61,633 nt of DNA from an uncultured Pelagibacteraceae bacterium. GTDB taxonomy: Bacteria > Pseudomonadota > Alphaproteobacteria > Pelagibacterales > Pelagibacteraceae. Below the pieces are notes generated by a model, which saw only the letters and a list, made by a program, of their open reading frames with translations, ran no database searches and was not told the origin of the DNA. The number at the start of each line of letters is the position of its first letter. Position 1 is the stretch's first letter. This document shows, one piece after another, positions 1 to 61,633 of the stretch. The DNA lies in the NCBI GenBank assembly GCA_902629935.1, contig CACOSU010000006.1:1-61633 (forward strand), written 5' to 3'. The position numbers were made by a program, and so were the translations under genes.

Positions 1-624
1 GTGGATCAAAGTAATTCTGAGACCGTAACCCAAAAATTTAATGAAATTTTATCAAATTTAAATTTTAAATTCAAAATCATACCTTTTGACAAAAATGAAT
101 TTAAAGATGAAATTAATTTGAACTACAATAAAGATTTATTTGGAAATTTAAGTAGCCTATTTAAATGTTTTAAAATTGCCAAGGACAATAATGACGACTT
201 AATTTTATTCTTAGAGGATGATTACTTGCATAAAGAAACTATGATAGAAGAAATGATTATGACGTATGAGAGAATATCCTCACAGTCAAAAAAAGAATTA
301 ATCATTGTGCCATCGGATTATCCGTATTTATACATGGAGGAAAGACAAACAAATATTTTAGTGGGTAGTAATAGACATTGGCAAACACTTAAAAAGATAT
401 TGTGCAGTTTTATGACAAGTAATAAAATATTAAATGAGTATTGGGATAATTTTGAATCAACTTGTAAAGATCCTAAGGACCCAATAGAAAAGTATCTTAA
501 TGAAATTTGCAAAAAAGAAATTTGTATTTCTCCAATACCATCACTATCTATTCATATGGCTAATGCAAATTCAATTTTTGGTATACCACCATTTATCGAT
601 ATTAAGAATGAATGGAATAAATAA
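1..624 (+). CDS. Glycosyltransferase-like protein, probably 5'-truncated by the window edge
   Basis: The reading frame is open from the first base, so the GTG at position 1 need not be the true start. The visible 207 residues hold a hydrophobic strand ending in an acidic EDDY motif (LILFLEDDY), like the DxD-type nucleotide-sugar site of GT-A glycosyltransferases, followed by a Tyr/Trp-rich half. No signal peptide or membrane segment is visible. It sits tail to tail with the CDP-glucose genes, so a role in lipopolysaccharide or capsule assembly is reasonable, but donor and acceptor cannot be read. It may belong to an uncharacterised glycosyltransferase family. Family assignment is tentative. 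Confidence 0.5.
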   Translation: MDQSNSETVTQKFNEILSNLNFKFKIIPFDKNEFKDEINLNYNKDLFGNLSSLFKCFKIAKDNNDDLILFLEDDYLHKETMIEEMIMTYERISSQSKKELIIVPSDYPYLYMEERQTNILVGSNRHWQTLKKILCSFMTSNKILNEYWDNFESTCKDPKDPIEKYLNEICKKEICISPIPSLSIHMANANSIFGIPPFIDIKNEWNK

Positions 625-628
625 TTTT

Positions 629-1057
629 TTATTTAATTATTTCTCCATTTATCTCATTAGACTTAATTGACTCTTTATCGGAATGAGGAGTGTTAATTAA
701 ATTAGCTAGAACTGATTTACTGTTTTTTGTAAAAAATGAAAACCATATACCTGGAGGAACAATTAAAATATTATAATTTTTTTTACTTAAGGTAGTTTGC
801 TCGTTTTGCTTATAGCTTAAAGATTTTTTTCTTCCATCATATAATCTAAATGTTATTTCTCCATGTACAGATGTAAAAATGCATTGATTTTTTTTATGGA
901 GAATCCAGCCCTTAACATTATTACGATTTATTTCATTAAAATAGATTTCACCAAAAGATTTAAAAAATTTATCCTTTTTTGATACAAATTTTAATAAATC
1001 TCCTTTAGAATTTTTAAAGACTTTCTGCTTTATTTTTTTAACGCCAATTATTTTCAT
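629..1057 (-). CDS. Cupin-type dTDP-4-dehydrorhamnose 3,5-epimerase-related protein
   Basis: A 142-residue RmlC-like cupin. An early GDLLKF stretch, the GEIYFNEI and GWILHKK strands, a VPPGIWFSF turn and a closing NTPHS match the sugar-nucleotide 3,5-epimerase fold, though it is shorter than classic RmlC (about 180 residues). It overlaps the end of rfbG by 20 bp and is the last gene of the rfbF-rfbG operon, so it probably acts on the CDP-4-keto-6-deoxyglucose that RfbG makes, as an epimerase or isomerase. The exact product is unknown. A non-catalytic sugar-binding cupin is the alternative. Confidence 0.6.
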   Translation of the reverse strand: MKIIGVKKIKQKVFKNSKGDLLKFVSKKDKFFKSFGEIYFNEINRNNVKGWILHKKNQCIFTSVHGEITFRLYDGRKKSLSYKQNEQTTLSKKNYNILIVPPGIWFSFFTKNSKSVLANLINTPHSDKESIKSNEINGEIIK

Positions 1058-2111
1058 TCGTGTATTTTAAAATCTGATCAATTGTTACTTTAAATGGATC
1101 TTTTTTACTTTTAAACACATCTTTGTACCATTCTGTGGTAATTTTTACCCCATTTTTAACTGAATAAGTAGGATACCAATTTAAATTTTTTTTTGCTTTC
1201 TTTATGTCCAATTGTAAGTTTTTTTGTTCATAATATTTTACTTTTTTATTATATCTAATTTTTCCACTACCCCAGAAAGAAATCATATATTCAATTATTT
1301 CCTTTACACTTTTTATAGAATTGTTTTTTGTTCCAAAATTCCAAGCGTCAGAATACTTGATTGGATTAAAATATTGCATCCTAGCCAAAATTAAATATCC
1401 TCTTAAAGGTTCTAAAACATGTTGCCAGGGTCTATTAAATTTTGGATTTCTTAAATAAATTGATTTACCGTTTAAAAGTGATCTAATACCATCTGGTATT
1501 AATCTATTAGCTGACCAATCACCTCCACCTATTACATTACCTGCTCTTGCACTTGAAATACCACACTTTCTTTTATTTTTAAAAAAACTTTCTCTATAGG
1601 CTCTTATAATTAATTCAGATGAGGATTTTGATGCACTATAAGGATCAATTCCTCCTAATTCATCATTTTCTTTATATCTTGTAAGTTTACCAACGTTTTC
1701 ATAACATTTGTCTGACGTAATCATTACAACTGATTTAATGAATTTATAATTTTTTGAAGCCTCTAAAATATTTAGTGTACCTCCAACATTTACATCAATA
1801 GTTTTATGTGGTTTTAAGTATGACTCGATAATTAAAGGCTGTGCAGCTAAGTGGAAAATTATTTCAGGCTTAGATCTTGCTATAAATCTATCTAATTTTT
1901 TTTTATCTCTTATGTCAAAAATTCCTAATTTTATTTTTTTATCAAGTTTTAATTGATAAAATAAATTCTTATTTTTATTAGGGCTATAGCCTGTACCATA
2001 AACTTTTGCACCCATGTATAAAAGCCAGCAACATAACCATGAGCCCTTAAATCCTGTTGCACCAGTAACAAGTATTTTTTTATTTCTGTAAAAACTGTTC
2101 ATTTTTTCCAT
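1038..2111 (-). CDS. rfbG: CDP-glucose 4,6-dehydratase
   Basis: An extended short-chain dehydrogenase of 357 residues, the usual RfbG length. It converts CDP-glucose to CDP-4-dehydro-6-deoxyglucose using bound NAD. The GxxGxxG NAD loop is at residues 17-23, the TSDK active-site segment at 132-135, and the catalytic Tyr158 and Lys162 lie in DPYSASK. It follows rfbF in one operon. The first ATG overlaps rfbF by 13 bp and has a GGGGG run just upstream; a second ATG three codons on (2102) would give an ATGA overlap instead. The substrate assignment rests on pairing with a cytidylyltransferase. Confidence 0.9.
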   Translation of the reverse strand: MEKMNSFYRNKKILVTGATGFKGSWLCCWLLYMGAKVYGTGYSPNKNKNLFYQLKLDKKIKLGIFDIRDKKKLDRFIARSKPEIIFHLAAQPLIIESYLKPHKTIDVNVGGTLNILEASKNYKFIKSVVMITSDKCYENVGKLTRYKENDELGGIDPYSASKSSSELIIRAYRESFFKNKRKCGISSARAGNVIGGGDWSANRLIPDGIRSLLNGKSIYLRNPKFNRPWQHVLEPLRGYLILARMQYFNPIKYSDAWNFGTKNNSIKSVKEIIEYMISFWGSGKIRYNKKVKYYEQKNLQLDIKKAKKNLNWYPTYSVKNGVKITTEWYKDVFKSKKDPFKVTIDQILKYTNENNWR

Positions 2112-2800
2112 ATTGCCCCCTGTGTACTTAATATTTTTTCTAAATCTATTTTATCTCTAAGTGTATCCATACATTTCCAAAAATCCTCATGTTTAAAAGC
2201 TTTAAGATTATTGTCGTTACACAAATTAGTCATTGGTTCTTTTTCAAATAAGGTTTGATCATTATCGATATAATCAAAAACTTTTGAGTTCAATAAAAAA
2301 TATCCTCCATTTATCCATCCAGCACTAGCTTGTGGTTTTTCTTCAAATTTAATTACATCATCTCCTTTTATTTCTAACTCACCAAACCTTACTGGAGGAT
2401 GTACTGCTGTAACAGATGCAATCTTTTTATGTTTTAAATGAAATTGAATTAAATTATCTAAATTAATTGAACACAAACCATCTCCGTAGGTCATGAAAAA
2501 ATTTTCATTTTTTTTAAAGTATGATTTTAATCTCAAAATTCTTCCACCCGTCATTGTGTTTTCTCCAGTATCTACAATAGTTAAATTTTTAAACTCTATA
2601 GAATTTTTATAATAATCAGTTATCACATTCTGTTTGTAGCCTGCGGCAATAATAAATTCATCATATCCGTAAGACTGATAAAAATTCATTATGTGACTAA
2701 GTATAGGTTTGTTTCCAATTTGAACCATTGGTTTAGGAATTTTATCTGTATACTCAGCTAATCTTGTTCCATATCCACCTGCTAAAATTACTGTTTTCAT
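2099..2800 (-). CDS. rfbF: Glucose-1-phosphate cytidylyltransferase
   Basis: A nucleotidyltransferase of 233 residues that makes CDP-glucose from CTP and glucose-1-phosphate, the first step to CDP-3,6-dideoxyhexoses. The N-terminal GGYGTRLAEYT loop followed by KPMVQIGNKPIL is the family signature; YGDGL carries the metal-binding Asp, and GWINGGYFLLN is the sugar-binding strand. It is somewhat shorter than typical RfbF (about 257), mainly in the C-terminal half, but the core is intact. It is the first gene of an rfbF-rfbG-epimerase operon and divergent from the peroxiredoxin gene. Confidence 0.9.
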   Translation of the reverse strand: MKTVILAGGYGTRLAEYTDKIPKPMVQIGNKPILSHIMNFYQSYGYDEFIIAAGYKQNVITDYYKNSIEFKNLTIVDTGENTMTGGRILRLKSYFKKNENFFMTYGDGLCSINLDNLIQFHLKHKKIASVTAVHPPVRFGELEIKGDDVIKFEEKPQASAGWINGGYFLLNSKVFDYIDNDQTLFEKEPMTNLCNDNNLKAFKHEDFWKCMDTLRDKIDLEKILSTQGAIWKK

Positions 2801-2876
2801 ATTTATTGATTTTAAAATCTGTATATCGTAAAAATAGATACTTCATAACCAAAATCAACAAAATAGAGTATTTATA

Positions 2877-3347
2877 ATGATTAAAGAAAAAACTTTAGCA
2901 CCTATCTTTAAACTTCCTTCAACAAATAAAAAAGAATTTTCGTTAAAAGACTTCTCAGGAAATTTTGTAGTTTTATATTTTTATCCAAAAGATGATACGC
3001 CTGGATGTAAAACCGAAACTGTAGATTTTAATAAATTATTACCAAAATTTAAGAAATTAAATTGTGAAATATTAGGTATTTCAAAAGATAATTTAAAAAG
3101 TCATGAAAAATTCAGAAATAAATACAAAATAAAATTTGATTTATTGTCTGATGAAGAAATAAAGGTATTAAGAAAATATAAAGTTTGGGCAAAAAAAAAA
3201 TTCATGGGTAGAGAGTTTATGGGAATAGTTAGAACTACCTTTTTAATCGACAAAAAAGGTAAAATATTAAAGATATGGAATAATGTTAAAGTTAAAGACC
3301 ATGCAAAAGAAGTCTTAGAAACACTAATTAATTTGGTTAAAAAATAA
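2877..3347 (+). CDS. bcp: Thioredoxin-dependent peroxiredoxin, BCP/PrxQ type
   Basis: A 156-residue peroxiredoxin that reduces hydrogen and organic peroxides in the cytoplasm. The peroxidatic Cys44 lies in YPKDDTPGCKTE. The resolving cysteine that many BCPs carry five residues later is absent here (TETVDF), so this looks like a 1-Cys form, or one resolved by an outside thiol. The later FMGIVRTTFLIDKKGKI strand holds the conserved Arg. It is monocistronic, followed at once by a strong bidirectional hairpin shared with amtB. Confidence 0.9.
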   Translation: MIKEKTLAPIFKLPSTNKKEFSLKDFSGNFVVLYFYPKDDTPGCKTETVDFNKLLPKFKKLNCEILGISKDNLKSHEKFRNKYKIKFDLLSDEEIKVLRKYKVWAKKKFMGREFMGIVRTTFLIDKKGKILKIWNNVKVKDHAKEVLETLINLVKK

Positions 3348-3376
3348 AAAAAGCCCCTTATTTCTAAGGGGCTTTT
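3347..3376. terminator. Bidirectional intrinsic terminator between bcp and amtB
   Basis: A perfect 10-bp stem (AAGCCCCTTA, 3351-3360, with TAAGGGGCTT, 3365-3374) encloses a TTTC loop. A runs precede it and T follows it, so it can end both the rightward bcp transcript and the leftward amtB transcript. Confidence 0.9.
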
Positions 3377-3400
3377 AACTAGTGAGAGAAAGAATTAAAT

Positions 3401-4702
3401 TTAGTCTCTTATTGCATAAGCTCTAACACCTATTTCAGCAACATCAGTTCCAAGTTTTTCTGCTCCAGTGCTAATTCTCAAACCTATAGTAGCCTTCATA
3501 ACTTTAAAAATTATATAGGATAAAACAAAACTGAATAAACAAACCGAAATTACTCCAGTAAATTGAGTTCCAAAATTTGTATCTGGATTACTTACTGGAA
3601 CAATAAGTGTACCAAAAATTCCAGCAAACATGTGAACTGGAATTGCACCTACAACATCGTCAAGGTGTCTTGCTTCTAGAAACTTTGTACCAAAATACAT
3701 AATAATTGATCCTACAGCACCAATAACTATTGCCAGTAATGGAGATGGTGTTAAAGGCTCTGCTGTTATAGCAACTAAGCCTGCAAGTGCACCGTTTAAC
3801 ATCATTATTATATCTGTTTTTCCACCTAACAATCTTGATACTACAGCAGCAGAAACAGTACCGGCAGCACCGGCTAAATGAGTATTAACTGCAATCTTAC
3901 TTATTGCATTTACGTCGTCAAACGTACCCATTGCTAATTGGCTAAAACCGTTAAAACCAAACCATCCAAACCATAGTAAAAAAGTTCCAAGTGTAACCAG
4001 GGGTATACTTGAAGCTGCAAATGGTTCTAAAGTTTTAGGTTCACCTGATTTTGTAAATCTTCCGTCCCTAGCACCTAGAACCATAACACCAGCTAACGCA
4101 GCTGCTCCCCCACAAGCATGTACTAATGTGGATCCAGCAAAATCTGAGAAACCTGAAGTTGCTAGCCAACCTCCACCCCATTGCCATCCCATAGAAATTG
4201 GATAAATAAATCCAGACATTAAAAATGCAAAAATAAAAAACGGCCAAATCTTAATTCTTTCTGCCACTGCACCTGATACTATAGAAACAGTCGCACAAAC
4301 GAACATAGTTTGAAAAAACCAGTCCGAATGATCTGAATATCCAGTATCAATGCTTGAGGAATCGCCCCACATTAAAAAAGATCCAATATATCCTCCTTCT
4401 GGTATCCCATAAGCCATGTTGTAACCAAAAAAGAAAAATACGAGTGAACATATAGCAAATTTACCTATATTTTTTGCTGCAATCGTTGAAACACTTTTTG
4501 TTGTTACAAGCCCACTTTCTAACATACAAAATCCAGCAGCCATAAAAGCTACTAAAACACCACCCAAATAAAATCCAAGTGTATTGAAAATATATTGACC
4601 CTCTAGTGAAATAGTAGTCTCAGCATTCACCACTGTTGTTAAACTGATCATAGTGGCAAATGATAATAAAATTAAACTTATTTTTTTTATAAATTTCTTC
4701 AT
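3401..4702 (-). CDS. amtB: Ammonium transporter
   Basis: A 433-residue Amt/Rh channel for ammonium uptake in the inner membrane. A cleavable N-terminal signal is followed by about eleven membrane helices. The conserved DWFFQ segment carries the ion-recruiting Asp, and the twin pore histidines are seen in TLVHACGG and in VHMFAGIFG. GGAGGAG lies 3 bases before the ATG, a strong ribosome site. No glnK is next to it, unlike in many bacteria. Upstream is a small palindrome that may be regulatory. Confidence 0.95.
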   Translation of the reverse strand: MKKFIKKISLILLSFATMISLTTVVNAETTISLEGQYIFNTLGFYLGGVLVAFMAAGFCMLESGLVTTKSVSTIAAKNIGKFAICSLVFFFFGYNMAYGIPEGGYIGSFLMWGDSSSIDTGYSDHSDWFFQTMFVCATVSIVSGAVAERIKIWPFFIFAFLMSGFIYPISMGWQWGGGWLATSGFSDFAGSTLVHACGGAAALAGVMVLGARDGRFTKSGEPKTLEPFAASSIPLVTLGTFLLWFGWFGFNGFSQLAMGTFDDVNAISKIAVNTHLAGAAGTVSAAVVSRLLGGKTDIIMMLNGALAGLVAITAEPLTPSPLLAIVIGAVGSIIMYFGTKFLEARHLDDVVGAIPVHMFAGIFGTLIVPVSNPDTNFGTQFTGVISVCLFSFVLSYIIFKVMKATIGLRISTGAEKLGTDVAEIGVRAYAIRD

Positions 4703-4773
4703 AATCTCCTCCGTTAAGAATTGCTTATATTTTTTTAAAATTTTAATTAGAAACGTTTATATGGAAAATTGGC

Positions 4774-4790
4774 TATGCAATTTTTGCATA
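4774..4790. promoter_or_regulatory. Palindrome upstream of amtB
   Basis: TATGCAA, a TTT spacer, then TTGCATA form a perfect 7-bp inverted repeat about 70 bases before the amtB start and 4 bases beyond the hupB terminator. It could be an operator for nitrogen control. It does not fit the NtrC consensus spacing (TGC-N11-GCA), since the gap here is 7. Function unproven. Confidence 0.35.
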
Positions 4791-4794
4791 TAGA

Positions 4795-4833
4795 AACAGC
4801 CCTAGACGATTTTTTTAAAACGTTAGGGCTGTT
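4795..4833 (-). terminator. Hairpin terminator after hupB
   Basis: AACAGCCCTA (4795-4804) pairs with TAGGGCTGTT (4824-4833), and inner ACG/CGT pairs extend the stem. It starts 9 bases past the hupB stop. The leftward exit carries only a short TTTCT run, so its strength is uncertain. Confidence 0.6.
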
Positions 4834-4841
4834 AAAATATT

Positions 4842-5117
4842 TTATCTATTGAAAACTTCTTTTAAAGCTTTAGCTGGTAAGAATTTTACTTTTTGAGATG
4901 CAGCAATTTGTATCTGCTCACCTGTTCTTGGGTTTCTTCCAACTCTCGCTTTTCGCTTAGCAACCTTGTATGTACCAAATCCAGCAATTTTTACTGAATC
5001 ATCACCTTTTAGCGCGTCTAAAATAGTGTTGGTAATTGTATCAAAAGTTCGCTCAGCATCTGCTTTGCTCAAATTTAATGAGCCAGAAAGCTTAGCTATT
5101 AGTTGTTTTTTGTTCAT
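4842..5117 (-). CDS. hupB: DNA-binding protein HU
   Basis: A 91-residue nucleoid protein of the HU/IHF family that bends DNA without strong sequence preference. MNKKQLIAKLSG opens the helical dimer domain. The GFGTYKVAKRKARVGRNPRTGE segment, the flexible DNA-clamping arm with its conserved Arg-Asn-Pro tip, follows, then the closing helix with KALKEVFNR. It has its own promoter region and a hairpin at its end, so it is probably transcribed alone. Length and sequence favour HU over IHF. Confidence 0.95.
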   Translation of the reverse strand: MNKKQLIAKLSGSLNLSKADAERTFDTITNTILDALKGDDSVKIAGFGTYKVAKRKARVGRNPRTGEQIQIAASQKVKFLPAKALKEVFNR

Positions 5118-5274
5118 TTTAGCTCCGGTTTTGTTGGTTAATGTTTATACTTGCCATAAACGTTGATAAATCAAGCTTTTTTTTAGTGTTTATTTTTTTA
5201 AAACATACAATATCTTGTAAACACATAAATAAACCCTAGTTTTATTGACTTTTTTAAACTTTTTAAAATGTGAA

Positions 5275-6387
5275 TTATCTAAATAAACCTAGGTCTTTTA
5301 GATCATTAAATGTGGTGAAAAACATCAATGATAGCAACAAAAACAATCCGATTCGAAAAAAACCTTCTTGAGTTTTTTGAGACAAAGGTCGACCCAAAAC
5401 TTTCTCAAATGCATAAAACATTAAATGTCCCCCATCTAACATTGGTATTGGAAATAGATTAATAAGTCCTAAACTTATTGAAATATAAGCCATCATGCTA
5501 ATGAAAGCTAACACCCCAAAAGTTGCAACTTGTCCAGAAATTTTAGCAATTCTAATTGGACCTCCCAATTGAGAAGTGTCGGCTTTACCTAAAATCATTC
5601 CTCCGATGTATTTAAGTGAGGAAACACTTACAAAATAAACTTCATAACCTGCATGATACAAAGCCTGAGCAGGTCCTAATTTAACATGGTTAACTTTATT
5701 ATTATAAGCACCAAGTTTAATGCCAACCATTCTTTTATTAATTTTATTTCCCAACCCATCATCACCCTCAACTATATTCGGCTTAATTTTTAAAATTAAT
5801 TCATCGTAGGAACGCTTAACTTTAAAGTCTATAAAATCCCCAGTAGACATGGTGATAAACTTAGAAACTTCCATAATGCTTTTAACTTTATTACCATCTA
5901 TTTCTAAAATTATATCCTCAGCTTTTAATCCTCCCACCATTGCTGGACTATCTTTCTGAACTTCATTAATAACTGCAGGAGTAAAATCTTTACCTACAAA
6001 GGTATAAATTGAAAAAAATATTACTAAAGCTAGTAAAAAATTAGCTAGTGGACCACCAAATACAATTAAAACCCTCTGATATAAAGGTTTTAAAATAAAT
6101 AATTTTTCTCTTTCCTCTTCATTATATTTTTCTAAAATTTCTTGATGGTCTGCTTGTGAATAAACATTCCTATCTCCAAAAAATTTTACATAGCCGCCTA
6201 GAGGAATTGCGCATATTTTCCATCTTGTGCCTGATTTATCATTCCAACCAAATAACTCTTTACCAAAACCAATTGAAAAATCTGTAACACCTACCCCATA
6301 TTTTCTTGCAAAATAGTAGTGTCCATATTCATGTATAAAAACAACCACTAAGATAAGTATTAAAAATGGGATGATATAACTAAGCAT
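5275..6387 (-). CDS. rseP: Site-2 protease RseP, zinc metalloprotease
   Basis: A 370-residue intramembrane protease of the inner membrane. The first helix carries HEYGH (His19, Glu20, His23), the zinc and catalytic residues; one PDZ domain follows (SPAMVGGLKAEDIILEI region), with E. coli RseP having two. The third zinc ligand, Asp318, lies in NLFPIPMLDGG (310-320). It cleaves anti-sigma factors and remnant signal peptides. In many proteobacteria it sits with bamA and lpxD; here it stands alone between hupB and the divergent yajQ gene. Confidence 0.93.
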   Translation of the reverse strand: MLSYIIPFLILILVVVFIHEYGHYYFARKYGVGVTDFSIGFGKELFGWNDKSGTRWKICAIPLGGYVKFFGDRNVYSQADHQEILEKYNEEEREKLFILKPLYQRVLIVFGGPLANFLLALVIFFSIYTFVGKDFTPAVINEVQKDSPAMVGGLKAEDIILEIDGNKVKSIMEVSKFITMSTGDFIDFKVKRSYDELILKIKPNIVEGDDGLGNKINKRMVGIKLGAYNNKVNHVKLGPAQALYHAGYEVYFVSVSSLKYIGGMILGKADTSQLGGPIRIAKISGQVATFGVLAFISMMAYISISLGLINLFPIPMLDGGHLMFYAFEKVLGRPLSQKTQEGFFRIGLFLLLSLMFFTTFNDLKDLGLFR

Positions 6388-6498
6388 TTCTTAAATATAT
6401 TATTATTTACAATTAACTCAATAAGCTAAAATGCCTTATTATTAATAAATTTTATAATTTAGTTTAAATTTTTATCGTAAATACTGTATAATATAAAT

Positions 6499-6984
6499 AT
6501 GCCTTCATTTGATGTAATTAGTAAAATTAATTATCAAGAATTTGATAATGCTTTAGCTAATTGTGTAAGAGAAATTGGCAATCGATATGATTTCAAAGGG
6601 CTCCATATTTCTATTGAGCGAAAAGATAAATCAGTCACTACTAATGCGCCTGATGAATTAAAATTAAAGCAAGTAAATGAATTATTACAAACGCATTTAG
6701 TTAGACGTAAAGTAGATCCAAGGGTTTTAGAGGTTAAAAGTTCTGAAGGAGCTTCAGGAGGATCAATTAGACAATCAAGTGAATTAAAAGAGGGCATAAG
6801 TCAGGAAAATGCAAAAAAAGTAATTGCTGACATAAAAAAGCTTAAACTCAAAATTCAAATTAAAATCCAAGGTGATGAATTAAGAGTAGATGGAAAAAAA
6901 AAAGATGATCTTCAAGAAGCAATGGCTGCAATCAAAACAATTGATATTGGACTTCCAATAGATTTTGTAAACTTTAGAGATTAA
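6499..6984 (+). CDS. yajQ: YajQ-family nucleotide-binding protein
   Basis: A 161-residue cytosolic protein of the UPF0234 family, opening with MPSFDVISKI and containing NRYDFKG, both strongly conserved. Family members bind nucleotides, cyclic-di-GMP in Xanthomonas, and may act with transcription regulators. The role in this organism is not known. It is divergent from rseP across about 110 bp and 85 bp upstream of the helicase gene on the same strand. Confidence 0.93.
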   Translation: MPSFDVISKINYQEFDNALANCVREIGNRYDFKGLHISIERKDKSVTTNAPDELKLKQVNELLQTHLVRRKVDPRVLEVKSSEGASGGSIRQSSELKEGISQENAKKVIADIKKLKLKIQIKIQGDELRVDGKKKDDLQEAMAAIKTIDIGLPIDFVNFRD

Positions 6985-7069
6985 TTCTCTCAAACTATTT
7001 ATTGTATTTAGTAAAAAAAGATATAAGCAGATACTAAATTACTTAAATATATTTAACTTTCCTGCCATA

Positions 7070-8353
7070 ATGAATTTCTCAGATTTAAACATTGAAAATA
7101 AATTAAAAAAATCAATTGAGTTAGCTGAATTTAAAGTTCCAACTCCCATCCAAAGTCAATCAATTCCGATTAGTTTAGAAGGAAAAGATGTTTTAGGAAC
7201 TGCGCAAACAGGAACTGGTAAAACCTTAGCGTTTACTATCCCAATGATAAATAAGCTTCTCAAAGATAAGCAGGCGATGGCACTAATTATTTGCCCAACA
7301 AGAGAACTTGCTACTCAAGTAATGGGAACAGTATTGAAGCTAAATATAAGAGAAATCGGAATTTGCAACGCACTTTTAATTGGTGGCGAGAGTATGCAAA
7401 AACAACTTAGGCAATTAAATAAAAGAGCAAGAATTATAGTTGGAACACCAGGAAGAATTAATGATCATATTGAACGTAAAAGTTTAAATCTATCAAAAGT
7501 AAATTACCTTGTTCTTGATGAAACTGATCGAATGTTAGACATGGGTTTTACCCCACAAATAGAATTAATTTTAAAATTTGTTCCAAAGAAACATCAAACG
7601 CTATTATTTTCAGCTACATTACCTGAGAATATTTTAAAAATTTCACAAAAATATCTTAATAATCCTGAAAGAGTTTCAGTTGGATCTTTATCAACACCGA
7701 TTGAAAAAATTAAACAAGAAACTTTTCAAATTACACCTGACAAAAAATATCATGAACTAATTAATCAGTTAGTTGAACGAAGTGGTTCTATTTTAGTTTT
7801 TGTTAAAACTAAACATGGTGCTGATAAAATAGTTAAGCGACTAAAATATGATGGGCATAAAGCTGATGCTATCCACGGAAATTTAAGACAAAGTAAAAGA
7901 GATCGTGTAATTAGAGGTTTTAAAAATGGTAACAGTAGAATTTTAGTTGCAACTGATGTAGCTGCACGTGGATTAGATATACCAGTTATAAAACACGTAA
8001 TTAATTATGATCTTCCGCAAGTACCTGAAGATTATATTCACCGAATAGGTAGAACTGGTAGAGCTGGAAAAGATGGTTCAGCTTTAACTTTTTTAACTAA
8101 CAACGATAGAAATATGTGGAGATCAATTCAAAAACTAATTGATCCAGACTTTAAAGTTAAAGAGGAAGCAAAACCAAAAAACCAAAAAGGAAAGAAATTT
8201 AATAAAAAAAATAAATTTAGAAAGAAATTTTCAGATAAAAAATTTAATAAAAAGAAAAAATTTAAATCCTTTGATAAGAAAACTAATAAAAGAAAATTTA
8301 AAAATAGAAAAAGACCTAAAAATTTTAAATTTAAGAAAAATAAACGTAAGTAA
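7070..8353 (+). CDS. rhlE: ATP-dependent RNA helicase of the DEAD-box family (DETD variant)
   Basis: A 427-residue RNA helicase for ribosome assembly or RNA turnover. Motifs in order: Q motif around TPIQSQSIP, Walker A AQTGTGKT (45-52), PTRELA, GTPGR, motif II, SAT, then ATDVAARGLDIP and HRIGRTGR. Motif II reads Asp150-Glu-Thr-Asp153, so the third residue of DEAD is Thr. The last 60 or so residues are an almost pure Lys/Arg/Asn/Phe tail, typical of RhlE-like RNA anchoring. No strong ribosome site precedes the ATG. The RhlE subgroup is an inference. Confidence 0.9.
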   Translation: MNFSDLNIENKLKKSIELAEFKVPTPIQSQSIPISLEGKDVLGTAQTGTGKTLAFTIPMINKLLKDKQAMALIICPTRELATQVMGTVLKLNIREIGICNALLIGGESMQKQLRQLNKRARIIVGTPGRINDHIERKSLNLSKVNYLVLDETDRMLDMGFTPQIELILKFVPKKHQTLLFSATLPENILKISQKYLNNPERVSVGSLSTPIEKIKQETFQITPDKKYHELINQLVERSGSILVFVKTKHGADKIVKRLKYDGHKADAIHGNLRQSKRDRVIRGFKNGNSRILVATDVAARGLDIPVIKHVINYDLPQVPEDYIHRIGRTGRAGKDGSALTFLTNNDRNMWRSIQKLIDPDFKVKEEAKPKNQKGKKFNKKNKFRKKFSDKKFNKKKKFKSFDKKTNKRKFKNRKRPKNFKFKKNKRK

Positions 8354-8355
8354 TT

Positions 8356-8976
8356 TTATACTTTTTGGATTAAAGAAGCACTATTATTTGTAGGCTTATT
8401 TACATCTTTTGATACTTCATGAAAAATTAAGTTTGGAATTTTACGTTCTTTTAAAAATGCAGAGCCTTGTAATTCTAAATTTAAATAACGATTAATATCA
8501 GTTTGATTAAGGATGACAGGTTGTCTGTGATGAATTTCATTTATGTTTTCTTTTGCTTCTTCAGTTATTAGACAAAACTGATCATTTTCAAAAATACCGG
8601 CAAAATAAATAGGATTTGTATCTTCACGGGTAAAATAATGCGGAGTTTTTTCTTTCTCTTCCCTTTTCCATTCATAAAAACCATCAGCAACTGCAACACA
8701 TCTATTGTTTTTAATTAATTTTTTAAAAGAGACTTTTTCATCAATAGTCTCTAACCTTGCATTAATTAAAGCTTTAAAATCTTTATCTTTAGCCCACCCT
8801 GGAACTAAACCCCATTGAAGATTTTCTAATGTATTTCCATTTTTATATTTTTTTATTACTGGGAGTTTTTGATAAGGATGAGCATTATAATTTTCATTAT
8901 CTTTAACCTGAATTGCAGATTTAACTAATTTATTTGTTTTAGTTACAGGGTTTTTTACTACGTATCTTCCACACAT
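8356..8976 (-). CDS. yedK: SRAP-family abasic-site DNA-protein crosslink protein (YedK/HMCES)
   Basis: A 206-residue SOS-response-associated peptidase. The start MCGRYVV places the catalytic Cys at position 2 once Met is removed; this Cys forms a thiazolidine with abasic sites in single-stranded DNA. NARLETI (Asn and Glu), ADGFYEWKR and HRQPVIL (His) are the other active-site segments. Its ATG overlaps the stop of the upstream TPR gene (TAATG), so the two are probably co-transcribed. It runs convergently into the helicase gene with a 2-bp gap. Confidence 0.93.
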   Translation of the reverse strand: MCGRYVVKNPVTKTNKLVKSAIQVKDNENYNAHPYQKLPVIKKYKNGNTLENLQWGLVPGWAKDKDFKALINARLETIDEKVSFKKLIKNNRCVAVADGFYEWKREEKEKTPHYFTREDTNPIYFAGIFENDQFCLITEEAKENINEIHHRQPVILNQTDINRYLNLELQGSAFLKERKIPNLIFHEVSKDVNKPTNNSASLIQKV

Positions 8977-9524
8977 TATATTGTTTGCTGTTTCATTAAT
9001 TCTTCTATCTGCTTGATCATTATTTTTGGTGATCTCATGGCAGGATAAATTTCTTGTGCTTGTTCATAACTTCTAATCGCTTTTTCATAATTTTTAAGTT
9101 GAATATTTACTAAACCCTGTCCTGCTAAAGCTCCAAAATGTCTTTGTTCTAAGGATAATACTTGATCTATATCATCTTGAGACTTTTGAAATTCTCCTAG
9201 CATGTAAAGCACTGTTGCTCTTTTATTCCAAGCTTCTGCCCAACTTTGATCAAGATTAATAACTTCAGTAAAAATATCTTTTGCTTTTAAATAATTTTGA
9301 TCTCTCACAAATTGAGAGCCCTCCTCTAATCTTGCGGTAAGTTTTTCATCTGTTGGATGGGTACTCCATAAAGCCCAAATTTCTTGTTCAATTATAAGAG
9401 CTACTTTTGATTTATTTTCTTTTAACTCGTTAAACAATTGATTCAACCTAGTGTCTCTTTCATTTGCTACAGAACAAACCTGTGCAAATAAATAAATAAA
9501 AATTACTAAGAATAACTTCTTCAT
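8976..9524 (-). CDS. Exported tetratricopeptide-repeat protein
   Basis: A 182-residue protein with an N-terminal signal peptide ending near CSVANE, then a linker and at least three TPR units (segments around YLKAKDIFTEVINLDQ, EFQKSQDDIDQVLSLEQ and NYEKAIRSYEQAQEIYP). TPRs are protein-binding helices; this one likely works in the periplasm. Partner unknown. It precedes yedK with overlapping stop and start codons, though a shared function is not evident. Confidence 0.8.
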   Translation of the reverse strand: MKKLFLVIFIYLFAQVCSVANERDTRLNQLFNELKENKSKVALIIEQEIWALWSTHPTDEKLTARLEEGSQFVRDQNYLKAKDIFTEVINLDQSWAEAWNKRATVLYMLGEFQKSQDDIDQVLSLEQRHFGALAGQGLVNIQLKNYEKAIRSYEQAQEIYPAMRSPKIMIKQIEELMKQQTI

Positions 9525-9564
9525 ATTTAGATATTAACAAATATTAGAATTAAAGTCTTTGGTC

Positions 9565-10020
9565 TTAAGTGTCTTTATTGTTATTTTTACAACTATAAAA
9601 AGAAATATCTTTTTCTTTTTCCTCTTGTTTTATATTGTTTGTAATTTCATGAATAAGTTCGCCTGTTTTTCTAGTGTAGACTGCAGACTCAGAATAATTC
9701 CTTTCTTTATCGAATGCTTGGATTAAGAATATATCTTTATTCGAAATTTTAACCTCTAAATCAATTTTATTAAAAAATTCTGATAAATTTTTAACACTTA
9801 GAACGTCTGGTGTTTTAGACTCGATTATTAACTTATTTATATCTTTTCTTTTAATTTGATCTTTTGTGAAAGATACAAAGTTATGGTCTGGATTTTTTAA
9901 AATTACTTTTTCAAATTTACAATTTAAACTTAAATCAGAATTTAGAGTAATATTTGTATTTTGAGCTTGAGCAAAACTAAAGCAACATAATAAGCTAAAT
10001 ATTGATAGAAAGATTTTCAT
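9565..10020 (-). CDS. Hypothetical exported protein
   Basis: A 151-residue protein that I do not recognise. It starts with a clear signal peptide (hydrophobic core then FAQAQN), followed by a soluble domain with three Cys (two in the signal region, one near residue 34 and one near the C-terminus), so a disulfide is possible. It directly follows tesA on the same strand, the tesA stop abutting its ATG, and could share its transcript. No enzyme motif is visible. Confidence 0.65.
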   Translation of the reverse strand: MKIFLSIFSLLCCFSFAQAQNTNITLNSDLSLNCKFEKVILKNPDHNFVSFTKDQIKRKDINKLIIESKTPDVLSVKNLSEFFNKIDLEVKISNKDIFLIQAFDKERNYSESAVYTRKTGELIHEITNNIKQEEKEKDISFYSCKNNNKDT

Positions 10021-10632
10021 TTACTTAATTATATTAATAATACTTTTTTTTATTGTTTCACTTATTTTAATTATTCCATCTTTGTTGGGGTGTATACCGT
10101 CTTGTTGATTCAAATTTGGATTAAGTGCCACACCCTCAAGAAGAAATGGGATTAATGCTAAATTATACTTTTTTGATAACTTTGGATAAATAGCATCAAA
10201 CTCATTTTTATATTTTTCCCCATGAGTATCTGGCGCCACCATGCCAGCTAAAATAATTTTAATATTTTTATTTCGAGCAACATTTATTATTTGTTCTAAA
10301 TTTCTTTCTGTTTCTTCTGGTTGAATTCCTCTGAGCATATCATTGGCTCCTAATCCTAGAATAATTAAATCAATACCTGGCTCTGATAAACTCCAATCAG
10401 CTCTATTTAATCCACCTGATGACGTACTTCCTGAGACACTTCCATTAATAACCTTAATATTTAACCCAACCTGCTTAAGATTGTTTTCTAAAACTATTGA
10501 TAAATGATGTTCTTTAGATAATCCATATCCAGCCATCAAACTATCTCCAAATAAAACTACCTTTTCTATTGCACTTGCATTTATGTGCACTAGAAAGAAT
10601 ATCAAAATTTTAATAAATATTCTTTTATTCAT
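10021..10632 (-). CDS. tesA: Arylesterase / multifunctional SGNH hydrolase, TesA-like
   Basis: A 203-residue periplasmic GDSL hydrolase that cleaves acyl esters or thioesters. A signal peptide of about 20 residues is followed by VVLFGDSLMAGYGLS with the nucleophile Ser31, LGLGANDMLRG (oxyanion Asn) and DGIHPN with the catalytic Asp and His. I chose the ATG at 10632 because it gives a clean signal peptide; an upstream in-frame extension lacks one. Its start codon overlaps that of the divergent ybbA gene in a shared CATG. An AAGAAGAG stretch inside ybbA may be its ribosome site. Confidence 0.9.
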   Translation of the reverse strand: MNKRIFIKILIFFLVHINASAIEKVVLFGDSLMAGYGLSKEHHLSIVLENNLKQVGLNIKVINGSVSGSTSSGGLNRADWSLSEPGIDLIILGLGANDMLRGIQPEETERNLEQIINVARNKNIKIILAGMVAPDTHGEKYKNEFDAIYPKLSKKYNLALIPFLLEGVALNPNLNQQDGIHPNKDGIIKISETIKKSIINIIK

Positions 10633-11296
10633 GAGCACTCTTCTTAAATTAAAAAAAATAAATCTCAAATACCAAACTGTCAAAGATAGTATCAATGTTT
10701 TAAAGAATATTGATTTAAATATTAAGAAAAAAGAAACTGTTTCAGTAGTTGGAGAAAGTGGCTCAGGGAAAACAAGTTTAATAATGTTAATTGGAGGCTT
10801 AGAAAAACCAACATCTGGTAAAATTATTTTTAATGATCAAGAAATAACAAGCCTTAGTGAAGATGAAGTATCTGAAATAAGAAAGAAAAATATTGGAATA
10901 ATTTTTCAGTCGTTTTATTTAATTCCTAATTACACAGCAGTTGAAAATATTGCTCTAACACTTGAGCTTAATAATTTTAAAAATCCAGAAAAAGAAGCAA
11001 AAATTTTATTAGATCGTTTTGGTTTGAAAAATCGTTTTAATAACCTACCAAGTCAGTTATCAGGTGGTGAACAACAAAGGGTTGCTATAGCTAGAGCAAT
11101 TGCAATGAAGCCTGAATTAATCTTAGCTGATGAACCAACAGGAAACTTAGATACTGAAAACTCTGTCATGATTGCAAATATTTTATTTAAGTATGTCAAA
11201 GAAGAAGGTTCGTCTTTAATCATGGTAACTCATGACCCTAAACTTGCTAACAAAGCTAAAAGAAAAATAAAAATTAAAGATGGAAAAATTAAATAA
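10631..11296 (+). CDS. ybbA: ABC transporter ATPase, YbbA/LolD family
   Basis: A 221-residue ATPase partner of a MacB/FtsX-type permease. Walker A GESGSGKT is at 41-48, then the Q-loop FQSFYLIPN, signature LSGGEQQRVAIARA, Walker B LILADEPT and the H-loop VTHD. It starts at the ATG that overlaps the tesA start; a more upstream in-frame ATG would lie well inside tesA. It overlaps the permease gene by 17 bp. The divergent tesA with ybbA-ybbP arrangement is conserved in many proteobacteria. The exported substrate is unknown. Confidence 0.92.
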   Translation: MSTLLKLKKINLKYQTVKDSINVLKNIDLNIKKKETVSVVGESGSGKTSLIMLIGGLEKPTSGKIIFNDQEITSLSEDEVSEIRKKNIGIIFQSFYLIPNYTAVENIALTLELNNFKNPEKEAKILLDRFGLKNRFNNLPSQLSGGEQQRVAIARAIAMKPELILADEPTGNLDTENSVMIANILFKYVKEEGSSLIMVTHDPKLANKAKRKIKIKDGKIK

Positions 11297-13814
11297 TCCT
11301 GCAGAATTTAGTTTGATTTTTAAATATGCTTTAAAGGACTTAAGCAGAAACTATCATAAAATTTCTAGTATTATTGTTACGCTATTTATAAGTCTTTTTA
11401 TCTTAAGTGCTATTTTCACTATTGAAGATAGTCTTAAAAAAGAACTAAATGATAATGCCAAATCACTTTTAGGTGGAGATTTAGAGATTGATTACAATCG
11501 TAATCAGGGAAATTTAGATCTAGTCAACCAAGTAAGAGAATTTACTACTGTCTCTCAAATGATTGAGTTCAGTACCATGCTATCAACGACTGGTAGAGAA
11601 AAAAATAAATCATTATTTACTAGAATTAAAACTGTGGATGAAAAATATCCTTTATATGGAAATGTTGTTTATGAGCCAATAGGCGCTTATGAAAGGTTGC
11701 AAAAAGAATCTAACACTATTCTGATCAATGAAAGTTTATCAAAAACCTTAAATATTAAAATTAATGAAATAGTAAAAGTTCAAGATAAAAATTTTACAGT
11801 AATTGGAATTATAAAATCAGTGCCAGATGTAAGTGGATTTGTTGCATTTGGCGATTGGGCTTTAGCAGGAAAGCAAACTTTAGAAATTTTAAAGCTTAAT
11901 GGCATTGGAAGTTTTTTAAACTACGAATACAAGGTTAAATTTAATGAAAATGATAAGCCAGAGGAAATCGAGCAACGAATTGAAGATATATTTAAAAACG
12001 ATCAAAAAGTAAAACTTAGATATCCAGAGAATTCTGCAAGTGGAATAAAAAGAATTATTAATAATTTTTCTCAATTTTTATCCCTTGTATCTATCAGCGC
12101 AATGTTGATAGCAGGTATTGGAATAGCAAATACTTTGCTTTCTTTTATTAATCAAAATAATATGTCAATAGCTGTACGAAAAGCAGTTGGCTTTTATTCA
12201 GGTAATATTAAAACATTATATTACCTGCAATTATTTATACTTTTATTTTTCATTACTATTATTGCTTATGGATCGAGTTTTTTAATTGTACCAATAGCGG
12301 ATAAATATTTATCCGATGGATTGGGATTAAATGTTTATCCAGTATTTTCATTACTTAATTTTTTAAAAATATTTTTAGTGGGATTGTTGGTGCTTGTAAT
12401 TTTTTCTATTCCAACAATCAGTTCTATTGATCAAGTAAAAGCGTCTAATTTATTTAGAAATGTATTTCAAAACCTTCAATTTTATTATTCTAAAAGATCA
12501 GTTGTTCTAAGCTTTGTTTTGTTATCTATCTTAATTATGTTATTCACAATTGGATCTGAACAACCTTCTTATAGCTTGGGTTACTTTGCTGCTTTTTTTG
12601 TGTGTTTAATTGTATTTTTCTTACTTTCAAAATTAATTATTTTTTTTCTAAAAAAATTCAAATCTAGTCCAATAATTTCTTTAAAAGTTTCAATCAAAAA
12701 TATTACCCAAACAAAAAGTATAACACCTATTACAGTTATGTCTCTTGGCTTAGGGGTTACTTTGTTATTAACATTAGCTTTAGTTGGTACAAATTTTCAA
12801 AGAGAAATTGCTAAATCTATTCCCGATATTGCACCTGATTATTTCTTTGTTGGTATTCAAAAAGGAGAAAAAGAGAAATTTAAACAAGGTATTTTAAATA
12901 TGGACCCAAATGCATCTATCGAAATTGTGCCAATGATATCCTCTGGTATTGTAAAAATTAATGGTGTGAATCCTAACACTTATATTAAACCAGATAATGA
13001 TAGTTACTGGGTAATTGGTAGCGAGCGAAGATCTTCATGGGTAGAAAATATACCTGAGGATAATCTAATTTTAGAAGGTAAATGGTGGGATTTATCAAAA
13101 CCAAATCAACTTCAAATATCTCTAGATGCAAAAGTAGCTAAAGATTTTAACATTCAGTTAGGTGATATTTTCACTTTAAATGTTTATGGACGAGAAATTA
13201 AAGGAGAGGTCATTAATTTTAGAGAAGTAGATTATCGAGATTTAAGCATAAACTTTGCAATGTTATTCAATCCTCAATTTGCAAAAAATATTCCACACGA
13301 ATATTTAGCTACTGCAAAATTTAATTCAAATAAATTTGATGAAACTGAAATGCTTGAAATCATGCCGAGTTTATCAATGATAAAAATTGCAGATTATTTA
13401 TCTAAAGTTACAGCTGTTTTGAATAAAGTATTTATTGCAGTAACTTTAATTTCAGCGGTTACTATTGTTATAGGGTTAATCGTAATTTCGAGTGCAATTA
13501 TGGTTCAAGGAAAAGTTAAAGAATATCAAAATTTAGTCTTTAAAATTATAGGTTTTTCAAAAAAACAAATTATTTTCTCATCGTTAATTGAGTTCATCAT
13601 AATTTTTAAATCTGTAATTTTAATTGCAATATTCTTTGCAGTGATTGGTTCAAAATTTATTATGGAAAATATTTTTGATCTTATGTGGATGTTTGATTTT
13701 AAAATTTTAATTTATTTAGGTTTTTCAATTGGCTTTGTTACTTTAATTTTAATATTGCTAACAAACTTAAAATATCTAAATCCTACAGTTTATCCTCTAA
13801 TAAGAAATCAATAA
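11280..13814 (+). CDS. ybbP: FtsX-like ABC permease, YbbP family
   Basis: An 844-residue inner-membrane protein. An N-terminal helix and a large periplasmic domain lead to three helices (about 255-375, the first FtsX core), two central helices, a second helix and periplasmic domain, and a final three-helix FtsX core (about 710-835). Such doubled FtsX proteins act as mechanotransmission transporters that move hydrophobic or envelope substrates with YbbA. Length is normal for YbbP (about 800-850). It ends 1 bp from the convergent carbonic-anhydrase-like gene. Confidence 0.9.
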   Translation: MEKLNNPAEFSLIFKYALKDLSRNYHKISSIIVTLFISLFILSAIFTIEDSLKKELNDNAKSLLGGDLEIDYNRNQGNLDLVNQVREFTTVSQMIEFSTMLSTTGREKNKSLFTRIKTVDEKYPLYGNVVYEPIGAYERLQKESNTILINESLSKTLNIKINEIVKVQDKNFTVIGIIKSVPDVSGFVAFGDWALAGKQTLEILKLNGIGSFLNYEYKVKFNENDKPEEIEQRIEDIFKNDQKVKLRYPENSASGIKRIINNFSQFLSLVSISAMLIAGIGIANTLLSFINQNNMSIAVRKAVGFYSGNIKTLYYLQLFILLFFITIIAYGSSFLIVPIADKYLSDGLGLNVYPVFSLLNFLKIFLVGLLVLVIFSIPTISSIDQVKASNLFRNVFQNLQFYYSKRSVVLSFVLLSILIMLFTIGSEQPSYSLGYFAAFFVCLIVFFLLSKLIIFFLKKFKSSPIISLKVSIKNITQTKSITPITVMSLGLGVTLLLTLALVGTNFQREIAKSIPDIAPDYFFVGIQKGEKEKFKQGILNMDPNASIEIVPMISSGIVKINGVNPNTYIKPDNDSYWVIGSERRSSWVENIPEDNLILEGKWWDLSKPNQLQISLDAKVAKDFNIQLGDIFTLNVYGREIKGEVINFREVDYRDLSINFAMLFNPQFAKNIPHEYLATAKFNSNKFDETEMLEIMPSLSMIKIADYLSKVTAVLNKVFIAVTLISAVTIVIGLIVISSAIMVQGKVKEYQNLVFKIIGFSKKQIIFSSLIEFIIIFKSVILIAIFFAVIGSKFIMENIFDLMWMFDFKILIYLGFSIGFVTLILILLTNLKYLNPTVYPLIRNQ

Positions 13815-14231
13815 TTAGAATTTAGTAATTTTTCTATCCAAAGAAATTAGATTTAATTCTACTTTCAATTTTGGAAATTTTTTTTTTATTTGTTTTTTAA
13901 TTTTAGAGAACGACTCTTTATGAATTTTTTTTTCATTCTCTGGACTAAATTCCTTTTTTCCATTTGCAATTTTAGCAGCACCACAATCTTTATGATTAAT
14001 AACAATTAATTTTTCTATTTTATGTAATTGAATAGAGGTTTTTAAATTATCATAAAATGTTTTATGCCATTGTTTAAATTTATTATGTGTAACACCAACA
14101 GCTGAACCTGCAATTGTGAATGCACTGTATTTTCCTATTAATTTTTTTTTCTTTAAATGATTATAAACTAAATGTTGAAATCTAGGATCCATACAAGATA
14201 ACACCATTGCTTTAAATTTAGATTTCTTCAA
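13815..14231 (-). CDS. Small beta-carbonic-anhydrase-like zinc protein
   Basis: A 138-residue protein with the full beta-carbonic anhydrase metal set: Cys13, Asp15 and Arg17 in SCMDPRF, then His80 and Cys83 in NHKDCGA. The core is shorter than typical beta enzymes (about 200 residues), and the C-terminal part is Lys-rich. It would interconvert CO2 and bicarbonate in the cytoplasm if active, but such short relatives may have another role. Its ATG overlaps the stop of the upstream SOUL gene (ATGA). Confidence 0.7.
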   Translation of the reverse strand: MKKSKFKAMVLSCMDPRFQHLVYNHLKKKKLIGKYSAFTIAGSAVGVTHNKFKQWHKTFYDNLKTSIQLHKIEKLIVINHKDCGAAKIANGKKEFSPENEKKIHKESFSKIKKQIKKKFPKLKVELNLISLDRKITKF

Positions 14232-14794
14232 TTTAATTCCACTTTAAACATAGCCTCATTCCTTCTATTCATTGGAAGGGTAAATGGACTGTCATATGTT
14301 GCTCTAATTGGTGGGCTTATAATTGATATATTATTTTTTTTTAACTCTTTTTCTAAAATTTCTTTATGTTTAAGAAAATTTGCATCAGAAGCTCTTCCAG
14401 AATATCTTAAAACTGCATAGTACCCTCCTAAAATATTAACTATTTTAACATCTTCCCTACTTGGATTTGGTGCATTTTCTGAATTAAATTTAGAGGGTAA
14501 ATAAAACTGCATACTCATATTTCCATTTTTCTCAACTTGAGTAACTGGAGTTGTCATTTTAATTTTCTCTTGAGTATCGTTTCTGCCTGAAATGTAATTA
14601 AATAATTTTCTAAAATTGCTATCTATTCCAGATGTCATTGTTTCTACTGCTAATCGATCAGAATATTTTCTAATCTCATATATTTCATTTTTAGAGACAA
14701 CTTCGTAATTTGCTTCCTCGTAAGCCATAGACTTAGAATAGGTTAAAACAAATAAAGTACATAATATTATAAAATAAAGTTTAATTGTGTTCAT
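14228..14794 (-). CDS. SOUL-family heme-binding protein
   Basis: A 188-residue protein with an N-terminal signal peptide, so probably periplasmic. EEANYEVVSKNEIYEIRKYSD, the KIKMTTPV strand and the closing FTLPMNRRNEAMFKV stretch are typical of SOUL/HBP proteins, which bind heme or porphyrins in plants and animals. Bacterial function is unclear. It lies between the acetyltransferase-like gene (2-bp gap) and the carbonic-anhydrase-like gene (4-bp overlap), which suggests one transcript. Confidence 0.85.
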   Translation of the reverse strand: MNTIKLYFIILCTLFVLTYSKSMAYEEANYEVVSKNEIYEIRKYSDRLAVETMTSGIDSNFRKLFNYISGRNDTQEKIKMTTPVTQVEKNGNMSMQFYLPSKFNSENAPNPSREDVKIVNILGGYYAVLRYSGRASDANFLKHKEILEKELKKNNISIISPPIRATYDSPFTLPMNRRNEAMFKVELN

Positions 14795-14796
14795 TT

Positions 14797-15351
14797 TTAC
14801 ATAACTTTATATTCAAAATTTTGTGTGTTTTCATTAATTTGAATTAATTTTGCTCCATTTCTTTTATGAAAATTAGTAGCCATTTCAGTCAGTGGTGAGA
14901 GGGTTACCAATCTATTCAAATGATTAGATTTTTTAATCTTTTTGAATACTTCCTTAACAATTAATTTACCCCCACCCTTTTTTTTGGACCAAACAGTATA
15001 AGCGATAGCTATTTGGCCACCAGATTGATCTCTCATAGCAGTTTGTAGAAATGCATCGGTACTAAGTTTTTCTAACTCATCGACACTTTTTGGGATTTCA
15101 TTAGTATAAGCAAAACACATAACAGCATGAATTTCTCCTTTGTATTCAACTCCAAAAATTTTTCTTCCATATCCTGTTCTAAACTTGTTGTCTAATTCAG
15201 GTCTTACAGGATCTTCATCTGTATTGCATTCTTTAAGCTCAACAAGTTTAGCACCTTTAACCCAACCAAAAAAATTACCAATATTTTTACTCAAAACTTG
15301 TCTGTTTTTTCTTAGTCTAGCTTTAATTCTTGGATTGAATTTTTTTATCAT
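14797..15351 (-). CDS. GNAT-like protein of unknown function
   Basis: A 184-residue cytosolic protein. The first 25 residues are strongly basic. The second half resembles a GNAT acyltransferase: the strand QIAIAYTVW, a GGGKLIVKEVF turn and helix where acetyl-CoA would bind, and the RNGAKLIQIN end. Substrate unknown. It is first in the block followed by the SOUL and carbonic-anhydrase-like genes. GNAT assignment is by pattern only. Confidence 0.55.
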   Translation of the reverse strand: MIKKFNPRIKARLRKNRQVLSKNIGNFFGWVKGAKLVELKECNTDEDPVRPELDNKFRTGYGRKIFGVEYKGEIHAVMCFAYTNEIPKSVDELEKLSTDAFLQTAMRDQSGGQIAIAYTVWSKKKGGGKLIVKEVFKKIKKSNHLNRLVTLSPLTEMATNFHKRNGAKLIQINENTQNFEYKVM

Positions 15352-15404
15352 AATTTAAATTATATATTTAAACGATTATTATAAATTTGGTATGTGTAAA
15401 AAAA

Positions 15405-16151
15405 TCATATTAGATAATCATATAAAAGCTTAGTGCTTGTTATAAAAATTAAAACATATATAAAATTATAAAACAATTTTTCTTCAATGATTTTTAGTAG
15501 CTTATATCCAATTAATATTCCTAATAGTGAAACAGGAAATAATATTACTGAATTCTTAAAAGATTCAAGATTGGTCATTGATAAGTTAATATACAAAGGA
15601 AGTTTAATTAAATTTACACAAGTGAAAAAAAAAATTCTTGTACCAACATAGATTTCTTTTTTCATTCTGAGAGGTAGTAAATAAAGACTTACTGGAGTTC
15701 CCCCAGCATGAACAGAAAAACTTGTAAACCCAGCTACTACTGAACATACACCACCTTTAAAAAAATTTTTCTCTGATTTTTTTTCTTTATCTTTTTTTAA
15801 AAAAAAATAATGACCTGCGAATAAGAAACCCATAACTCCAATTATAAATTTTAATAATTCCTCTGAAAAATATGAAAATGTTAAAGACCCTATAATTATA
15901 CCAGTTGCAGCAAAAGGAACCATTAGTTTTAAAGTTCCTAATTCAAATTCTTTTCTATATTTATAAACGGCTATAAAATCTGAAAAAATTAGAATAGGTA
16001 AAATAATTCCTAATGCTTGATTTAACGGCATCACTATTGTCATTAAAGGAACAGATATTAAAGTCATAGAACCACCTAAACCTGATTTAGCGATACCATA
16101 TAAAATTATTGCTGGAACAACTGTGAAAAAAAATAATAAGTTTATTTCCAT
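15405..16151 (-). CDS. TauE/SafE-family membrane transporter
   Basis: A 248-residue inner-membrane protein with about eight helices, laid out as two repeats. The Gly-rich first helix (GIAKSGLGGSMTLISVPLM) and the second-repeat helix (VAGFTSFSVHAGGTPVSLYLL) are typical of the TauE/SafE family, which exports sulfite, sulfoacetate or related anions. Substrate not readable. The upstream neighbours on the same strand are a small membrane ORF and the ScfR-like regulator, so it may be in that transcription unit. Confidence 0.85.
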   Translation of the reverse strand: MEINLLFFFTVVPAIILYGIAKSGLGGSMTLISVPLMTIVMPLNQALGIILPILIFSDFIAVYKYRKEFELGTLKLMVPFAATGIIIGSLTFSYFSEELLKFIIGVMGFLFAGHYFFLKKDKEKKSEKNFFKGGVCSVVAGFTSFSVHAGGTPVSLYLLPLRMKKEIYVGTRIFFFTCVNLIKLPLYINLSMTNLESFKNSVILFPVSLLGILIGYKLLKIIEEKLFYNFIYVLIFITSTKLLYDYLI

Positions 16152-16178
16152 TTATTTAATGAATTAATAATTTAGATT

Positions 16179-16343
16179 TTAGTAATTGAGGAGCAAAAGG
16201 ATAATTGCAACTAAAGCAATAACTGTGCTTATAACAATATAATTAAGCTTTATATTAAATTTTTTTTCAACAAAATTTTGAATTTTTTCCCAAAATAATA
16301 CAATCAAAAAAATTATAACTGCTGGAAGAATATATTTTATCAT
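16179..16343 (-). CDS. Small membrane protein, 54 residues
   Basis: An ORF that starts with ATG 3 bases after the stop of the ScfR-like gene and ends with TAA 27 bases before the TauE/SafE start. It encodes a hydrophobic helix (about residues 4-17), a charged EKIQNFVEKKFNIK loop, then a second hydrophobic helix (about 36-52) ending LLLLNY. The two-helix hairpin and the close fit between neighbours favour a real gene. I do not recognise a family. Confidence 0.55.
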   Translation of the reverse strand: MIKYILPAVIIFLIVLFWEKIQNFVEKKFNIKLNYIVISTVIALVAIILLLLNY

Positions 16344-16346
16344 TAT

Positions 16347-18041
16347 TTAGTTATTATCATTAACATACACAGATACTCCTCTTGTATTAATATCTACATC
16401 AAATTTCTTGTGTAATGGTGGAAATGCTCTTTGAGAACAATCTAACCTGTCACAGGTTCTACAGGATACTCCTATTGGAATCTCGGTTTTTTTGTCAGAA
16501 ATATCAAGGTTTTCTGTATAAACAAACTCTTTAGCATACTTAGCTTCACATCCTAGTCCAATAGACAAAATACTTTTTGATTGACCATATCTACCGACAC
16601 CTTTTTCAACAGTTCTAGCTATGCAAACATATTTTTCTCCATTAGTCATTTTACTTACAGCGGCCTGTATAACCCCTGGTCTTGTAAAAGCAGAATACAC
16701 ATTCCATCTAGGACATGCTCCTCCATAACGTGGTATCTCAATACCTGATAATGAAAATCTTTTAGATATATTGCCTGCAATATCTGTTCTTAACATATGA
16801 AATGGTATACCTGGTAGTTTTGGATCTTGTAAACATGTAACTCTATGAGCCACTTGTTCAAATGATGTGGCAAATGTATTTTGTAAAAGTTCAAGATCAT
16901 ATTTTAATTTTTTACATTCATAATGAAAAAGTTTGTATGGCATTAAAATTGCTGCACCACAATAATTTAAAAGTGCTATTTGAGTTAATCTTTTAGACTC
17001 ATCAGATGGAAAATTAAAATTTGACAAATAATCTGTGATTATATTAATTGCACCCTCTTGTGCTATTTGAGCAGCTGCATGTAACTTTTTTGTTTCTAAA
17101 GAATTATAGTCACTTAACAAAAGTTCTTTCTTTTTTTTATTGAATATTTTTGAAAAAGGTTTCTCTTCCTCAGGAATTACATCTTTAACAGTAATAGAAT
17201 ATTCTTTTTTTAAATAATCACACAGAGCAATATATCTGGTTCTATTATTTTTTTGTACTTTATCAAAAATATTATTTGCAAAATCTTCTAATTTTGGAAA
17301 ATAGTTTTTATTTTCTTGTAAGAAATCTGAAATAACTTCACCTGGAAAAGAGGCTTTTCTACTATCAATAATTTTACCTGAAATATTCTCTACTTTATTT
17401 ACAATTTCATGATCTTTTTGTTTAAAATTATCACCTAATTTTATTAACGCTCTTGCAATTTTTGGATTAGTGCTAACTAAATCTTTAACTTCGGGTCCCA
17501 ATATATCTAAGTCTTCAAACAATTGATCGTCCAACAATTCAGATATATCATTTTCCAAATTGATATCACTTTTACTAGTTAAATCTGACAGTTCTACTCT
17601 TAATTCTTTACTAATTTTAATTAATAGATCTCCATCTATTTTTCTTTTTCCACCTTCTATTAAATTTAAGTATGTTGGAGATATACCTAATTGCTCTGAA
17701 AATTTATTTGCCTGCAAGCCCAATTGTCTTCTGAAAGCTTTAATTTTTGGTCCAATTTTTAAATTTAACTTTTTTAAATTTTTACTTTTAGAAAAGTTTG
17801 AGATTGCATTTTTTGAATTATTTAGATTAAAGATTTTATCTGTTTTTAAATCTGATAGTTCAATTCTTAATTCTTCGCAAATCTTTAATAACAAATCTGC
17901 ATCTATATTTCTTTTTCCACTTTCAATTAAATTTAAAAAGCTTGGAGAAATTGACAATTGTTCAGCTAATTTATTTGCTTGAAGACCAAGCTGCTTCCTA
18001 AATTTTCTGATATTTTGACCAATTTGACTGTTTATTTGCAT
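16347..18041 (-). CDS. ScfR/RamB-like transcription regulator with tandem HTH domains
   Basis: A 564-residue XRE-type regulator of the short-chain fatty acyl-CoA regulator group. Two N-terminal helix-turn-helix domains (about 7-65 and 96-154) are roughly 70% identical; most relatives have one and are about 470 residues. The long middle is the ScfR ligand domain, and the C-terminus has the CRTCDRLDCSQRAFPP cysteine motif (DUF2083). RamB of Corynebacterium controls acetate and glyoxylate genes. Here the gene faces isocitrate lyase across six TTGTAAATT-like sites, the nearest 12 bases from its own ATG, so control of aceA and of itself is likely. Confidence 0.85.
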   Translation of the reverse strand: MQINSQIGQNIRKFRKQLGLQANKLAEQLSISPSFLNLIESGKRNIDADLLLKICEELRIELSDLKTDKIFNLNNSKNAISNFSKSKNLKKLNLKIGPKIKAFRRQLGLQANKFSEQLGISPTYLNLIEGGKRKIDGDLLIKISKELRVELSDLTSKSDINLENDISELLDDQLFEDLDILGPEVKDLVSTNPKIARALIKLGDNFKQKDHEIVNKVENISGKIIDSRKASFPGEVISDFLQENKNYFPKLEDFANNIFDKVQKNNRTRYIALCDYLKKEYSITVKDVIPEEEKPFSKIFNKKKKELLLSDYNSLETKKLHAAAQIAQEGAINIITDYLSNFNFPSDESKRLTQIALLNYCGAAILMPYKLFHYECKKLKYDLELLQNTFATSFEQVAHRVTCLQDPKLPGIPFHMLRTDIAGNISKRFSLSGIEIPRYGGACPRWNVYSAFTRPGVIQAAVSKMTNGEKYVCIARTVEKGVGRYGQSKSILSIGLGCEAKYAKEFVYTENLDISDKKTEIPIGVSCRTCDRLDCSQRAFPPLHKKFDVDINTRGVSVYVNDNN

Positions 18042-18053
18042 AAATCTAATAAT

Positions 18054-18145
18054 TTGTAAATTTTGTAAATTTTAATTTACAAAAAATTAACTAAATTTAC
18101 AAGTAAATTGGAGGTTTTTAGTAGAAATTGTAAATCTTGTAAATT
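18054..18145. promoter_or_regulatory. Operator array of TTGTAAATT half-sites
   Basis: Six copies of one 9-mer within 92 bp. TTGTAAATT lies at 18054-18062 and 18063-18071 (abutting direct repeats), its reverse complement AATTTACAA at 18074-18082 and 18094-18102, and the direct pair returns at 18128-18136 (one mismatch, final C) and 18137-18145. The two 18-bp pairs differ by one base and lie 74 bp apart, close to seven helical turns. The array sits between the regulator start and the short ORF ahead of aceA. Confidence 0.75.
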
Positions 18146-18156
18146 ATAAGTTTAAT

Positions 18157-18318
18157 ATGAATAAAAAATTAAAAAACACTGAAAATGAAGCTCAAATCAT
18201 CAAAAAAGAGGATTTAGATCATCACAATAGCAGAGGTATTTATATGAGAGATGATCATTGTGATTGGGGTTCAAGTGGAATGAATGATCTTATCGAAAAA
18301 GCAAGCGATAATAATTAA
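18157..18318 (+). CDS. Small hypothetical protein, 53 residues, upstream of aceA
   Basis: An ORF from ATG at 18157 to TAA at 18318, just after the operator array and 48 bases before isocitrate lyase. It encodes a soluble acidic/polar peptide with an HHNSRGIYMRDDHCDWG core that carries His, Asp and one Cys. No ribosome site is obvious. It may be a conserved small protein co-transcribed with aceA, or a leader ORF. I do not recognise it. Confidence 0.5.
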   Translation: MNKKLKNTENEAQIIKKEDLDHHNSRGIYMRDDHCDWGSSGMNDLIEKASDNN

Positions 18319-18366
18319 TTCCCTCCACTAATTCATTTTTCAAAATTAACATAATAGGACTACATA

Positions 18367-19641
18367 ATGAGCGCAGAAAATATCTCATACAATTTAAAAA
18401 GATTTGCAGGAATAAAAAGAGACTATACCTCAGAAGAAGTTGAGAGATTAAGAGGTTCTATAAAAATTGAATATTCATTATGTAAACATCAGTCACAAAA
18501 ACTTTGGAAATTGTTAAATTCTGAACCTTATGTAAATACACTTGGGTCATTGTCAGGTAATCAAGCGGTTCAACATGCTAAAGCTGGTTTGAAAGCAATT
18601 TACTTAAGTGGTTGGCAAGTTGCTGCAGATGCCAATACAGCTGGAGAAATGTATCCAGATCAATCCCTATATCCTTATGATAGTGCTCCAAAATTAGTTG
18701 AGTCTATGAATAACTCATTAATAAGAGCTGATCAAATTCAGCATATGGAAATGCAAGATGGTGATATGAAAGCTGAAGATAAAACAGATTACATGCTCCC
18801 TATCATTGCTGATGGTGAGGCAGGTTTCGGTGGTCCATTAAATGTATTTGAGTTAACAAAAAAATTTATAAAAGCAGGTGCAGCTGGTGTACACTTTGAA
18901 GATCAACTAGCTAGTGAAAAAAAATGTGGGCACATGGGTGGTAAGGTTTTAGTTCCAACAGGAACGATGGTAAAAAATCTTAAAGCTGCAAGATTAGCTG
19001 CTGACATTGCTGAAGTGCCTTTAATTATTTTAGCAAGAACTGATGCAAATGCTGCAAAATTAATCACTAATGATTTTGATCAAAATGATAAACCGTTTTT
19101 AACTGGCGAACGATCTCCTGAGGGTTTTCATTATGTAAAAGATGGAATTGAACAAGCAATTTCAAGAGGTTTGGCTTACGCTCCATATGCTGATTTAATT
19201 TGGTGCGAAACTGCAACTCCAAATTTAGCTGAAGCTAAAAAATTTGCTGATTCGATACATGAAAAATTTCCTGGAAAACTTTTAGCTTATAATTGTTCTC
19301 CATCATTTAATTGGAAAAAACACTTAAGTGATGATGAAATAGCTTCTTTCCAACAAGAGATTGCTAAAATGGGTTATAAATTTCAATTTATCACTCTTGC
19401 TGGATTTCATACTCAAAATATTGCAATTTTTGAACTTGCAGAAAAATATAGAAAAGAAGGTATGGCTGCGTACTCAAGAATTCAACAACAAGAATTTGCT
19501 AGAGAAAAAGATGGTTATACTAGCGTTAAACACCAAAGAGAAGTTGGTACATCTTATTTTGATGCAGTATCAAACACAATTAGCAGTGGTCAAAGCTCAA
19601 CTACTGCAATGGCAGGTTCAACAGAGTCAGAACAGTTTTAA
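18367..19641 (+). CDS. aceA: Isocitrate lyase
   Basis: A 424-residue enzyme that splits isocitrate to glyoxylate and succinate in the glyoxylate shunt. The catalytic motif KKCGHMGG has Cys187. The substrate loops [30 protein letters not shown] and [16 protein letters not shown] are all present and the length is normal for the short bacterial form. No malate synthase or isocitrate dehydrogenase kinase lies nearby. The operator array and the divergent ScfR-like gene point to control by acyl-CoA or acetate state. Confidence 0.97.
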
Positions 19642-19670
19642 AAAATATATATCCCTCTCTATTTTTTTTT

Positions 19671-19695
19671 ATAGCCCTTAATTGGGCTATTTTTT
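19671..19695. terminator. Bidirectional terminator between aceA and the ABC exporter genes
   Basis: ATAGCCC (19671-19677) and GGGCTAT (19684-19690) form a 7-bp stem with a TTAATT loop. It is flanked by T runs on both sides (AT-only to the left, TTTTTT to the right), which suits the rightward aceA transcript; the leftward exporter operon ends 4 bases away. Confidence 0.8.
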
Positions 19696-19698
19696 CAA

Positions 19699-20466
19699 CT
19701 ACGCTTTAATATTATATCCTTTCTTTAAAAGATTTGTCACAAGCAGAATGCAAATTATAAGAAATAACAACATCAGGCCAACACTTATCCAAATATTAAA
19801 ATCAGAAACGCCATAAAATGCATATCTCAGGCCATTTATTAAATAAACCACAGGATTAAAATAAGTAACAATTTGCCAAAACTCGGGGAGCATATCTAAT
19901 GAGTATAAGCTTCCACCCAAAAATACCATTGGTGTTATTACTAAAGATGGTATTATAGACATCTGCTCAAAATTTGAACTCATTAAACCAATTAAAAAAC
20001 CAAATAGAGCAAAGGTAAAAGACACTAAAATTAACAAAAAAATCATTAAGATTGGATACTTTACTTCTACTTCTACAAAAAATGTTGCCGTTACAAAAAT
20101 CATGGCTCCTACTATTAATGTCTTGGTTGCTCCAGCACCAACAAATGCCAGTACAATTTCTAATGTTGAAATTGGTGCAGCAAGAATTTCATATACTGTT
20201 CCATTAAATTTTGGAAAAAAAATTCCAAATGAAGTGTTGCTTATTGATTGTGTTAACAATGTAAGCATTAATAATCCTGGAACAATATAAGAACCATAAC
20301 TAATTCCGTCTATTTTTTGAACGTAACTTCCAATTACTGATCCAAATACTATAAAATAAAGTGAAGTAGATAAAACAGGAGACAATAAAGACTGAGCTAA
20401 AGTTCTTCTGAAACGATCCATTTCATGAAGATAAATTGCTTTTAAAGCATAATAATTAAATTTCAT
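19699..20466 (-). CDS. ABC-2 type transporter permease
   Basis: A 255-residue inner-membrane protein with six helices of the ABC-2 exporter class. [34 protein letters not shown] and the later [40 protein letters not shown] pattern, cut here into its recognisable parts, match the drug/polysaccharide exporter family. It overlaps the ATPase gene by 11 bp. The substrate is not known; similar pairs are often named YadH/YadG or multidrug exporters. Confidence 0.88.
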
Positions 20467-21391
20467 TATTTTCCTTTACCAATGTAACAAAAATTTTCTC
20501 TAAATTACTTTGTTCTGTCTTCAAATCTCTTAATTTCAAGCCAGCATCTTTTATATCTTGCAAAAGATTAGTTATACCTGTTTGTTTTTCTCGTAAATCA
20601 TATTTATAGTTAAGTGAAATATTATTATCTCCAAGAGTTAATTTGTATTTACTTAATTCAGCAGGAATATTTTTAATTTCCTCTTGTAATTCTACTGTCA
20701 GTGTTTTGTTACCCATTTTTTTTAATAATTCTTTTTTTTGTTCTACAATTATAAGTTCACCTTGATTTATAACTCCTACTCTATCTGCAATTGCCTCAGC
20801 TTCCTCAATATAATGAGTGGTTAAAATAATTGTTACACCTGTTTTTCTTAAATCCTCGACTACTTTCCACATTTCTTTTCTTAATTCAACATCAACACCT
20901 GCTGTTGGTTCATCTAAAAATAGAATTGACGGCTCATGTGATAATGCTTTTGCGATAAGGACTCTTCTTTTCATTCCACCAGATAATTGTCTTAATCCTA
21001 AATCTTTTTTATCCCAAAGGCTTAATTGTTTTAAAACTTTTTCAATATACAATGGGTCAGGTTTTTTTCCGTAAAGACCTCTAGAATAAGAAACATTATT
21101 AAATACTGTTTCAAATTGTTCTAATGTTAATTCTTGTGGAACTAAACCTATTCTTGATCGTGTTTCTCTGTAATCATCGATAATATCAAAATTTTCAACT
21201 GAGACTTTTCCTGATGATGGCTTTACAATTCCACAAACAATACTTATCAAAGTTGTCTTACCTGCACCATTTGGTCCAAGCATTGCAAAAATTTCACCTT
21301 TTTTTATATCTAAGTTAATGTTTTTAAGGGCCTCAAATCCATTGTCATATATCTTAGATAAATTATTGATACTTATTTGATTGTCAGACAT
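20456..21391 (-). CDS. ABC-2 type transporter ATPase
   Basis: A 311-residue ATPase paired with the permease downstream. Walker [10 protein letters not shown], signature [19 protein letters not shown], Walker [13 protein letters not shown] and the H-loop TTHYIEEAE are all clear. A C-terminal extension of about 90 residues after the ATPase core is usual in this subgroup. YadG-like by pattern. It has its own upstream region and is divergent from the thioredoxin-like gene. Confidence 0.9.
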
Positions 21392-21463
21392 TATAGATAT
21401 TACGTATATAGAGACAATTTAGTAGATTACAATGAATTTAAATTGAAGTAATAATTTGTAATT

Positions 21464-21832
21464 ATGAAAAAATTTCTAACTTTAATTTTTTGTATATTTG
21501 CTTTTAGTTTAAACGCTGGAGCAAAAGAAACAACATACAATAAAGTAGATTTTGATAAAGCCATATCAGATGGGAAAGTTGTAGTGGTAAGCTCCTGGAT
21601 TAAATATTGCACATCATGCGCAAGCCAAATGAAGGTTTTAAAAAAAGCAAAGAAAGATTTCGATAATATTGAATACTTTGCATTTGATGTAACAAATAAA
21701 GAAATTGCTAATTTTTTTAAGGTTCAGTATCAAACAACACTTTTGATATTTAAGGATAATAAAGAAGTTTATAGAAGTATTGGTGAGACCACCAAAGAAC
21801 TCATTTATGATGCTTTAAAATCATCTATATAA
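21464..21832 (+). CDS. Exported thioredoxin-like protein
   Basis: A 122-residue protein with a signal peptide of about 20 residues and a thioredoxin fold. The active site is WIKYCTSC (Cys49 and Cys52); SCASQMKVLKK and the later TTLLIFKDNKEVYR strand with an expected cis-Pro position replaced fit the DsbD C-terminal-like group. It probably handles disulfides in the periplasm. It ends 1 bp from the convergent thiV gene; no redox partner is next to it. Confidence 0.8.
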   Translation: MKKFLTLIFCIFAFSLNAGAKETTYNKVDFDKAISDGKVVVVSSWIKYCTSCASQMKVLKKAKKDFDNIEYFAFDVTNKEIANFFKVQYQTTLLIFKDNKEVYRSIGETTKELIYDALKSSI

Positions 21833-21833
21833 T

Positions 21834-23273
21834 TTAATTATTTTTTATTTTCAAAATTATTGCAGGCAAAAAAGTTGCAATAAGAAAAGATAAAAATAGT
21901 AAATATTGAGCTATAAATGGTGAAAATAAATCTTTTGGAAAAAATACCCCCACTAACAAACTTTTAGAAAAATCTGGAAATGGAAACAATAAAAAACCAG
22001 CAACTAAACCAAATATAATTGAAACATAAGCAGTTTTTTCATTTACCTTATTGTAAAAACTATAAAAAACAGTTACTACAAATGCACAACAAAATAAATC
22101 TGCTAACAAAAATAAATACAAAATATCAAATCCTTTTAAAGCAACACCAAAAGCTATTACTGATAAAATTAAAATAAAATATTTAGATATTTTTAGATAA
22201 TCTGTTTTTTTATTTAAGTTAAAGGCCGCTTTGCCATCAACTACAAATAAACTAGAAATAGCATTAACTAAAGTATCAACAGTTGAAATTGTTAATGCAA
22301 GTCCAAGAATAATGATCATTAAGGATAAAATTTCTATTTGATCTTTTAATAATAAACTAAAAAAACCTAAATCAGGTCTAACAGATGGATCTATTGAATA
22401 TGAAACCATTCCAATAAAACCCATCAATAAAACTATTGGAATAATAATAAAAAAAGCAATAATCAAACCAGTTTTTAGTGTTTGATAATTCTTTGCTGCA
22501 TACACTCTTTGCCAATTTCCTTGATGAAATAAATTAGTTGCTGCAACTGCTATAAAAAAAGTTAATCCAGCAGTGTATCCTGGAATATAGTTTGAACTTA
22601 ATAATTGAGGATTTTTTTCATTAATTAAAGTAAAAGAAAAATTATTTCCTGATGATGAACTTATAATTGAAATCAAAATAAATAACAAAACACCAATTAC
22701 AATCATTTGAATGTTATCAGTAAATATGGATGCTCTTAATCCCCCATAAAGTGTATAGCTTAAAGTAGCTACTAGAACTATTAATGCTGTTATCCATAAT
22801 TCTGTTCCGGATATATAATTAATTAATATAGCAACCGCCGTTACTTCTGCACAAAGAAAAATGAACATATAAAAGATTGTCATTAACAAAATTAGCTTAA
22901 ATAGACTTTTGCCAAATTTCTTTCTCATGAACTCAACTAAAGAAGATCCTTTTGGAAACTCATTTCTAATTTTTTTTCCGAAAAAAATTAGAAAAATCAT
23001 TGGAAAAGCTGTGCCTAATGCATAACCAATAACAGCACCTACTCCGCCCCAAGTTGCAGCCGCAACAGGACCAAATAAAATCCAAGCTCCTAAAGCTGAT
23101 GCTACTATACTTGTGGTAAGTGAAAATAAACCAATGTTTCTATTTGCAGTTAAATAATTATTAATTCCTTTAAATTTTTTAGAATGAAGAATTCCTAAAA
23201 AAGCAAATATTAAACTAATTGCAATTAATAAAATTAATGATGTTGATTGAGTTAAAAAATATGTTTTATCCAT
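21834..23273 (-). CDS. thiV: Sodium:solute symporter, probable HMP (thiamin pyrimidine precursor) transporter
   Basis: A 479-residue member of the sodium:solute symporter family with about thirteen helices; LTANRNIGLFSLTTSIVASALGAW is the usual early region. A TPP riboswitch covers its leader and its ribosome site, so it is switched off when thiamin diphosphate is plentiful. This pairing was described for SAR11 ThiV, proposed to import 4-amino-5-hydroxymethyl-2-methylpyrimidine, which SAR11 cannot make. Substrate is inferred from the riboswitch and that precedent, not from residues. TPP-dependent IolD is in this window. Confidence 0.88.
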   Translation of the reverse strand: MDKTYFLTQSTSLILLIAISLIFAFLGILHSKKFKGINNYLTANRNIGLFSLTTSIVASALGAWILFGPVAAATWGGVGAVIGYALGTAFPMIFLIFFGKKIRNEFPKGSSLVEFMRKKFGKSLFKLILLMTIFYMFIFLCAEVTAVAILINYISGTELWITALIVLVATLSYTLYGGLRASIFTDNIQMIVIGVLLFILISIISSSSGNNFSFTLINEKNPQLLSSNYIPGYTAGLTFFIAVAATNLFHQGNWQRVYAAKNYQTLKTGLIIAFFIIIPIVLLMGFIGMVSYSIDPSVRPDLGFFSLLLKDQIEILSLMIIILGLALTISTVDTLVNAISSLFVVDGKAAFNLNKKTDYLKISKYFILILSVIAFGVALKGFDILYLFLLADLFCCAFVVTVFYSFYNKVNEKTAYVSIIFGLVAGFLLFPFPDFSKSLLVGVFFPKDLFSPFIAQYLLFLSFLIATFLPAIILKIKNN

Positions 23274-23343
23274 TTTATCCCTTTCTGAATTACCGGACAG
23301 GTTCTTAGGGTATGATCTCAGTCTGTTAAGACACCCCTTTAAA
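23274..23343 (-). ncRNA. TPP riboswitch (thi box)
   Basis: On the minus strand the leader reads GGGGTGTC, then GACTGAGATCATACCC, GAACCTG, CCGG and AAAGGGA, in the order of the thi-box consensus (CUGAGA, ACCC, GAACCUGAUCCGG, AGGGA). The closing AAAGGGA lies 4 bases before the thiV ATG and doubles as its ribosome site, so control is likely at translation. A TATAAT box lies about 10-20 bases further upstream. Confidence 0.92.
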
Positions 23344-23380
23344 TAATATTTATATTATATCAATCGATATAGATAGTAAT

Positions 23381-23692
23381 TTAAATTTTGTTTCTAAATT
23401 TATTTTGACTCTTATGATTCATTATTTCAATCATGCATTGTGTAGCGTACTCTCTCCACTCAGATGAGGTTTTGTCCTTTAGGCTATTAAGATGATTTCT
23501 ATTACTTTGAATATCATCTTTATGCTTTAATTTGTCAGCTCCATTCAAGTTATTCTCCATTTCAGCCAAATTAGTTTCCATTGCCTTTATCCACTCGTTT
23601 CCAAGCTCAACACATTTTTGGTCATCTTTTTCATCACAAATTTGTTTAAAAAAATTAAAGATAACATCATCAGTATTTACTGAGGTATTCAT
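23381..23692 (-). CDS. Hypothetical protein, helical and charged
   Basis: A 103-residue soluble protein, mostly charged helix, with Cys19, Cys27 and one near the C-terminus. No signal peptide, membrane segment or known motif is visible. It starts 3 bp after the stop of the pentapeptide-repeat gene and is probably co-transcribed with it. Function unknown. Confidence 0.6.
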   Translation of the reverse strand: MNTSVNTDDVIFNFFKQICDEKDDQKCVELGNEWIKAMETNLAEMENNLNGADKLKHKDDIQSNRNHLNSLKDKTSSEWREYATQCMIEIMNHKSQNKFRNKI

Positions 23693-23695
23693 TAA

Positions 23696-24205
23696 TTATT
23701 GTTTACAGATACCAATTGATTCTGGACCGCAAGTTTGACCGTTGGTCCAAGTAGCTCCAGTTAAATTTGCTCCATCAAAATTAGCATTGGTGATATTAGA
23801 AGATGTAAAGTTAGCTTCCATTAAATTGGAGTTTTGAAAATTTGCTTCGATTAAAGTTGCTCCCATAAAATCAACTCTGGTTAAATTGGCTCCAGTAAAG
23901 TTAGCTTTTTCAAAATTTGTTCCGATAGAAACAGATTCATAAAGATTAGCTCTTATAAAAGTAGACTCTGGAAAAGTTCCGAATGATAAATTTGAGGTCA
24001 TCATAATACTTTTATCAAAGTTCACTTGAATAAAACTTGCAAAAGAAAGATTTGAATTTGGGAGATAACTTCCCTGTAAATCTTGAGAGTCTGAAAATCT
24101 ACAATTTGAATAATCAACACCTTCTGTTAAAGGATCATCGCAAGCAGCATTTGAATTTGTAAAAAATAAAAAACTAAATAAGATAAGAAAAATAATTTTT
24201 TTCAT
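23696..24205 (-). CDS. Exported pentapeptide-repeat protein
   Basis: A 169-residue protein: signal peptide (about 1-20, ending SNAA), then a run of A(N/D)LXX/ANFXX pentapeptide repeats, which fold as a right-handed quadrilateral beta helix. A last TWTNGQTCGPESIGICKQ tail has two Cys. The ATG at 24205 is preferred over an in-frame upstream TTG because it starts the signal peptide cleanly. Role unknown; such proteins are often envelope or scaffold components. Confidence 0.85.
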   Translation of the reverse strand: MKKIIFLILFSFLFFTNSNAACDDPLTEGVDYSNCRFSDSQDLQGSYLPNSNLSFASFIQVNFDKSIMMTSNLSFGTFPESTFIRANLYESVSIGTNFEKANFTGANLTRVDFMGATLIEANFQNSNLMEANFTSSNITNANFDGANLTGATWTNGQTCGPESIGICKQ

Positions 24206-24318
24206 AAATAAAACTAACAAAAAATTCAAGTCAAAACAATGATTTTTGGATAGCTTTATGTATTACAATTCAATTAATTCTGAATCAACTATCAAAAAAT
24301 TAATTTTTTAATCTTAAG

Positions 24319-25281
24319 TTAATTAATTTTAATTTTTGTAAAACATGTATACTTTCTATTACGTTTAATTAATGTGCTTGGAAAATTTTTTTTATTAGGT
24401 GCGTCAGGGAAATATTGTGTTTCTAAACAAATACCTTGGTATGGAAATAATTTTTTTTGGTAATTAAGATTTTGTGCTGAATAAAGTTGAACACCAGGCA
24501 GGTTTGAAAAAAAATTAACTTTAATATTATTATTTTTTAAAGTTCCAACATAATTTCGAGTATTTTTCTTAACCACAAAGGTGGTATCAAAACCTTTAAA
24601 TTTTATATTAATCTTTTTATTTTTAAAATAATTTAATTTTTTACCAATATTTTCAAAATTTGAAAAATTATAAATTGAATTTTTTATATCTTTAAATCTA
24701 CCAGTTGGAATTAATTTTTTATTTGTTTGAAGATACTTATATGAGTTTAATTTTAATTCATGATTATAAATCATTTTTTTTTTATTTTTTTCTAAATTCC
24801 AATAACAATGATTTGTAAGATTTACATGGGTACTTTTATCAGATTTGTATTCATACTTTATAATCAAAAAATTATTTTTTAATTTGTAGGTACAATTTAC
24901 AATTAAATTTCCAGGAAAACCTTGATCGTTATCTCTAGAATAAATTTGATATACAATTTTATCTTTTGTTTGACTTATTTTTTTCCATGGAATTTTAGAA
25001 AAACCAATTTTACCACCATGAAGTATATTTTTTCCCTCGTTCGCATTTAAGATAAATTTTTTATTACCAATCTTAAATTTTGAATTTGAAATTCTACCTG
25101 CATACCTTCCACAAGTAGATCCAACACTTGGATGTGTATTTCGATATTTTTCTTTTGATCCTAAGTTAAGAATTAAATTTATTTTATTTTTTTTGTGATA
25201 AACTTCAAAAAGACTTGCTCCATAATTAAGAGTTTGAACTCTTAAAAATTTATTTTGAATTGTAGAGTTTTCAACTTTCAC
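24319..25281 (-). CDS. galM: Aldose 1-epimerase (mutarotase)
   Basis: A 320-residue GalM-type enzyme that interconverts alpha and beta anomers of a free aldose. GSTCGRYAGRI, LTNHCYWNL with the catalytic His, PGVQLYSAQNL and the Glu in CLETQYFPDAPN match the family. It is the last gene of the seven-gene leftward tct operon, 5 bp after an SDR gene, which argues that a free sugar is the substrate of that pathway. Lys and Asn are unusually frequent, as in the neighbouring SDR. Confidence 0.9.
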   Translation of the reverse strand: MKVENSTIQNKFLRVQTLNYGASLFEVYHKKNKINLILNLGSKEKYRNTHPSVGSTCGRYAGRISNSKFKIGNKKFILNANEGKNILHGGKIGFSKIPWKKISQTKDKIVYQIYSRDNDQGFPGNLIVNCTYKLKNNFLIIKYEYKSDKSTHVNLTNHCYWNLEKNKKKMIYNHELKLNSYKYLQTNKKLIPTGRFKDIKNSIYNFSNFENIGKKLNYFKNKKINIKFKGFDTTFVVKKNTRNYVGTLKNNNIKVNFFSNLPGVQLYSAQNLNYQKKLFPYQGICLETQYFPDAPNKKNFPSTLIKRNRKYTCFTKIKIN

Positions 25282-25286
25282 TTAAA

Positions 25287-26048
25287 TCAAGTTATACCAC
25301 CATCAACAATAAAGCTCTGCTTTGTGCATCCAGAGGATTGGTCAGATGCTAAAAATAACACTAATTGAGCAACATCGTTTGGTTTTAACTGTCTTTTTAA
25401 AGCTTGGCTTTCCAAAATAAGCTTTTTATACTTTGGGGTTAACCAACGTTTAATTTGTCTCTCAGTTACAATCGACCCAGGCACAACTGAATTTGTTCGA
25501 ATATTATACTTTCCATACTCTTTTGCAAAAGATCTAGTTAATCCAACAACAGCTGATTTTGCCGTTTCATAAACAACTTTATCACCCTCTCCCAACATCC
25601 ATGAGACTGAACTCAAATTTATTATAGATCCCGCTTTAATTTTTTTCATTCCTTTTATGACTGCTTTTGCTGCAAAGAAATAATGCTTTAAATTTATATC
25701 CATTCTATTTTGCCAATATTTTTCATCCACCTGATCAGTTGTATGTCTATCATCATTAGCTGCATTATTAATTAGTACATTAATCGCCCCCTTTGTAGAC
25801 ATAATTTTTTTTATTATTTTTTCTAATTTTTTAATATCAAGTAAATTACACTCCAAAAAAGTTGGTGATCTGAATTTATTTTTTTTTATTTTTTTTAATA
25901 ATTTTTTTGTTTCTATTAAATTAATATCAACAAAATAGACTTCGCTTCCTTGTTCACAAAAATGCTCAACAATAGAAGCACCAATACCTGATCCACCACC
26001 AGTGATAAAAATTCTTTTACTTTTTAAATCTGAATATTTGACACTCAC
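25287..26048 (-). CDS. Short-chain dehydrogenase/reductase
   Basis: A 253-residue classical SDR. TGGGSGIGAS binds NAD(P), NNAAND stabilises the fold, and Ser in INLSSVSW plus Tyr and Lys in YETAKSA are catalytic. With galM and a sugar-acid dehydratase near, it may oxidise an aldose to its lactone. The NAD or NADP choice is not decided. Overlaps the ROK gene by 4 bp (ATGA). Confidence 0.88.
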   Translation of the reverse strand: MSVKYSDLKSKRIFITGGGSGIGASIVEHFCEQGSEVYFVDINLIETKKLLKKIKKNKFRSPTFLECNLLDIKKLEKIIKKIMSTKGAINVLINNAANDDRHTTDQVDEKYWQNRMDINLKHYFFAAKAVIKGMKKIKAGSIINLSSVSWMLGEGDKVVYETAKSAVVGLTRSFAKEYGKYNIRTNSVVPGSIVTERQIKRWLTPKYKKLILESQALKRQLKPNDVAQLVLFLASDQSSGCTKQSFIVDGGIT

Positions 26049-26947
26049 AAAAATGAACCTCTTCCTAGATCTGCAGCTCCTCGTACACCACTAGAGTCTC
26101 CAAATTTATTTTTAACTACCTCTGTATTTACAGAATCACTAAAAACATATTTTTTTAATTTTGGATTTATATTTCCATAAATTTGTTTCATGTTTGACAC
26201 TCCGCCCCCTAAAACAATTGCACCTGGATCAATAATATTTATTACTTGCGCCAACCCTCTAGCTAAATAATCAAGATATTGGAAAATAAATTCTAAGGCT
26301 TTTTCATCTCCATTATTTGCATTTTCCTGAATTGTTTTTGCATCTAATTTCATTTTATGTATGTCAAAATAATGTTTAGAGAAACCTGGGCCAGATAAAA
26401 ATGTTTCTACACACCCTTTTTTTCCACAATAGCAATCATGTCTTTTCCATTTATCATTAGATCCAACTGGCATTTGGTTATGTCCCCATTCACCTGCAAT
26501 GTTATTAAATCCATTTATAATTTTTTTATTAATTACTAAACCTCCTCCTACTCCTGTTCCAATTATTACCCCAAAAACAATTTCATGTTTTGATCCTGCG
26601 CCATCATAAGCTTCTGATAAGGCAAAGCAGTTTGCATCATTTTCAAAAAAGATTTTTCTATGTAATCTTAATTCAATATCTTTTTTTAATGGTCTCCCAT
26701 TTAACCAAGTTGAATTTCCTCCCTTAATACAATTAGTTTCTTTGGATAATGCACCTGGAGTTCCAACACCAACGGTACATTTTTTTTGATATTTATCCTC
26801 AAGTTCATTAACTAAGCCACACAATGTATTTATGGTACCATTATAATTTTTAGGAGTCTCTTTTCTTAATCTTTCAATTTCTTTTCCACTTTCATCAAGA
26901 ATAATGCATTCTGTTTTTGTACCACCAAGATCTATTCCTATATGCAT
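26045..26947 (-). CDS. ROK-family sugar kinase
   Basis: A 300-residue sugar kinase. GIDLGGTKTE is the phosphate loop, GTGVGGGLVI and GEWGHNQM form the sugar site, and CYCGKKGCVE is the structural zinc motif. Substrate could be fructose, glucose or another hexose. I set the start at 26947 (MHIGIDLGG), 1 bp after the preceding stop; an upstream in-frame ATG would add 8 residues that overlap the SDR gene. It sits between the two SDR genes of the operon. Confidence 0.88.
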   Translation of the reverse strand: MHIGIDLGGTKTECIILDESGKEIERLRKETPKNYNGTINTLCGLVNELEDKYQKKCTVGVGTPGALSKETNCIKGGNSTWLNGRPLKKDIELRLHRKIFFENDANCFALSEAYDGAGSKHEIVFGVIIGTGVGGGLVINKKIINGFNNIAGEWGHNQMPVGSNDKWKRHDCYCGKKGCVETFLSGPGFSKHYFDIHKMKLDAKTIQENANNGDEKALEFIFQYLDYLARGLAQVINIIDPGAIVLGGGVSNMKQIYGNINPKLKKYVFSDSVNTEVVKNKFGDSSGVRGAADLGRGSFL

Positions 26948-26948
26948 T

Positions 26949-27698
26949 TTAATATGTGGCTCTACCACCACTTAAATCAAAAACAGCTGCAGTTGAAAAT
27001 GAATTTTCTTCACTAGCCAACCACGCCACTAACGAAGCAAGCTCCTCTACTTTGGCAAACTTGTTTCGTGGAATTTTTGATAGCATGTAATTAATATGCT
27101 CTTCAGTCATTTGATCGAAGATTCTTGTTTTTGCAGCTGCGGGGGTGACGCAATTTACAGCAATATTCTTTTTTGCAAGCTCTTTACCTAAAGATTTTGT
27201 TAAACCAATAACACCAGCCTTTGAAGTACTGTAAGCACTTGCATTCGGATTTCCCTCTTTTCCCGCGATAGAAGCAATATTAACTATTCTTCCATAGTCA
27301 TTTTTTGTCATAAATGGAACCACAGCTTTACAACAATAAAAAACTGAATTTAGATTTAAGTCCATAATTTTTTTCCATTCATCTAAAGGGTAATCTGCAA
27401 CTGTGGTGTTCATACCAGCCATTCCAGCGTTATTAATAAATATATCTATTTTTTTATGACTTTGTTCAACTTCTAACAAATTTTTATTAATTATTTCAAA
27501 ATTAGTAACATCTACAATTTGATAACTTACATTTTCTGATTTGATTTTTGTCACTGACTCTTTAGCTGCATTTTTGTCTACATCCCAAATAATTACTTTC
27601 GCACCAGCCTCAATAAACCTTTCTGTTATTGCTAAACCAAATCCTTGGGCACCACCAGTTACAATTGCAACTCTATTTTTTAAGTCATACTTTATCAT
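26949..27698 (-). CDS. Short-chain dehydrogenase/reductase
   Basis: A 249-residue classical SDR with VTGGAQGFGLAI (cofactor), NNAGMAG, Ser in NIASIAG and Tyr/Lys in YSTSKAG. Its sequence is like FabG-type or sugar-alcohol dehydrogenases. It starts within the last 14 bp of tctA and is followed 1 bp later by the ROK kinase, so it is part of the tct operon and probably oxidises the imported compound or its product. Exact substrate open. Confidence 0.88.
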   Translation of the reverse strand: MIKYDLKNRVAIVTGGAQGFGLAITERFIEAGAKVIIWDVDKNAAKESVTKIKSENVSYQIVDVTNFEIINKNLLEVEQSHKKIDIFINNAGMAGMNTTVADYPLDEWKKIMDLNLNSVFYCCKAVVPFMTKNDYGRIVNIASIAGKEGNPNASAYSTSKAGVIGLTKSLGKELAKKNIAVNCVTPAAAKTRIFDQMTEEHINYMLSKIPRNKFAKVEELASLVAWLASEENSFSTAAVFDLSGGRATY

Positions 27699-29172
27699 AA
27701 CTTCTATTTATTTTTTTAGATCTTATTAAAGGAAAAGCTAAAGCAATTAAAGACAAAATAAAAAATATTAAAACAATAGGTCTTGTAAAAAACATCAACC
27801 AATTTCCATCAAATATTACCAGAGATTGTCTCAAAGTACCTTCAACTAACTCACCTAGGATTAATCCAATAATGACAGGAACTACAGAGAAACCATAACG
27901 TCTCATAAAAAAACCAAGTATACCAAAAAATAACATTATCCAAACATCAATTATAGACTGGTTCAAAGAATAAGTTCCGCAAACAGAAACCGCAAATATC
28001 ATTGGCCAGAGAATTTTATTCGGAACTAAAGTAATCCTAGCAAAAATTTTAGCACCAAAAAAACCGAAAATAAAAAATAGAATGTTTGCAATTAACATTG
28101 CACCAAATATTCCATATAAAAAATCCGGTTGCTCTCTAAATAAATCTGGACCTGGTCTCACTCCATGAATAATTAACCCTGTCAATATTACTGCTGTTGT
28201 TGCGCTTCCAGGAATTCCAAGCGCAAGAGTAGGAACCATTGCACCGCCTGTTGCAGCATTATTTGCTGCTTCTGCTCCAGCAATTCCCTCTATAGATCCA
28301 TTTCCAAACTCTTCTGGACTTTTAGAAAATCTTTTAGCTTCCGAATAACCTATTAAAGATGCTACTGTACCACCTTCTGCTGGCAAAACTCCAATAAAGG
28401 ATCCAATTCCACTTGATCTTAAAATTGTTTTCCATGTTTTTTTATAATCATTTTTTGATGGTAACTTTATTGCCTTCAAAGCAATTCTATTAAATACTTG
28501 ATTTATTAAAGTTGACTGGGTTAACATTTCACTCATTGCAAATAAACCAACAACAACTGGAATAAAACCTATACCTTCTGTTAATTCATTTATTCCAAAA
28601 GTAAAACGATCTATTGAAGTCATAAAATCTTTACCTACCGTTGAAATTAAAATTCCAAAAGCACCAGCAATTAAATTTTTTACTGGACTTCCTTCACCTA
28701 TAGAGGCAAGCATTGTTAAACCAAAAATAGCTAAAGCAAAATATTCTGGTTGTCCAAACTCATATGCAAGTTGAGCTAATATTGGGGCAAAAAAGACCAA
28801 AATAATAACACTAAAAATTCCTCCGACAGTACTTGAAACTGTTGCCATTCCTAGAGCCCTTCCTGCTTCGCCTTTTTGAGCTAAAGGGTAACCATCCAAA
28901 CAAGTCGCAGCTGCAGCTGGTGTTCCAGGGGTATTTATTAGAACCGCTGTTATTGCTCCACCGTATGTACCTGCACAATAAATAGAAGTTAATAATACAA
29001 TTGCCGACAACGGATCAAGTGTCATAGTAAAAGGCAAGATTAATGCACCACCAGTTGTTGGCCCCAATCCTGGCAGTACCCCTAAAATTAAACCAAACAG
29101 GGTTCCAAAAAATAAAACCAATAATAGCTTAGAGCTAAAAAGTGGTGCCAGCATTAAAAATAAATTATCCAT
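27685..29172 (-). CDS. tctA: Tripartite tricarboxylate transporter, large permease TctA
   Basis: A 495-residue inner-membrane protein with about eleven or twelve helices. GLILGVLPGLGPTTGGALILPF and the second-half SGIGSFIGVLPAEGGTVASLIGYSEAKR, both Gly/Pro-rich repeats, are the family signatures. With TctB and the periplasmic TctC it imports carboxylates or related solutes by ion-coupled transport. Substrate is not readable; the surrounding sugar genes suggest a sugar acid rather than citrate. Confidence 0.93.
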   Translation of the reverse strand: MDNLFLMLAPLFSSKLLLVLFFGTLFGLILGVLPGLGPTTGGALILPFTMTLDPLSAIVLLTSIYCAGTYGGAITAVLINTPGTPAAAATCLDGYPLAQKGEAGRALGMATVSSTVGGIFSVIILVFFAPILAQLAYEFGQPEYFALAIFGLTMLASIGEGSPVKNLIAGAFGILISTVGKDFMTSIDRFTFGINELTEGIGFIPVVVGLFAMSEMLTQSTLINQVFNRIALKAIKLPSKNDYKKTWKTILRSSGIGSFIGVLPAEGGTVASLIGYSEAKRFSKSPEEFGNGSIEGIAGAEAANNAATGGAMVPTLALGIPGSATTAVILTGLIIHGVRPGPDLFREQPDFLYGIFGAMLIANILFFIFGFFGAKIFARITLVPNKILWPMIFAVSVCGTYSLNQSIIDVWIMLFFGILGFFMRRYGFSVVPVIIGLILGELVEGTLRQSLVIFDGNWLMFFTRPIVLIFFILSLIALAFPLIRSKKINRSYDKV

Positions 29173-29685
29173 CTAACTATAGTAAATATTAGTGATTATT
29201 CCTGGTGGAAATCTTAAACCTAAAATTGTTTCAAAAAAAATAAATACAATAATTGGAAAAATAATTCCAACTAGTAATAAATAAAAAAATCTTTTTTCAC
29301 CCCAGCAGTATGATACAAAAATTGACAAGGCCGAAATAGCTAAAAAGAAATCTAATGTTTTGGAAATAATTACAAAAATAACAAAACTTAATAGAGTTAA
29401 GAAAAATGTTTTTGGTAATTTTTTTTCATTTTTCCATGGGTTTTGAATTGATAAATAAAAAGTTAATAAAGTCATTAAAATTATAAAAATTAATAACGCT
29501 TTTGGAAATGTTGCAGGTTGAATGCCTCTGTTTAAAATAGGTGGAACAACATCAAATGTAAAAGTGGTAAATAAAAGAATTATAGATATAAAAATTATTA
29601 TAAAGGATACTTTAAATTCATCTTTAAAAAAAAAGGGCAAACTTTTGTTTGCCCTTTTGTGTTTTTGTACATTTTTCATATTCAA
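29173..29685 (-). CDS. tctB: Tripartite tricarboxylate transporter, small permease TctB
   Basis: A 170-residue membrane protein with four helices, the usual TctB layout. The ATG at 29685 lies 16 bases after the tctC stop. Codons 10 to 20 are formed by a full terminator hairpin with nine T after it; no ATG or GTG lies between the hairpin and the first membrane helix, so translation probably begins before it. The basic N-terminus (VQKHKRANKSLP) is therefore partly shaped by the hairpin. Ends one base before tctA starts. Confidence 0.85.
   Translation of the reverse strand: MNMKNVQKHKRANKSLPFFFKDEFKVSFIIIFISIILLFTTFTFDVVPPILNRGIQPATFPKALLIFIILMTLLTFYLSIQNPWKNEKKLPKTFFLTLLSFVIFVIISKTLDFFLAISALSIFVSYCWGEKRFFYLLLVGIIFPIIVFIFFETILGLRFPPGIITNIYYS
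29626..29658 (-). terminator. Terminator-like hairpin inside the start of tctB
   Basis: On the minus strand AAAAGGGCAAAC, an AAAA loop and GTTTGCCCTTTT form a 12-bp perfect stem (core 29635-29642 with 29647-29654), followed by nine T (29634 down to 29626). This is a textbook intrinsic terminator placed 27 or so bases into the tctB reading frame, just after tctC. Confidence 0.85.
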
Positions 29686-29701
29686 ATGTACTTTAATTAT
29701 A

Positions 29702-30676
29702 TTAATTAATATAACCTAAAGCCTTAAGCTGTGCAGTCATTTCAGCAAGCATTTCTTCCATTTGCTTACCCCATTCATCTGCACCAACAACACTTGTTTC
29801 ATCTAGTCCAATTTCAGTTAAGAAATTTTTATAGTAGTTGTGGCTCATAGCTTTCATCATACCAGCTTCCAGCTGTTTTACTCTATCTGCTGGAGCACCT
29901 TTTTTAGTTACAAAACCTCTAACAGTAGATAAAGAAACAGGAATACCTAATTCTTTTGCTGTTGGAGAGTCTCCAATTTTAGCCATTCTATTATTTGCTA
30001 GTACTACTGATACGCAAAGTTTGCCTTCATTAATTTCAGTTAATGCTTCACCTAAGTTTAAAACACCCACATCAATATCTCCTTTGATAAGATTAGTTTT
30101 TATCGGTGCAACACCTTTATAAGCAACAATAGTTGGATCTTTTAATCCACCTTTTTTAGTAAATGCGATAGCACTAACATCATCAATACCACCTGTATGA
30201 GTTGTTCCATATTTTAATGATTTTGATTTTTGAGTACTAATAAATTTCTTAGCATCTTTGATGTCATTTTTACAACTTACAACAAACAATTGAGGATCAT
30301 CTGTTCCTCTTGCAAGTGGTTGCATATCACTTAACTTAACTTTAGTCTTACCTAATGCCATAGATACTGCGTGTCCTGTAGTCCAAGTTAAAGTGTGGTT
30401 TCCATCAGCTGGTAAAGACATCATATAGTCCATTGATGCTGCTCCACCACCACCCTTTTTATTTACTAATTGCATATCCTGTTTAAGAACTCTTCTTGCT
30501 CTTAATAACATCATTCTAGTAGTAACGTCTGTTCCACCACCAAATCCAGCATGTGTAATTGCTTGGATTGGATGCCCATCAGCTTTAGCTGAAGTGATCA
30601 TTAATGGAAGAGCTACAACAAAAAATTCAGTTACTAGGAAAGCTGCTGCTAAAAATAGTTTAAAGCTTTTTTTCAT
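29702..30676 (-). CDS. tctC: Tripartite tricarboxylate transporter, periplasmic binding protein TctC
   Basis: A 324-residue Bug-family protein with a signal peptide ending at about ITSAKA. The ITHAGFGGGTDVTTRMMLLRA segment and the later GVAPIKTNLIKGDIDVGVLNLG loop fit TctC. It captures the substrate in the periplasm for TctAB. It heads the leftward operon and is followed by the hairpin within tctB, so it is probably made in excess. Divergent from the pdxA-like gene by 69 bp. Confidence 0.9.
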   Translation of the reverse strand: MKKSFKLFLAAAFLVTEFFVVALPLMITSAKADGHPIQAITHAGFGGGTDVTTRMMLLRARRVLKQDMQLVNKKGGGGAASMDYMMSLPADGNHTLTWTTGHAVSMALGKTKVKLSDMQPLARGTDDPQLFVVSCKNDIKDAKKFISTQKSKSLKYGTTHTGGIDDVSAIAFTKKGGLKDPTIVAYKGVAPIKTNLIKGDIDVGVLNLGEALTEINEGKLCVSVVLANNRMAKIGDSPTAKELGIPVSLSTVRGFVTKKGAPADRVKQLEAGMMKAMSHNYYKNFLTEIGLDETSVVGADEWGKQMEEMLAEMTAQLKALGYIN

Positions 30677-30745
30677 TATTTCCCTCTTTAGTTAATTTAT
30701 AAATAAATATATAAACATAATCTAATACAAAGCGTAAAGAAAAAA

Positions 30746-31741
30746 ATGTCCCAAAATAAAATTAATATAGCCCTACTTCTTGGTGATCCCTCTGGTATAG
30801 GTCCAGAACTTGTGTCTAAATTATTGAATGAGAATGTTACCAAAAAAGTAAATGTAATAGTTATTGGTGAAAAAAATATTCTAGAAAGTGGTAATCAAAT
30901 TTCTGGGATAAATAATGAGCTAAATTATGTTGAGAATTTCGATCAAATAAATTTTGAAAATGGAAATAAATTTTTTTTAGATATATCTAAAGGAAAAAAC
31001 TATGATTATAAATTATCAGAATGCTCAAAAGAATCTGGAGAAAGTGTTCTTGCAGCCTTAAATCTAGCTCTTAAATTAGCTAAAGAAAAAAAGATACATG
31101 CTATAAATTTTGGACCATTTAATAAAACAAGTTTGAAACTTGGTGGTAATAAACATTCAGATGAATTACATTTAATGGCTGAAAGTTTAAATGTAAAAAA
31201 TTTTTTTTGTGAATTTAACGTAATTGACAATTTTTGGACCGCAAGAGTTACATCTCATATACCGATCCGAGAAGTTGCTGATCAAATTAAAAAAGAAAAT
31301 ATTATTAGACCAATCAAATTAATTAATGAAGCTATGAAATTAAATGGTATTAAACAGCCTAGAGTTGCTGTTCAAGCCTTAAATCCTCATGGTGAATTTG
31401 GTACAGAGGAAAAAGATGAAATCTTGCCTGCAATTGAAGAAGCAAAAAAAATAGGAATTAATGCAGATGGACCTTTACCATGTGATACATCTTTTATAAC
31501 TGCTTATAAAAATAAAAATTATGATTGTATTGTTGGAATGTATCACGATGCCCTACAATCTGGTCTTAAAGCTTTTGGTTTCGATAGAGGGGTGACAGTT
31601 CAAGGAGGATTGCCTCTTCCAATAACTACTCCAGCTCATGGAACAGCTTTTGATATTGCTGGTCAAAATAAGGCAAATTTGGAACCAACTTTAAATTCTT
31701 TTAAAATTGCATTAACAATGGCTGAAAATATTAACAATTAA
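30746..31741 (+). CDS. pdxA2: PdxA/PdxA2-family 4-phosphohydroxythreonine dehydrogenase-like protein
   Basis: A 331-residue NAD-dependent oxidative decarboxylase. [10 protein letters not shown], metal His in [33 protein letters not shown] and [12 protein letters not shown] are the family motifs. PdxA makes pyridoxal phosphate; the PdxA2 branch works on phosphorylated threonate or erythronate in sugar-acid breakdown. The location in a sugar-acid cluster, 1 bp before a dehydratase gene, favours PdxA2, but no DUF1537 kinase is near. Subgroup is inferred. Confidence 0.8.
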
Positions 31742-32916
31742 TGACAAAAATTAAAAACATAAGAACTAAAGTTTATCAATGGAATGGTAAAACAGTTCCG
31801 CCACAAAATAATTTTTGTACAAATGCTTCTGATCTTTTATATGAAAAATCTGATGCGATGGGATCTTTTAGATTTTACGAGTGGTTAATTTGTGAGGTTG
31901 AAACTGATGATGGTTTAATTGGAATAGGTAATGCTGCTCTAGCCCCTCAGATTACCAAAAAAATAATTGATACTTATTTAAAACCATTAGTTATAGGAGA
32001 GGATCCATTTGATTACGCTTATCTATGGGAAAAAATGTATAGAAGAACTCATGCATGGGGTCGAAGAGGAGTTGGTATGGTTGCAATATCTGCAATTGAT
32101 ATTGCTCTATGGGATATAATGGGAAAAATTACAAATAAACCCGTATTCAAATTGTTAGGAGGACGTACTAAGGAAAAAATACCTGTTTACGCTTCAAAAC
32201 TTTACAGCCAACCAATCAAAGAACTTCAAAAAGAAGCAGAAACTTACGTAAAACAAGGTTTTAAAATGTTTAAAATGAGATTTGGATGGGGTCCAAAAGA
32301 TGGTCCTGATGGAATGAAAAAAAATGTTGAACTTGCTGAAGCAATAAGAGAGGTAATTGGTGAAGATACTGATCTTATGATGGAATGTTATATGGGATGG
32401 AATTTAGATTATGCAAAAATAATGATACCTAAACTAACAAAATTTAATCCACGATGGTTAGAAGAACCTGTGATCGCAGATGACATTCATGGCTATGCAG
32501 AACTAAATAATATGAAAATGATACCTATTTCTGGAGGTGAGCATGAATTTAATTTATTTGGTTTCAAACAATTGTTAGATCTTAAAGCTGTAAGCTATAT
32601 ACAATACGACAATAATAGAGTTGGTGGTTTTACTATTGCTCAAAAAATAAATGCTTTAGCTGAAGCTTATCAAGTCCCTGTAATTCCTCATGCAGGTCAG
32701 ATGCACAATTATCATTTAACAATGTCAAATTTTAATTGTCCCATATCTGAATATTTCCCAGTTCATGATGTTGAAATTGGAAATGAACTTTTTTACTATA
32801 TTTTTGAGGGAGATCCAGCTCCAAAAGATGGTTTTATTGATCTTGATGAGAATAAGCCAGGGCTTGGTTTAACAATTACAGATAAATATAAATCTGATTT
32901 TAATATTATTGAATAA
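31741..32916 (+). CDS. Enolase-superfamily sugar-acid dehydratase, L-rhamnonate dehydratase-like
   Basis: A 391-residue mandelate racemase/muconate lactonizing enzyme. It removes water from an aldonic acid to give a 2-keto-3-deoxy acid. Lys and Arg in FKMRFGWG, metal Glu in MMECYMGW and EEPV, GGEHEF, and His in [11 protein letters not shown] place it near L-rhamnonate dehydratases. The true acid is unknown. It starts on the last base of the pdxA2-like gene (TAATG). Confidence 0.85.
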
Positions 32917-32919
32917 ACA

Positions 32920-34077
32920 TTATTTTAAAATTTTTTTAATTTCATCTAATGAGAATGGTTTTGGTATTTTACAATTGGTTCTAATTAATTGTGTTTTACC
33001 CGATATACATGCTTTCATAGTTGACTGAATAATATCCAAAACGTGAAGGGATAACTCACCATTGCATTTATTACTTTTATTATTTTGAATCGAATAAGCC
33101 ATTTCTGATAAACCAACTCCTCTGTAATTAGCGTTAGTTGAAGACTCATTTGCTCTAGAGCTTTGAGATCTAATATTAATTTTTCCTAATGGCATTTTAT
33201 TTGTTTTATATTCTCTCCATTTGTCTCCTAGTTTTTTACATACATAAACTGAACCACCAAACATGTTTGGATCAGGAACAATCATTGAACCTTTATTACC
33301 ATATAGTTCAATATGGTTTCTCTGATGAGCAATAACATCAAAAGAAAGTGTAAGTCTAATAATTGTTCCATTTTCAAAAATAATTGTTGATAAATAAGTA
33401 GTTGGGCATTCTACTTTAAAAGTTTTATTTTTTCTTGGTCCAATACCTATAGTCCTTCTATTAACACCACGCATTATACTTCCACTTACTTTTTTTGCAG
33501 GTCCAAGTAAGTTTACTAAAGCTGTTATGTAGTATGGACCCATATCAATTACTGGTCCCCCTTCTTTTTTTGAAAACCAAGGCTCAGGATTGGGATGATA
33601 TGATTGAACTCCAGGGAAAGCAAAAATTGCATTACCTAAATTTATTTTACCAATAGTTTTTTTTCTAAGTAATTCTATTGATTTTTGAATTCCTCCACCT
33701 AAAAATGTATCTGGCGCATTACCAATATAAAGTTTTTTCCTCTTTGCTATTTTAAGAAGTTCCTTTCCGTCGTTAAAGTTAATTGCTAGCGGTTTTTCAG
33801 AATAAACATGCTTGCCATTAATTAAAGATTTCCTAGCAACTTCATAATGTGCCTTCGGGATTGTTAAATTTAAAATAATTTCAACTTCTTCATCTTTTAA
33901 AAGATCATTAACCGACAAAGCTTTTATATTGTATATTTTGGCACATTTTAAAGCATTTTGATAAATAATATCTGCACATTTGATAATTTTAATATTATTG
34001 AAATATTTTTCTGCTCTAAAATAAGTTTCAGAAATATGTCCACAGCCAATTAAGCCTATTTTAAATACTTTATTCAT
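32920..34077 (-). CDS. Gfo/Idh/MocA-family oxidoreductase
   Basis: A 385-residue NAD(P)-dependent sugar oxidoreductase. The Rossmann start GLIGCGHISETYF and the YSEKPLAIN motif with the catalytic Lys are clear; the C-terminal half is the alpha/beta substrate domain with MGPYYI. It shares a strand with iolD, 7 bp downstream, and so may act on an inositol or related cyclic polyol. It runs convergently with the dehydratase gene. Substrate not known. Confidence 0.85.
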   Translation of the reverse strand: MNKVFKIGLIGCGHISETYFRAEKYFNNIKIIKCADIIYQNALKCAKIYNIKALSVNDLLKDEEVEIILNLTIPKAHYEVARKSLINGKHVYSEKPLAINFNDGKELLKIAKRKKLYIGNAPDTFLGGGIQKSIELLRKKTIGKINLGNAIFAFPGVQSYHPNPEPWFSKKEGGPVIDMGPYYITALVNLLGPAKKVSGSIMRGVNRRTIGIGPRKNKTFKVECPTTYLSTIIFENGTIIRLTLSFDVIAHQRNHIELYGNKGSMIVPDPNMFGGSVYVCKKLGDKWREYKTNKMPLGKINIRSQSSRANESSTNANYRGVGLSEMAYSIQNNKSNKCNGELSLHVLDIIQSTMKACISGKTQLIRTNCKIPKPFSLDEIKKILK

Positions 34078-34084
34078 AAAAGAA

Positions 34085-35929
34085 TTATACGCCTTGTCTT
34101 TGTTTACTCTTTCCTTCTTTATAAAGTTTTAAAGCCTCTTTATTTTCATCAGTTGTAGGAATTTCTAGGGTCGGACTATCCCAGAAAGCAGAACCTTCCA
34201 GCCACTGGTAAGCATGCGTTTTGATTGAAATTACATATGTTACATCTGATTTCTTTGCTCTTTTAAATGCTTCTTCTAAGTCTGATATTGAGTTTACATG
34301 CTCTGATTTAGCTCCCATGCTTTCTGCATGCTTAGCAAAATCTACATCAACGAGCCCTGGAGTGTTAGAACTTTTTAATAAATTATTATATTCATTTCCA
34401 CCTTTGAATAATTGTAATCTGTTAATAACTGCAAAACCACCATTATCACATACAATAATAATTAATTTATTTTTAGTAATAACTGAAGAATAAATATCTG
34501 TATTATTTAACAAATATGATCCGTCGCCAACAAAAGAAATTACCTCTTTGTTAGGATTTGCCATTTTTATTCCTAAAGCACCAGATATTTCATAACCCAT
34601 ACAACTAAACCCCCACTCGGTTTCATGTGTATTGAGTTCTCTTGGTCTCCAAACCTGAACAACCTCTCCTACCAAACCACCAGCAGCGGTAACAGCGATG
34701 TCTGATGGATCTGAATTTTTATATATTGCACCTATTACTTGGACATAACTCGGTATCTCTTGATTTGATGGAGTACTTTCTTTTTCTATATGTTCATTCC
34801 ACGCTGCTAACTCAATCTGAGATTTTTTACTCCATTCTTCTCCAACTTTCCAGTCCCCTAGAGCGATTGACAAATCTTTTAAAGAAATTTTTGCATCTCC
34901 AACGATTGCTTGTGCTAAATGTTTATTTGCATCAAATCTTGATACATTAATTGTTACAAGTTTAAAATTTTCATTTTCAAAATTGGCCCACGATCCTGTT
35001 GTAAAGTCTCCAAGTTTTGTTCCTATTGCAATTGCAAGATCTGTTTGTTTTGCAATAAGATTTGTATTTTTTCCACCAAGAGCTCCTATTTGCCCTGCAT
35101 AATGTCGGTGATCTCTTTTCATTGTTGAATATCCCATTACTGTTTGGGTAACTGGGATATTGTGCTTAATTGCAAAGTCACTTAATTCCTCCATTGCATC
35201 TGAATAAAAAACTCCTCCACCAGAAATTATAATAGGATTTTTTGAGGATTTAATTACGTCAGCTGCTACTTTAATTTGAAAATCATCAGGTCTTGGTCTT
35301 CTAATTGTGTGAATTTTTTCTTTAAAAAATTCTTCAGGATAATCAAATGTTTGACCTTGAATATCTTGACTTAAAGAAATACATGCAGGTCCACAATCTG
35401 CTGGGTCTAACATTGTTTGAATAGCAGTTGGAAATGATTGAATTATTTGCTCTGGCCTAGTAATTCTATCAAAATATCTTGTAACAGGTTTAAATGCATC
35501 ATTTGCTGTAATAGTGGGATTATTAAAATGCTCGACTTGTTGCAATACTGGATCAGGCATTCTGTTTGCATAGGTGTCTCCAGGCAAAAATAGAATTGGT
35601 AATCTATTACTCATAGCAACTGCTGCAGCTGTAACCATATTAGTTGCACCTGGTCCAACAGACGATGTTGCAACAAAAATCTGCTGTCTTCTTTTACCTC
35701 TTGCATATGCAATTCCTGTTAAGGCCATATTTTGCTCATGATGACCTCTATATGTTGGTAAATCCTTTTGGTTTTCCTCGAGAGCTTGTCCTAAACAAGC
35801 AACATTTCCGTGACCAAATATTCCAAATACGCCTGGAAACAATGGTTCCTTTTTCCCATTTATTAATATTTTTTGTGAAATTAAATATTTAACTATTGCA
35901 TGAGCACAGGTAAGAGTAATTTTTTTCAT
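34085..35929 (-). CDS. iolD: 3D-(3,5/4)-trihydroxycyclohexane-1,2-dione acylhydrolase (decyclizing)
   Basis: A 614-residue TPP-dependent enzyme that opens the ring of the diketo-inositol made by IolE, to 5-deoxyglucuronate. GVFGIFGHGNVACLGQALEE, SSVGPGATNMVTAAA and LPGDTYANRMPDPVLQQ are strongly IolD-like; the TPP motif starts at GDGSYLLNNTD. Length is normal. It is about 13 kb from iolE and iolG, with an oxidoreductase downstream. It needs thiamin diphosphate, whose precursor transport (thiV) is in this window. Confidence 0.93.
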   Translation of the reverse strand: MKKITLTCAHAIVKYLISQKILINGKKEPLFPGVFGIFGHGNVACLGQALEENQKDLPTYRGHHEQNMALTGIAYARGKRRQQIFVATSSVGPGATNMVTAAAVAMSNRLPILFLPGDTYANRMPDPVLQQVEHFNNPTITANDAFKPVTRYFDRITRPEQIIQSFPTAIQTMLDPADCGPACISLSQDIQGQTFDYPEEFFKEKIHTIRRPRPDDFQIKVAADVIKSSKNPIIISGGGVFYSDAMEELSDFAIKHNIPVTQTVMGYSTMKRDHRHYAGQIGALGGKNTNLIAKQTDLAIAIGTKLGDFTTGSWANFENENFKLVTINVSRFDANKHLAQAIVGDAKISLKDLSIALGDWKVGEEWSKKSQIELAAWNEHIEKESTPSNQEIPSYVQVIGAIYKNSDPSDIAVTAAGGLVGEVVQVWRPRELNTHETEWGFSCMGYEISGALGIKMANPNKEVISFVGDGSYLLNNTDIYSSVITKNKLIIIVCDNGGFAVINRLQLFKGGNEYNNLLKSSNTPGLVDVDFAKHAESMGAKSEHVNSISDLEEAFKRAKKSDVTYVISIKTHAYQWLEGSAFWDSPTLEIPTTDENKEALKLYKEGKSKQRQGV

Positions 35930-36020
35930 AAAATCAAGTTTAACTTTAATTGTATATAATGTTTATATATAATTAATCTTAAATTATAAAACCTAATTAA
36001 GTAAACTTAAAAATAAATCT

Positions 36021-37463
36021 ATGTACAATAAATTTGGACAATTCATTGATGGTAAATGGCAACAAGCGGAAAAAAAAGAAACATACGATGTTATCAACCC
36101 TGCAACGGAAGAGGTTATTGGAAAAGCATCAAAAGCATCATCAATTGAAGTTCAAAAAGCATTAAAGTCTGCAGAAAAAGGTTTAGATATTTGGAAAAAT
36201 ACTCCCCCTTGGCAAAGAGCTTATGTACTTAGAAAAATTGCTGATCTAATGAGAGAAAAAAAAGATGTGCTTGCTAAGTGGTTAACTCTTGAAGTTGGAA
36301 AACCTCTCGCAGAAGGTATTGGTGAAGTTGGTGGTGGTGCAGATATTTTTGAATGGAATGCAGAGGAGACAAAAAGAATTTATGGGCAAACTCAACAAAG
36401 TAGATTTGTAGATACTAGAGTTCATGTTTATTATCAGCCCGTAGGTGTAGTTGCTGCATTAGTCCCCTGGAATTTTCCAATAGTTCTCGCATCAAGAAAA
36501 ATTTCTACTGCTTTAGCAGCTGGTTGTTCGGTAATTTGTAAACCTGACGTTATTACCCCTGGTGCTGTTATGGAATTAGTAAATATATGCAAAGAGGCAG
36601 GTGTTCCAGATGGTGTGGTTAATCTTTTATCAGGTGATCCAGCCGAAATATCAAACGAATTAATGGAATCAGTTATTGTTAAAAAAGTTTCAATTACTGG
36701 TTCAACAAGAGTTGGTAAAATAATTTTAAAAAAAGCTGCTGAAAAAGTACAAAGAGTTACTATGGAACTAAGTGGACACTCTCCTTTTATAGTATGCGAA
36801 GATGTAGATATGAATAAAGTTGCAGACATAGCAATTTCAGCCAAATTTAGAAATAATGGACAAGTTTGTATTTCTCCTAATAGATTTTATATCCAGGAGA
36901 ATAGAAAAAATGAATTTGTTGATGCTTTTATTGAGAGAACAAAAAAATTGAAAATCGGAAATGGTATGGATAAAGGTGTTGAGTTAGGGCCTTTAACTAC
37001 TGCAAAAAGATTAGAAGAAGTAGAAAAGTTAGTTGAAACTACTAAAAAAGAGGGTGCCAAAGTATTAATAGGTGGAAAACGACCGTCTGGATTTAACAAA
37101 GGATATTATTACGAACCAACAGTTTTTGATGATGTAAAAGATAATTTTACAATAATGAAAGAAGAACCTTTTGGTCCACTTGTTCCAATTTTAACTTTTA
37201 AAACTTTTGATGAAGTAATTGAAAGAGCAAATGATAACGATCTAGGATTATGTAGTTATTTGTACACTAATTCTATGGATAAAGCCCATATTGGATCTGA
37301 GAAATTAGAGTCTGGTTGTGTTGCAGTTAATACTGGTGTTGTTGCAATTGCAGAGGCTCCTTTTGGTGGAATAAAACAAACTGGTTATGGTCGTGAAGGT
37401 GGGTCAGGTGCAATTAAAGATTATTTAAATGTGAAATATACTCACATGGGCTTAAAAGTATAA
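36021..37463 (+). CDS. NAD(P)-dependent aldehyde dehydrogenase
   Basis: A 480-residue aldehyde dehydrogenase of the succinate-semialdehyde/ketoglutarate-semialdehyde type. VPWNFPIVLASRKISTALAAG, SITGSTRVGK (cofactor), Glu in TMELSGHSP and catalytic Cys in GQVCISPNR are visible. It is 3 bp ahead of the HpcH/HpaI aldolase, so it probably oxidises the aldehyde the aldolase releases, such as lactaldehyde or glycolaldehyde. The sequence alone does not fix the aldehyde. It is not of the CoA-acylating IolA type by motif. Confidence 0.88.
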   Translation: MYNKFGQFIDGKWQQAEKKETYDVINPATEEVIGKASKASSIEVQKALKSAEKGLDIWKNTPPWQRAYVLRKIADLMREKKDVLAKWLTLEVGKPLAEGIGEVGGGADIFEWNAEETKRIYGQTQQSRFVDTRVHVYYQPVGVVAALVPWNFPIVLASRKISTALAAGCSVICKPDVITPGAVMELVNICKEAGVPDGVVNLLSGDPAEISNELMESVIVKKVSITGSTRVGKIILKKAAEKVQRVTMELSGHSPFIVCEDVDMNKVADIAISAKFRNNGQVCISPNRFYIQENRKNEFVDAFIERTKKLKIGNGMDKGVELGPLTTAKRLEEVEKLVETTKKEGAKVLIGGKRPSGFNKGYYYEPTVFDDVKDNFTIMKEEPFGPLVPILTFKTFDEVIERANDNDLGLCSYLYTNSMDKAHIGSEKLESGCVAVNTGVVAIAEAPFGGIKQTGYGREGGSGAIKDYLNVKYTHMGLKV

Positions 37464-37466
37464 ATC

Positions 37467-38258
37467 ATGAGAAAAAATAAAGTTAAAGAAATGATGAAAA
37501 CAGGAAAACCTGTTGTGAATGGTTGGCTTCAAATTCCTAGTACCGTTTCAACAGAAGCAATGGCTCATCAAGGATGGGATTCTCTTACAATAGATATGCA
37601 GCATGGTTTAGTTGATTACACAAATGCACTTCCAATGTTGCAAACAATATCTTCAACAAATGTTACACCTTTAGCTAGGGTAAACTGGAATGAACCAGGT
37701 CAAATAATGAAAATTCTTGATGCAGGTTGTTATGGAATTATATGCCCGATGGTAAGTAATAAAGAAGATGCAGAAAGATTTGTTCAAGCTTGCATGTACC
37801 CTCCACGTGGTTACAGAAGTTTTGGTCCTGTTAGAGGATTAATCTATGGTGGCTCAGATTATGCAAAACATGCAAATGATGAAATGCTAAAATTAGCTAT
37901 GATCGAAACAAAAGAGTCATTAGAAAAATTAGATGAGATTATGTCAACTCCCGGTGTAGATGGAATATATATTGGACCAGCTGATTTGAGTTTAGCAATA
38001 GGTGAAGAACCTGGCTTTGATAAAGCAGAAAATACAAAGGCATATTCGGAAATATTAAGAATATTAGAACACGCAAAAAAGAATAATATTTTCGCTGGAA
38101 TTCACAACGGTACACCTGAGTATTCACAAAAAATGATAGATAAAGGTTTTAATTTTGTAACTATTGGAGCTGACCAAAGAACACTAAGTGCTGGCGCTAA
38201 GGCAGTTGTAGAAAAAATGAAAGGTTCTTCCAAAAAAGAAGATTCTAAAGCTTACTAG
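37467..38258 (+). CDS. HpcH/HpaI-family 2-keto-3-deoxy acid aldolase
   Basis: A 263-residue class II aldolase (KDG/KDR-type) that splits 2-keto-3-deoxy sugar acids into pyruvate and an aldehyde. The metal and substrate segments are DMQHGLVDY, PLARVNW, PPRGYRSFGP, MIETKE and GIYIGPADLS. It follows aldehyde dehydrogenase in one operon and fits as the step after the rhamnonate-like dehydratase. It lacks the sequence hallmarks of the inositol-pathway IolJ (a FBA-like aldolase). Confidence 0.9.
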   Translation: MRKNKVKEMMKTGKPVVNGWLQIPSTVSTEAMAHQGWDSLTIDMQHGLVDYTNALPMLQTISSTNVTPLARVNWNEPGQIMKILDAGCYGIICPMVSNKEDAERFVQACMYPPRGYRSFGPVRGLIYGGSDYAKHANDEMLKLAMIETKESLEKLDEIMSTPGVDGIYIGPADLSLAIGEEPGFDKAENTKAYSEILRILEHAKKNNIFAGIHNGTPEYSQKMIDKGFNFVTIGADQRTLSAGAKAVVEKMKGSSKKEDSKAY

Positions 38259-38259
38259 T

Positions 38260-39411
38260 CTAATTTTTAAACCGAGTCCATTTACTATTATTTTTATTGG
38301 ATTCTAAAACAGTCTCGATAAACTTCATCCCTTCAACTCCATCATAAATAGTTGGGTAACAATCATTCAACTCATTATATTTTTCATTATTTATCTGAGC
38401 ATTTAATCTTTTTGAAACATCAGTATAAATATTAGCAAATCCTTCTAAATATCCTTCGGGATGACCTGCAGGAATTCTTGTAACATTATTAGCTTCTTTA
38501 TTTGCGCTCCCACTACCTCGTGTTATTTTTTCAGTAGGTTTACCAAATTTAGTGAAATACAAATAATTTGGGTCCTCTTGTTTCCACTCTAACCCTCCAT
38601 TTTCACCATAAACTCTTATTTTAAGATTATTTTCATTACCTACTGCAACTTGACTAGACCAAATTGAACCTTTTGCACCACCTTTAAATCTCAACATGAT
38701 CTGAGCATTATCATCTAATTTTCTACCCCTCACAAAGGTATGAATATCAGCTGATAATTCATCTAATTCTAATCCGGTAATAAACCTAATAAGATTAAAT
38801 GCGTGAGTACCGATATCTCCTATACACCCTCCTCCTCCTGACCTTTTAGGATCAGTTCTCCACTCGGCTTGTTTTAAACCTGTATCCTCAGCTTTTGTAG
38901 TTAACCAATCTTGAGGATATTCAGCCTGTATAACTCTTATATTTCCAAGATCTCCTTCTTTAATAAGAGATCTTGCATGCCTCACCATTGGATAACCAGT
39001 GTAATTATGCGTTAAAGCAAAAATTATTTTTTTATTTTCGATAATGTCTTTAAGAGAATTTGCTTCCTCACTGGAAAAAGCAAGAGGCTTATCACATATA
39101 ATGTGTATGCCTTTTTCAGCAAAAATTTTTGCTACTGGTACATGAAGATGATTAGGAGTTACTATTGAAACAACATCTATACAATCGGAACGAACAGACT
39201 CTTTTTCTGCCATTACTTGAAAAGTTTCATATACTCGTTCATCTGATATTCCAAGTTTGCTACCAGTATCTTTTGTATTTTCAAATTTAGATGAAAAACA
39301 TCCCGCTACTAATTCATAATGACCATCAAGTCTCAAAGCTATTCTATGAACACCTCCAATGAAAGCACCCTCTCCTCCACCTACCATTCCTATACGGATT
39401 TTTCTCTGCAC
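38260..39411 (-). CDS. Gfo/Idh/MocA-family oxidoreductase
   Basis: A 383-residue sugar oxidoreductase. MVGGGEGAFIGGVHRIALRLD is the Rossmann loop, CDKPLAF carries the catalytic Lys, and the substrate domain has GGGCIGDIGTHAFNLIRF. This subfamily (GEGAFIG start, WKQEDPNYL) often pairs with the AP-endonuclease-2-fold gene next to it, which overlaps it by one base. The pair may act on keto forms of a sugar or inositol; substrate unknown. Confidence 0.87.
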   Translation of the reverse strand: MQRKIRIGMVGGGEGAFIGGVHRIALRLDGHYELVAGCFSSKFENTKDTGSKLGISDERVYETFQVMAEKESVRSDCIDVVSIVTPNHLHVPVAKIFAEKGIHIICDKPLAFSSEEANSLKDIIENKKIIFALTHNYTGYPMVRHARSLIKEGDLGNIRVIQAEYPQDWLTTKAEDTGLKQAEWRTDPKRSGGGGCIGDIGTHAFNLIRFITGLELDELSADIHTFVRGRKLDDNAQIMLRFKGGAKGSIWSSQVAVGNENNLKIRVYGENGGLEWKQEDPNYLYFTKFGKPTEKITRGSGSANKEANNVTRIPAGHPEGYLEGFANIYTDVSKRLNAQINNEKYNELNDCYPTIYDGVEGMKFIETVLESNKNNSKWTRFKN

Positions 39412-40466
39412 TAATTTATACCTAACATTTTTTTATTAGCTTCAAAATCAGCGCCACTTCCTGCAAAATCATCAAATGCTTTTTCCGTAGTATTAATAAT
39501 ATGATTTTTGATAAACTCAGCTCCCTCTCGTGCTCCATCTACAGGATGTTTCAAGCAACACTCCCATTCTAAAACTGCCCAGCCATCAAAACCATATGTT
39601 GTAAATTTTGAAAAAATTGATTTAAAATCTACTTGTCCATCACCAAGAGATCTAAATCTACCAGCTCTATTAATCCACGGTTGGAAACCACCATATACAC
39701 CCTGTTTCCCAGTGGGATTTAATTCAGCATCTTTAACATGAAACATTTTTATTTTTTCGTGATAGATATCAATATGAGCTAAATAATCTAAATTCTGTAA
39801 AACATAATGGCTGGGATCATAAAGCATGTTGCACCGTTTGTGATTGTCAACTTTTTCTAGAAACATTTCAAATGTAATTCCATCGTGAAGATCTTCACCT
39901 GGATGTATTTCATAACAGAGATCGACTCCATTTTGGTCAAATTGATCAAGTATTGGTTTCCATCTATTCGATAATTCATTAAACGCGTTTTCTATCAATC
40001 CCTCAGGTCTTTGTGGCCAAGGATAAACATAAGGCCAAGCTAATGCTCCAGAAAAGGTGACATGTCTATCTATTCCAAGATTTTTTGAGGCCTTAGCTGC
40101 CATCATCAACTGGTTTACTGCCCACTCTTGTCTAGCTTTTGGATTTCCTCTGACTTCAGTTGCTGCAAAACCATCAAAAGCTTTATCATACGCTGGGTGA
40201 ACGGCAACTAGCTGTCCTTGTAGATGTGTTGATAGTTCTGTTATTTCGATATTATATTGTTTTGTTATACCTTTGATTTCATCACAATAATCTTTGCTTT
40301 CAGATGCTTTCTTAAGATCAATTAATCTAGCATCCCAACTTGGAATTTGTACACCTTTGTAACCTAAAGAAGAAACCCACTTACAAATTTTATCTAAAGA
40401 ATTAAACGGCTCATCTTCGCCTACAAATTGTGCTAGAAAAATTGCAGGACCTTTAATATTGTTCAT
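39411..40466 (-). CDS. Sugar phosphate isomerase/epimerase-like TIM-barrel protein
   Basis: A 351-residue AP-endonuclease-2-fold (xylose-isomerase-like) protein. The metal-binding pattern is visible in YEIHPGEDLHDG, YDPSHYVLQNL, FHVKDAE and AVLEWECCLKH. It is co-transcribed with the oxidoreductase downstream and divergent from a solute-binding-protein gene. It probably isomerises or epimerises a keto sugar, or a carbocyclic relative. Not IolE by sequence, which is a different gene here. Confidence 0.85.
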   Translation of the reverse strand: MNNIKGPAIFLAQFVGEDEPFNSLDKICKWVSSLGYKGVQIPSWDARLIDLKKASESKDYCDEIKGITKQYNIEITELSTHLQGQLVAVHPAYDKAFDGFAATEVRGNPKARQEWAVNQLMMAAKASKNLGIDRHVTFSGALAWPYVYPWPQRPEGLIENAFNELSNRWKPILDQFDQNGVDLCYEIHPGEDLHDGITFEMFLEKVDNHKRCNMLYDPSHYVLQNLDYLAHIDIYHEKIKMFHVKDAELNPTGKQGVYGGFQPWINRAGRFRSLGDGQVDFKSIFSKFTTYGFDGWAVLEWECCLKHPVDGAREGAEFIKNHIINTTEKAFDDFAGSGADFEANKKMLGIN

Positions 40467-40549
40467 AATCTTTCCCCTCTCCTAAAATTTATCAACAATT
40501 TATTTTCTACAAAAAAAATACTAGCAGGCACAACTCTTCTTGGATAGAC

Positions 40550-40563
40550 TATTCTTAAGAATA
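40550..40563. promoter_or_regulatory. Perfect 14-bp palindrome ahead of the polyol-type ABC operon
   Basis: TATTCTTAAGAATA is a perfect palindrome, 21 bases before the start of the binding-protein gene and overlapping the likely core promoter or leader. It may be an operator. No regulator gene is near, and A/T palindromes arise easily at this base composition, so support is modest. Confidence 0.35.
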
Positions 40564-40584
40564 AATAAACTAAGAGGAGATATA

Positions 40585-41889
40585 ATGAAAAAAATAATGA
40601 TTTTATTGTTTGTTTCTCTATTTTCTTTTTCCGTTAATTCAAACGCTAAATCTATCACATTAGGTTGGGCCGCTTGGGATCCTGCTAATGCTTTGCAAGA
40701 ATTAACTAAAGAATTTACTGCAGAAACTGGAATAAATGTTAATTTTGAGTTTGTACCATGGCCAAATTTTGCTGACCGTATGTTAAATGAACTTAACAAC
40801 AAAGGTAAAACATTTGACCTTTTAATTGGTGATTCACAGTGGATCGGCGCTGGAGCTGTATATGGACATTACGTAAAGTTGAATGACTTTTTTAATAAAG
40901 AGGGAATTTCAATGAGTGATTTCTCACCTGCTACAGTTTATGCGTATTCAACTTGGCCTAAAGGTAGTGAAAACTATTATGCATTACCAGCTATGGGAGA
41001 TGCATTAGCTTGGGCTTACAGAAAAGACTGGTTTGATAGACCAGAACTTAGATCTGAGTTTAAAAAGAAACACGGATACGATCTAGGAGTCCCTGCAAAC
41101 TGGAATCAATTACATGACATGTGTAAGTTCTTCCAAGGAAGAGAAATTGATGGTCAAAAAAGATATGGGGCTGCAATTAATACAGAGCGTGGTTCAGAAG
41201 GTATAACAATGGGTGTTACAGCTGCTATGTATGCGTGGGGTATGGAATATGAAAATCCTAACAAGCCATACGATATGGAGGGATATTTTAATTCACCACA
41301 AGCTGTAGAAGCAGTTGAGTTTTACAGAAAATTATACGAAGACTGCGCACCTCCAGGACACTCTGATGCTTACATGGTTGCAAACTTAGATGCTTACAAA
41401 TCGGGACAAGTTGCATTCCAAATGAACTGGTATGCTTTCTGGCCTGGTGTATCTAAAGAGGACAGTGGTGGAAGAGTAAGTGGTTTCTTCGCAAATCCAA
41501 AACAAAATGTTGCAGCAGCAACATTGGGTGGACAAGGGATATCTGTTGTTAAATACTCTGACAAACAAGATCTTGCTCTTGAATACATTAAGTGGTTTGC
41601 AAGACCAGATGTACAACAAAAATGGTGGGATCTAGGTGGATACTCATGTCATAATGATGTTTTGAATTCACCATCATTTCCAACATCTACTGTTTATGCA
41701 CAAGGATTCTTGGACTCAATGGGAATTGTCAAAGATTTTTGGCAAGAACCAACTTTCGTAGAGTTAATGCTTCCAATGCAAGAAGCAATTCATGACTATG
41801 TTGTTAATGGAAAAGGAACTGCTAAAGAAGCTCTAGATAAAATTATCGCAGAGTGGGTTGAAGTATTCGAAGCAGACGGAAAACTTTAA
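40585..41889 (+). CDS. ABC transporter sugar/polyol-binding protein (family 1)
   Basis: A 434-residue periplasmic binding protein with a signal peptide ending near NSNAKS. The body has family-1 MalE-like traits: FTAETGINVNFEFVPW, FDLLIGDSQWIGAGAVYG and many aromatic residues that could stack on a sugar. The ATG at 40585 follows AGAGGAGA by 5 bases; an upstream in-frame ATG would sit outside this ribosome site. First gene of an operon of permeases, two ATPases and DhaLK. It is followed by a terminator hairpin. Confidence 0.9.
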   Translation: MKKIMILLFVSLFSFSVNSNAKSITLGWAAWDPANALQELTKEFTAETGINVNFEFVPWPNFADRMLNELNNKGKTFDLLIGDSQWIGAGAVYGHYVKLNDFFNKEGISMSDFSPATVYAYSTWPKGSENYYALPAMGDALAWAYRKDWFDRPELRSEFKKKHGYDLGVPANWNQLHDMCKFFQGREIDGQKRYGAAINTERGSEGITMGVTAAMYAWGMEYENPNKPYDMEGYFNSPQAVEAVEFYRKLYEDCAPPGHSDAYMVANLDAYKSGQVAFQMNWYAFWPGVSKEDSGGRVSGFFANPKQNVAAATLGGQGISVVKYSDKQDLALEYIKWFARPDVQQKWWDLGGYSCHNDVLNSPSFPTSTVYAQGFLDSMGIVKDFWQEPTFVELMLPMQEAIHDYVVNGKGTAKEALDKIIAEWVEVFEADGKL

Positions 41890-41914
41890 CATTAATACTT
41901 AAGGATTAAAAATT

Positions 41915-41941
41915 AGGGGGGGTACCACCTCCCCTTTTTTT
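41915..41941 (+). terminator. Terminator between the binding-protein gene and permease genes
   Basis: AGGGGGGG and CCTCCCCT form an 8-bp stem (41915-41922 with 41928-41935, one G-T pair) with a TACCA loop, then seven T. It lies 25 bases after the binding-protein stop and 13 bases before the permease ATG, so some transcripts must pass through it. Confidence 0.85.
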
Positions 41942-41953
41942 ATAAAAATTCAT

Positions 41954-42853
41954 ATGAGTGTAAAAAAAAAATTCAAGGGACTTTCTGATAAAGCTGTGGG
42001 TTGGCTTTTTATTGGGCCAACTGTACTTCTTCTATTGGCTATAAATATTTATCCATTGGTCTATGCAATCAAAATGTCTTTTACAAATTTTTACGCAAAC
42101 AAAATTGGAAGAGAGCCACAATTTATTGGTTTAAAAAACTATATTAAAGTTCTCAATAAAGAAGCTATTTGGGAAAAAATGCAAGTCACTGCAAGTTTTA
42201 TGTTTTGGACTTTGTTACTACAAGCAATAATTGGTTTGGGTTTAGCACTACTTCTAAACAGAAAATTTAAAGGAAATGAATTATTAACTACATTAATTGT
42301 TTTGCCAATGATGTTATCGCCTGCTGTTGTGGGAGTTTTTTGGACTTATTTATACAACCCTCAAGTAGGATTGTTTAATTATGTGATTAATTTTTTCTAT
42401 GATTTTGGAAGCTTCGATATGATCGGTTCGAGTATGCTTGCGCCATGGTCAATCGTTATTGTTGATACTTGGATGTGGACACCTTTCACAATGTTGATTT
42501 GTTTAGCAGGTTTAAGATCCGTTCCAAACTATTTATATGAAGCAGCAGAAGTTGATAGAGCTAGTAAATGGCAACAATTTATTTACATTACTTTACCCTC
42601 TGTTTTGCCATTTTTATTACTAGCTTTGTTATTTAGGGGCATTGAGAATTTTAAAATGTTTGACATGGTAGTTGAACTGACATCGGGTGGACCAGGTTCA
42701 GCAACTGAGCTTGCTTCTATTAATTTAAAGAGGGAAGCATTTGAAAAATGGAAAACTGGATACAGTTCAGCATTTGCCGTAATTCTTTTTGTGACCATTT
42801 TTGGTTTTGGAAATGTTTATGTAAAAGTAATGAACAAGATAAAGGAACGCTAA
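41954..42853 (+). CDS. ABC transporter permease, MalF/UgpA-type
   Basis: A 299-residue inner-membrane permease with six helices. The EAA loop EAAEVDRASKWQQFIYITLPSV region contacts the ATPase. It shares the operon of the binding protein, and its stop overlaps the next ATG (TAATG). Together they would import a polyol, DHA-like triose or short sugar. Confidence 0.9.
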   Translation: MSVKKKFKGLSDKAVGWLFIGPTVLLLLAINIYPLVYAIKMSFTNFYANKIGREPQFIGLKNYIKVLNKEAIWEKMQVTASFMFWTLLLQAIIGLGLALLLNRKFKGNELLTTLIVLPMMLSPAVVGVFWTYLYNPQVGLFNYVINFFYDFGSFDMIGSSMLAPWSIVIVDTWMWTPFTMLICLAGLRSVPNYLYEAAEVDRASKWQQFIYITLPSVLPFLLLALLFRGIENFKMFDMVVELTSGGPGSATELASINLKREAFEKWKTGYSSAFAVILFVTIFGFGNVYVKVMNKIKER

Positions 42854-43797
42854 TGGATACCTCAAGATCATATTTAGAACCTTCATCCTTTTCAAAAAAA
42901 ATTGCAGCTGCAATTATCGTAGTTTATACGGTTATTACTCTAATACCCATATCTTGGATGGTCATGACAAGTTTTAAAAATGTAGACAGTGCAATTTCAT
43001 ACCCGCCTGAAGTGTTATTTGAACCATCATTAGAAGGTTATGTTAATTTATTTACTAATAGATCAAGACAATCACCAGAATATCTTGACTCATTGCCCCC
43101 GCCAAAAAATTGGTATGAAGAGCTTGTTAGAAGTAGAGAGATGGTTATCACTGGACCATCAAAATTTTTAGGAAGATATTCAAACTCTATGATAATTGGC
43201 TTTGGTTCAACTTTTGCATCAGTATTTCTGGGTGCATTAGCTGCATATGCTTTTTCAAGATTTAGAGTTCCATTAAAAGATGATTTATTATTTTTTATTC
43301 TTTCTACCAGAATGTTTCCGCCAATAGCAGTAGCAGTTCCAATATTTATTATGTACAGAAAATTAGGGCTAGGAGATACTCATCTTGGAATGATCATATT
43401 GTATACAGTAGTAAATTTAAGTTTAGCAGTATGGTTGTTAAAAGGATTTATGGATGAAATTCCTAAAGAATACGAAGAGGCAGCAATGATTGACGGATAT
43501 TCTAGACTTCAAGCTTTCTTTAAAGTTGTTCTACCACAAGCAATGACAGGTATAGCTGCAACTGCAATATTTTGTATGATATTTTCATGGAATGAATATG
43601 CTTTTGCTGTTCTGCTAACACAATTCAACGCTCAAACAGCTCCACCGTTTATACCGACAATCATTGGTGAGGGGGGGCTTGACTGGCCAGCAATCGGTGC
43701 AGGTACAACTTTATTTTTATTACCAGTAATGATTTTCACAATCATTTTAAGAAAACATCTTTTAAGAGGTATTACCTTTGGAGCAGTGAGAAAATAA
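42853..43797 (+). CDS. ABC transporter permease, MalG/UgpE-type
   Basis: A 314-residue permease with six helices. An insert of about 45 residues after the first helix (SYPPEVLFEPSLEGYVNLF, then SPEYLDSLPPPKNWYEELV) lies in the periplasm. EAAMIDGYSRLQAFFKVVLPQ is the EAA motif. I chose ATG 42853, which overlaps the previous stop; an in-frame upstream ATG would be 105 bases inside the previous gene. Confidence 0.9.
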   Translation: MDTSRSYLEPSSFSKKIAAAIIVVYTVITLIPISWMVMTSFKNVDSAISYPPEVLFEPSLEGYVNLFTNRSRQSPEYLDSLPPPKNWYEELVRSREMVITGPSKFLGRYSNSMIIGFGSTFASVFLGALAAYAFSRFRVPLKDDLLFFILSTRMFPPIAVAVPIFIMYRKLGLGDTHLGMIILYTVVNLSLAVWLLKGFMDEIPKEYEEAAMIDGYSRLQAFFKVVLPQAMTGIAATAIFCMIFSWNEYAFAVLLTQFNAQTAPPFIPTIIGEGGLDWPAIGAGTTLFLLPVMIFTIILRKHLLRGITFGAVRK

Positions 43798-43988
43798 TGC
43801 AAGAAGAAAAGTCATTAATGAGAAAAATATTTAGACGAGTTTATTGGGAAAACTTATCAACAATATTAATTTTAGTTGGAGTTTTCATGTTACTACAACC
43901 ATTTGCAATGTGGATGTTTACTTATTCTTTTATTGTAATTTTGGTCGGAACAATAGGTTTCGTAATAACTAGCCATTTTCCAGATTAA
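43797..43988 (+). CDS. Small two-helix membrane protein of the ABC operon
   Basis: A 63-residue protein with a basic N-terminus (SLMRKIFRRVYW) and two hydrophobic helices (about 20-40 and 43-58) that ends SHFPD. Its ATG overlaps the permease stop and its stop is 1 bp before the first ATPase gene, so it is almost certainly translated with them. By position it recalls the small membrane protein of rhizobial glycerol ABC systems (GlpU), but I see no clear sequence match. Possible accessory subunit. Confidence 0.7.
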   Translation: MQEEKSLMRKIFRRVYWENLSTILILVGVFMLLQPFAMWMFTYSFIVILVGTIGFVITSHFPD

Positions 43989-43989
43989 T

Positions 43990-45072
43990 ATGTCTCAAAT
44001 TAAAATAACAAATTTACAAAAATCATTTGGTGATTTTACTGCAGTAAAAAATTCTAATTTAACAATTAATGATAAGGAGTTCTTTGTTTTGCTTGGTCCA
44101 TCTGGTTGTGGAAAAACAACAACACTTAGAATGATAGCAGGATTAGAATTACCTACATCTGGTGAAATATATTTAGGAGAAGAAGAAGTTGGGATGTTAA
44201 GAGCTTCTGAAAGAGATATTGCTTTTGTTTTTCAATTATTTGCCCTTTACCCACATATGAATGTAAGAAATAACTTATCATTTCCTTTAAAAATGCAGGG
44301 TTATAAAAGAAGTGAGATCAAGTTACGAGTTGAAGAAGCAGCTAAACTTTTAAGAATTGATCATATTTTAAATTCTAATATTTCCTCTCTTTCGGGTGGA
44401 GATAGACAACGGGTAGCTTTAGGCAGAGCGCTAGTTAGAAGACCAAAAGCATTTTTAATGGATGAACCATTGGGAACTTTAGATGCTGAATTTAGAGAAT
44501 TAATGTGTTTAGAATTAAAAAAACTTCATTTAGATATAGGAGCAACTACAGTTTATGTAACACATGATCAATTAGAGGCAATGTCTTTGGCTGACCGAAT
44601 TGCGGTTATGGATGGTGGTGAAATTTTACAAGCTGATGAGCCTAATATTATATACAATAAACCTAAAACAAAATTCGTAGCCTCATTCATAGGATCTCCA
44701 GGTATGAACTTTTTTGAGATTGATGAAGGAATTTCAAAAGATCAATCTTTCGTAAATATTCAGGGTGCTAAATTTAATATTCCTAAACAACTTGAGGAAT
44801 CAAAAGGAAATAAAAATTTCTTTGGTATACGTCCAGAAAATTTAACTCTTAGTAATGACGGGGGTCTTAAAGGTTTAGTTTATGGAGTGGAGTATTTAGG
44901 ATCAAGAAAAATCATTACGCTTAAAACAAGTTTAGGTGAAATTAAAGTTAAAACAGATATTTCTGTTAATGTTAAATTAAGTGAAAATGTCCAGGTTAAG
45001 CCTTTAAATAATAATATTATTATTTTTGATGGTGAAACAGATAAATCTTTGAACAGTGAGTTTATAAAATAA
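43990..45072 (+). CDS. ABC transporter ATPase 1, MalK/UgpC-like
   Basis: A 360-residue ATPase. Walker A GPSGCGKTT and Walker B AFLMDEP are normal. The signature reads LSGGDRQRVALGRA (Asp where Gln or Glu is usual) and the D-loop region is LGTLDAEFRELM instead of LSSLDAKLR. A C-terminal regulatory domain of about 120 residues follows. It would pair with the second ATPase, as GlpS and GlpT do in rhizobial glycerol uptake. Confidence 0.9.
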   Translation: MSQIKITNLQKSFGDFTAVKNSNLTINDKEFFVLLGPSGCGKTTTLRMIAGLELPTSGEIYLGEEEVGMLRASERDIAFVFQLFALYPHMNVRNNLSFPLKMQGYKRSEIKLRVEEAAKLLRIDHILNSNISSLSGGDRQRVALGRALVRRPKAFLMDEPLGTLDAEFRELMCLELKKLHLDIGATTVYVTHDQLEAMSLADRIAVMDGGEILQADEPNIIYNKPKTKFVASFIGSPGMNFFEIDEGISKDQSFVNIQGAKFNIPKQLEESKGNKNFFGIRPENLTLSNDGGLKGLVYGVEYLGSRKIITLKTSLGEIKVKTDISVNVKLSENVQVKPLNNNIIIFDGETDKSLNSEFIK

Positions 45073-46082
45073 TGGCAAAAGTAGAATTAAAAAAATTATT
45101 TAAAACTTATAATCAAAAAATTAAAGCTTTGGAGGATATAAATCTTACAATTGAAGATGGTCAATTTTTTGTTTTACTAGGTCCATCTGGTGCTGGAAAA
45201 ACTACAACACTTAGATGTATAGCCGGTTTAGAAAAAATTGATTCTGGAGATGTATTATTTAATGATGAAAATATAACTCATGATCAACCTGCTTCAAGAG
45301 ATGTGTCTTTTGTTTTTCAACAATACTCTCTTTATCCTCATTACACTGTTTATGAAAATCTTGCTTTTCCTTTGAGGTCACCAATGAGAAAACTTCCTGA
45401 AGAAGAAATAAAAAATAAGGTAGAGAGAATTGCTGAAATGCTCAAAATTACAAACAAATTAAAAAATAAAGCAACTGAACTTTCAGGTGGAGAAATGCAA
45501 AGAGTAGCTATAGGTAGAGCTCTTGTTCGTGAACCAAATATTTATTTGATGGATGAACCACTTTCTTCATTAGATGCTAAACTTAGAGAGACCCTTCGTG
45601 TTGAATTAAAAAATATACAATTAAATCTAAATGCAACTATTCTATACGTTACACATGATCAAGCTGAAGCCACAACTTTAGCTGATAAAATTGGTGTATT
45701 AAAAGAAGGTAAAATTGTTCAAATAGGAACTCCTGAGGACATTTATGAAAATCCAAATTCTATTTATGTATCTCAAAGATTAGGTTCACCAAAAATAAAT
45801 ATTTTGTCTGGTTCATTGTTCAAGCTAGATAACAACATACCAAAAATTGGACTTAGACCAGAAAATATAGAGTTAGGTAATGGGCCATACGAAGGAAAGG
45901 TTATTTCTATAGAAAATTTAGGTTCAGAAACTGTTGTGGCTATTAATTTTCAAGACAATGAAATATTAGCTTCAATTCAAGGTAGCTATAAATCTTCAAT
46001 TAATGAAAAAATTAATTTTGACATTAATATAAATAAAGTTTTAAAATTTGATAACGGAGATCAAAGAATATATGAGCGTTAA
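45072..46082 (+). CDS. ABC transporter ATPase 2, MalK/UgpC-like
   Basis: A 336-residue ATPase with all canonical motifs: Walker A GPSGAGKTT, LSGGEMQRVAIGRA, LMDEPLSSLDAKLRE and VTHDQAEA. It starts one base into the end of ATPase 1 (TAATG) and overlaps dhaL by 11 bp. Having two different ATPases in one operon suggests a heterodimer of one standard and one divergent subunit. Confidence 0.92.
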   Translation: MAKVELKKLFKTYNQKIKALEDINLTIEDGQFFVLLGPSGAGKTTTLRCIAGLEKIDSGDVLFNDENITHDQPASRDVSFVFQQYSLYPHYTVYENLAFPLRSPMRKLPEEEIKNKVERIAEMLKITNKLKNKATELSGGEMQRVAIGRALVREPNIYLMDEPLSSLDAKLRETLRVELKNIQLNLNATILYVTHDQAEATTLADKIGVLKEGKIVQIGTPEDIYENPNSIYVSQRLGSPKINILSGSLFKLDNNIPKIGLRPENIELGNGPYEGKVISIENLGSETVVAINFQDNEILASIQGSYKSSINEKINFDININKVLKFDNGDQRIYER

Positions 46083-46701
46083 TTTTTTAATTTCTCAGGC
46101 AAAAAATATTCAAATAGTTATTGATGAAAATGCTGCAGAAATTGAGGCACTAGATCAAAATATTGGAGATGGGGATCATATATTCAATGTGCAAAGAGGT
46201 CTTAAATTAGTTGTTGAACTTGAAAAAGATATTAAGGACCTGCCTTTACAAAAAAGTTTAAATATGATTGCTATGAAAGTCTTGTCAGGCATTGGTGGCT
46301 CTTCTGGAGCTTTATTTGGAACTTTCTTTATGTCTATGGCTAAAACACCAGATCTAGATAAAAGTGTAGATTTTAGCAAAGCATGTGAAATGATTATCAC
46401 AGGAATTAATGCAATGAAGGAAAGAGGGAAAGCTGATGTTGGAGAAAAAACTATGATGGATGTGTTAATTCCAGTATCAGAAAAACTTAATGAACTAAAA
46501 AGTGGCAATAAAGATATGAAAAAAGGGTTAAGTGAGATAATAAAAATTGCAGAAGATAGAATGCTAGCTACAAAAGACATGCTTGCTACTAAAGGTAGGG
46601 CTTCTTTTTTAGGAGAACGTGCAAAAGGTCATATAGATCCAGGAGCCCGTTCTTCACAACTTATAATTGACACCATATGTAAATCAGTAATTAATCAATA
46701 G
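46072..46701 (+). CDS. dhaL: Dihydroxyacetone kinase-like subunit DhaL
   Basis: A 209-residue ADP/ATP-binding domain of the DAK family. DQNIGDGDHIFNVQRG holds the Asp ligands for two metals, and GGSSGALFGTFFM and GRASFLGERAKGHIDPGARS complete the site. The start is the ATG at 46072, overlapping ATPase 2; a TTG further upstream in frame is less likely. With DhaK it phosphorylates dihydroxyacetone or a related ketose. No PTS-type DhaM is near, so an ATP-dependent form is likely. Confidence 0.92.
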   Translation: MSVNFLISQAKNIQIVIDENAAEIEALDQNIGDGDHIFNVQRGLKLVVELEKDIKDLPLQKSLNMIAMKVLSGIGGSSGALFGTFFMSMAKTPDLDKSVDFSKACEMIITGINAMKERGKADVGEKTMMDVLIPVSEKLNELKSGNKDMKKGLSEIIKIAEDRMLATKDMLATKGRASFLGERAKGHIDPGARSSQLIIDTICKSVINQ

Positions 46702-46709
46702 GAGGAAAA

Positions 46710-47702
46710 ATGAAAAAATTTATAAATAATGTTGATGATTTTTTAAAAGAAAGTCTTAATGGATTTGGCAAAGCTCATAGTGATATAATTAAAGTACATT
46801 TTGACCCAAATTTTGTTTCTAGAAAATCAAAAACTAAAGAGGGAAAAGTATCTTTAATTTCTGGTGGAGGAAGTGGACATGAGCCGATGCACGGTGGTTT
46901 TGTTGGCCATGGTATGCTAGATGCAGCATGTCCAGGTTTTGTTTTTTCAGCACCTACTCCAGATCAAATGCAAGCAGCTGCTGAACATGTTGATAGTGGT
47001 GCAGGTGTTTTATTTATAGTTAAAAATTACTCTGGAGATATTATGAATTTTCAAATGGGTGCAGAAATGTATTCAGGTAAAAATGATAGTATCATTACTA
47101 ACGACGATGTGGCTGTTGAAGACTCTACGTTTACAACAGGTAGAAGAGGTGTAGCTGCAACAGTTTTGGTTGAAAAGATTGTTGGATCACTTGCTGAGAA
47201 TGGTGGTTCGTTAGAAGAATGTAAAAAACTTGGTGAAAAAGTAAACAAAAACTCTGGAACTATGGGGGTAGCTTTTACCAGTTGCACAGTTCCTGCTGCA
47301 GGCAAACCAACTTTTGATATTGGAAATGATGAAATGGAATTTGGAGTAGGTATACATGGTGAACCAGGAAGAAAGAGAGAGAAAATTCAATCTTCAAAAA
47401 CAATAGTAAATAACATGTTGGAAGCCATACTTGACGATTTAAAGCCACAAAAAAATGAAAAGACACTTCTTTTTGTAAATGGTATGGGTGGAACTCCTCT
47501 CACTGAATTATATTTAGTGTATGATGATGCTTGTGAAATTTTAAAATCAAAAGGAATTGAAATTACAAGAAGTTTAGTTGGTAATTATTGTACATCTCTT
47601 GAAATGCAAGGAGCATCAATAACACTCCTAAAATGTGATGAGGAAATTTTAAAAAATTGGGATGCGCCTGTGCATACAGCTGCAATGAGATGGGGAATGT
47701 AA
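46710..47702 (+). CDS. dhaK: Dihydroxyacetone kinase-like subunit DhaK
   Basis: A 330-residue substrate-binding subunit. GSGHEPMHGGFVG, LFIVKNYSGDIMNF and NDDVAVEDS are conserved; His216 in GIHGEPG would form the covalent link to the keto group of the substrate. An AGGAGG ribosome site lies 5 bases before ATG. The gene order (dhaL before dhaK) with an ABC importer suggests uptake then phosphorylation of dihydroxyacetone, erythrulose or a related short ketose. Confidence 0.93.
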   Translation: MKKFINNVDDFLKESLNGFGKAHSDIIKVHFDPNFVSRKSKTKEGKVSLISGGGSGHEPMHGGFVGHGMLDAACPGFVFSAPTPDQMQAAAEHVDSGAGVLFIVKNYSGDIMNFQMGAEMYSGKNDSIITNDDVAVEDSTFTTGRRGVAATVLVEKIVGSLAENGGSLEECKKLGEKVNKNSGTMGVAFTSCTVPAAGKPTFDIGNDEMEFGVGIHGEPGRKREKIQSSKTIVNNMLEAILDDLKPQKNEKTLLFVNGMGGTPLTELYLVYDDACEILKSKGIEITRSLVGNYCTSLEMQGASITLLKCDEEILKNWDAPVHTAAMRWGM

Positions 47703-47720
47703 ATGTTAATTTACATTTTT
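47696..47720 (+). terminator. Weak hairpin at the end of the dha operon
   Basis: AATGTAAAT (47696-47704) and ATTTACATT (47709-47717) form a 9-bp AT-rich stem with a GTTA loop, then a short T run. It overlaps the dhaK stop. The stem is weak, so efficiency is uncertain. Confidence 0.5.
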
Positions 47721-47757
47721 AATTTATATTCGTATTAAAAAGTCCTTAAACACAAAT

Positions 47758-48723
47758 ATGAGTAATAAAAAAAAAATTTTAATTATCCAACCTATTCATC
47801 ATGCTGGGATAGATTTATTAGAAAAAAATTCAAATTATGAATTTGAGATTGTAAAGAATACAGAAATCAACTTTCTTAAATCTAAAATAAAAGATTGCGA
47901 CGGTGTTACAATTAGAACATCTAAACTTTCTGGAGATATAATCCATGCTGCTAGCAAACTAAAAATTATTTCAAGACACGGAGTTGGCTATGACAATATT
48001 GACCTCAAAAGTTCAAAGGAAAAAAATATTACTCTAGCAATTACAGCCACAGCAAATGCTGTCGCCGTTGCTGAGCATGTAATGTTTATGTTGCTCAGTA
48101 TATCAAAAGGCAAAAATATGTATGACAATACAGTTAAAGAAGGAAATTTTGATGACAGAAATAAACTGCCAAAAACAATAGAAATTTGGAATAAAAATAT
48201 TTTAATTGCTGGTTTTGGTAGAATTGGTCAGGCATTAATAAAAAGGTGTCTTGGTTTTGAGATGAAAGTTTTTGTTTATGACCCCTTTGTATCAAAAGAG
48301 GTCATTGAAAAATTTGGTGGTATTAAAATTGATAATATCAATGAAGTTTGTAAAAATATTGATGCAATCTCACTTCATGTTCCTTTAAATGAAAATACTA
48401 AAAATTTAATTAATTATGAATTACTTAAAACTATGAAAAAAAACTGTATCATAATCAATGCAGCAAGAGGTGGTATTATAAATGAAATTGATTTAGATAG
48501 AGCTTTAAATGAAGATCTAATATTTGGTGCAGGTTTGGATGTATTTGAGGTTGAACCACCTAATTTAGAAAATCCATTACTTAAGAATAACAAAGTATTT
48601 CTAAGCCCCCATACAGCAGCTTTTACGGAAGAATGTATGACTAGAATGGGTATAGAGACTGTACAAAATATTATTGATTTTTTTGATGGAAAGTTAGAAG
48701 AATCAAAAAAAATAAAGTTATAA
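47758..48723 (+). CDS. D-isomer-specific 2-hydroxyacid dehydrogenase
   Basis: A 321-residue NAD-dependent dehydrogenase. SRHGVGYDNIDL, GFGRIGQALIKR (cofactor loop), Arg in INAARGGIINE, and the Glu/His pair in DVFEVEPP and SPHTAAFT are the family motifs. It could oxidise or reduce a 2-hydroxy acid such as phosphoglycerate, glycerate or a lactate-like acid. Without an ACT domain it is not a typical full-length SerA. It follows dhaK with a gap of 55 bp. Confidence 0.88.
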   Translation: MSNKKKILIIQPIHHAGIDLLEKNSNYEFEIVKNTEINFLKSKIKDCDGVTIRTSKLSGDIIHAASKLKIISRHGVGYDNIDLKSSKEKNITLAITATANAVAVAEHVMFMLLSISKGKNMYDNTVKEGNFDDRNKLPKTIEIWNKNILIAGFGRIGQALIKRCLGFEMKVFVYDPFVSKEVIEKFGGIKIDNINEVCKNIDAISLHVPLNENTKNLINYELLKTMKKNCIIINAARGGIINEIDLDRALNEDLIFGAGLDVFEVEPPNLENPLLKNNKVFLSPHTAAFTEECMTRMGIETVQNIIDFFDGKLEESKKIKL

Positions 48724-48724
48724 T

Positions 48725-49225
48725 ATGAGAATAAGTTTTAAAAATTTTGGATTTCTAGAGCTACTAGTTATTAGTTCTGCAATTTTTGTTGTTGCGATGT
48801 TAATATGGACAGCTAGTACGAGACCTGCAGTTGAAGCTAAAGCAAATTTAGTAAAAGAAAATCATAACAAAGTAGTAGATTTAATAAATAATGAAATAAA
48901 TAATTGTGGAAATAATGAAGAAGGAAAGTTTACAGTTTGGGGAGATGCTTGTAATGAAGAGTGGATTGCGGAAAAGGTAGTTAATTATATTAATAATAAT
49001 CTTAAAATTGAAAACCCATTTTCAAATGATAATACAGTAAAAACTGATCCAGATCCAAGAATTAAGGCTGAAGGTAAAGCTGGTCAAGCCGTTGAGATGG
49101 GGGTAATTTTTGTAATGTCTTCAAACTTCTTACCTGATCCAGGTTCAGAATGGATCGTTGGTACTTGCTTTAAATCGCCTTGTGTTGCTGCTGGAAATAA
49201 TGAGTTAACCTCTATTTATAGATAA
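48725..49225 (+). CDS. Pilin-like exported protein
   Basis: A 166-residue protein with one N-terminal hydrophobic helix: FGFLELLVISSAIFVVAMLIW. It recalls type IV pilins (G, then F, an early Glu and a long hydrophobic helix), but the Glu is at +3 after the possible Gly cleavage site, not +5. The rest is soluble with four Cys in two pairs (CGNN/DAC and GTCFKSPC) that could form disulfides. Its ATG is 1 bp after the dehydrogenase stop. It could be a degenerate pseudopilin; function unknown. Confidence 0.6.
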   Translation: MRISFKNFGFLELLVISSAIFVVAMLIWTASTRPAVEAKANLVKENHNKVVDLINNEINNCGNNEEGKFTVWGDACNEEWIAEKVVNYINNNLKIENPFSNDNTVKTDPDPRIKAEGKAGQAVEMGVIFVMSSNFLPDPGSEWIVGTCFKSPCVAAGNNELTSIYR

Positions 49226-50128
49226 TTAATTCTTAAAAATTTCTATTCCACTACTTTTTAAAGTTTGTGTTAAATATTGATAGCCGATTTTAGCGTATTC
49301 AAAAGGATTTGCTTTCGCGGGATCTTGTTCAGCTTCAACTACAAGCCATCCAGAGTAATTTATATTTTTTAATAAATCAAAAATAGGTTTGTAATCAATA
49401 CATCCATCTCCAGGTACAGTAAAAGCACCCTCTAAAAATGCATCTCTAAAACTTAAATCTTCTTTTAAAGTCTTTTCTAAAACATGTTGTCTTATATCTT
49501 TACAGTGAATATGAATAATTCTTTTATAAAAATTTTTTAACATATTAAGGGAATCTCCTTGTGCAAAAAGCATATGACCAGTATCTAAGGTAAGTTTTAC
49601 ACTATCATGTGTATTTTCTAATAATCTAATAGTGTCTTCTTCTGTCTCAATTACGGTTCCCATATGATGATGGTATGCAAGTGGCATTTCCTGATCCTCT
49701 AAATATTTTCCTATTTCAGATATTTTATGATAAAATTTTTTTGCTTCATCTAACTCCATTCTTGGTCTAGAAGACAATTTTTTATTTGGATCTCCTTGAA
49801 TAGAATCAGAAACTTCTGCAAATACCATACAAGGAGAATTACAGTCTTTAAATAATTTTAATTGTTCTTGAATATTATCCTTTTCTTCATCTACAGAATT
49901 TATTCTTAAATTTGCTGGATACCAGCCAGAGCAGAGATTTAATTTAAATTGTTTTAACTTAGGTATTAAATCTTCTGATTTTTTTGGAAATTTTCCACCA
50001 GCTTCAACGCCAATAAATCCTGCTTGGCTTGCTTCTGATAGACATTGTTCTAAAGATGTATCTCCACCTAATTCTGGCATATCATCGTTACTCCAAGCAA
50101 TAGGGGCAATACCTAATTTTACTGACAT
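49226..50128 (-). CDS. iolE: Myo-inosose-2 dehydratase
   Basis: A 300-residue TIM-barrel enzyme that dehydrates 2-keto-myo-inositol (scyllo-inosose) to the diketo compound that IolD opens. GIAPIAWSNDDMPELGGDTSLEQCL, Y-H-H-H in LAYHHHMGTV, DTGHMLFAQ and HIHCKDIRQHV are typical of IolE. It is divergent from iolG by 29 bp; iolD is 13 kb away. The convergent pilin-like gene ends one base away. Confidence 0.92.
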   Translation of the reverse strand: MSVKLGIAPIAWSNDDMPELGGDTSLEQCLSEASQAGFIGVEAGGKFPKKSEDLIPKLKQFKLNLCSGWYPANLRINSVDEEKDNIQEQLKLFKDCNSPCMVFAEVSDSIQGDPNKKLSSRPRMELDEAKKFYHKISEIGKYLEDQEMPLAYHHHMGTVIETEEDTIRLLENTHDSVKLTLDTGHMLFAQGDSLNMLKNFYKRIIHIHCKDIRQHVLEKTLKEDLSFRDAFLEGAFTVPGDGCIDYKPIFDLLKNINYSGWLVVEAEQDPAKANPFEYAKIGYQYLTQTLKSSGIEIFKN

Positions 50129-50136
50129 ATTTTAGT

Positions 50137-50150
50137 CTTATATATATAAG
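50137..50150. promoter_or_regulatory. Palindrome between divergent iolE and iolG
   Basis: CTTATATATATAAG is a perfect 14-bp palindrome in the 29-bp gap between the two start codons. It can serve as a shared operator, or as overlapping -10 boxes for both directions. The core promoters must reach into the coding ends because the gap is so short. Confidence 0.45.
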
Positions 50151-50157
50151 TAAACAT

Positions 50158-51159
50158 ATGAAAAATGTAGCATTAATTGGACTTGGAAGAATTGGTCAAA
50201 TGCATGGTGAAAATTTAGTTTCTCATAAAAGTTTTAATTTAAAATATGTTTTTGATGTAAATAATAAACTAAACAGCAAATTTTCTAGAAAATTTAAAGC
50301 TACTAAAATCAATAATCCTTCTATTGCATTTAAAGATAAAAATATAGATGTTATATTCATCGCATCTAGTACATCAACACATATTAATTTGATTGAAGAA
50401 GCTGTAAAATATAAAAAAGTAATTTTTTGTGAAAAACCTTTAGATTTAAATATTGATAGAGTAAATAAATGCCTAAAAAAAATCAAAAAATTTAATCCTA
50501 AAATACAACTAGGATTTAATAGGAGATATGATCCTGGACATAACTCTTTAAAAAAAGAACTTGAAAAAGGCAGAATAGGTAATTTAGAAAAAATAATAAT
50601 TACCAGTAGAGATCCTGCACCTCCATCAATGAATTACCTAAAAATTTCGGGAGGAATTTTCAGAGATATGATGATTCATGACTTCGACTTAACTAGATTT
50701 TATTTACAAAAAGATGAAATTGAGTCAGTTTTTACAATTGCAAGTAATATTTCTAATAAAAGCTTCAATAAAATTAATGATTATGAGCTTGCTACTTGTA
50801 TTTTAAAATCAAAAAATGGTGTCCAATGTATAATTACAAATTCAAGACATTGTAGCTTTGGTTATGATCAAAGAGTTGAGTTATTTGGTTCAAAAGGAAT
50901 GATTATTTCTGGAAATAAAATACAAAATGAAACAGAAATTTTTACAAAAAAAAATACATCGCAAAAAAAACCATTACTTAATTTTTTTGTTGAAAGATAT
51001 ATTGATGCCTACAAATTACAGTTAGATGAACTAGCTTTATATGCAAACAAAAAAAAGAAACCTATATCAAGCTTTGAGGATGGTAGGCGTGCTCTAATTG
51101 TTGCAAATACAGCTTTAAATTCATTAAAACAAAAAAAACAATTAAAGATAAAATTTTAG
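50158..51159 (+). CDS. iolG: Inositol 2-dehydrogenase
   Basis: A 333-residue Gfo/Idh/MocA enzyme that oxidises myo-inositol to 2-keto-myo-inositol with NAD. GLGRIGQMHGENL is the cofactor loop, CEKPLDLN has the catalytic Lys, and DMMIHDFDLTRF holds Asp and His of the active site. The match to IolG is better than for the other two oxidoreductases in the window. It is divergent from iolE and upstream of the inositol-type transporter. Confidence 0.9.
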   Translation: MKNVALIGLGRIGQMHGENLVSHKSFNLKYVFDVNNKLNSKFSRKFKATKINNPSIAFKDKNIDVIFIASSTSTHINLIEEAVKYKKVIFCEKPLDLNIDRVNKCLKKIKKFNPKIQLGFNRRYDPGHNSLKKELEKGRIGNLEKIIITSRDPAPPSMNYLKISGGIFRDMMIHDFDLTRFYLQKDEIESVFTIASNISNKSFNKINDYELATCILKSKNGVQCIITNSRHCSFGYDQRVELFGSKGMIISGNKIQNETEIFTKKNTSQKKPLLNFFVERYIDAYKLQLDELALYANKKKKPISSFEDGRRALIVANTALNSLKQKKQLKIKF

Positions 51160-51240
51160 ATTCAACTTTTAATTGTATTATATATTATTTGAATATTTTA
51201 GAATTAAAGGTTGTCTTCTTTACAATACACTTTTTTTTAT

Positions 51241-51267
51241 GTTAACTTTCACGCTTTAAAAGTTAAC
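51241..51267. promoter_or_regulatory. Inverted repeat ahead of the inositol-type transporter
   Basis: GTTAACTTT (51241-51249) and AAAGTTAAC (51259-51267) are perfect 9-bp inverted arms with a 9-bp spacer, about 25 bases before the binding-protein ATG. The symmetry and 18-bp centre spacing suit a dimeric repressor site; a 5'-leader hairpin is the other option. No regulator gene is beside it. Confidence 0.5.
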
Positions 51268-51290
51268 TTTTATAAACAAGAGGAAAAATA

Positions 51291-52214
51291 ATGAGAACTA
51301 TATACAAATCAATTTTAGCTTTTGTTGCATGGATTATGCTTTCAGTGTCTGCCTTAGCAGTAGACGTGATTGTTGTATCTCACGGACAAGCTAATGACCC
51401 ATTTTGGTCTGTTGCTAAGAATGGTGTAGATAAAGGATGTGCGGATATGGGAATATCTTGCAAGTACACTGCACCTGGTACATTCGACATGGTTGAAATG
51501 GCTAAATTAATTGACAACGCAGTTTCACAAAAACCAAAAGGTATTGTGATTACTCTTCCAGATGCTGCTGCTTTAGGAAAATCAGTTAAAGCTGCAATTG
51601 CTGCTGGTATTCCAGTAATTTCAATGAACTCTGGTTCGGATGACTTTGCATCACTAGGTATCAGTGCTCACGTTGGACAAACTGAGTTTGAAGCTGGTGT
51701 AGGTGGCGGACAAAAAATGAAAGCTGCTGGTGGAAAAAAAGCACTATGTGTTAACCACGAAGTTGGAAACGTTGCGTTAGACAGAAGATGTGCAGGATTT
51801 AAAAAAGGTTTTGGTGGATCTGTTGATATCTTAGGTACTTCTAATGACCCAACAGAAATACAAAAAGCTGTTGCTGCTAAATTAGGTGGTGGATATGACA
51901 CTATCCTTACTTTAGGTGCTGGTCTTGCAGGAGAAGCTGCTCTTAAAGCTTTAGAATCTGCAGGAAAAGTCGGTAAAGTTAGACTTGGCACATTTGATAT
52001 GTCACCAGATATGTTAAAAGCTGCTGCTGCAGGTAAAGTAGAGTTTTTAATTGACCAACAACAATACCTACAAGGTTACTTACCAATAGCTATCTTTGGT
52101 CAGTATATGAGATATGGAACAATGCCAGCTGGTGTAGTGATGACTGGACCTGGTTTCGTAACTCCTGACAATGCTGCTAAAGTAATTAAGTGGGCAGCTC
52201 AAGGTTATAGATAA
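51291..52214 (+). CDS. ibpA: Sugar/inositol ABC transporter substrate-binding protein
   Basis: A 307-residue periplasmic binding protein of the RbsB/IbpA type with a signal peptide ending near ALAVDV. SHGQANDPFWSVAKNGVDKG and AAIAAGIPVISMNSG are the two-domain hinge patterns of this family. With the permease and ATPase that follow and iolG just upstream, myo-inositol is the likely ligand (Caulobacter IbpA/IatP/IatA precedent). AAGAGG lies before the ATG. A strong hairpin follows the gene. Confidence 0.87.
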   Translation: MRTIYKSILAFVAWIMLSVSALAVDVIVVSHGQANDPFWSVAKNGVDKGCADMGISCKYTAPGTFDMVEMAKLIDNAVSQKPKGIVITLPDAAALGKSVKAAIAAGIPVISMNSGSDDFASLGISAHVGQTEFEAGVGGGQKMKAAGGKKALCVNHEVGNVALDRRCAGFKKGFGGSVDILGTSNDPTEIQKAVAAKLGGGYDTILTLGAGLAGEAALKALESAGKVGKVRLGTFDMSPDMLKAAAAGKVEFLIDQQQYLQGYLPIAIFGQYMRYGTMPAGVVMTGPGFVTPDNAAKVIKWAAQGYR

Positions 52215-52224
52215 AAAATACTTT

Positions 52225-52263
52225 AAAAAGGCCTAGCTAATTTTTTAGTTAGGCCTTTTTTTT
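52225..52263 (+). terminator. Terminator between binding-protein and permease genes of the inositol-type transporter
   Basis: GGCCTAGCTAA and TTAGTTAGGCC (52230-52240 with 52245-52255, one G-T pair) form an 11-bp stem with a TTTT loop, extended by flanking A-T pairs and followed by eight T. It is 11 bases after the ibpA stop and 20 bases before the permease ATG. Confidence 0.9.
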
Positions 52264-52282
52264 AATAAAAATTCAAATCTAT

Positions 52283-53410
52283 ATGTCTGAAAAAGCAAAA
52301 AGTATCGCTTCAAAAAAAGTCTCAGGTCAAGATGAAAGACTTCAAAAAGTTTCAAAATTAAAATTGCTTTTAAACAGACCAGAGTTAGGTGCCCTTGGTG
52401 GTGCAATTTTAGTATTTATATTTTTTGGGATAGTTGCAGGTGATACCGGAATGTTTAGTGCGTACGGTACGCTGAACTTTTTAGATGTATCTGCAAACTT
52501 AGGTATTATTGCAATTGCAGCTGCAATGTTAATGATTGGAGGTGAGTTCGATTTATCAATAGGATCGATGATTGGTTTTGCTGGTATTTGTATAGCTATA
52601 CCTGCAATTTATTGGGGCTGGCCTTTATGGATAAGTATTATTTTTGCTTTTGCGATGGCAGTATTAGTAGGATATTTTAACGGTATCTTAGTAGTTAGAA
52701 CCGGACTTCCATCATTTATCGTAACTCTTGCCATGTTATTTATTCTTAGAGGTGCAACTTTAGCTATAACAAGATTGATTACTGGAAGAACTCAAGTTCC
52801 TGGCTTAAGAGTTTTAATAGAAAATGATCCAATTGCATGGATGTTCGCAACTGATACATTTAAATGGTTATTCACTTGGTTAGGCTCAATGAACTTAATA
52901 GCACTAAGAACTGATGGAACTCCTCTGGCAACAGGTATTCCTCCATCAGTGATTTGGTTTATTGCAGCAACTTTATTTGCAACCTGGATTTTAATGAAAA
53001 CCAGATATGGTAATTGGATTTTTGCTTCTGGTGGAGACAAAAATGGAGCAACTAATGTAGGTGTTCCTGTTGGAAGGGTTAAAATAAGTTTATTTATTGG
53101 AACTGCAGTTGCTGCAACAATCTTTGCTACAATACAAGTTTTGGATGCAGGTTCAGCAGATACAATGAGAGGAAACTTGAAAGAGTTAGAGGCAATCGCG
53201 GCAGCCGTTGTAGGAGGTTGTTTATTAACTGGCGGTTATGGCTCAGCAATAGGAGCAGCATTTGGTGCTTTAATATTTGGAACGGTATCTATGGGAATAT
53301 TTTACACAGATGTAGACACTGATTGGTTTAAAGTATTTTTAGGTGCAATGATGTTAATTGCAGTAGTATTTAATAATTATGTAAGAAGAAGAGTAACTGA
53401 GAGTAAATAA
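52283..53410 (+). CDS. iatP: Inositol/sugar ABC transporter permease
   Basis: A 375-residue inner-membrane permease of the RbsC/XylH class with about ten helices. [16 protein letters not shown] and [17 protein letters not shown] are family signatures, with [18 protein letters not shown] near the end. It ends with its TAA overlapping the ATPase ATG (TAATG). The N-terminus has a Lys/Ser-rich stretch before the first helix. Inositol as substrate is inferred. Confidence 0.9.
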
Positions 53411-54201
53411 TGAAAGAAAATTTAATTGAGTTTAATAATATTAGTAAGTTTTTTGGAAAAGTTATTGCACTTAAAGATGTCACTATGAAGTTAAAAAAAG
53501 GTGAAATCATGTGTTTACTTGGTGATAATGGTGCAGGTAAATCAACGTTAATTAAAACTCTTGCAGGTGTTTATAAACCAGATGAAGGTGAAATTTTAAT
53601 TGAAGGTAAAAAAACAATTTTTGACTCTCCAAAAGATGCTTTAGATATAGGTATTGGTACAGTTTACCAAGATCTAGCTCTTGTTTCTTTAATGAGTATT
53701 ACTAGAAACTTTTTTATGGGAAGAGAACCAATTAAAGGTATTCCTTTCTTAAAAACTTTTGATATTGAAAAAGCAAATAAAATTGCGGCTGATAGAATGG
53801 GACAAATAGGTATTGATGTAAGAGATCCATCTCAAGCTGTAGGAACCATGTCTGGAGGAGAAAGACAATGTTTAGCAATATCAAGAGCTATATATTTTGG
53901 TGCTAAAGTTTTAGTATTAGATGAGCCTACTTCTGCACTAGGTGTTCATCAGGCTTCAATGGTTTTAAAATATGTTGTTAGGGCAGCTTCTGAAGGATTA
54001 GCTGTAATACTAATTACTCATAACGTACACCATGCATATCCAGTTGGAAACAGTTTTACAGTTCTTAATAGGGGAAGAAGTTTAGGTACTTTTAATAAAA
54101 AAGATATCAGTAGAGAAGAACTACTTGGGATGATGGCTGGTGGTGAAGAACTTAACAAACTTGAGGTTGAACTCAAGGAAATGAACAGAATAAACAACTA
54201 A
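53410..54201 (+). CDS. iatA: Inositol/sugar ABC transporter ATPase
   Basis: A 263-residue ATPase with Walker [10 protein letters not shown], signature [14 protein letters not shown], Walker B VLVLDEP and an LITHNVHHA switch His. It is a single ATPase domain; RbsA and XylG carry two fused. A single-domain partner would form a homodimer. The D-loop reads TSALGVHQ. No later gene on this strand before the gap of 72 bp; that gap is AT-rich and shows only a weak hairpin. Confidence 0.9.
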
Positions 54202-54273
54202 ATTTTTCTAAAAATTACGAAAAATTAATTATTTTTTTAGGTGAAACAATTAATACATAAATTTTTATTTGAT

Positions 54274-55110
54274 TTAAATTCTCTCAAATAATGTTGGAAA
54301 CATATTACCTTCTACAGGATCACCATTTTTATATCCAGCATCTTGCATAGATTTTCTATAATTTAAACTAGTCCAATCACCATCATAACTAATTTTTGAT
54401 CCCTCTTTTGCGACTCTTAGTGTGTAACGGCTTAAGGTTTTTTGGGGAATATTTTCGTTTAGTGATCCATGGAGAGTTCTCATATCAAATATAACTGCAT
54501 CACCTAATTCACAATCCCATTGTAAAAATTCATATTTATTTTTATTTCCTAGTATGTCAGGTGGAAGCTCATATTTTTTTCCATTCACAATACACTCATC
54601 TCCTTCTACTTTGTGCCCATCTTTGAATAAAATTCTTAAAAATAATTTATTCCACAAGTGAGATCCTTTAACCCAAACTACACCTTCGTCTTTTTTTGTT
54701 TTTTGTAATGGGAGCCACAATACACACATAGTTCCATCCATATCAAAATAGCTTATGTCATGATGAAATGGTGTAAAAGATTTTGATCCAGCTTCTCGAA
54801 GGAACCAATTATCCATAACTAAATTAATTTTTTTCGCAGACATAAGCTCTGAAGCAATTTGTGCAAAAGGTGAATTATAAACGAAATCCTTAAATTCAGG
54901 TATCAAGTGCCAAGTCCAGTAATCTTCCAAATATGCAGGAACGCCATTTTTAATTGTATGTGACTTAAATCTAGGACTTGGGTTTTCTATATCCTTTTCA
55001 ATACCTATTTGAAGTTTATTGATCCATTTTATATCAAATTTTTTTTGTAAAAATAAAGCCCCATCTTCTTTGAATTTTTTTATATCTTGATCAGAAAGTA
55101 TGTTTTTCAT
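54274..55110 (-). CDS. Phytanoyl-CoA dioxygenase (PhyH) family protein
   Basis: A 278-residue Fe(II)/2-oxoglutarate-dependent oxygenase. His116-x-Asp118 in PFHHDISYFD and a distal His in RTLHGSLNEN are the iron ligands, and SRYTLRVAKEG has the 2-oxoglutarate-binding Arg. It hydroxylates some small molecule; substrates in marine bacteria range from halogenated compounds to ectoine and phosphonates. It is 11 bp after the TPR gene on the same strand and may act with it. Confidence 0.85.
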   Translation of the reverse strand: MKNILSDQDIKKFKEDGALFLQKKFDIKWINKLQIGIEKDIENPSPRFKSHTIKNGVPAYLEDYWTWHLIPEFKDFVYNSPFAQIASELMSAKKINLVMDNWFLREAGSKSFTPFHHDISYFDMDGTMCVLWLPLQKTKKDEGVVWVKGSHLWNKLFLRILFKDGHKVEGDECIVNGKKYELPPDILGNKNKYEFLQWDCELGDAVIFDMRTLHGSLNENIPQKTLSRYTLRVAKEGSKISYDGDWTSLNYRKSMQDAGYKNGDPVEGNMFPTLFERI

Positions 55111-55121
55111 TTTAATTTTTT

Positions 55122-56417
55122 TTAAACATTACGTTTTTTTACTGCATGATAAATATACTCAGAAAAAAATATTTCGTCAGCAATATCTTTATATGTTTCA
55201 TCATTTATTAGTTTTGCATAATTAAGCCAATTATTCATAATTAAAATATCTGCCAAGCAAGCTCCAGGTAAACTTCTACTAAAAACTTTTTTACCTTTTT
55301 TACTTCCATTTAAAATTTCTCGATCTATTAATTCCTCTTTATTTTTCCAATTATTATCATAGGTAATTTTTTTTAGGTCATCTGTATCTTTGTATCCAGG
55401 AAATGCTAAGTCAAATTCTGTACAACCTCTTTTCACTTTAATATCAAAATTTTCTCTCATTAATTTTTCTACAAACGGTTTTGTCATATTAAAAATGTTA
55501 TCTGCTTCCTCTTTTGACGAGCAATAAATAAGGCCTTTATAAGTTCCAGGAATATTAGGTCTTAATTCTATAAAACACTTTCTAATATTATCATTTGGTA
55601 GTTTTAATTGATCAAAAATAAAAAATAATCTAAATAACTGTGTTACAGTTTTAAGCTCAATTTGAACTTTAAAACAACTGAAACAATATTCAGGTATTAT
55701 TTTATATTTATTAAATGCTTTGTGATGTCTATCACAACCTAGATCATGTCCGTTTCGCCTATGTATCTGAGAATCAAAAAAAGCTAAATTTTTAATGTTG
55801 TTTTTTAAAATTTTGTTACATTTTGATAAAAATTCATACAAACTTTGATTTGAAATATCGTTGTGTATAGAAATTCTGGTTTCGGTATTCTTAATTTCAC
55901 TGTTTGCTCTAATAATTGAGTTGTTATTATGGTTTTTTGGATTAAAAAAGTTAATTAAATGAATAAGGTTATTTTGAGCATTTTGATGTTCTGGATTAAA
56001 TTTTAACGCATTAACATAATTTTTTACTGCCTCATCATAATTTCCTAAATCATCATAATGGCTAGCTAAATTATTATATCCATTCGCATAATCTTTTTTA
56101 ATTTCAATTGCACGAGTATAATTCTCAACAGCTTTTTCTCTATTCCCCAAATGACTATATGCAACACCCATATTGTTGTAAGCTTCAACATACTTTTGAT
56201 CACAATCTACTGCTTTTTTAAATACTTTGATCGCGCTCTGCCATTTTTCTAAATTTAACTTTATTAATCCATTTAGGTTAAACAAAAAAGGTATTTTACT
56301 TTGCTTCTTAATTAAATTATCTGATAAAATAAGTGCTTCTTTGAAGTTTCTTTGTCTAAAAAGGTTTGTTATTTTGTCAACTTCATTTTTTAAATTATTA
56401 TCAGCACTTATATTCAT
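55122..56417 (-). CDS. TPR protein with an unassigned C-terminal domain and a possible zinc site
   Basis: A 431-residue protein. Residues 15-155 are about four TPR helices pairs (EKWQSAIKVFKKAVDCDQKY, GNREKAVENYTRAIEIKKDY, GNYDEAVKNYVNALKFNPEH). The rest matches no family I know. Cys228, His231, Cys245 and Cys248 (CDRH and CFSC) fit a four-ligand metal site, with His219, His224 and His232 near. TPR plus oxygenase partner suggests a modification or binding role, but this is a guess. It is divergent from moaA by about 60 bp. Confidence 0.7.
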   Translation of the reverse strand: MNISADNNLKNEVDKITNLFRQRNFKEALILSDNLIKKQSKIPFLFNLNGLIKLNLEKWQSAIKVFKKAVDCDQKYVEAYNNMGVAYSHLGNREKAVENYTRAIEIKKDYANGYNNLASHYDDLGNYDEAVKNYVNALKFNPEHQNAQNNLIHLINFFNPKNHNNNSIIRANSEIKNTETRISIHNDISNQSLYEFLSKCNKILKNNIKNLAFFDSQIHRRNGHDLGCDRHHKAFNKYKIIPEYCFSCFKVQIELKTVTQLFRLFFIFDQLKLPNDNIRKCFIELRPNIPGTYKGLIYCSSKEEADNIFNMTKPFVEKLMRENFDIKVKRGCTEFDLAFPGYKDTDDLKKITYDNNWKNKEELIDREILNGSKKGKKVFSRSLPGACLADILIMNNWLNYAKLINDETYKDIADEIFFSEYIYHAVKKRNV

Positions 56418-56477
56418 AATTTGATTAACTCAAATAATATAATTTTTAAATACAATGTATTATGATAAAATACTTTA

Positions 56478-57473
56478 ATGATGAATAATTTAAAAGATAA
56501 TTTTGGTAGAACTTTTCCATACATTAGATTGTCTATATCTGATGTTTGTAATTTCAAATGTGGATATTGTTTACCTAATGGTTACCAAGTCGATAAAAAT
56601 GACCAAAGAAAGTTTCTTCATTTAGATGAAATAAGACGTTTAGCTATAGTTTTTTCAAAATTAGGTGTTCGAAAAATTAGACTAACAGGAGGTGAACCAA
56701 CTGTAAGAAAAGATTTTTTCGAAATAATAAAAATTTTAAGAAATGAAGCAGATATAAAAAAAATAGTAATTACTACAAATGGTTATCATTTAGACAAAAA
56801 AGCTAAAAAGTTAGTTGATAGTGGTTTAAATGGAATAAATATAAGTATTGATAGTCTTGATAGAAAGGTTTTTAAAAATATTACAGGTCATGACCGTTTA
56901 ATAGAAATTTTAAAAGGAATACAAGATCTACAAGATTTAAATTTCGAAAATATTAAAATCAATGCAGTACTTTTAAAAAATGTTAATGCATCTGAAAAAG
57001 ATTTTGAGGAATGGGGAGATTTTATTAAAAAAAATAAAGTTGATGTTAGATACATAGAATTGATGCAAACAGGAGATAATTTAAATTATTTCAAAAAATA
57101 TCATGTCTCTTCAAAAATTTTTAAAGATTATTTAAGTAGAAATAATTGGATTTTTCAAACTTTTGGCAAAGATGCAGGACCATCTTTAAATTATATTAAT
57201 TCTAAATATAAGGGCAAATTTGGAATTATAGCTCCTTACTCTAAAGATTTTTGTAAAACTTGTAATCGTTTGAGAATTACTTCTAGGGGCGATTTGAGGT
57301 TATGTTTGTTTGGAAATACAGGGATAAGTATAAGACATTTATTACAAAAGGATGAACAAATTGTTGAGTTACAAGATCTAATTCTTAAGCAAATGAAATT
57401 TAAAAAAGAGTCACATTACTTAGAGCTTGGTGAAACTGGTTTGACAAAAAATTTATCTACAACTGGTGGTTAA
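56478..57473 (+). CDS. moaA: GTP 3',8-cyclase, molybdopterin synthesis
   Basis: A 331-residue radical SAM enzyme that starts molybdopterin synthesis. Cys24, Cys28 and Cys31 (CNFKCGYC) bind the first 4Fe-4S cluster, and CKTCNRLRITSRGDLRLC the second. LTGGEPTVRKDF is the SAM site, and the C-terminus ends TGG, the conserved double Gly. It opens the operon moaA-moaC-moaD-moaE-msrP-msrQ; its stop overlaps the moaC ATG. Confidence 0.95.
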   Translation: MMNNLKDNFGRTFPYIRLSISDVCNFKCGYCLPNGYQVDKNDQRKFLHLDEIRRLAIVFSKLGVRKIRLTGGEPTVRKDFFEIIKILRNEADIKKIVITTNGYHLDKKAKKLVDSGLNGINISIDSLDRKVFKNITGHDRLIEILKGIQDLQDLNFENIKINAVLLKNVNASEKDFEEWGDFIKKNKVDVRYIELMQTGDNLNYFKKYHVSSKIFKDYLSRNNWIFQTFGKDAGPSLNYINSKYKGKFGIIAPYSKDFCKTCNRLRITSRGDLRLCLFGNTGISIRHLLQKDEQIVELQDLILKQMKFKKESHYLELGETGLTKNLSTTGG

Positions 57474-58018
57474 TGAATAAACTAGATATTATAAATCAGA
57501 GAGAATTAAATGATTGGGCAAAAAAAATTTTTCAAAATAATTCTTTCAATATGGTTGATGTTTCCTCAAAAAAAGAAACCTTCCGTAGAGCATTAGCTTC
57601 TGGAAAAATTTTTGTTGGTAAAGAGGTTTTTGATTTAATTAAAAATAAAAAAATGCCTAAAGGAGACCCTATTACTTTAGCTGAAATTTCTGCAGTATTA
57701 GGGGTTAAAAAAGCTAGTGATTTAATTCCTTTGTGTCACCCTCTACCGATTGATCATACTGCTACTAAAATAATAATGAACGAAGTTGATAATTCATTAG
57801 AAGTATTTTGTGTAGTTTCAACAGTTGCAAAAACAGGTGTTGAAATGGAAGCAATCATGGGTGTTAATGCTGCTCTAATCACAATTTATGATTTAAGTAA
57901 AATAATTAATCCGAACCTCAAAATAGATAATGTAAAATTATTAATCAAAGAAGGTGGAAAAAATGGATTATGGAAAAACCCAGATGGTCTACCAAATTTT
58001 TTAAAAGAACTATTTTAA
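57473..58018 (+). CDS. moaC: Cyclic pyranopterin monophosphate synthase
   Basis: A 181-residue enzyme that turns the MoaA product into cPMP. NMVDVSSKKETFRRALA, LIPLCHPLPIDHT and TGVEMEAIMGVNAAL are the conserved catalytic regions with the Lys and His residues. It is somewhat longer at the C-terminus than E. coli MoaC (161), within family range. It follows moaA with a one-base overlap and lies 7 bp ahead of moaD. Confidence 0.95.
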   Translation: MNKLDIINQRELNDWAKKIFQNNSFNMVDVSSKKETFRRALASGKIFVGKEVFDLIKNKKMPKGDPITLAEISAVLGVKKASDLIPLCHPLPIDHTATKIIMNEVDNSLEVFCVVSTVAKTGVEMEAIMGVNAALITIYDLSKIINPNLKIDNVKLLIKEGGKNGLWKNPDGLPNFLKELF

Positions 58019-58025
58019 AAATATA

Positions 58026-58295
58026 ATGAAAGTGAAAATTGAGTTATTTGGTGCTGCAAGAGATTTCAGTGAACAAAATTTGTTAGAATTTGATTTAGAA
58101 CAAAAATCAACCATAAAAGACATTCGAAAAAAGATAATTCAGTATTTAGACGAAAAATTTAATGGTAATGAAAACTATAAAAAAATAGTCAATTCTTCAG
58201 CTTTTTGTTCAGAGAAGAATAATATTGTTAGCGACAATTATAAAATAACAAATAACGAAAAAATTGGTATCATACCTCCCATAGGAGGAGGTTAA
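58026..58295 (+). CDS. moaD: Molybdopterin synthase sulfur carrier
   Basis: An 89-residue ubiquitin-like protein whose C-terminus ends IPPIGGG, giving the terminal Gly-Gly needed for thiocarboxylate transfer. Its opening KVKIELFGAARDFSE is typical of MoaD. It is the small subunit of molybdopterin synthase with MoaE, and its stop overlaps the moaE start. No MoeB-like activation enzyme is visible in the window. Confidence 0.92.
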   Translation: MKVKIELFGAARDFSEQNLLEFDLEQKSTIKDIRKKIIQYLDEKFNGNENYKKIVNSSAFCSEKNNIVSDNYKITNNEKIGIIPPIGGG

Positions 58296-58747
58296 TGCTT
58301 CATACTAAAATTGTAGGTAGTAAAGATAAAAAACTATCAATAAATGATGCAGAAAAGTTTGTGTCTTCTGTTGAATTTGGAGCATCAATATTTTTTACTG
58401 GTACAGTAAGAAATCAAAATAACAATAGAAGTGTGATTGGTATTACATACGACAGTCATGATGAGCTAGTGATAAAAAGTTTTGAGGAAATATATAAAGA
58501 AGCAGATGAAAAACTTAATATTCAGGATAAAGCTGTTTTTATAGAACACGCTAAAGGTTATTTAAATCTTGGGGAAATAAGTATTATAATTGCTGTTGCA
58601 TGTAAACACAGAGATCAAGCATATGTGTTATCTAGATATATAATCGAAGAAATAAAAAAGAGATCTCCAATATGGAAAAAAGAACACTACACAGACAATC
58701 AAAGTAATTGGTTAAAAGGCAACCCTATAGTTCATGAAAAAATTTAA
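58295..58747 (+). CDS. moaE: Molybdopterin synthase catalytic subunit
   Basis: A 150-residue enzyme that transfers sulfur from MoaD to cPMP to make molybdopterin. GASIFFTGTVRNQN, ITYDSH, EHAKGYLNLGE and the Lys-containing KKRSPIWKKEHY are the active regions. It begins on the last base of moaD and its end overlaps msrP by 14 bp. Confidence 0.95.
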   Translation: MLHTKIVGSKDKKLSINDAEKFVSSVEFGASIFFTGTVRNQNNNRSVIGITYDSHDELVIKSFEEIYKEADEKLNIQDKAVFIEHAKGYLNLGEISIIIAVACKHRDQAYVLSRYIIEEIKKRSPIWKKEHYTDNQSNWLKGNPIVHEKI

Positions 58748-59639
58748 ATACTCAGAAATCACACCAGAAAAAATTTATAAAAATAGAAGGTCGTTTATTA
58801 AATCTATTGGATTAGGGGCAAGTTCTCTTGCAATATCAACAATACCATTTGCAAATAAATCTTTAGCAAATGATAGAGATAAATTAACAAGTTATAAAGA
58901 TATAACTACTTATAATAATTATTATGAGTTCGGCACATCAAAAGGTGATCCATATAGAAACTCGCAAATATTTAAAACTACACCATGGGATATTAGTATT
59001 GAAGGTGAAGTTGAAAAACCAATTAAACTATCTATGGAAGAAATTTCCGAAATGTTTGTATCTGAGGAAAGAATTTACAGATTAAGATGTGTAGAAGGAT
59101 GGTCAATGGTAATTCCATGGATGGGTTTTTCTTTGAGTGAATTGCTATCAAAAGTTAATCCAACTAATAAAGCAAAATTTGTAGAATTTGAAAGTATATA
59201 TGACCCTGCACAAATGAAAGGGCAAAGATACCCTGTTTTAAATTGGCCATACAATGAAGGTTTAAGAATTGATGAAGCAATGCATCCTTTAACTACCGTA
59301 GTTACAGGTTTATATGGAAAAAAACTACCAAATCAAAACGGAGCACCATTTAGAATTTTTATTCCATGGAAGTATGGTTTTAAAAGTGCAAAAGCAATTG
59401 TTAAAATTAAATTTTTAGAAAACATGCCTACTTCTTCATGGATGTGGGCTTCACCTAGAGAATATGGATTTTACTCTAATGTTAATCCTAATGTTGATCA
59501 TCCAAGATGGTCTCAAGCAACAGAAAGAATAATTGGTGAGGGGGTTTGGGCGCCAAGGGTAAAAACACTAATGTTCAATGGCTATGGAGATGAAGTCGCA
59601 AGCTTATACAGTGGTATGGATCTTAAAAAATATTTTTAA
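58734..59639 (+). CDS. msrP: Periplasmic methionine sulfoxide reductase, molybdenum subunit
   Basis: A 301-residue SUOX-fold protein that repairs oxidised Met in the periplasm. The twin-Arg signal is NRRSFIKSIGLGAS (Arg18 and Arg19), so it is folded with its cofactor before export. Cys119 in RLRCVEGWSM ligates molybdenum. The C-terminal PREYGFYSNVNP part is typical of YedY. It follows moaE in the same operon and is paired with msrQ. Confidence 0.95.
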   Translation: MKKFKYSEITPEKIYKNRRSFIKSIGLGASSLAISTIPFANKSLANDRDKLTSYKDITTYNNYYEFGTSKGDPYRNSQIFKTTPWDISIEGEVEKPIKLSMEEISEMFVSEERIYRLRCVEGWSMVIPWMGFSLSELLSKVNPTNKAKFVEFESIYDPAQMKGQRYPVLNWPYNEGLRIDEAMHPLTTVVTGLYGKKLPNQNGAPFRIFIPWKYGFKSAKAIVKIKFLENMPTSSWMWASPREYGFYSNVNPNVDHPRWSQATERIIGEGVWAPRVKTLMFNGYGDEVASLYSGMDLKKYF

Positions 59640-60223
59640 TGAAAAAATATTTAAAACCAGGTGTGTTTATTTTAAGTACAATTCCATTTCTATTAATTTT
59701 GTACAAAATTTTTTTAGATAAGCTTGGACCTGAGCCAGTAAAAGAAATCACTCATTTCACTGGGGAATGGACTTTAATTTTCATTTGCCTAACACTATCC
59801 ATGAGTCCACTCAAAAGATTTACAAAATTATCTGTATGGATAAGTTTCAGAAGAATATTGGGTCTTTTTGTTTTTTTTTATGCAACACTTCATTTATTAA
59901 CTTATGTGGGCTTAGATTATAGATTTAATTGGTCTCCCATATTAGATGATGTTATGAAAAAGAAATATATCTTTATTGGTTTTGCAGCATGGTTGCTTTT
60001 GCTTCCTTTGGCTATTACATCTTCTCAAAAAATGGTTTTATTGCTAAAAAATAATTGGAAAAAATTACATAGATTAATTTACGTAATCGCAATTTTTGGA
60101 TCCCTTCATTATATATGGTTATCAAAAACAATTTTATTTAAACCTTTGGTTTATTTAATAATTATACTTGTTTTGTTAGCATTAAGAATTAAGATTAAAA
60201 ATAGAAATGTAAATTATGGATGA
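59639..60223 (+). CDS. msrQ: Heme-binding membrane subunit of the MsrPQ system
   Basis: A 194-residue inner-membrane protein with six helices. It passes quinone-derived electrons to MsrP. WISFRRILGLFVFFYATLHLLTY carries a heme His, and LHRLIYVIAIFGSLHYIW another pair of them. It begins on the last base of msrP and its end overlaps the next small gene by 8 bp. Length is slightly short of E. coli MsrQ (211). Confidence 0.92.
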   Translation: MKKYLKPGVFILSTIPFLLILYKIFLDKLGPEPVKEITHFTGEWTLIFICLTLSMSPLKRFTKLSVWISFRRILGLFVFFYATLHLLTYVGLDYRFNWSPILDDVMKKKYIFIGFAAWLLLLPLAITSSQKMVLLLKNNWKKLHRLIYVIAIFGSLHYIWLSKTILFKPLVYLIIILVLLALRIKIKNRNVNYG

Positions 60224-60461
60224 AAATTTAAAAAAAGAAATTCAATCAGCTACTCTTGAAAGATTAATGAGTCATTTGGATGAAAGAAAAGATGTTCAAA
60301 ATATAGATCTAATGAATTTAGCTGGTTTTTGCAGAAATTGTTTATCTAGATGGTATAGAGAAGAGGCTAAAAAAAAAGGTATAGAAATATCTGATCCTGA
60401 TGCAAGAGAACACATATATGGAATGCCATATTCTAAGTGGAAAGAAAAATATCATAAATAA
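60216..60461 (+). CDS. DUF1244 family protein
   Basis: An 81-residue cytosolic protein. NLAGFCRNCLSRWYREEA and EHIYGMPYSKWKEKY match DUF1244, a small Cys-containing family of alpha- and gammaproteobacteria with no known role. It overlaps msrQ by 8 bp and ends where the convergent moaB gene ends. A link with redox or Mo enzymes is only suggested by location. Confidence 0.85.
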   Translation: MDENLKKEIQSATLERLMSHLDERKDVQNIDLMNLAGFCRNCLSRWYREEAKKKGIEISDPDAREHIYGMPYSKWKEKYHK

Positions 60462-60962
60462 TTATTTTTCTTTTAATCTTGGAAACAATTCAATAAAATT
60501 ACAAGGTTTGTGATTAATATCTAATTGATGTTTTAAAATTCCATCCCATGCATCTGTTACTCCACCTGAAGATCCTGGTAATGCAAAAATATATTTGCCA
60601 TTTGATAAAACTGCGCAAGCTCTAGATTGTATTGAGGAAGTTCCAACTGTTTTTAAACTAATTGTTCTAAAAACTTCACCAAATCCAGGTATTTTTTTAT
60701 CTGCAATTTCCTCAATTGCCTCAGGCGTTATATCTCTACCAGTTAAACCTGTTCCCCCAGTTGTAATAATTACATCTATATCTCTATGATTAGTCCAATC
60801 TTTTAAAATTGAGACGATATCCTCTTTGTTGTCTTTACAAATTTTTCTTTCAATTAATTTATGATTAGCTTCAGCAATTTTCTTTACAAGGATAGCGCCT
60901 GATTTATCGTTATCAATTGTCCTGGTATCTGTTACAGTTAATAAAGCTATATTTACGATCAT
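60462..60962 (-). CDS. moaB: Molybdopterin adenylyltransferase/MoaB-like protein
   Basis: A 166-residue MoaB/Mog fold protein. VTDTRTIDNDKSGAIL, TTGGTGLTGRDITPEAI and FALPGSSGGVTDAW are the conserved regions that bind molybdopterin and ATP. It activates molybdopterin by adenylylation, ahead of metal insertion. It is convergent with the moa-msr operon. MoeA and the molybdate importer are not in the window. Confidence 0.9.
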   Translation of the reverse strand: MIVNIALLTVTDTRTIDNDKSGAILVKKIAEANHKLIERKICKDNKEDIVSILKDWTNHRDIDVIITTGGTGLTGRDITPEAIEEIADKKIPGFGEVFRTISLKTVGTSSIQSRACAVLSNGKYIFALPGSSGGVTDAWDGILKHQLDINHKPCNFIELFPRLKEK

Positions 60963-60978
60963 AATTAAATTTTAAAAA

Positions 60979-61633
60979 ATGATTATACTTACAATATTTT
61001 TTTTTATAACTGCAATATTATATTCTAGCATTGGTTTTGGGGGTGGATCTACTTACCTTGCCTTAATGTTAATGTGGGATATTCCCTTTTATATTTTTCC
61101 AATTATAGCTCTAATTTGTAATGTAATTGTAGTGTCTGGAAATTCTATAAATTTTCTTAAATCAGGAAACATTAATATAAAACTACTCTGGCCATATTTA
61201 ATTGGCTCAATTCCATTTGCTTTTATTGGAGGATCTATCTCTTTAAACAAACCATTATTTGAGATTATATTATTTTTTGTTCTATTTATTGCTGGCATAT
61301 TCCTATTATTAGAGAGTAAATATTATGAAAAAAAGGTTACCAAATTTAATTCAATTAAAAGATATTTATCCTTTTCAGCTGGTTCTGCTATAGGTTTTGT
61401 ATCAGGAATAGTGGGTATTGGTGGTGGTATATTTTTAAGCCCTCTTTTATTTTTAATGAAAGCTGGACTTCCAAAACATATTACTAGTACGGCTTCATTA
61501 TTTATTTTAATAAATTCTATTTTTGGAATTATGGGCCACTTAACAAAAAAGCAAGTTTCTAGTGAAATATTAGATTTTTGGCCATTATTTCTTGTAGTAT
61601 TTTTTGGAGGTCAAATTGGCAGCTTTATGAATA
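60979..61633 (+). CDS. TauE/SafE-family membrane transporter, cut by the window end
   Basis: A reading frame from ATG at 60979 that runs open to the window edge with no stop, so the C-terminus is missing (about 218 residues visible). It has the two Gly-rich repeats of the family: YSSIGFGGGSTYLALMLMW and GFVSGIVGIGGGIFLSPLLF. It probably exports a small anion such as sulfite or a sulfonate. It differs clearly from the TauE/SafE gene at 15405. Divergent from moaB by 16 bp. Confidence 0.88.
   Translation, partial: MIILTIFFFITAILYSSIGFGGGSTYLALMLMWDIPFYIFPIIALICNVIVVSGNSINFLKSGNINIKLLWPYLIGSIPFAFIGGSISLNKPLFEIILFFVLFIAGIFLLLESKYYEKKVTKFNSIKRYLSFSAGSAIGFVSGIVGIGGGIFLSPLLFLMKAGLPKHITSTASLFILINSIFGIMGHLTKKQVSSEILDFWPLFLVVFFGGQIGSFMN

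Follow-up and report, generated by a model that had tools for sequence, protein, structure and literature searches.

A predicted RamB/PrpR-type operator between a divergent ScfR-family regulator and aceA in SAR11 bacteria

The window analysed here, a stretch of 61,633 nucleotides from an uncultured Pelagibacteraceae bacterium, carries a 92-bp array of six short boxes in the gap between a ScfR-family regulator gene and aceA, the gene of isocitrate lyase. With a probability of roughly 0.86, this array forms a divergent operator-promoter for a switch dedicated to the glyoxylate shunt, predicted to be under the adjacent RamB/PrpR-like regulator of the ScfR family. Operators of the RamB/PrpR type are already known; what is new is a SAR11 member located at aceA and a regulator variant that contains two HTH domains. 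SAR11 cells have few regulators, and the array provides a concrete, testable operator for control of the glyoxylate shunt in these abundant ocean bacteria. A literature search, which left subscription journals mostly outside and is weak evidence of absence, found no published account of glyoxylate-shunt control in SAR11.

The array and its flanking genes

The features of the locus are listed below. The genus frequencies refer to 89 loci whose sequence includes both the start of the regulator gene and the DNA upstream of it. These loci were read from 151 sampled genomes of the genus, including the window's own, of which 99 contained a regulator match; ten of the 99 were left out as partial, contig-edge or weak matches.

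16347..18041, minus strand: regulator of the ScfR family (RamB/PrpR-like), 564 aa, identified by its ORF, Pfam and the match to PrpR
16365..16832, minus strand: ScfRs C-terminal domain with a CX2CX4C Fe-S motif (Pfam, residues 404-559)
17577..17756, minus strand: HTH2, residues 96-155 (predicted helices in residues 97-154; block pLDDT of 66-82 across residues 101-150 and less at either edge)
17844..18023, minus strand: HTH1, residues 7-66, the extra domain (predicted helices in residues 2-65; pLDDT 65-88 in 10-residue blocks)
18053..18060, plus strand: box A1, TTTGTAAA (exact in 77 of 89 genus loci)
18062..18069, plus strand: box A2, TTTGTAAA, 9 bp after A1 (exact in 87 of 89 genus loci)
18076..18083, minus strand: box B, which reads TTTACAAA on the plus strand (A1 to B is 23 bp in 89 of 89 genus loci)
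18096..18103, minus strand: box C, which reads TTTACAAG on the plus strand (B to C is 20 bp in 89 of 89 genus loci)
18127..18134, plus strand: box D1, ATTGTAAA in the window (the commonest form in the genus is TTTGTAAA)
18136..18143, plus strand: box D2, CTTGTAAA in the window, on a 9-bp period with D1
18145..18150, plus strand: putative -10-like TATAAG directly after D2 (not among the sites reported by the sigma-70 scan)
18157..18318, plus strand: conserved ORF of 53 codons that separates the array from aceA (in 89 of 89 genus loci)
18367..19641, plus strand: aceA, encoding an isocitrate lyase of 424 aa (725.3 bits with NF011645, whose cutoff is 562)

Within the 92 bp, the 9-mer TTGTAAATT occurs in five exact copies on either strand (18054, 18063, 18074 on the minus strand, 18094 on the minus strand, and 18137) and in a sixth copy with one mismatch, TTGTAAATC at 18128. 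These are the copies and positions of the original prediction, and its spacings are also confirmed: the two pairs are 74 bp apart and the two inverted copies are 20 bp apart. Its placement of the array between the regulator and aceA is correct with respect to the gap, but the 53-codon ORF intervenes, and the array abuts this ORF rather than aceA. The clustering of the copies lies far beyond chance. Across the entire window, the 9-mer shows no enrichment (105 matches with at most one mismatch against 112.9 expected). The maximum was two exact copies in 300 order-3 Markov simulations of the window (reached in 17 of 300), compared with five in the 92 bp, and again two in 20,000 letter shuffles of the 115-bp gap (reached in 3 of 20,000). 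The A+T content of this gap is 85%.

A better description of the repeat is the 8-bp near-palindrome TTTGTAAA, whose copies are separated by 1 bp and follow a 9-bp period. The box has a symmetric TTT..AAA pattern, and only the two centre bases break the palindrome. Because each box is near-palindromic, 'direct' and 'inverted' pairs are hardly distinct, and a pair can also be read as an imperfect inverted repeat. Two sites in the array, the A pair and the D pair, contain two TTTGYAAA-like boxes on a 9-bp period, a geometry taken from the PrpR footprint described below. A degenerate further box is located at 18118-18125, 9 bp before D1 (TTAGTAGA in the window and TTTGTAGA in many genus loci), and may make the D site a triple tandem.

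The 53-codon ORF has a pN/pS of 0.39 and a nearly invariant core around YMRDDHCDWGSSGMN. Searches of Pfam, NCBIfam and PADLOC gave no match for it, and related small ORFs are found at the same place in several, not all, other genera of the family; the ORF possibly encodes a small protein that is made together with isocitrate lyase. Its first in-frame ATG lies 13 nt after D2 in 83 of the 89 loci (18143-18159 in the window), and a TATAA is located within 7 nt of D2 in 73 of the 89. With this TATAA as the -10 element, the transcription start would fall on the ATG or beside it, and the small ORF transcript may be leaderless. In some other genera, a longer leader with a purine-rich stretch precedes the small-ORF ATG. 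A consensus promoter scan returned three promoter-like sites against 3.4 in shuffled sequences, which is no excess. At the other end of the array, A1 starts 11 bp upstream of the regulator start codon in the window. Across the genus this distance ranges from -3 to 13 bp for script-chosen starts; among the 15 two-HTH loci, 4 have an A1 that overlaps the start so chosen.

Conservation of the array and its restriction to one locus

The regulator, the small ORF and aceA occur in the same order at all 89 genus loci, with the regulator adjacent and divergent. The regulator match was present in 20 of the 23 genus genomes with a completeness of at least 90% and a contamination of no more than 5%. The original prediction had staked itself on a search of related aceA leaders for the repeat, and this search found it conserved: all six boxes were present at fixed spacing, with no more than five mismatches in total, in 88 of 88 scored genus loci. 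In all 88 of these loci, A1 and D1 lay 73 or 74 bp apart, under a scoring that allowed 72-75 bp only; a free geometry pass took D0-D1 for D1-D2 in 19 of 89 loci.

The paired boxes extend beyond the genus. In other genera of the family, a 9-bp-period pair with at most two mismatches was found in 18 of 20 loci (shuffle mean 0.2, maximum 1), and all 20 regulators examined have one HTH match each. The pair beside the regulator is TTTACAAA instead of TTTGTAAA in several of these genera. Where the distance from A1 to D2 is readable there, it is approximately 81, 89-90 or 99 bp, compared with 82-83 bp in the window's genus. Seven-turn phasing was considered as a kept feature of the array and was rejected, since this spacing varies outside the genus. 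Among other alphaproteobacterial loci, 10 of 27 contain a 9-bp tandem with at most two mismatches (shuffle mean 0.07, maximum 1) and the remaining 17 contain none at this threshold; of the periods from 8 to 13 tested in these loci, 9 was the best. One HTH match was found in 26 of these 27 loci and none in the other (L171), and aceA was not found in the examined DNA of seven. In genomes richer in G+C, too, the motif stands before related regulators (mean upstream G+C 51%).

The exact tandem pair TTTGTAAA-n-TTTGTAAA marks the regulator gap almost exclusively. A search of 121 genus genomes returned 86 sites in 71 of the genomes, and comparison with the regulator positions placed 84 of the 86 at the regulator gap; the remaining two lie inside ORFs of 276 and 473 aa. 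The reversed-pattern control gave one site in the genus genomes. The window's own genome contains three sites with at most two mismatches to the 19-mer, namely the A pair, the D pair and one site on contig C1 inside a 403-aa ORF, and matches to the 19-mer there do not outnumber those to the reversed control (32 and 44, respectively). A wider regulon for the exact tandem pair was rejected, as the off-locus exact pairs lie inside ORFs.

The regulator and aceA appear to come and go together in this sample, and the glyoxylate shunt appears patchy in the genus. Twelve genus genomes that are at least 90% complete have no regulator match, and ten of them appear to be without aceA; the best aceA similarity in these ten is weak and partial (E 1.4e-9, 36-41% identity over approximately 90 residues). 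Of the two remaining genomes, which have aceA, one has the array, with a contig edge inside the regulator, and the examined DNA of the other ends approximately 100 bases before aceA. The ten genomes that appear to be without both aceA and the regulator are G009, G022, G107, G236, G273, G301, G330, G336, G356 and G377, each at least 90% complete.

The regulator and its doubled HTH

The regulator comprises HTH1, a linker, HTH2, an IrrE/M78-like domain and the ScfRs C-terminal domain, in this order. The C-terminal domain matches PF09856 with an E value of 4e-59 (199.4 bits against a cutoff of 24), and the IrrE/M78-like domain matches PF06114 (36.5 bits against a cutoff of 22). The Pfam HTH_3 model matches two stretches of the protein; one HTH copy is usual for the ScfR family. 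The closest solved structures are those of M. tuberculosis PrpR (6cz6, E 4.8e-61 over residues 154-554, and also 6cyj, 6cyy and 6d2s), and these crystal structures cover the C-terminal part of the regulator by sequence. The four Fe-S cysteines of PrpR (C363, C447, C450 and C455) are all kept, as C443, C527, C530 and C535. Of the seven PrpR residues that contact CoA in the available part of PMC6765138, five are conserved in one pairwise alignment (K217, H319, R338, K347 and K410), and the other two, both aromatic, are changed in that alignment (F155 to G and F240 to L). The score against the NCBIfam RamB equivalog NF038139 is 383.7 bits and does not reach the curated cutoff of 700. The protein is therefore called RamB-like and is filed only in the ScfR family, not as an archetypal RamB. 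The nearest named records are contigs of uncultured Pelagibacteraceae and Candidatus Pelagibacter, with a top match of 98% identity over 564 residues, within a named relative set that comprises the best 80 of 473 and leans towards the window's kin. The predicted structure of the whole regulator has a mean pLDDT of 54 and a pTM of 0.36, with fair confidence in the HTH domains and poor confidence in the rest.

The two tandem, approximately 70% identical HTH domains of the original prediction are borne out. The identity between HTH1 and HTH2 within a protein is 56.7-76.7%, with a mean of 68.9%, across 45 double proteins. The single HTH of the relatives corresponds more closely to HTH2 (mean identity 78%) than to HTH1 (73%; 45 double and 62 single proteins). 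The recognition segment of the one-HTH proteins (ISPSYLNLIESGKR consensus) is largely retained in both copies. Both are also under purifying selection, with a pN/pS of 0.20 for HTH1 and 0.17 for HTH2 in 14 of the 15 two-HTH proteins (L022 is missing). Purifying selection, together with the modelling of both copies as helical HTHs, indicates that the extra domain is not decaying.

The array itself is independent of this doubled HTH, because the same array stands before one-HTH regulators: the regulator has one HTH in 74 of the 89 genus loci and two in 15, and the array is found in both classes. In a tree of the regulator C-terminal part, the label for HTH number needs seven changes with an outgroup, of which at least two are forced by supported branches, and six changes without it. 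In a short aceA DNA tree, the label needs 12 changes (at least seven forced) and clusters no better than shuffled labels. The extra HTH is scattered over the genus (N-termini L009-L023 and L172-L251), a pattern that looks like recombination moving either the domain or the allele. A single origin of the duplication was considered; the trees do not show it, which may be due to recombination, to repeated loss or to the weakness of the trees.

HTH number co-varies with details of the operator in raw counts. A perfect box B occurs in 40 of 45 rows with two HTHs and in 5 of 62 with one, the 62 including L211, which is without the array on its contig; in the 89-locus set, the corresponding counts are 13 of 14 and 18 of 74. 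The 74-bp spacing occurs in 29 of 45 two-HTH and 2 of 62 one-HTH rows (9 of 14 and 7 of 74 in the other set). The D pair shows the opposite tendency, with both boxes perfect in 4 of 45 two-HTH rows compared with 38 of 62 one-HTH rows (2 of 14 and 21 of 74 in the other set). Seven independent pairs are supported in the aceA tree, from which one two-HTH locus of the 89 was left out for its short sequence; from the 107-row set, L211 was dropped for want of a readable array on its contig, and 106 rows were kept. In these pairs, box B tracks HTH number in 4.8 and is never opposite (median p 0.0625), the 74-bp spacing tracks it in 3.4 and is never or hardly ever opposite (median p 0.25), and a perfect D pair is opposite to it in 2.1 (median p 0.5). 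The regulator tree, with three supported pairs, gives 2.7 for box B, 2.4 for the 74-bp spacing and 1.1, in the opposite direction, for a perfect D pair (median p 0.25, 0.5 and 1). For the association of HTH number with box B, the spacing or the D pair, no pairwise test in either tree fell below 0.05.

The operator abuts the HTH1-coding end of the regulator gene, and one recombined segment would carry both; linkage of the adjacent DNA thus suffices for the association between HTH number and box B and is the simpler reading, preferred over co-evolution. An alternative, which we regard as rather unlikely, is that the extra HTH has a function and alters the tuning of the operator. In that case, a two-HTH chain would contact two boxes or reach box B, its alleles would co-evolve with a perfect box B and the 74-bp spacing, and gain and loss of the domain by recombination would provide a swappable gain control on the SAR11 glyoxylate shunt. 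The novelty that remains at this locus is the HTH duplication, which is selected, patchy and co-segregates with a perfect third box, and linkage could explain the co-segregation. The second HTH is a lineage-variable extra, not the reason for the array, which does without it. One-HTH and two-HTH regulators on an almost unchanged operator form a natural contrast for the role of a duplicated DNA-binding domain.

Predicted mechanism and alternative readings

Several studied relatives bind comparable sites. M. tuberculosis PrpR belongs to the same family, has the Fe-S cysteines that are kept here, is divergent from its targets, and, according to the available text of PMC3420887, protects 25 bp that hold two 8-bp boxes with one base between them (TTTGCAAA-n-TTTGCgAA). 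Unlike the present regulator, PrpR has one HTH, and its box centre is GC, compared with GT/AC in SAR11. The accessible part of the PrpR literature describes one pair at prpDR and no array resembling B, C and D, and its main target there is the methylcitrate cycle (prpDC / icl1). Paracoccus denitrificans RamB (class 2) is likewise divergent from glyoxylate-cycle genes: in the available part of PMC10370305, it is located in reverse orientation upstream of the glyoxylate operon and binds in vitro, and both of the two boxes in the gap are needed for activation. The tested box 1 (oligo 46) of that study, GTGACAAA-C-CTTACAGA, is a degenerate 9-bp tandem by the present reading, not by that of its authors (PMC10370305). 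The Paracoccus locus differs in that its boxes are 18 bp apart and more degenerate and in that aceB (ms) is the first gene; no extra small ORF is described in the accessible text. Corynebacterium glutamicum RamB, as described in the available excerpts, is a regulator of acetate metabolism with a TTTGCAAA core site (AA/GAACTTTGCAAA). Its sites occur at many genes, whereas the exact tandem pair here marks one locus. The icl1 gene is repressed by M. tuberculosis RamB and activated by PrpR (PMC6765138, in the part available). Since M. tuberculosis RamB represses while PrpR and Paracoccus RamB activate, the sign of control is not readable from family membership.

These relatives and the anatomy of the locus suggest how the array may act. 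Each TTTGTAAA box would be a near-palindromic contact site bound directly by the regulator, and the pairs on a 9-bp period would form the composite site of the family. The A pair, 11 bp from the regulator start codon, most likely auto-represses the regulator. The D pair, 13 nt before the small ORF and just upstream of the -10-like TATAA, would control the unit of the small ORF and aceA, and boxes B and C, between the pairs, would lie over the presumed regulator promoter. By analogy with its relatives, the regulator's signal is probably CoA or a CoA thioester, to which it would respond with a change of oligomeric state. Autoregulation and control of aceA, as predictions, are well supported by this anatomy and by the studied relatives. 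The original prediction had also proposed auto-control of the glyoxylate shunt. The part that stands is an array placed to control both the regulator and the aceA unit and conserved in aceA leaders; the two-HTH rationale fails.

That rationale held that two HTHs on one chain account for the abutting pairs: two HTHs per chain would be needed for each direct-repeat pair, and the two pairs would be bridged by a seven-turn DNA loop. It is consistent with the state of the two HTHs, both of which have a recognition segment, a predicted helical fold and purifying selection (0.20 and 0.17), and with the A1-D1 distance of 73 or 74 bp in all 88 scored genus loci. A precedent for two DNA-binding domains on one chain is the repressor of the mycobacteriophage TipsytheTRex, which binds an asymmetric site as a monomer according to the available part of PMC9283540; here, one-HTH relatives carry the same array. 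The two-HTH requirement is largely refuted by the sequence comparisons. The same array precedes one-HTH regulators in 74 of 89 genus loci, all 20 loci from other genera have one HTH, 9-bp tandems precede one-HTH relatives in other genera and families, and the one-HTH PrpR protects the same geometry (PMC3420887, in the part available). Moreover, in other genera the distance to the D pair departs from that here by part of a helical turn, and the near-palindromic boxes weaken the argument from direct repeats. The requirement for two HTHs with a seven-turn loop is thus very improbable.

A loop could also form without two HTHs per chain if a regulator tetramer held the A and D pairs and repressed both promoters, and CoA esters split the tetramer into dimers and opened the loop. 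We consider this possible but fairly unlikely. PrpR81-486 is a tetramer (PMC6765138), and Paracoccus RamB passes from a tetramer to a dimer with CoA esters (PMC10370305), both according to the available parts of these sources. The two pairs also stand at near-constant spacing in the genus, with 73-74 bp corresponding to a near-integer number of turns. Against this, boxes B and C between the pairs equally suit a continuous side-by-side coverage, and the phase of the spacing is not kept across genera. A 74-bp DNA loop is, in addition, short and stiff. Compared with these readings of a RamB/PrpR-like operator, the possibility that the array belongs to another regulator or is mere AT-rich promoter sequence is hardly credible. 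The A+T content of 85% in the gap and the fact that binding by the regulator is a prediction would favour it. However, the clustering exceeds chance, the exact pair is exclusive to the locus, the array is lost with the regulator, and the same motif precedes related regulators in GC-richer genomes.
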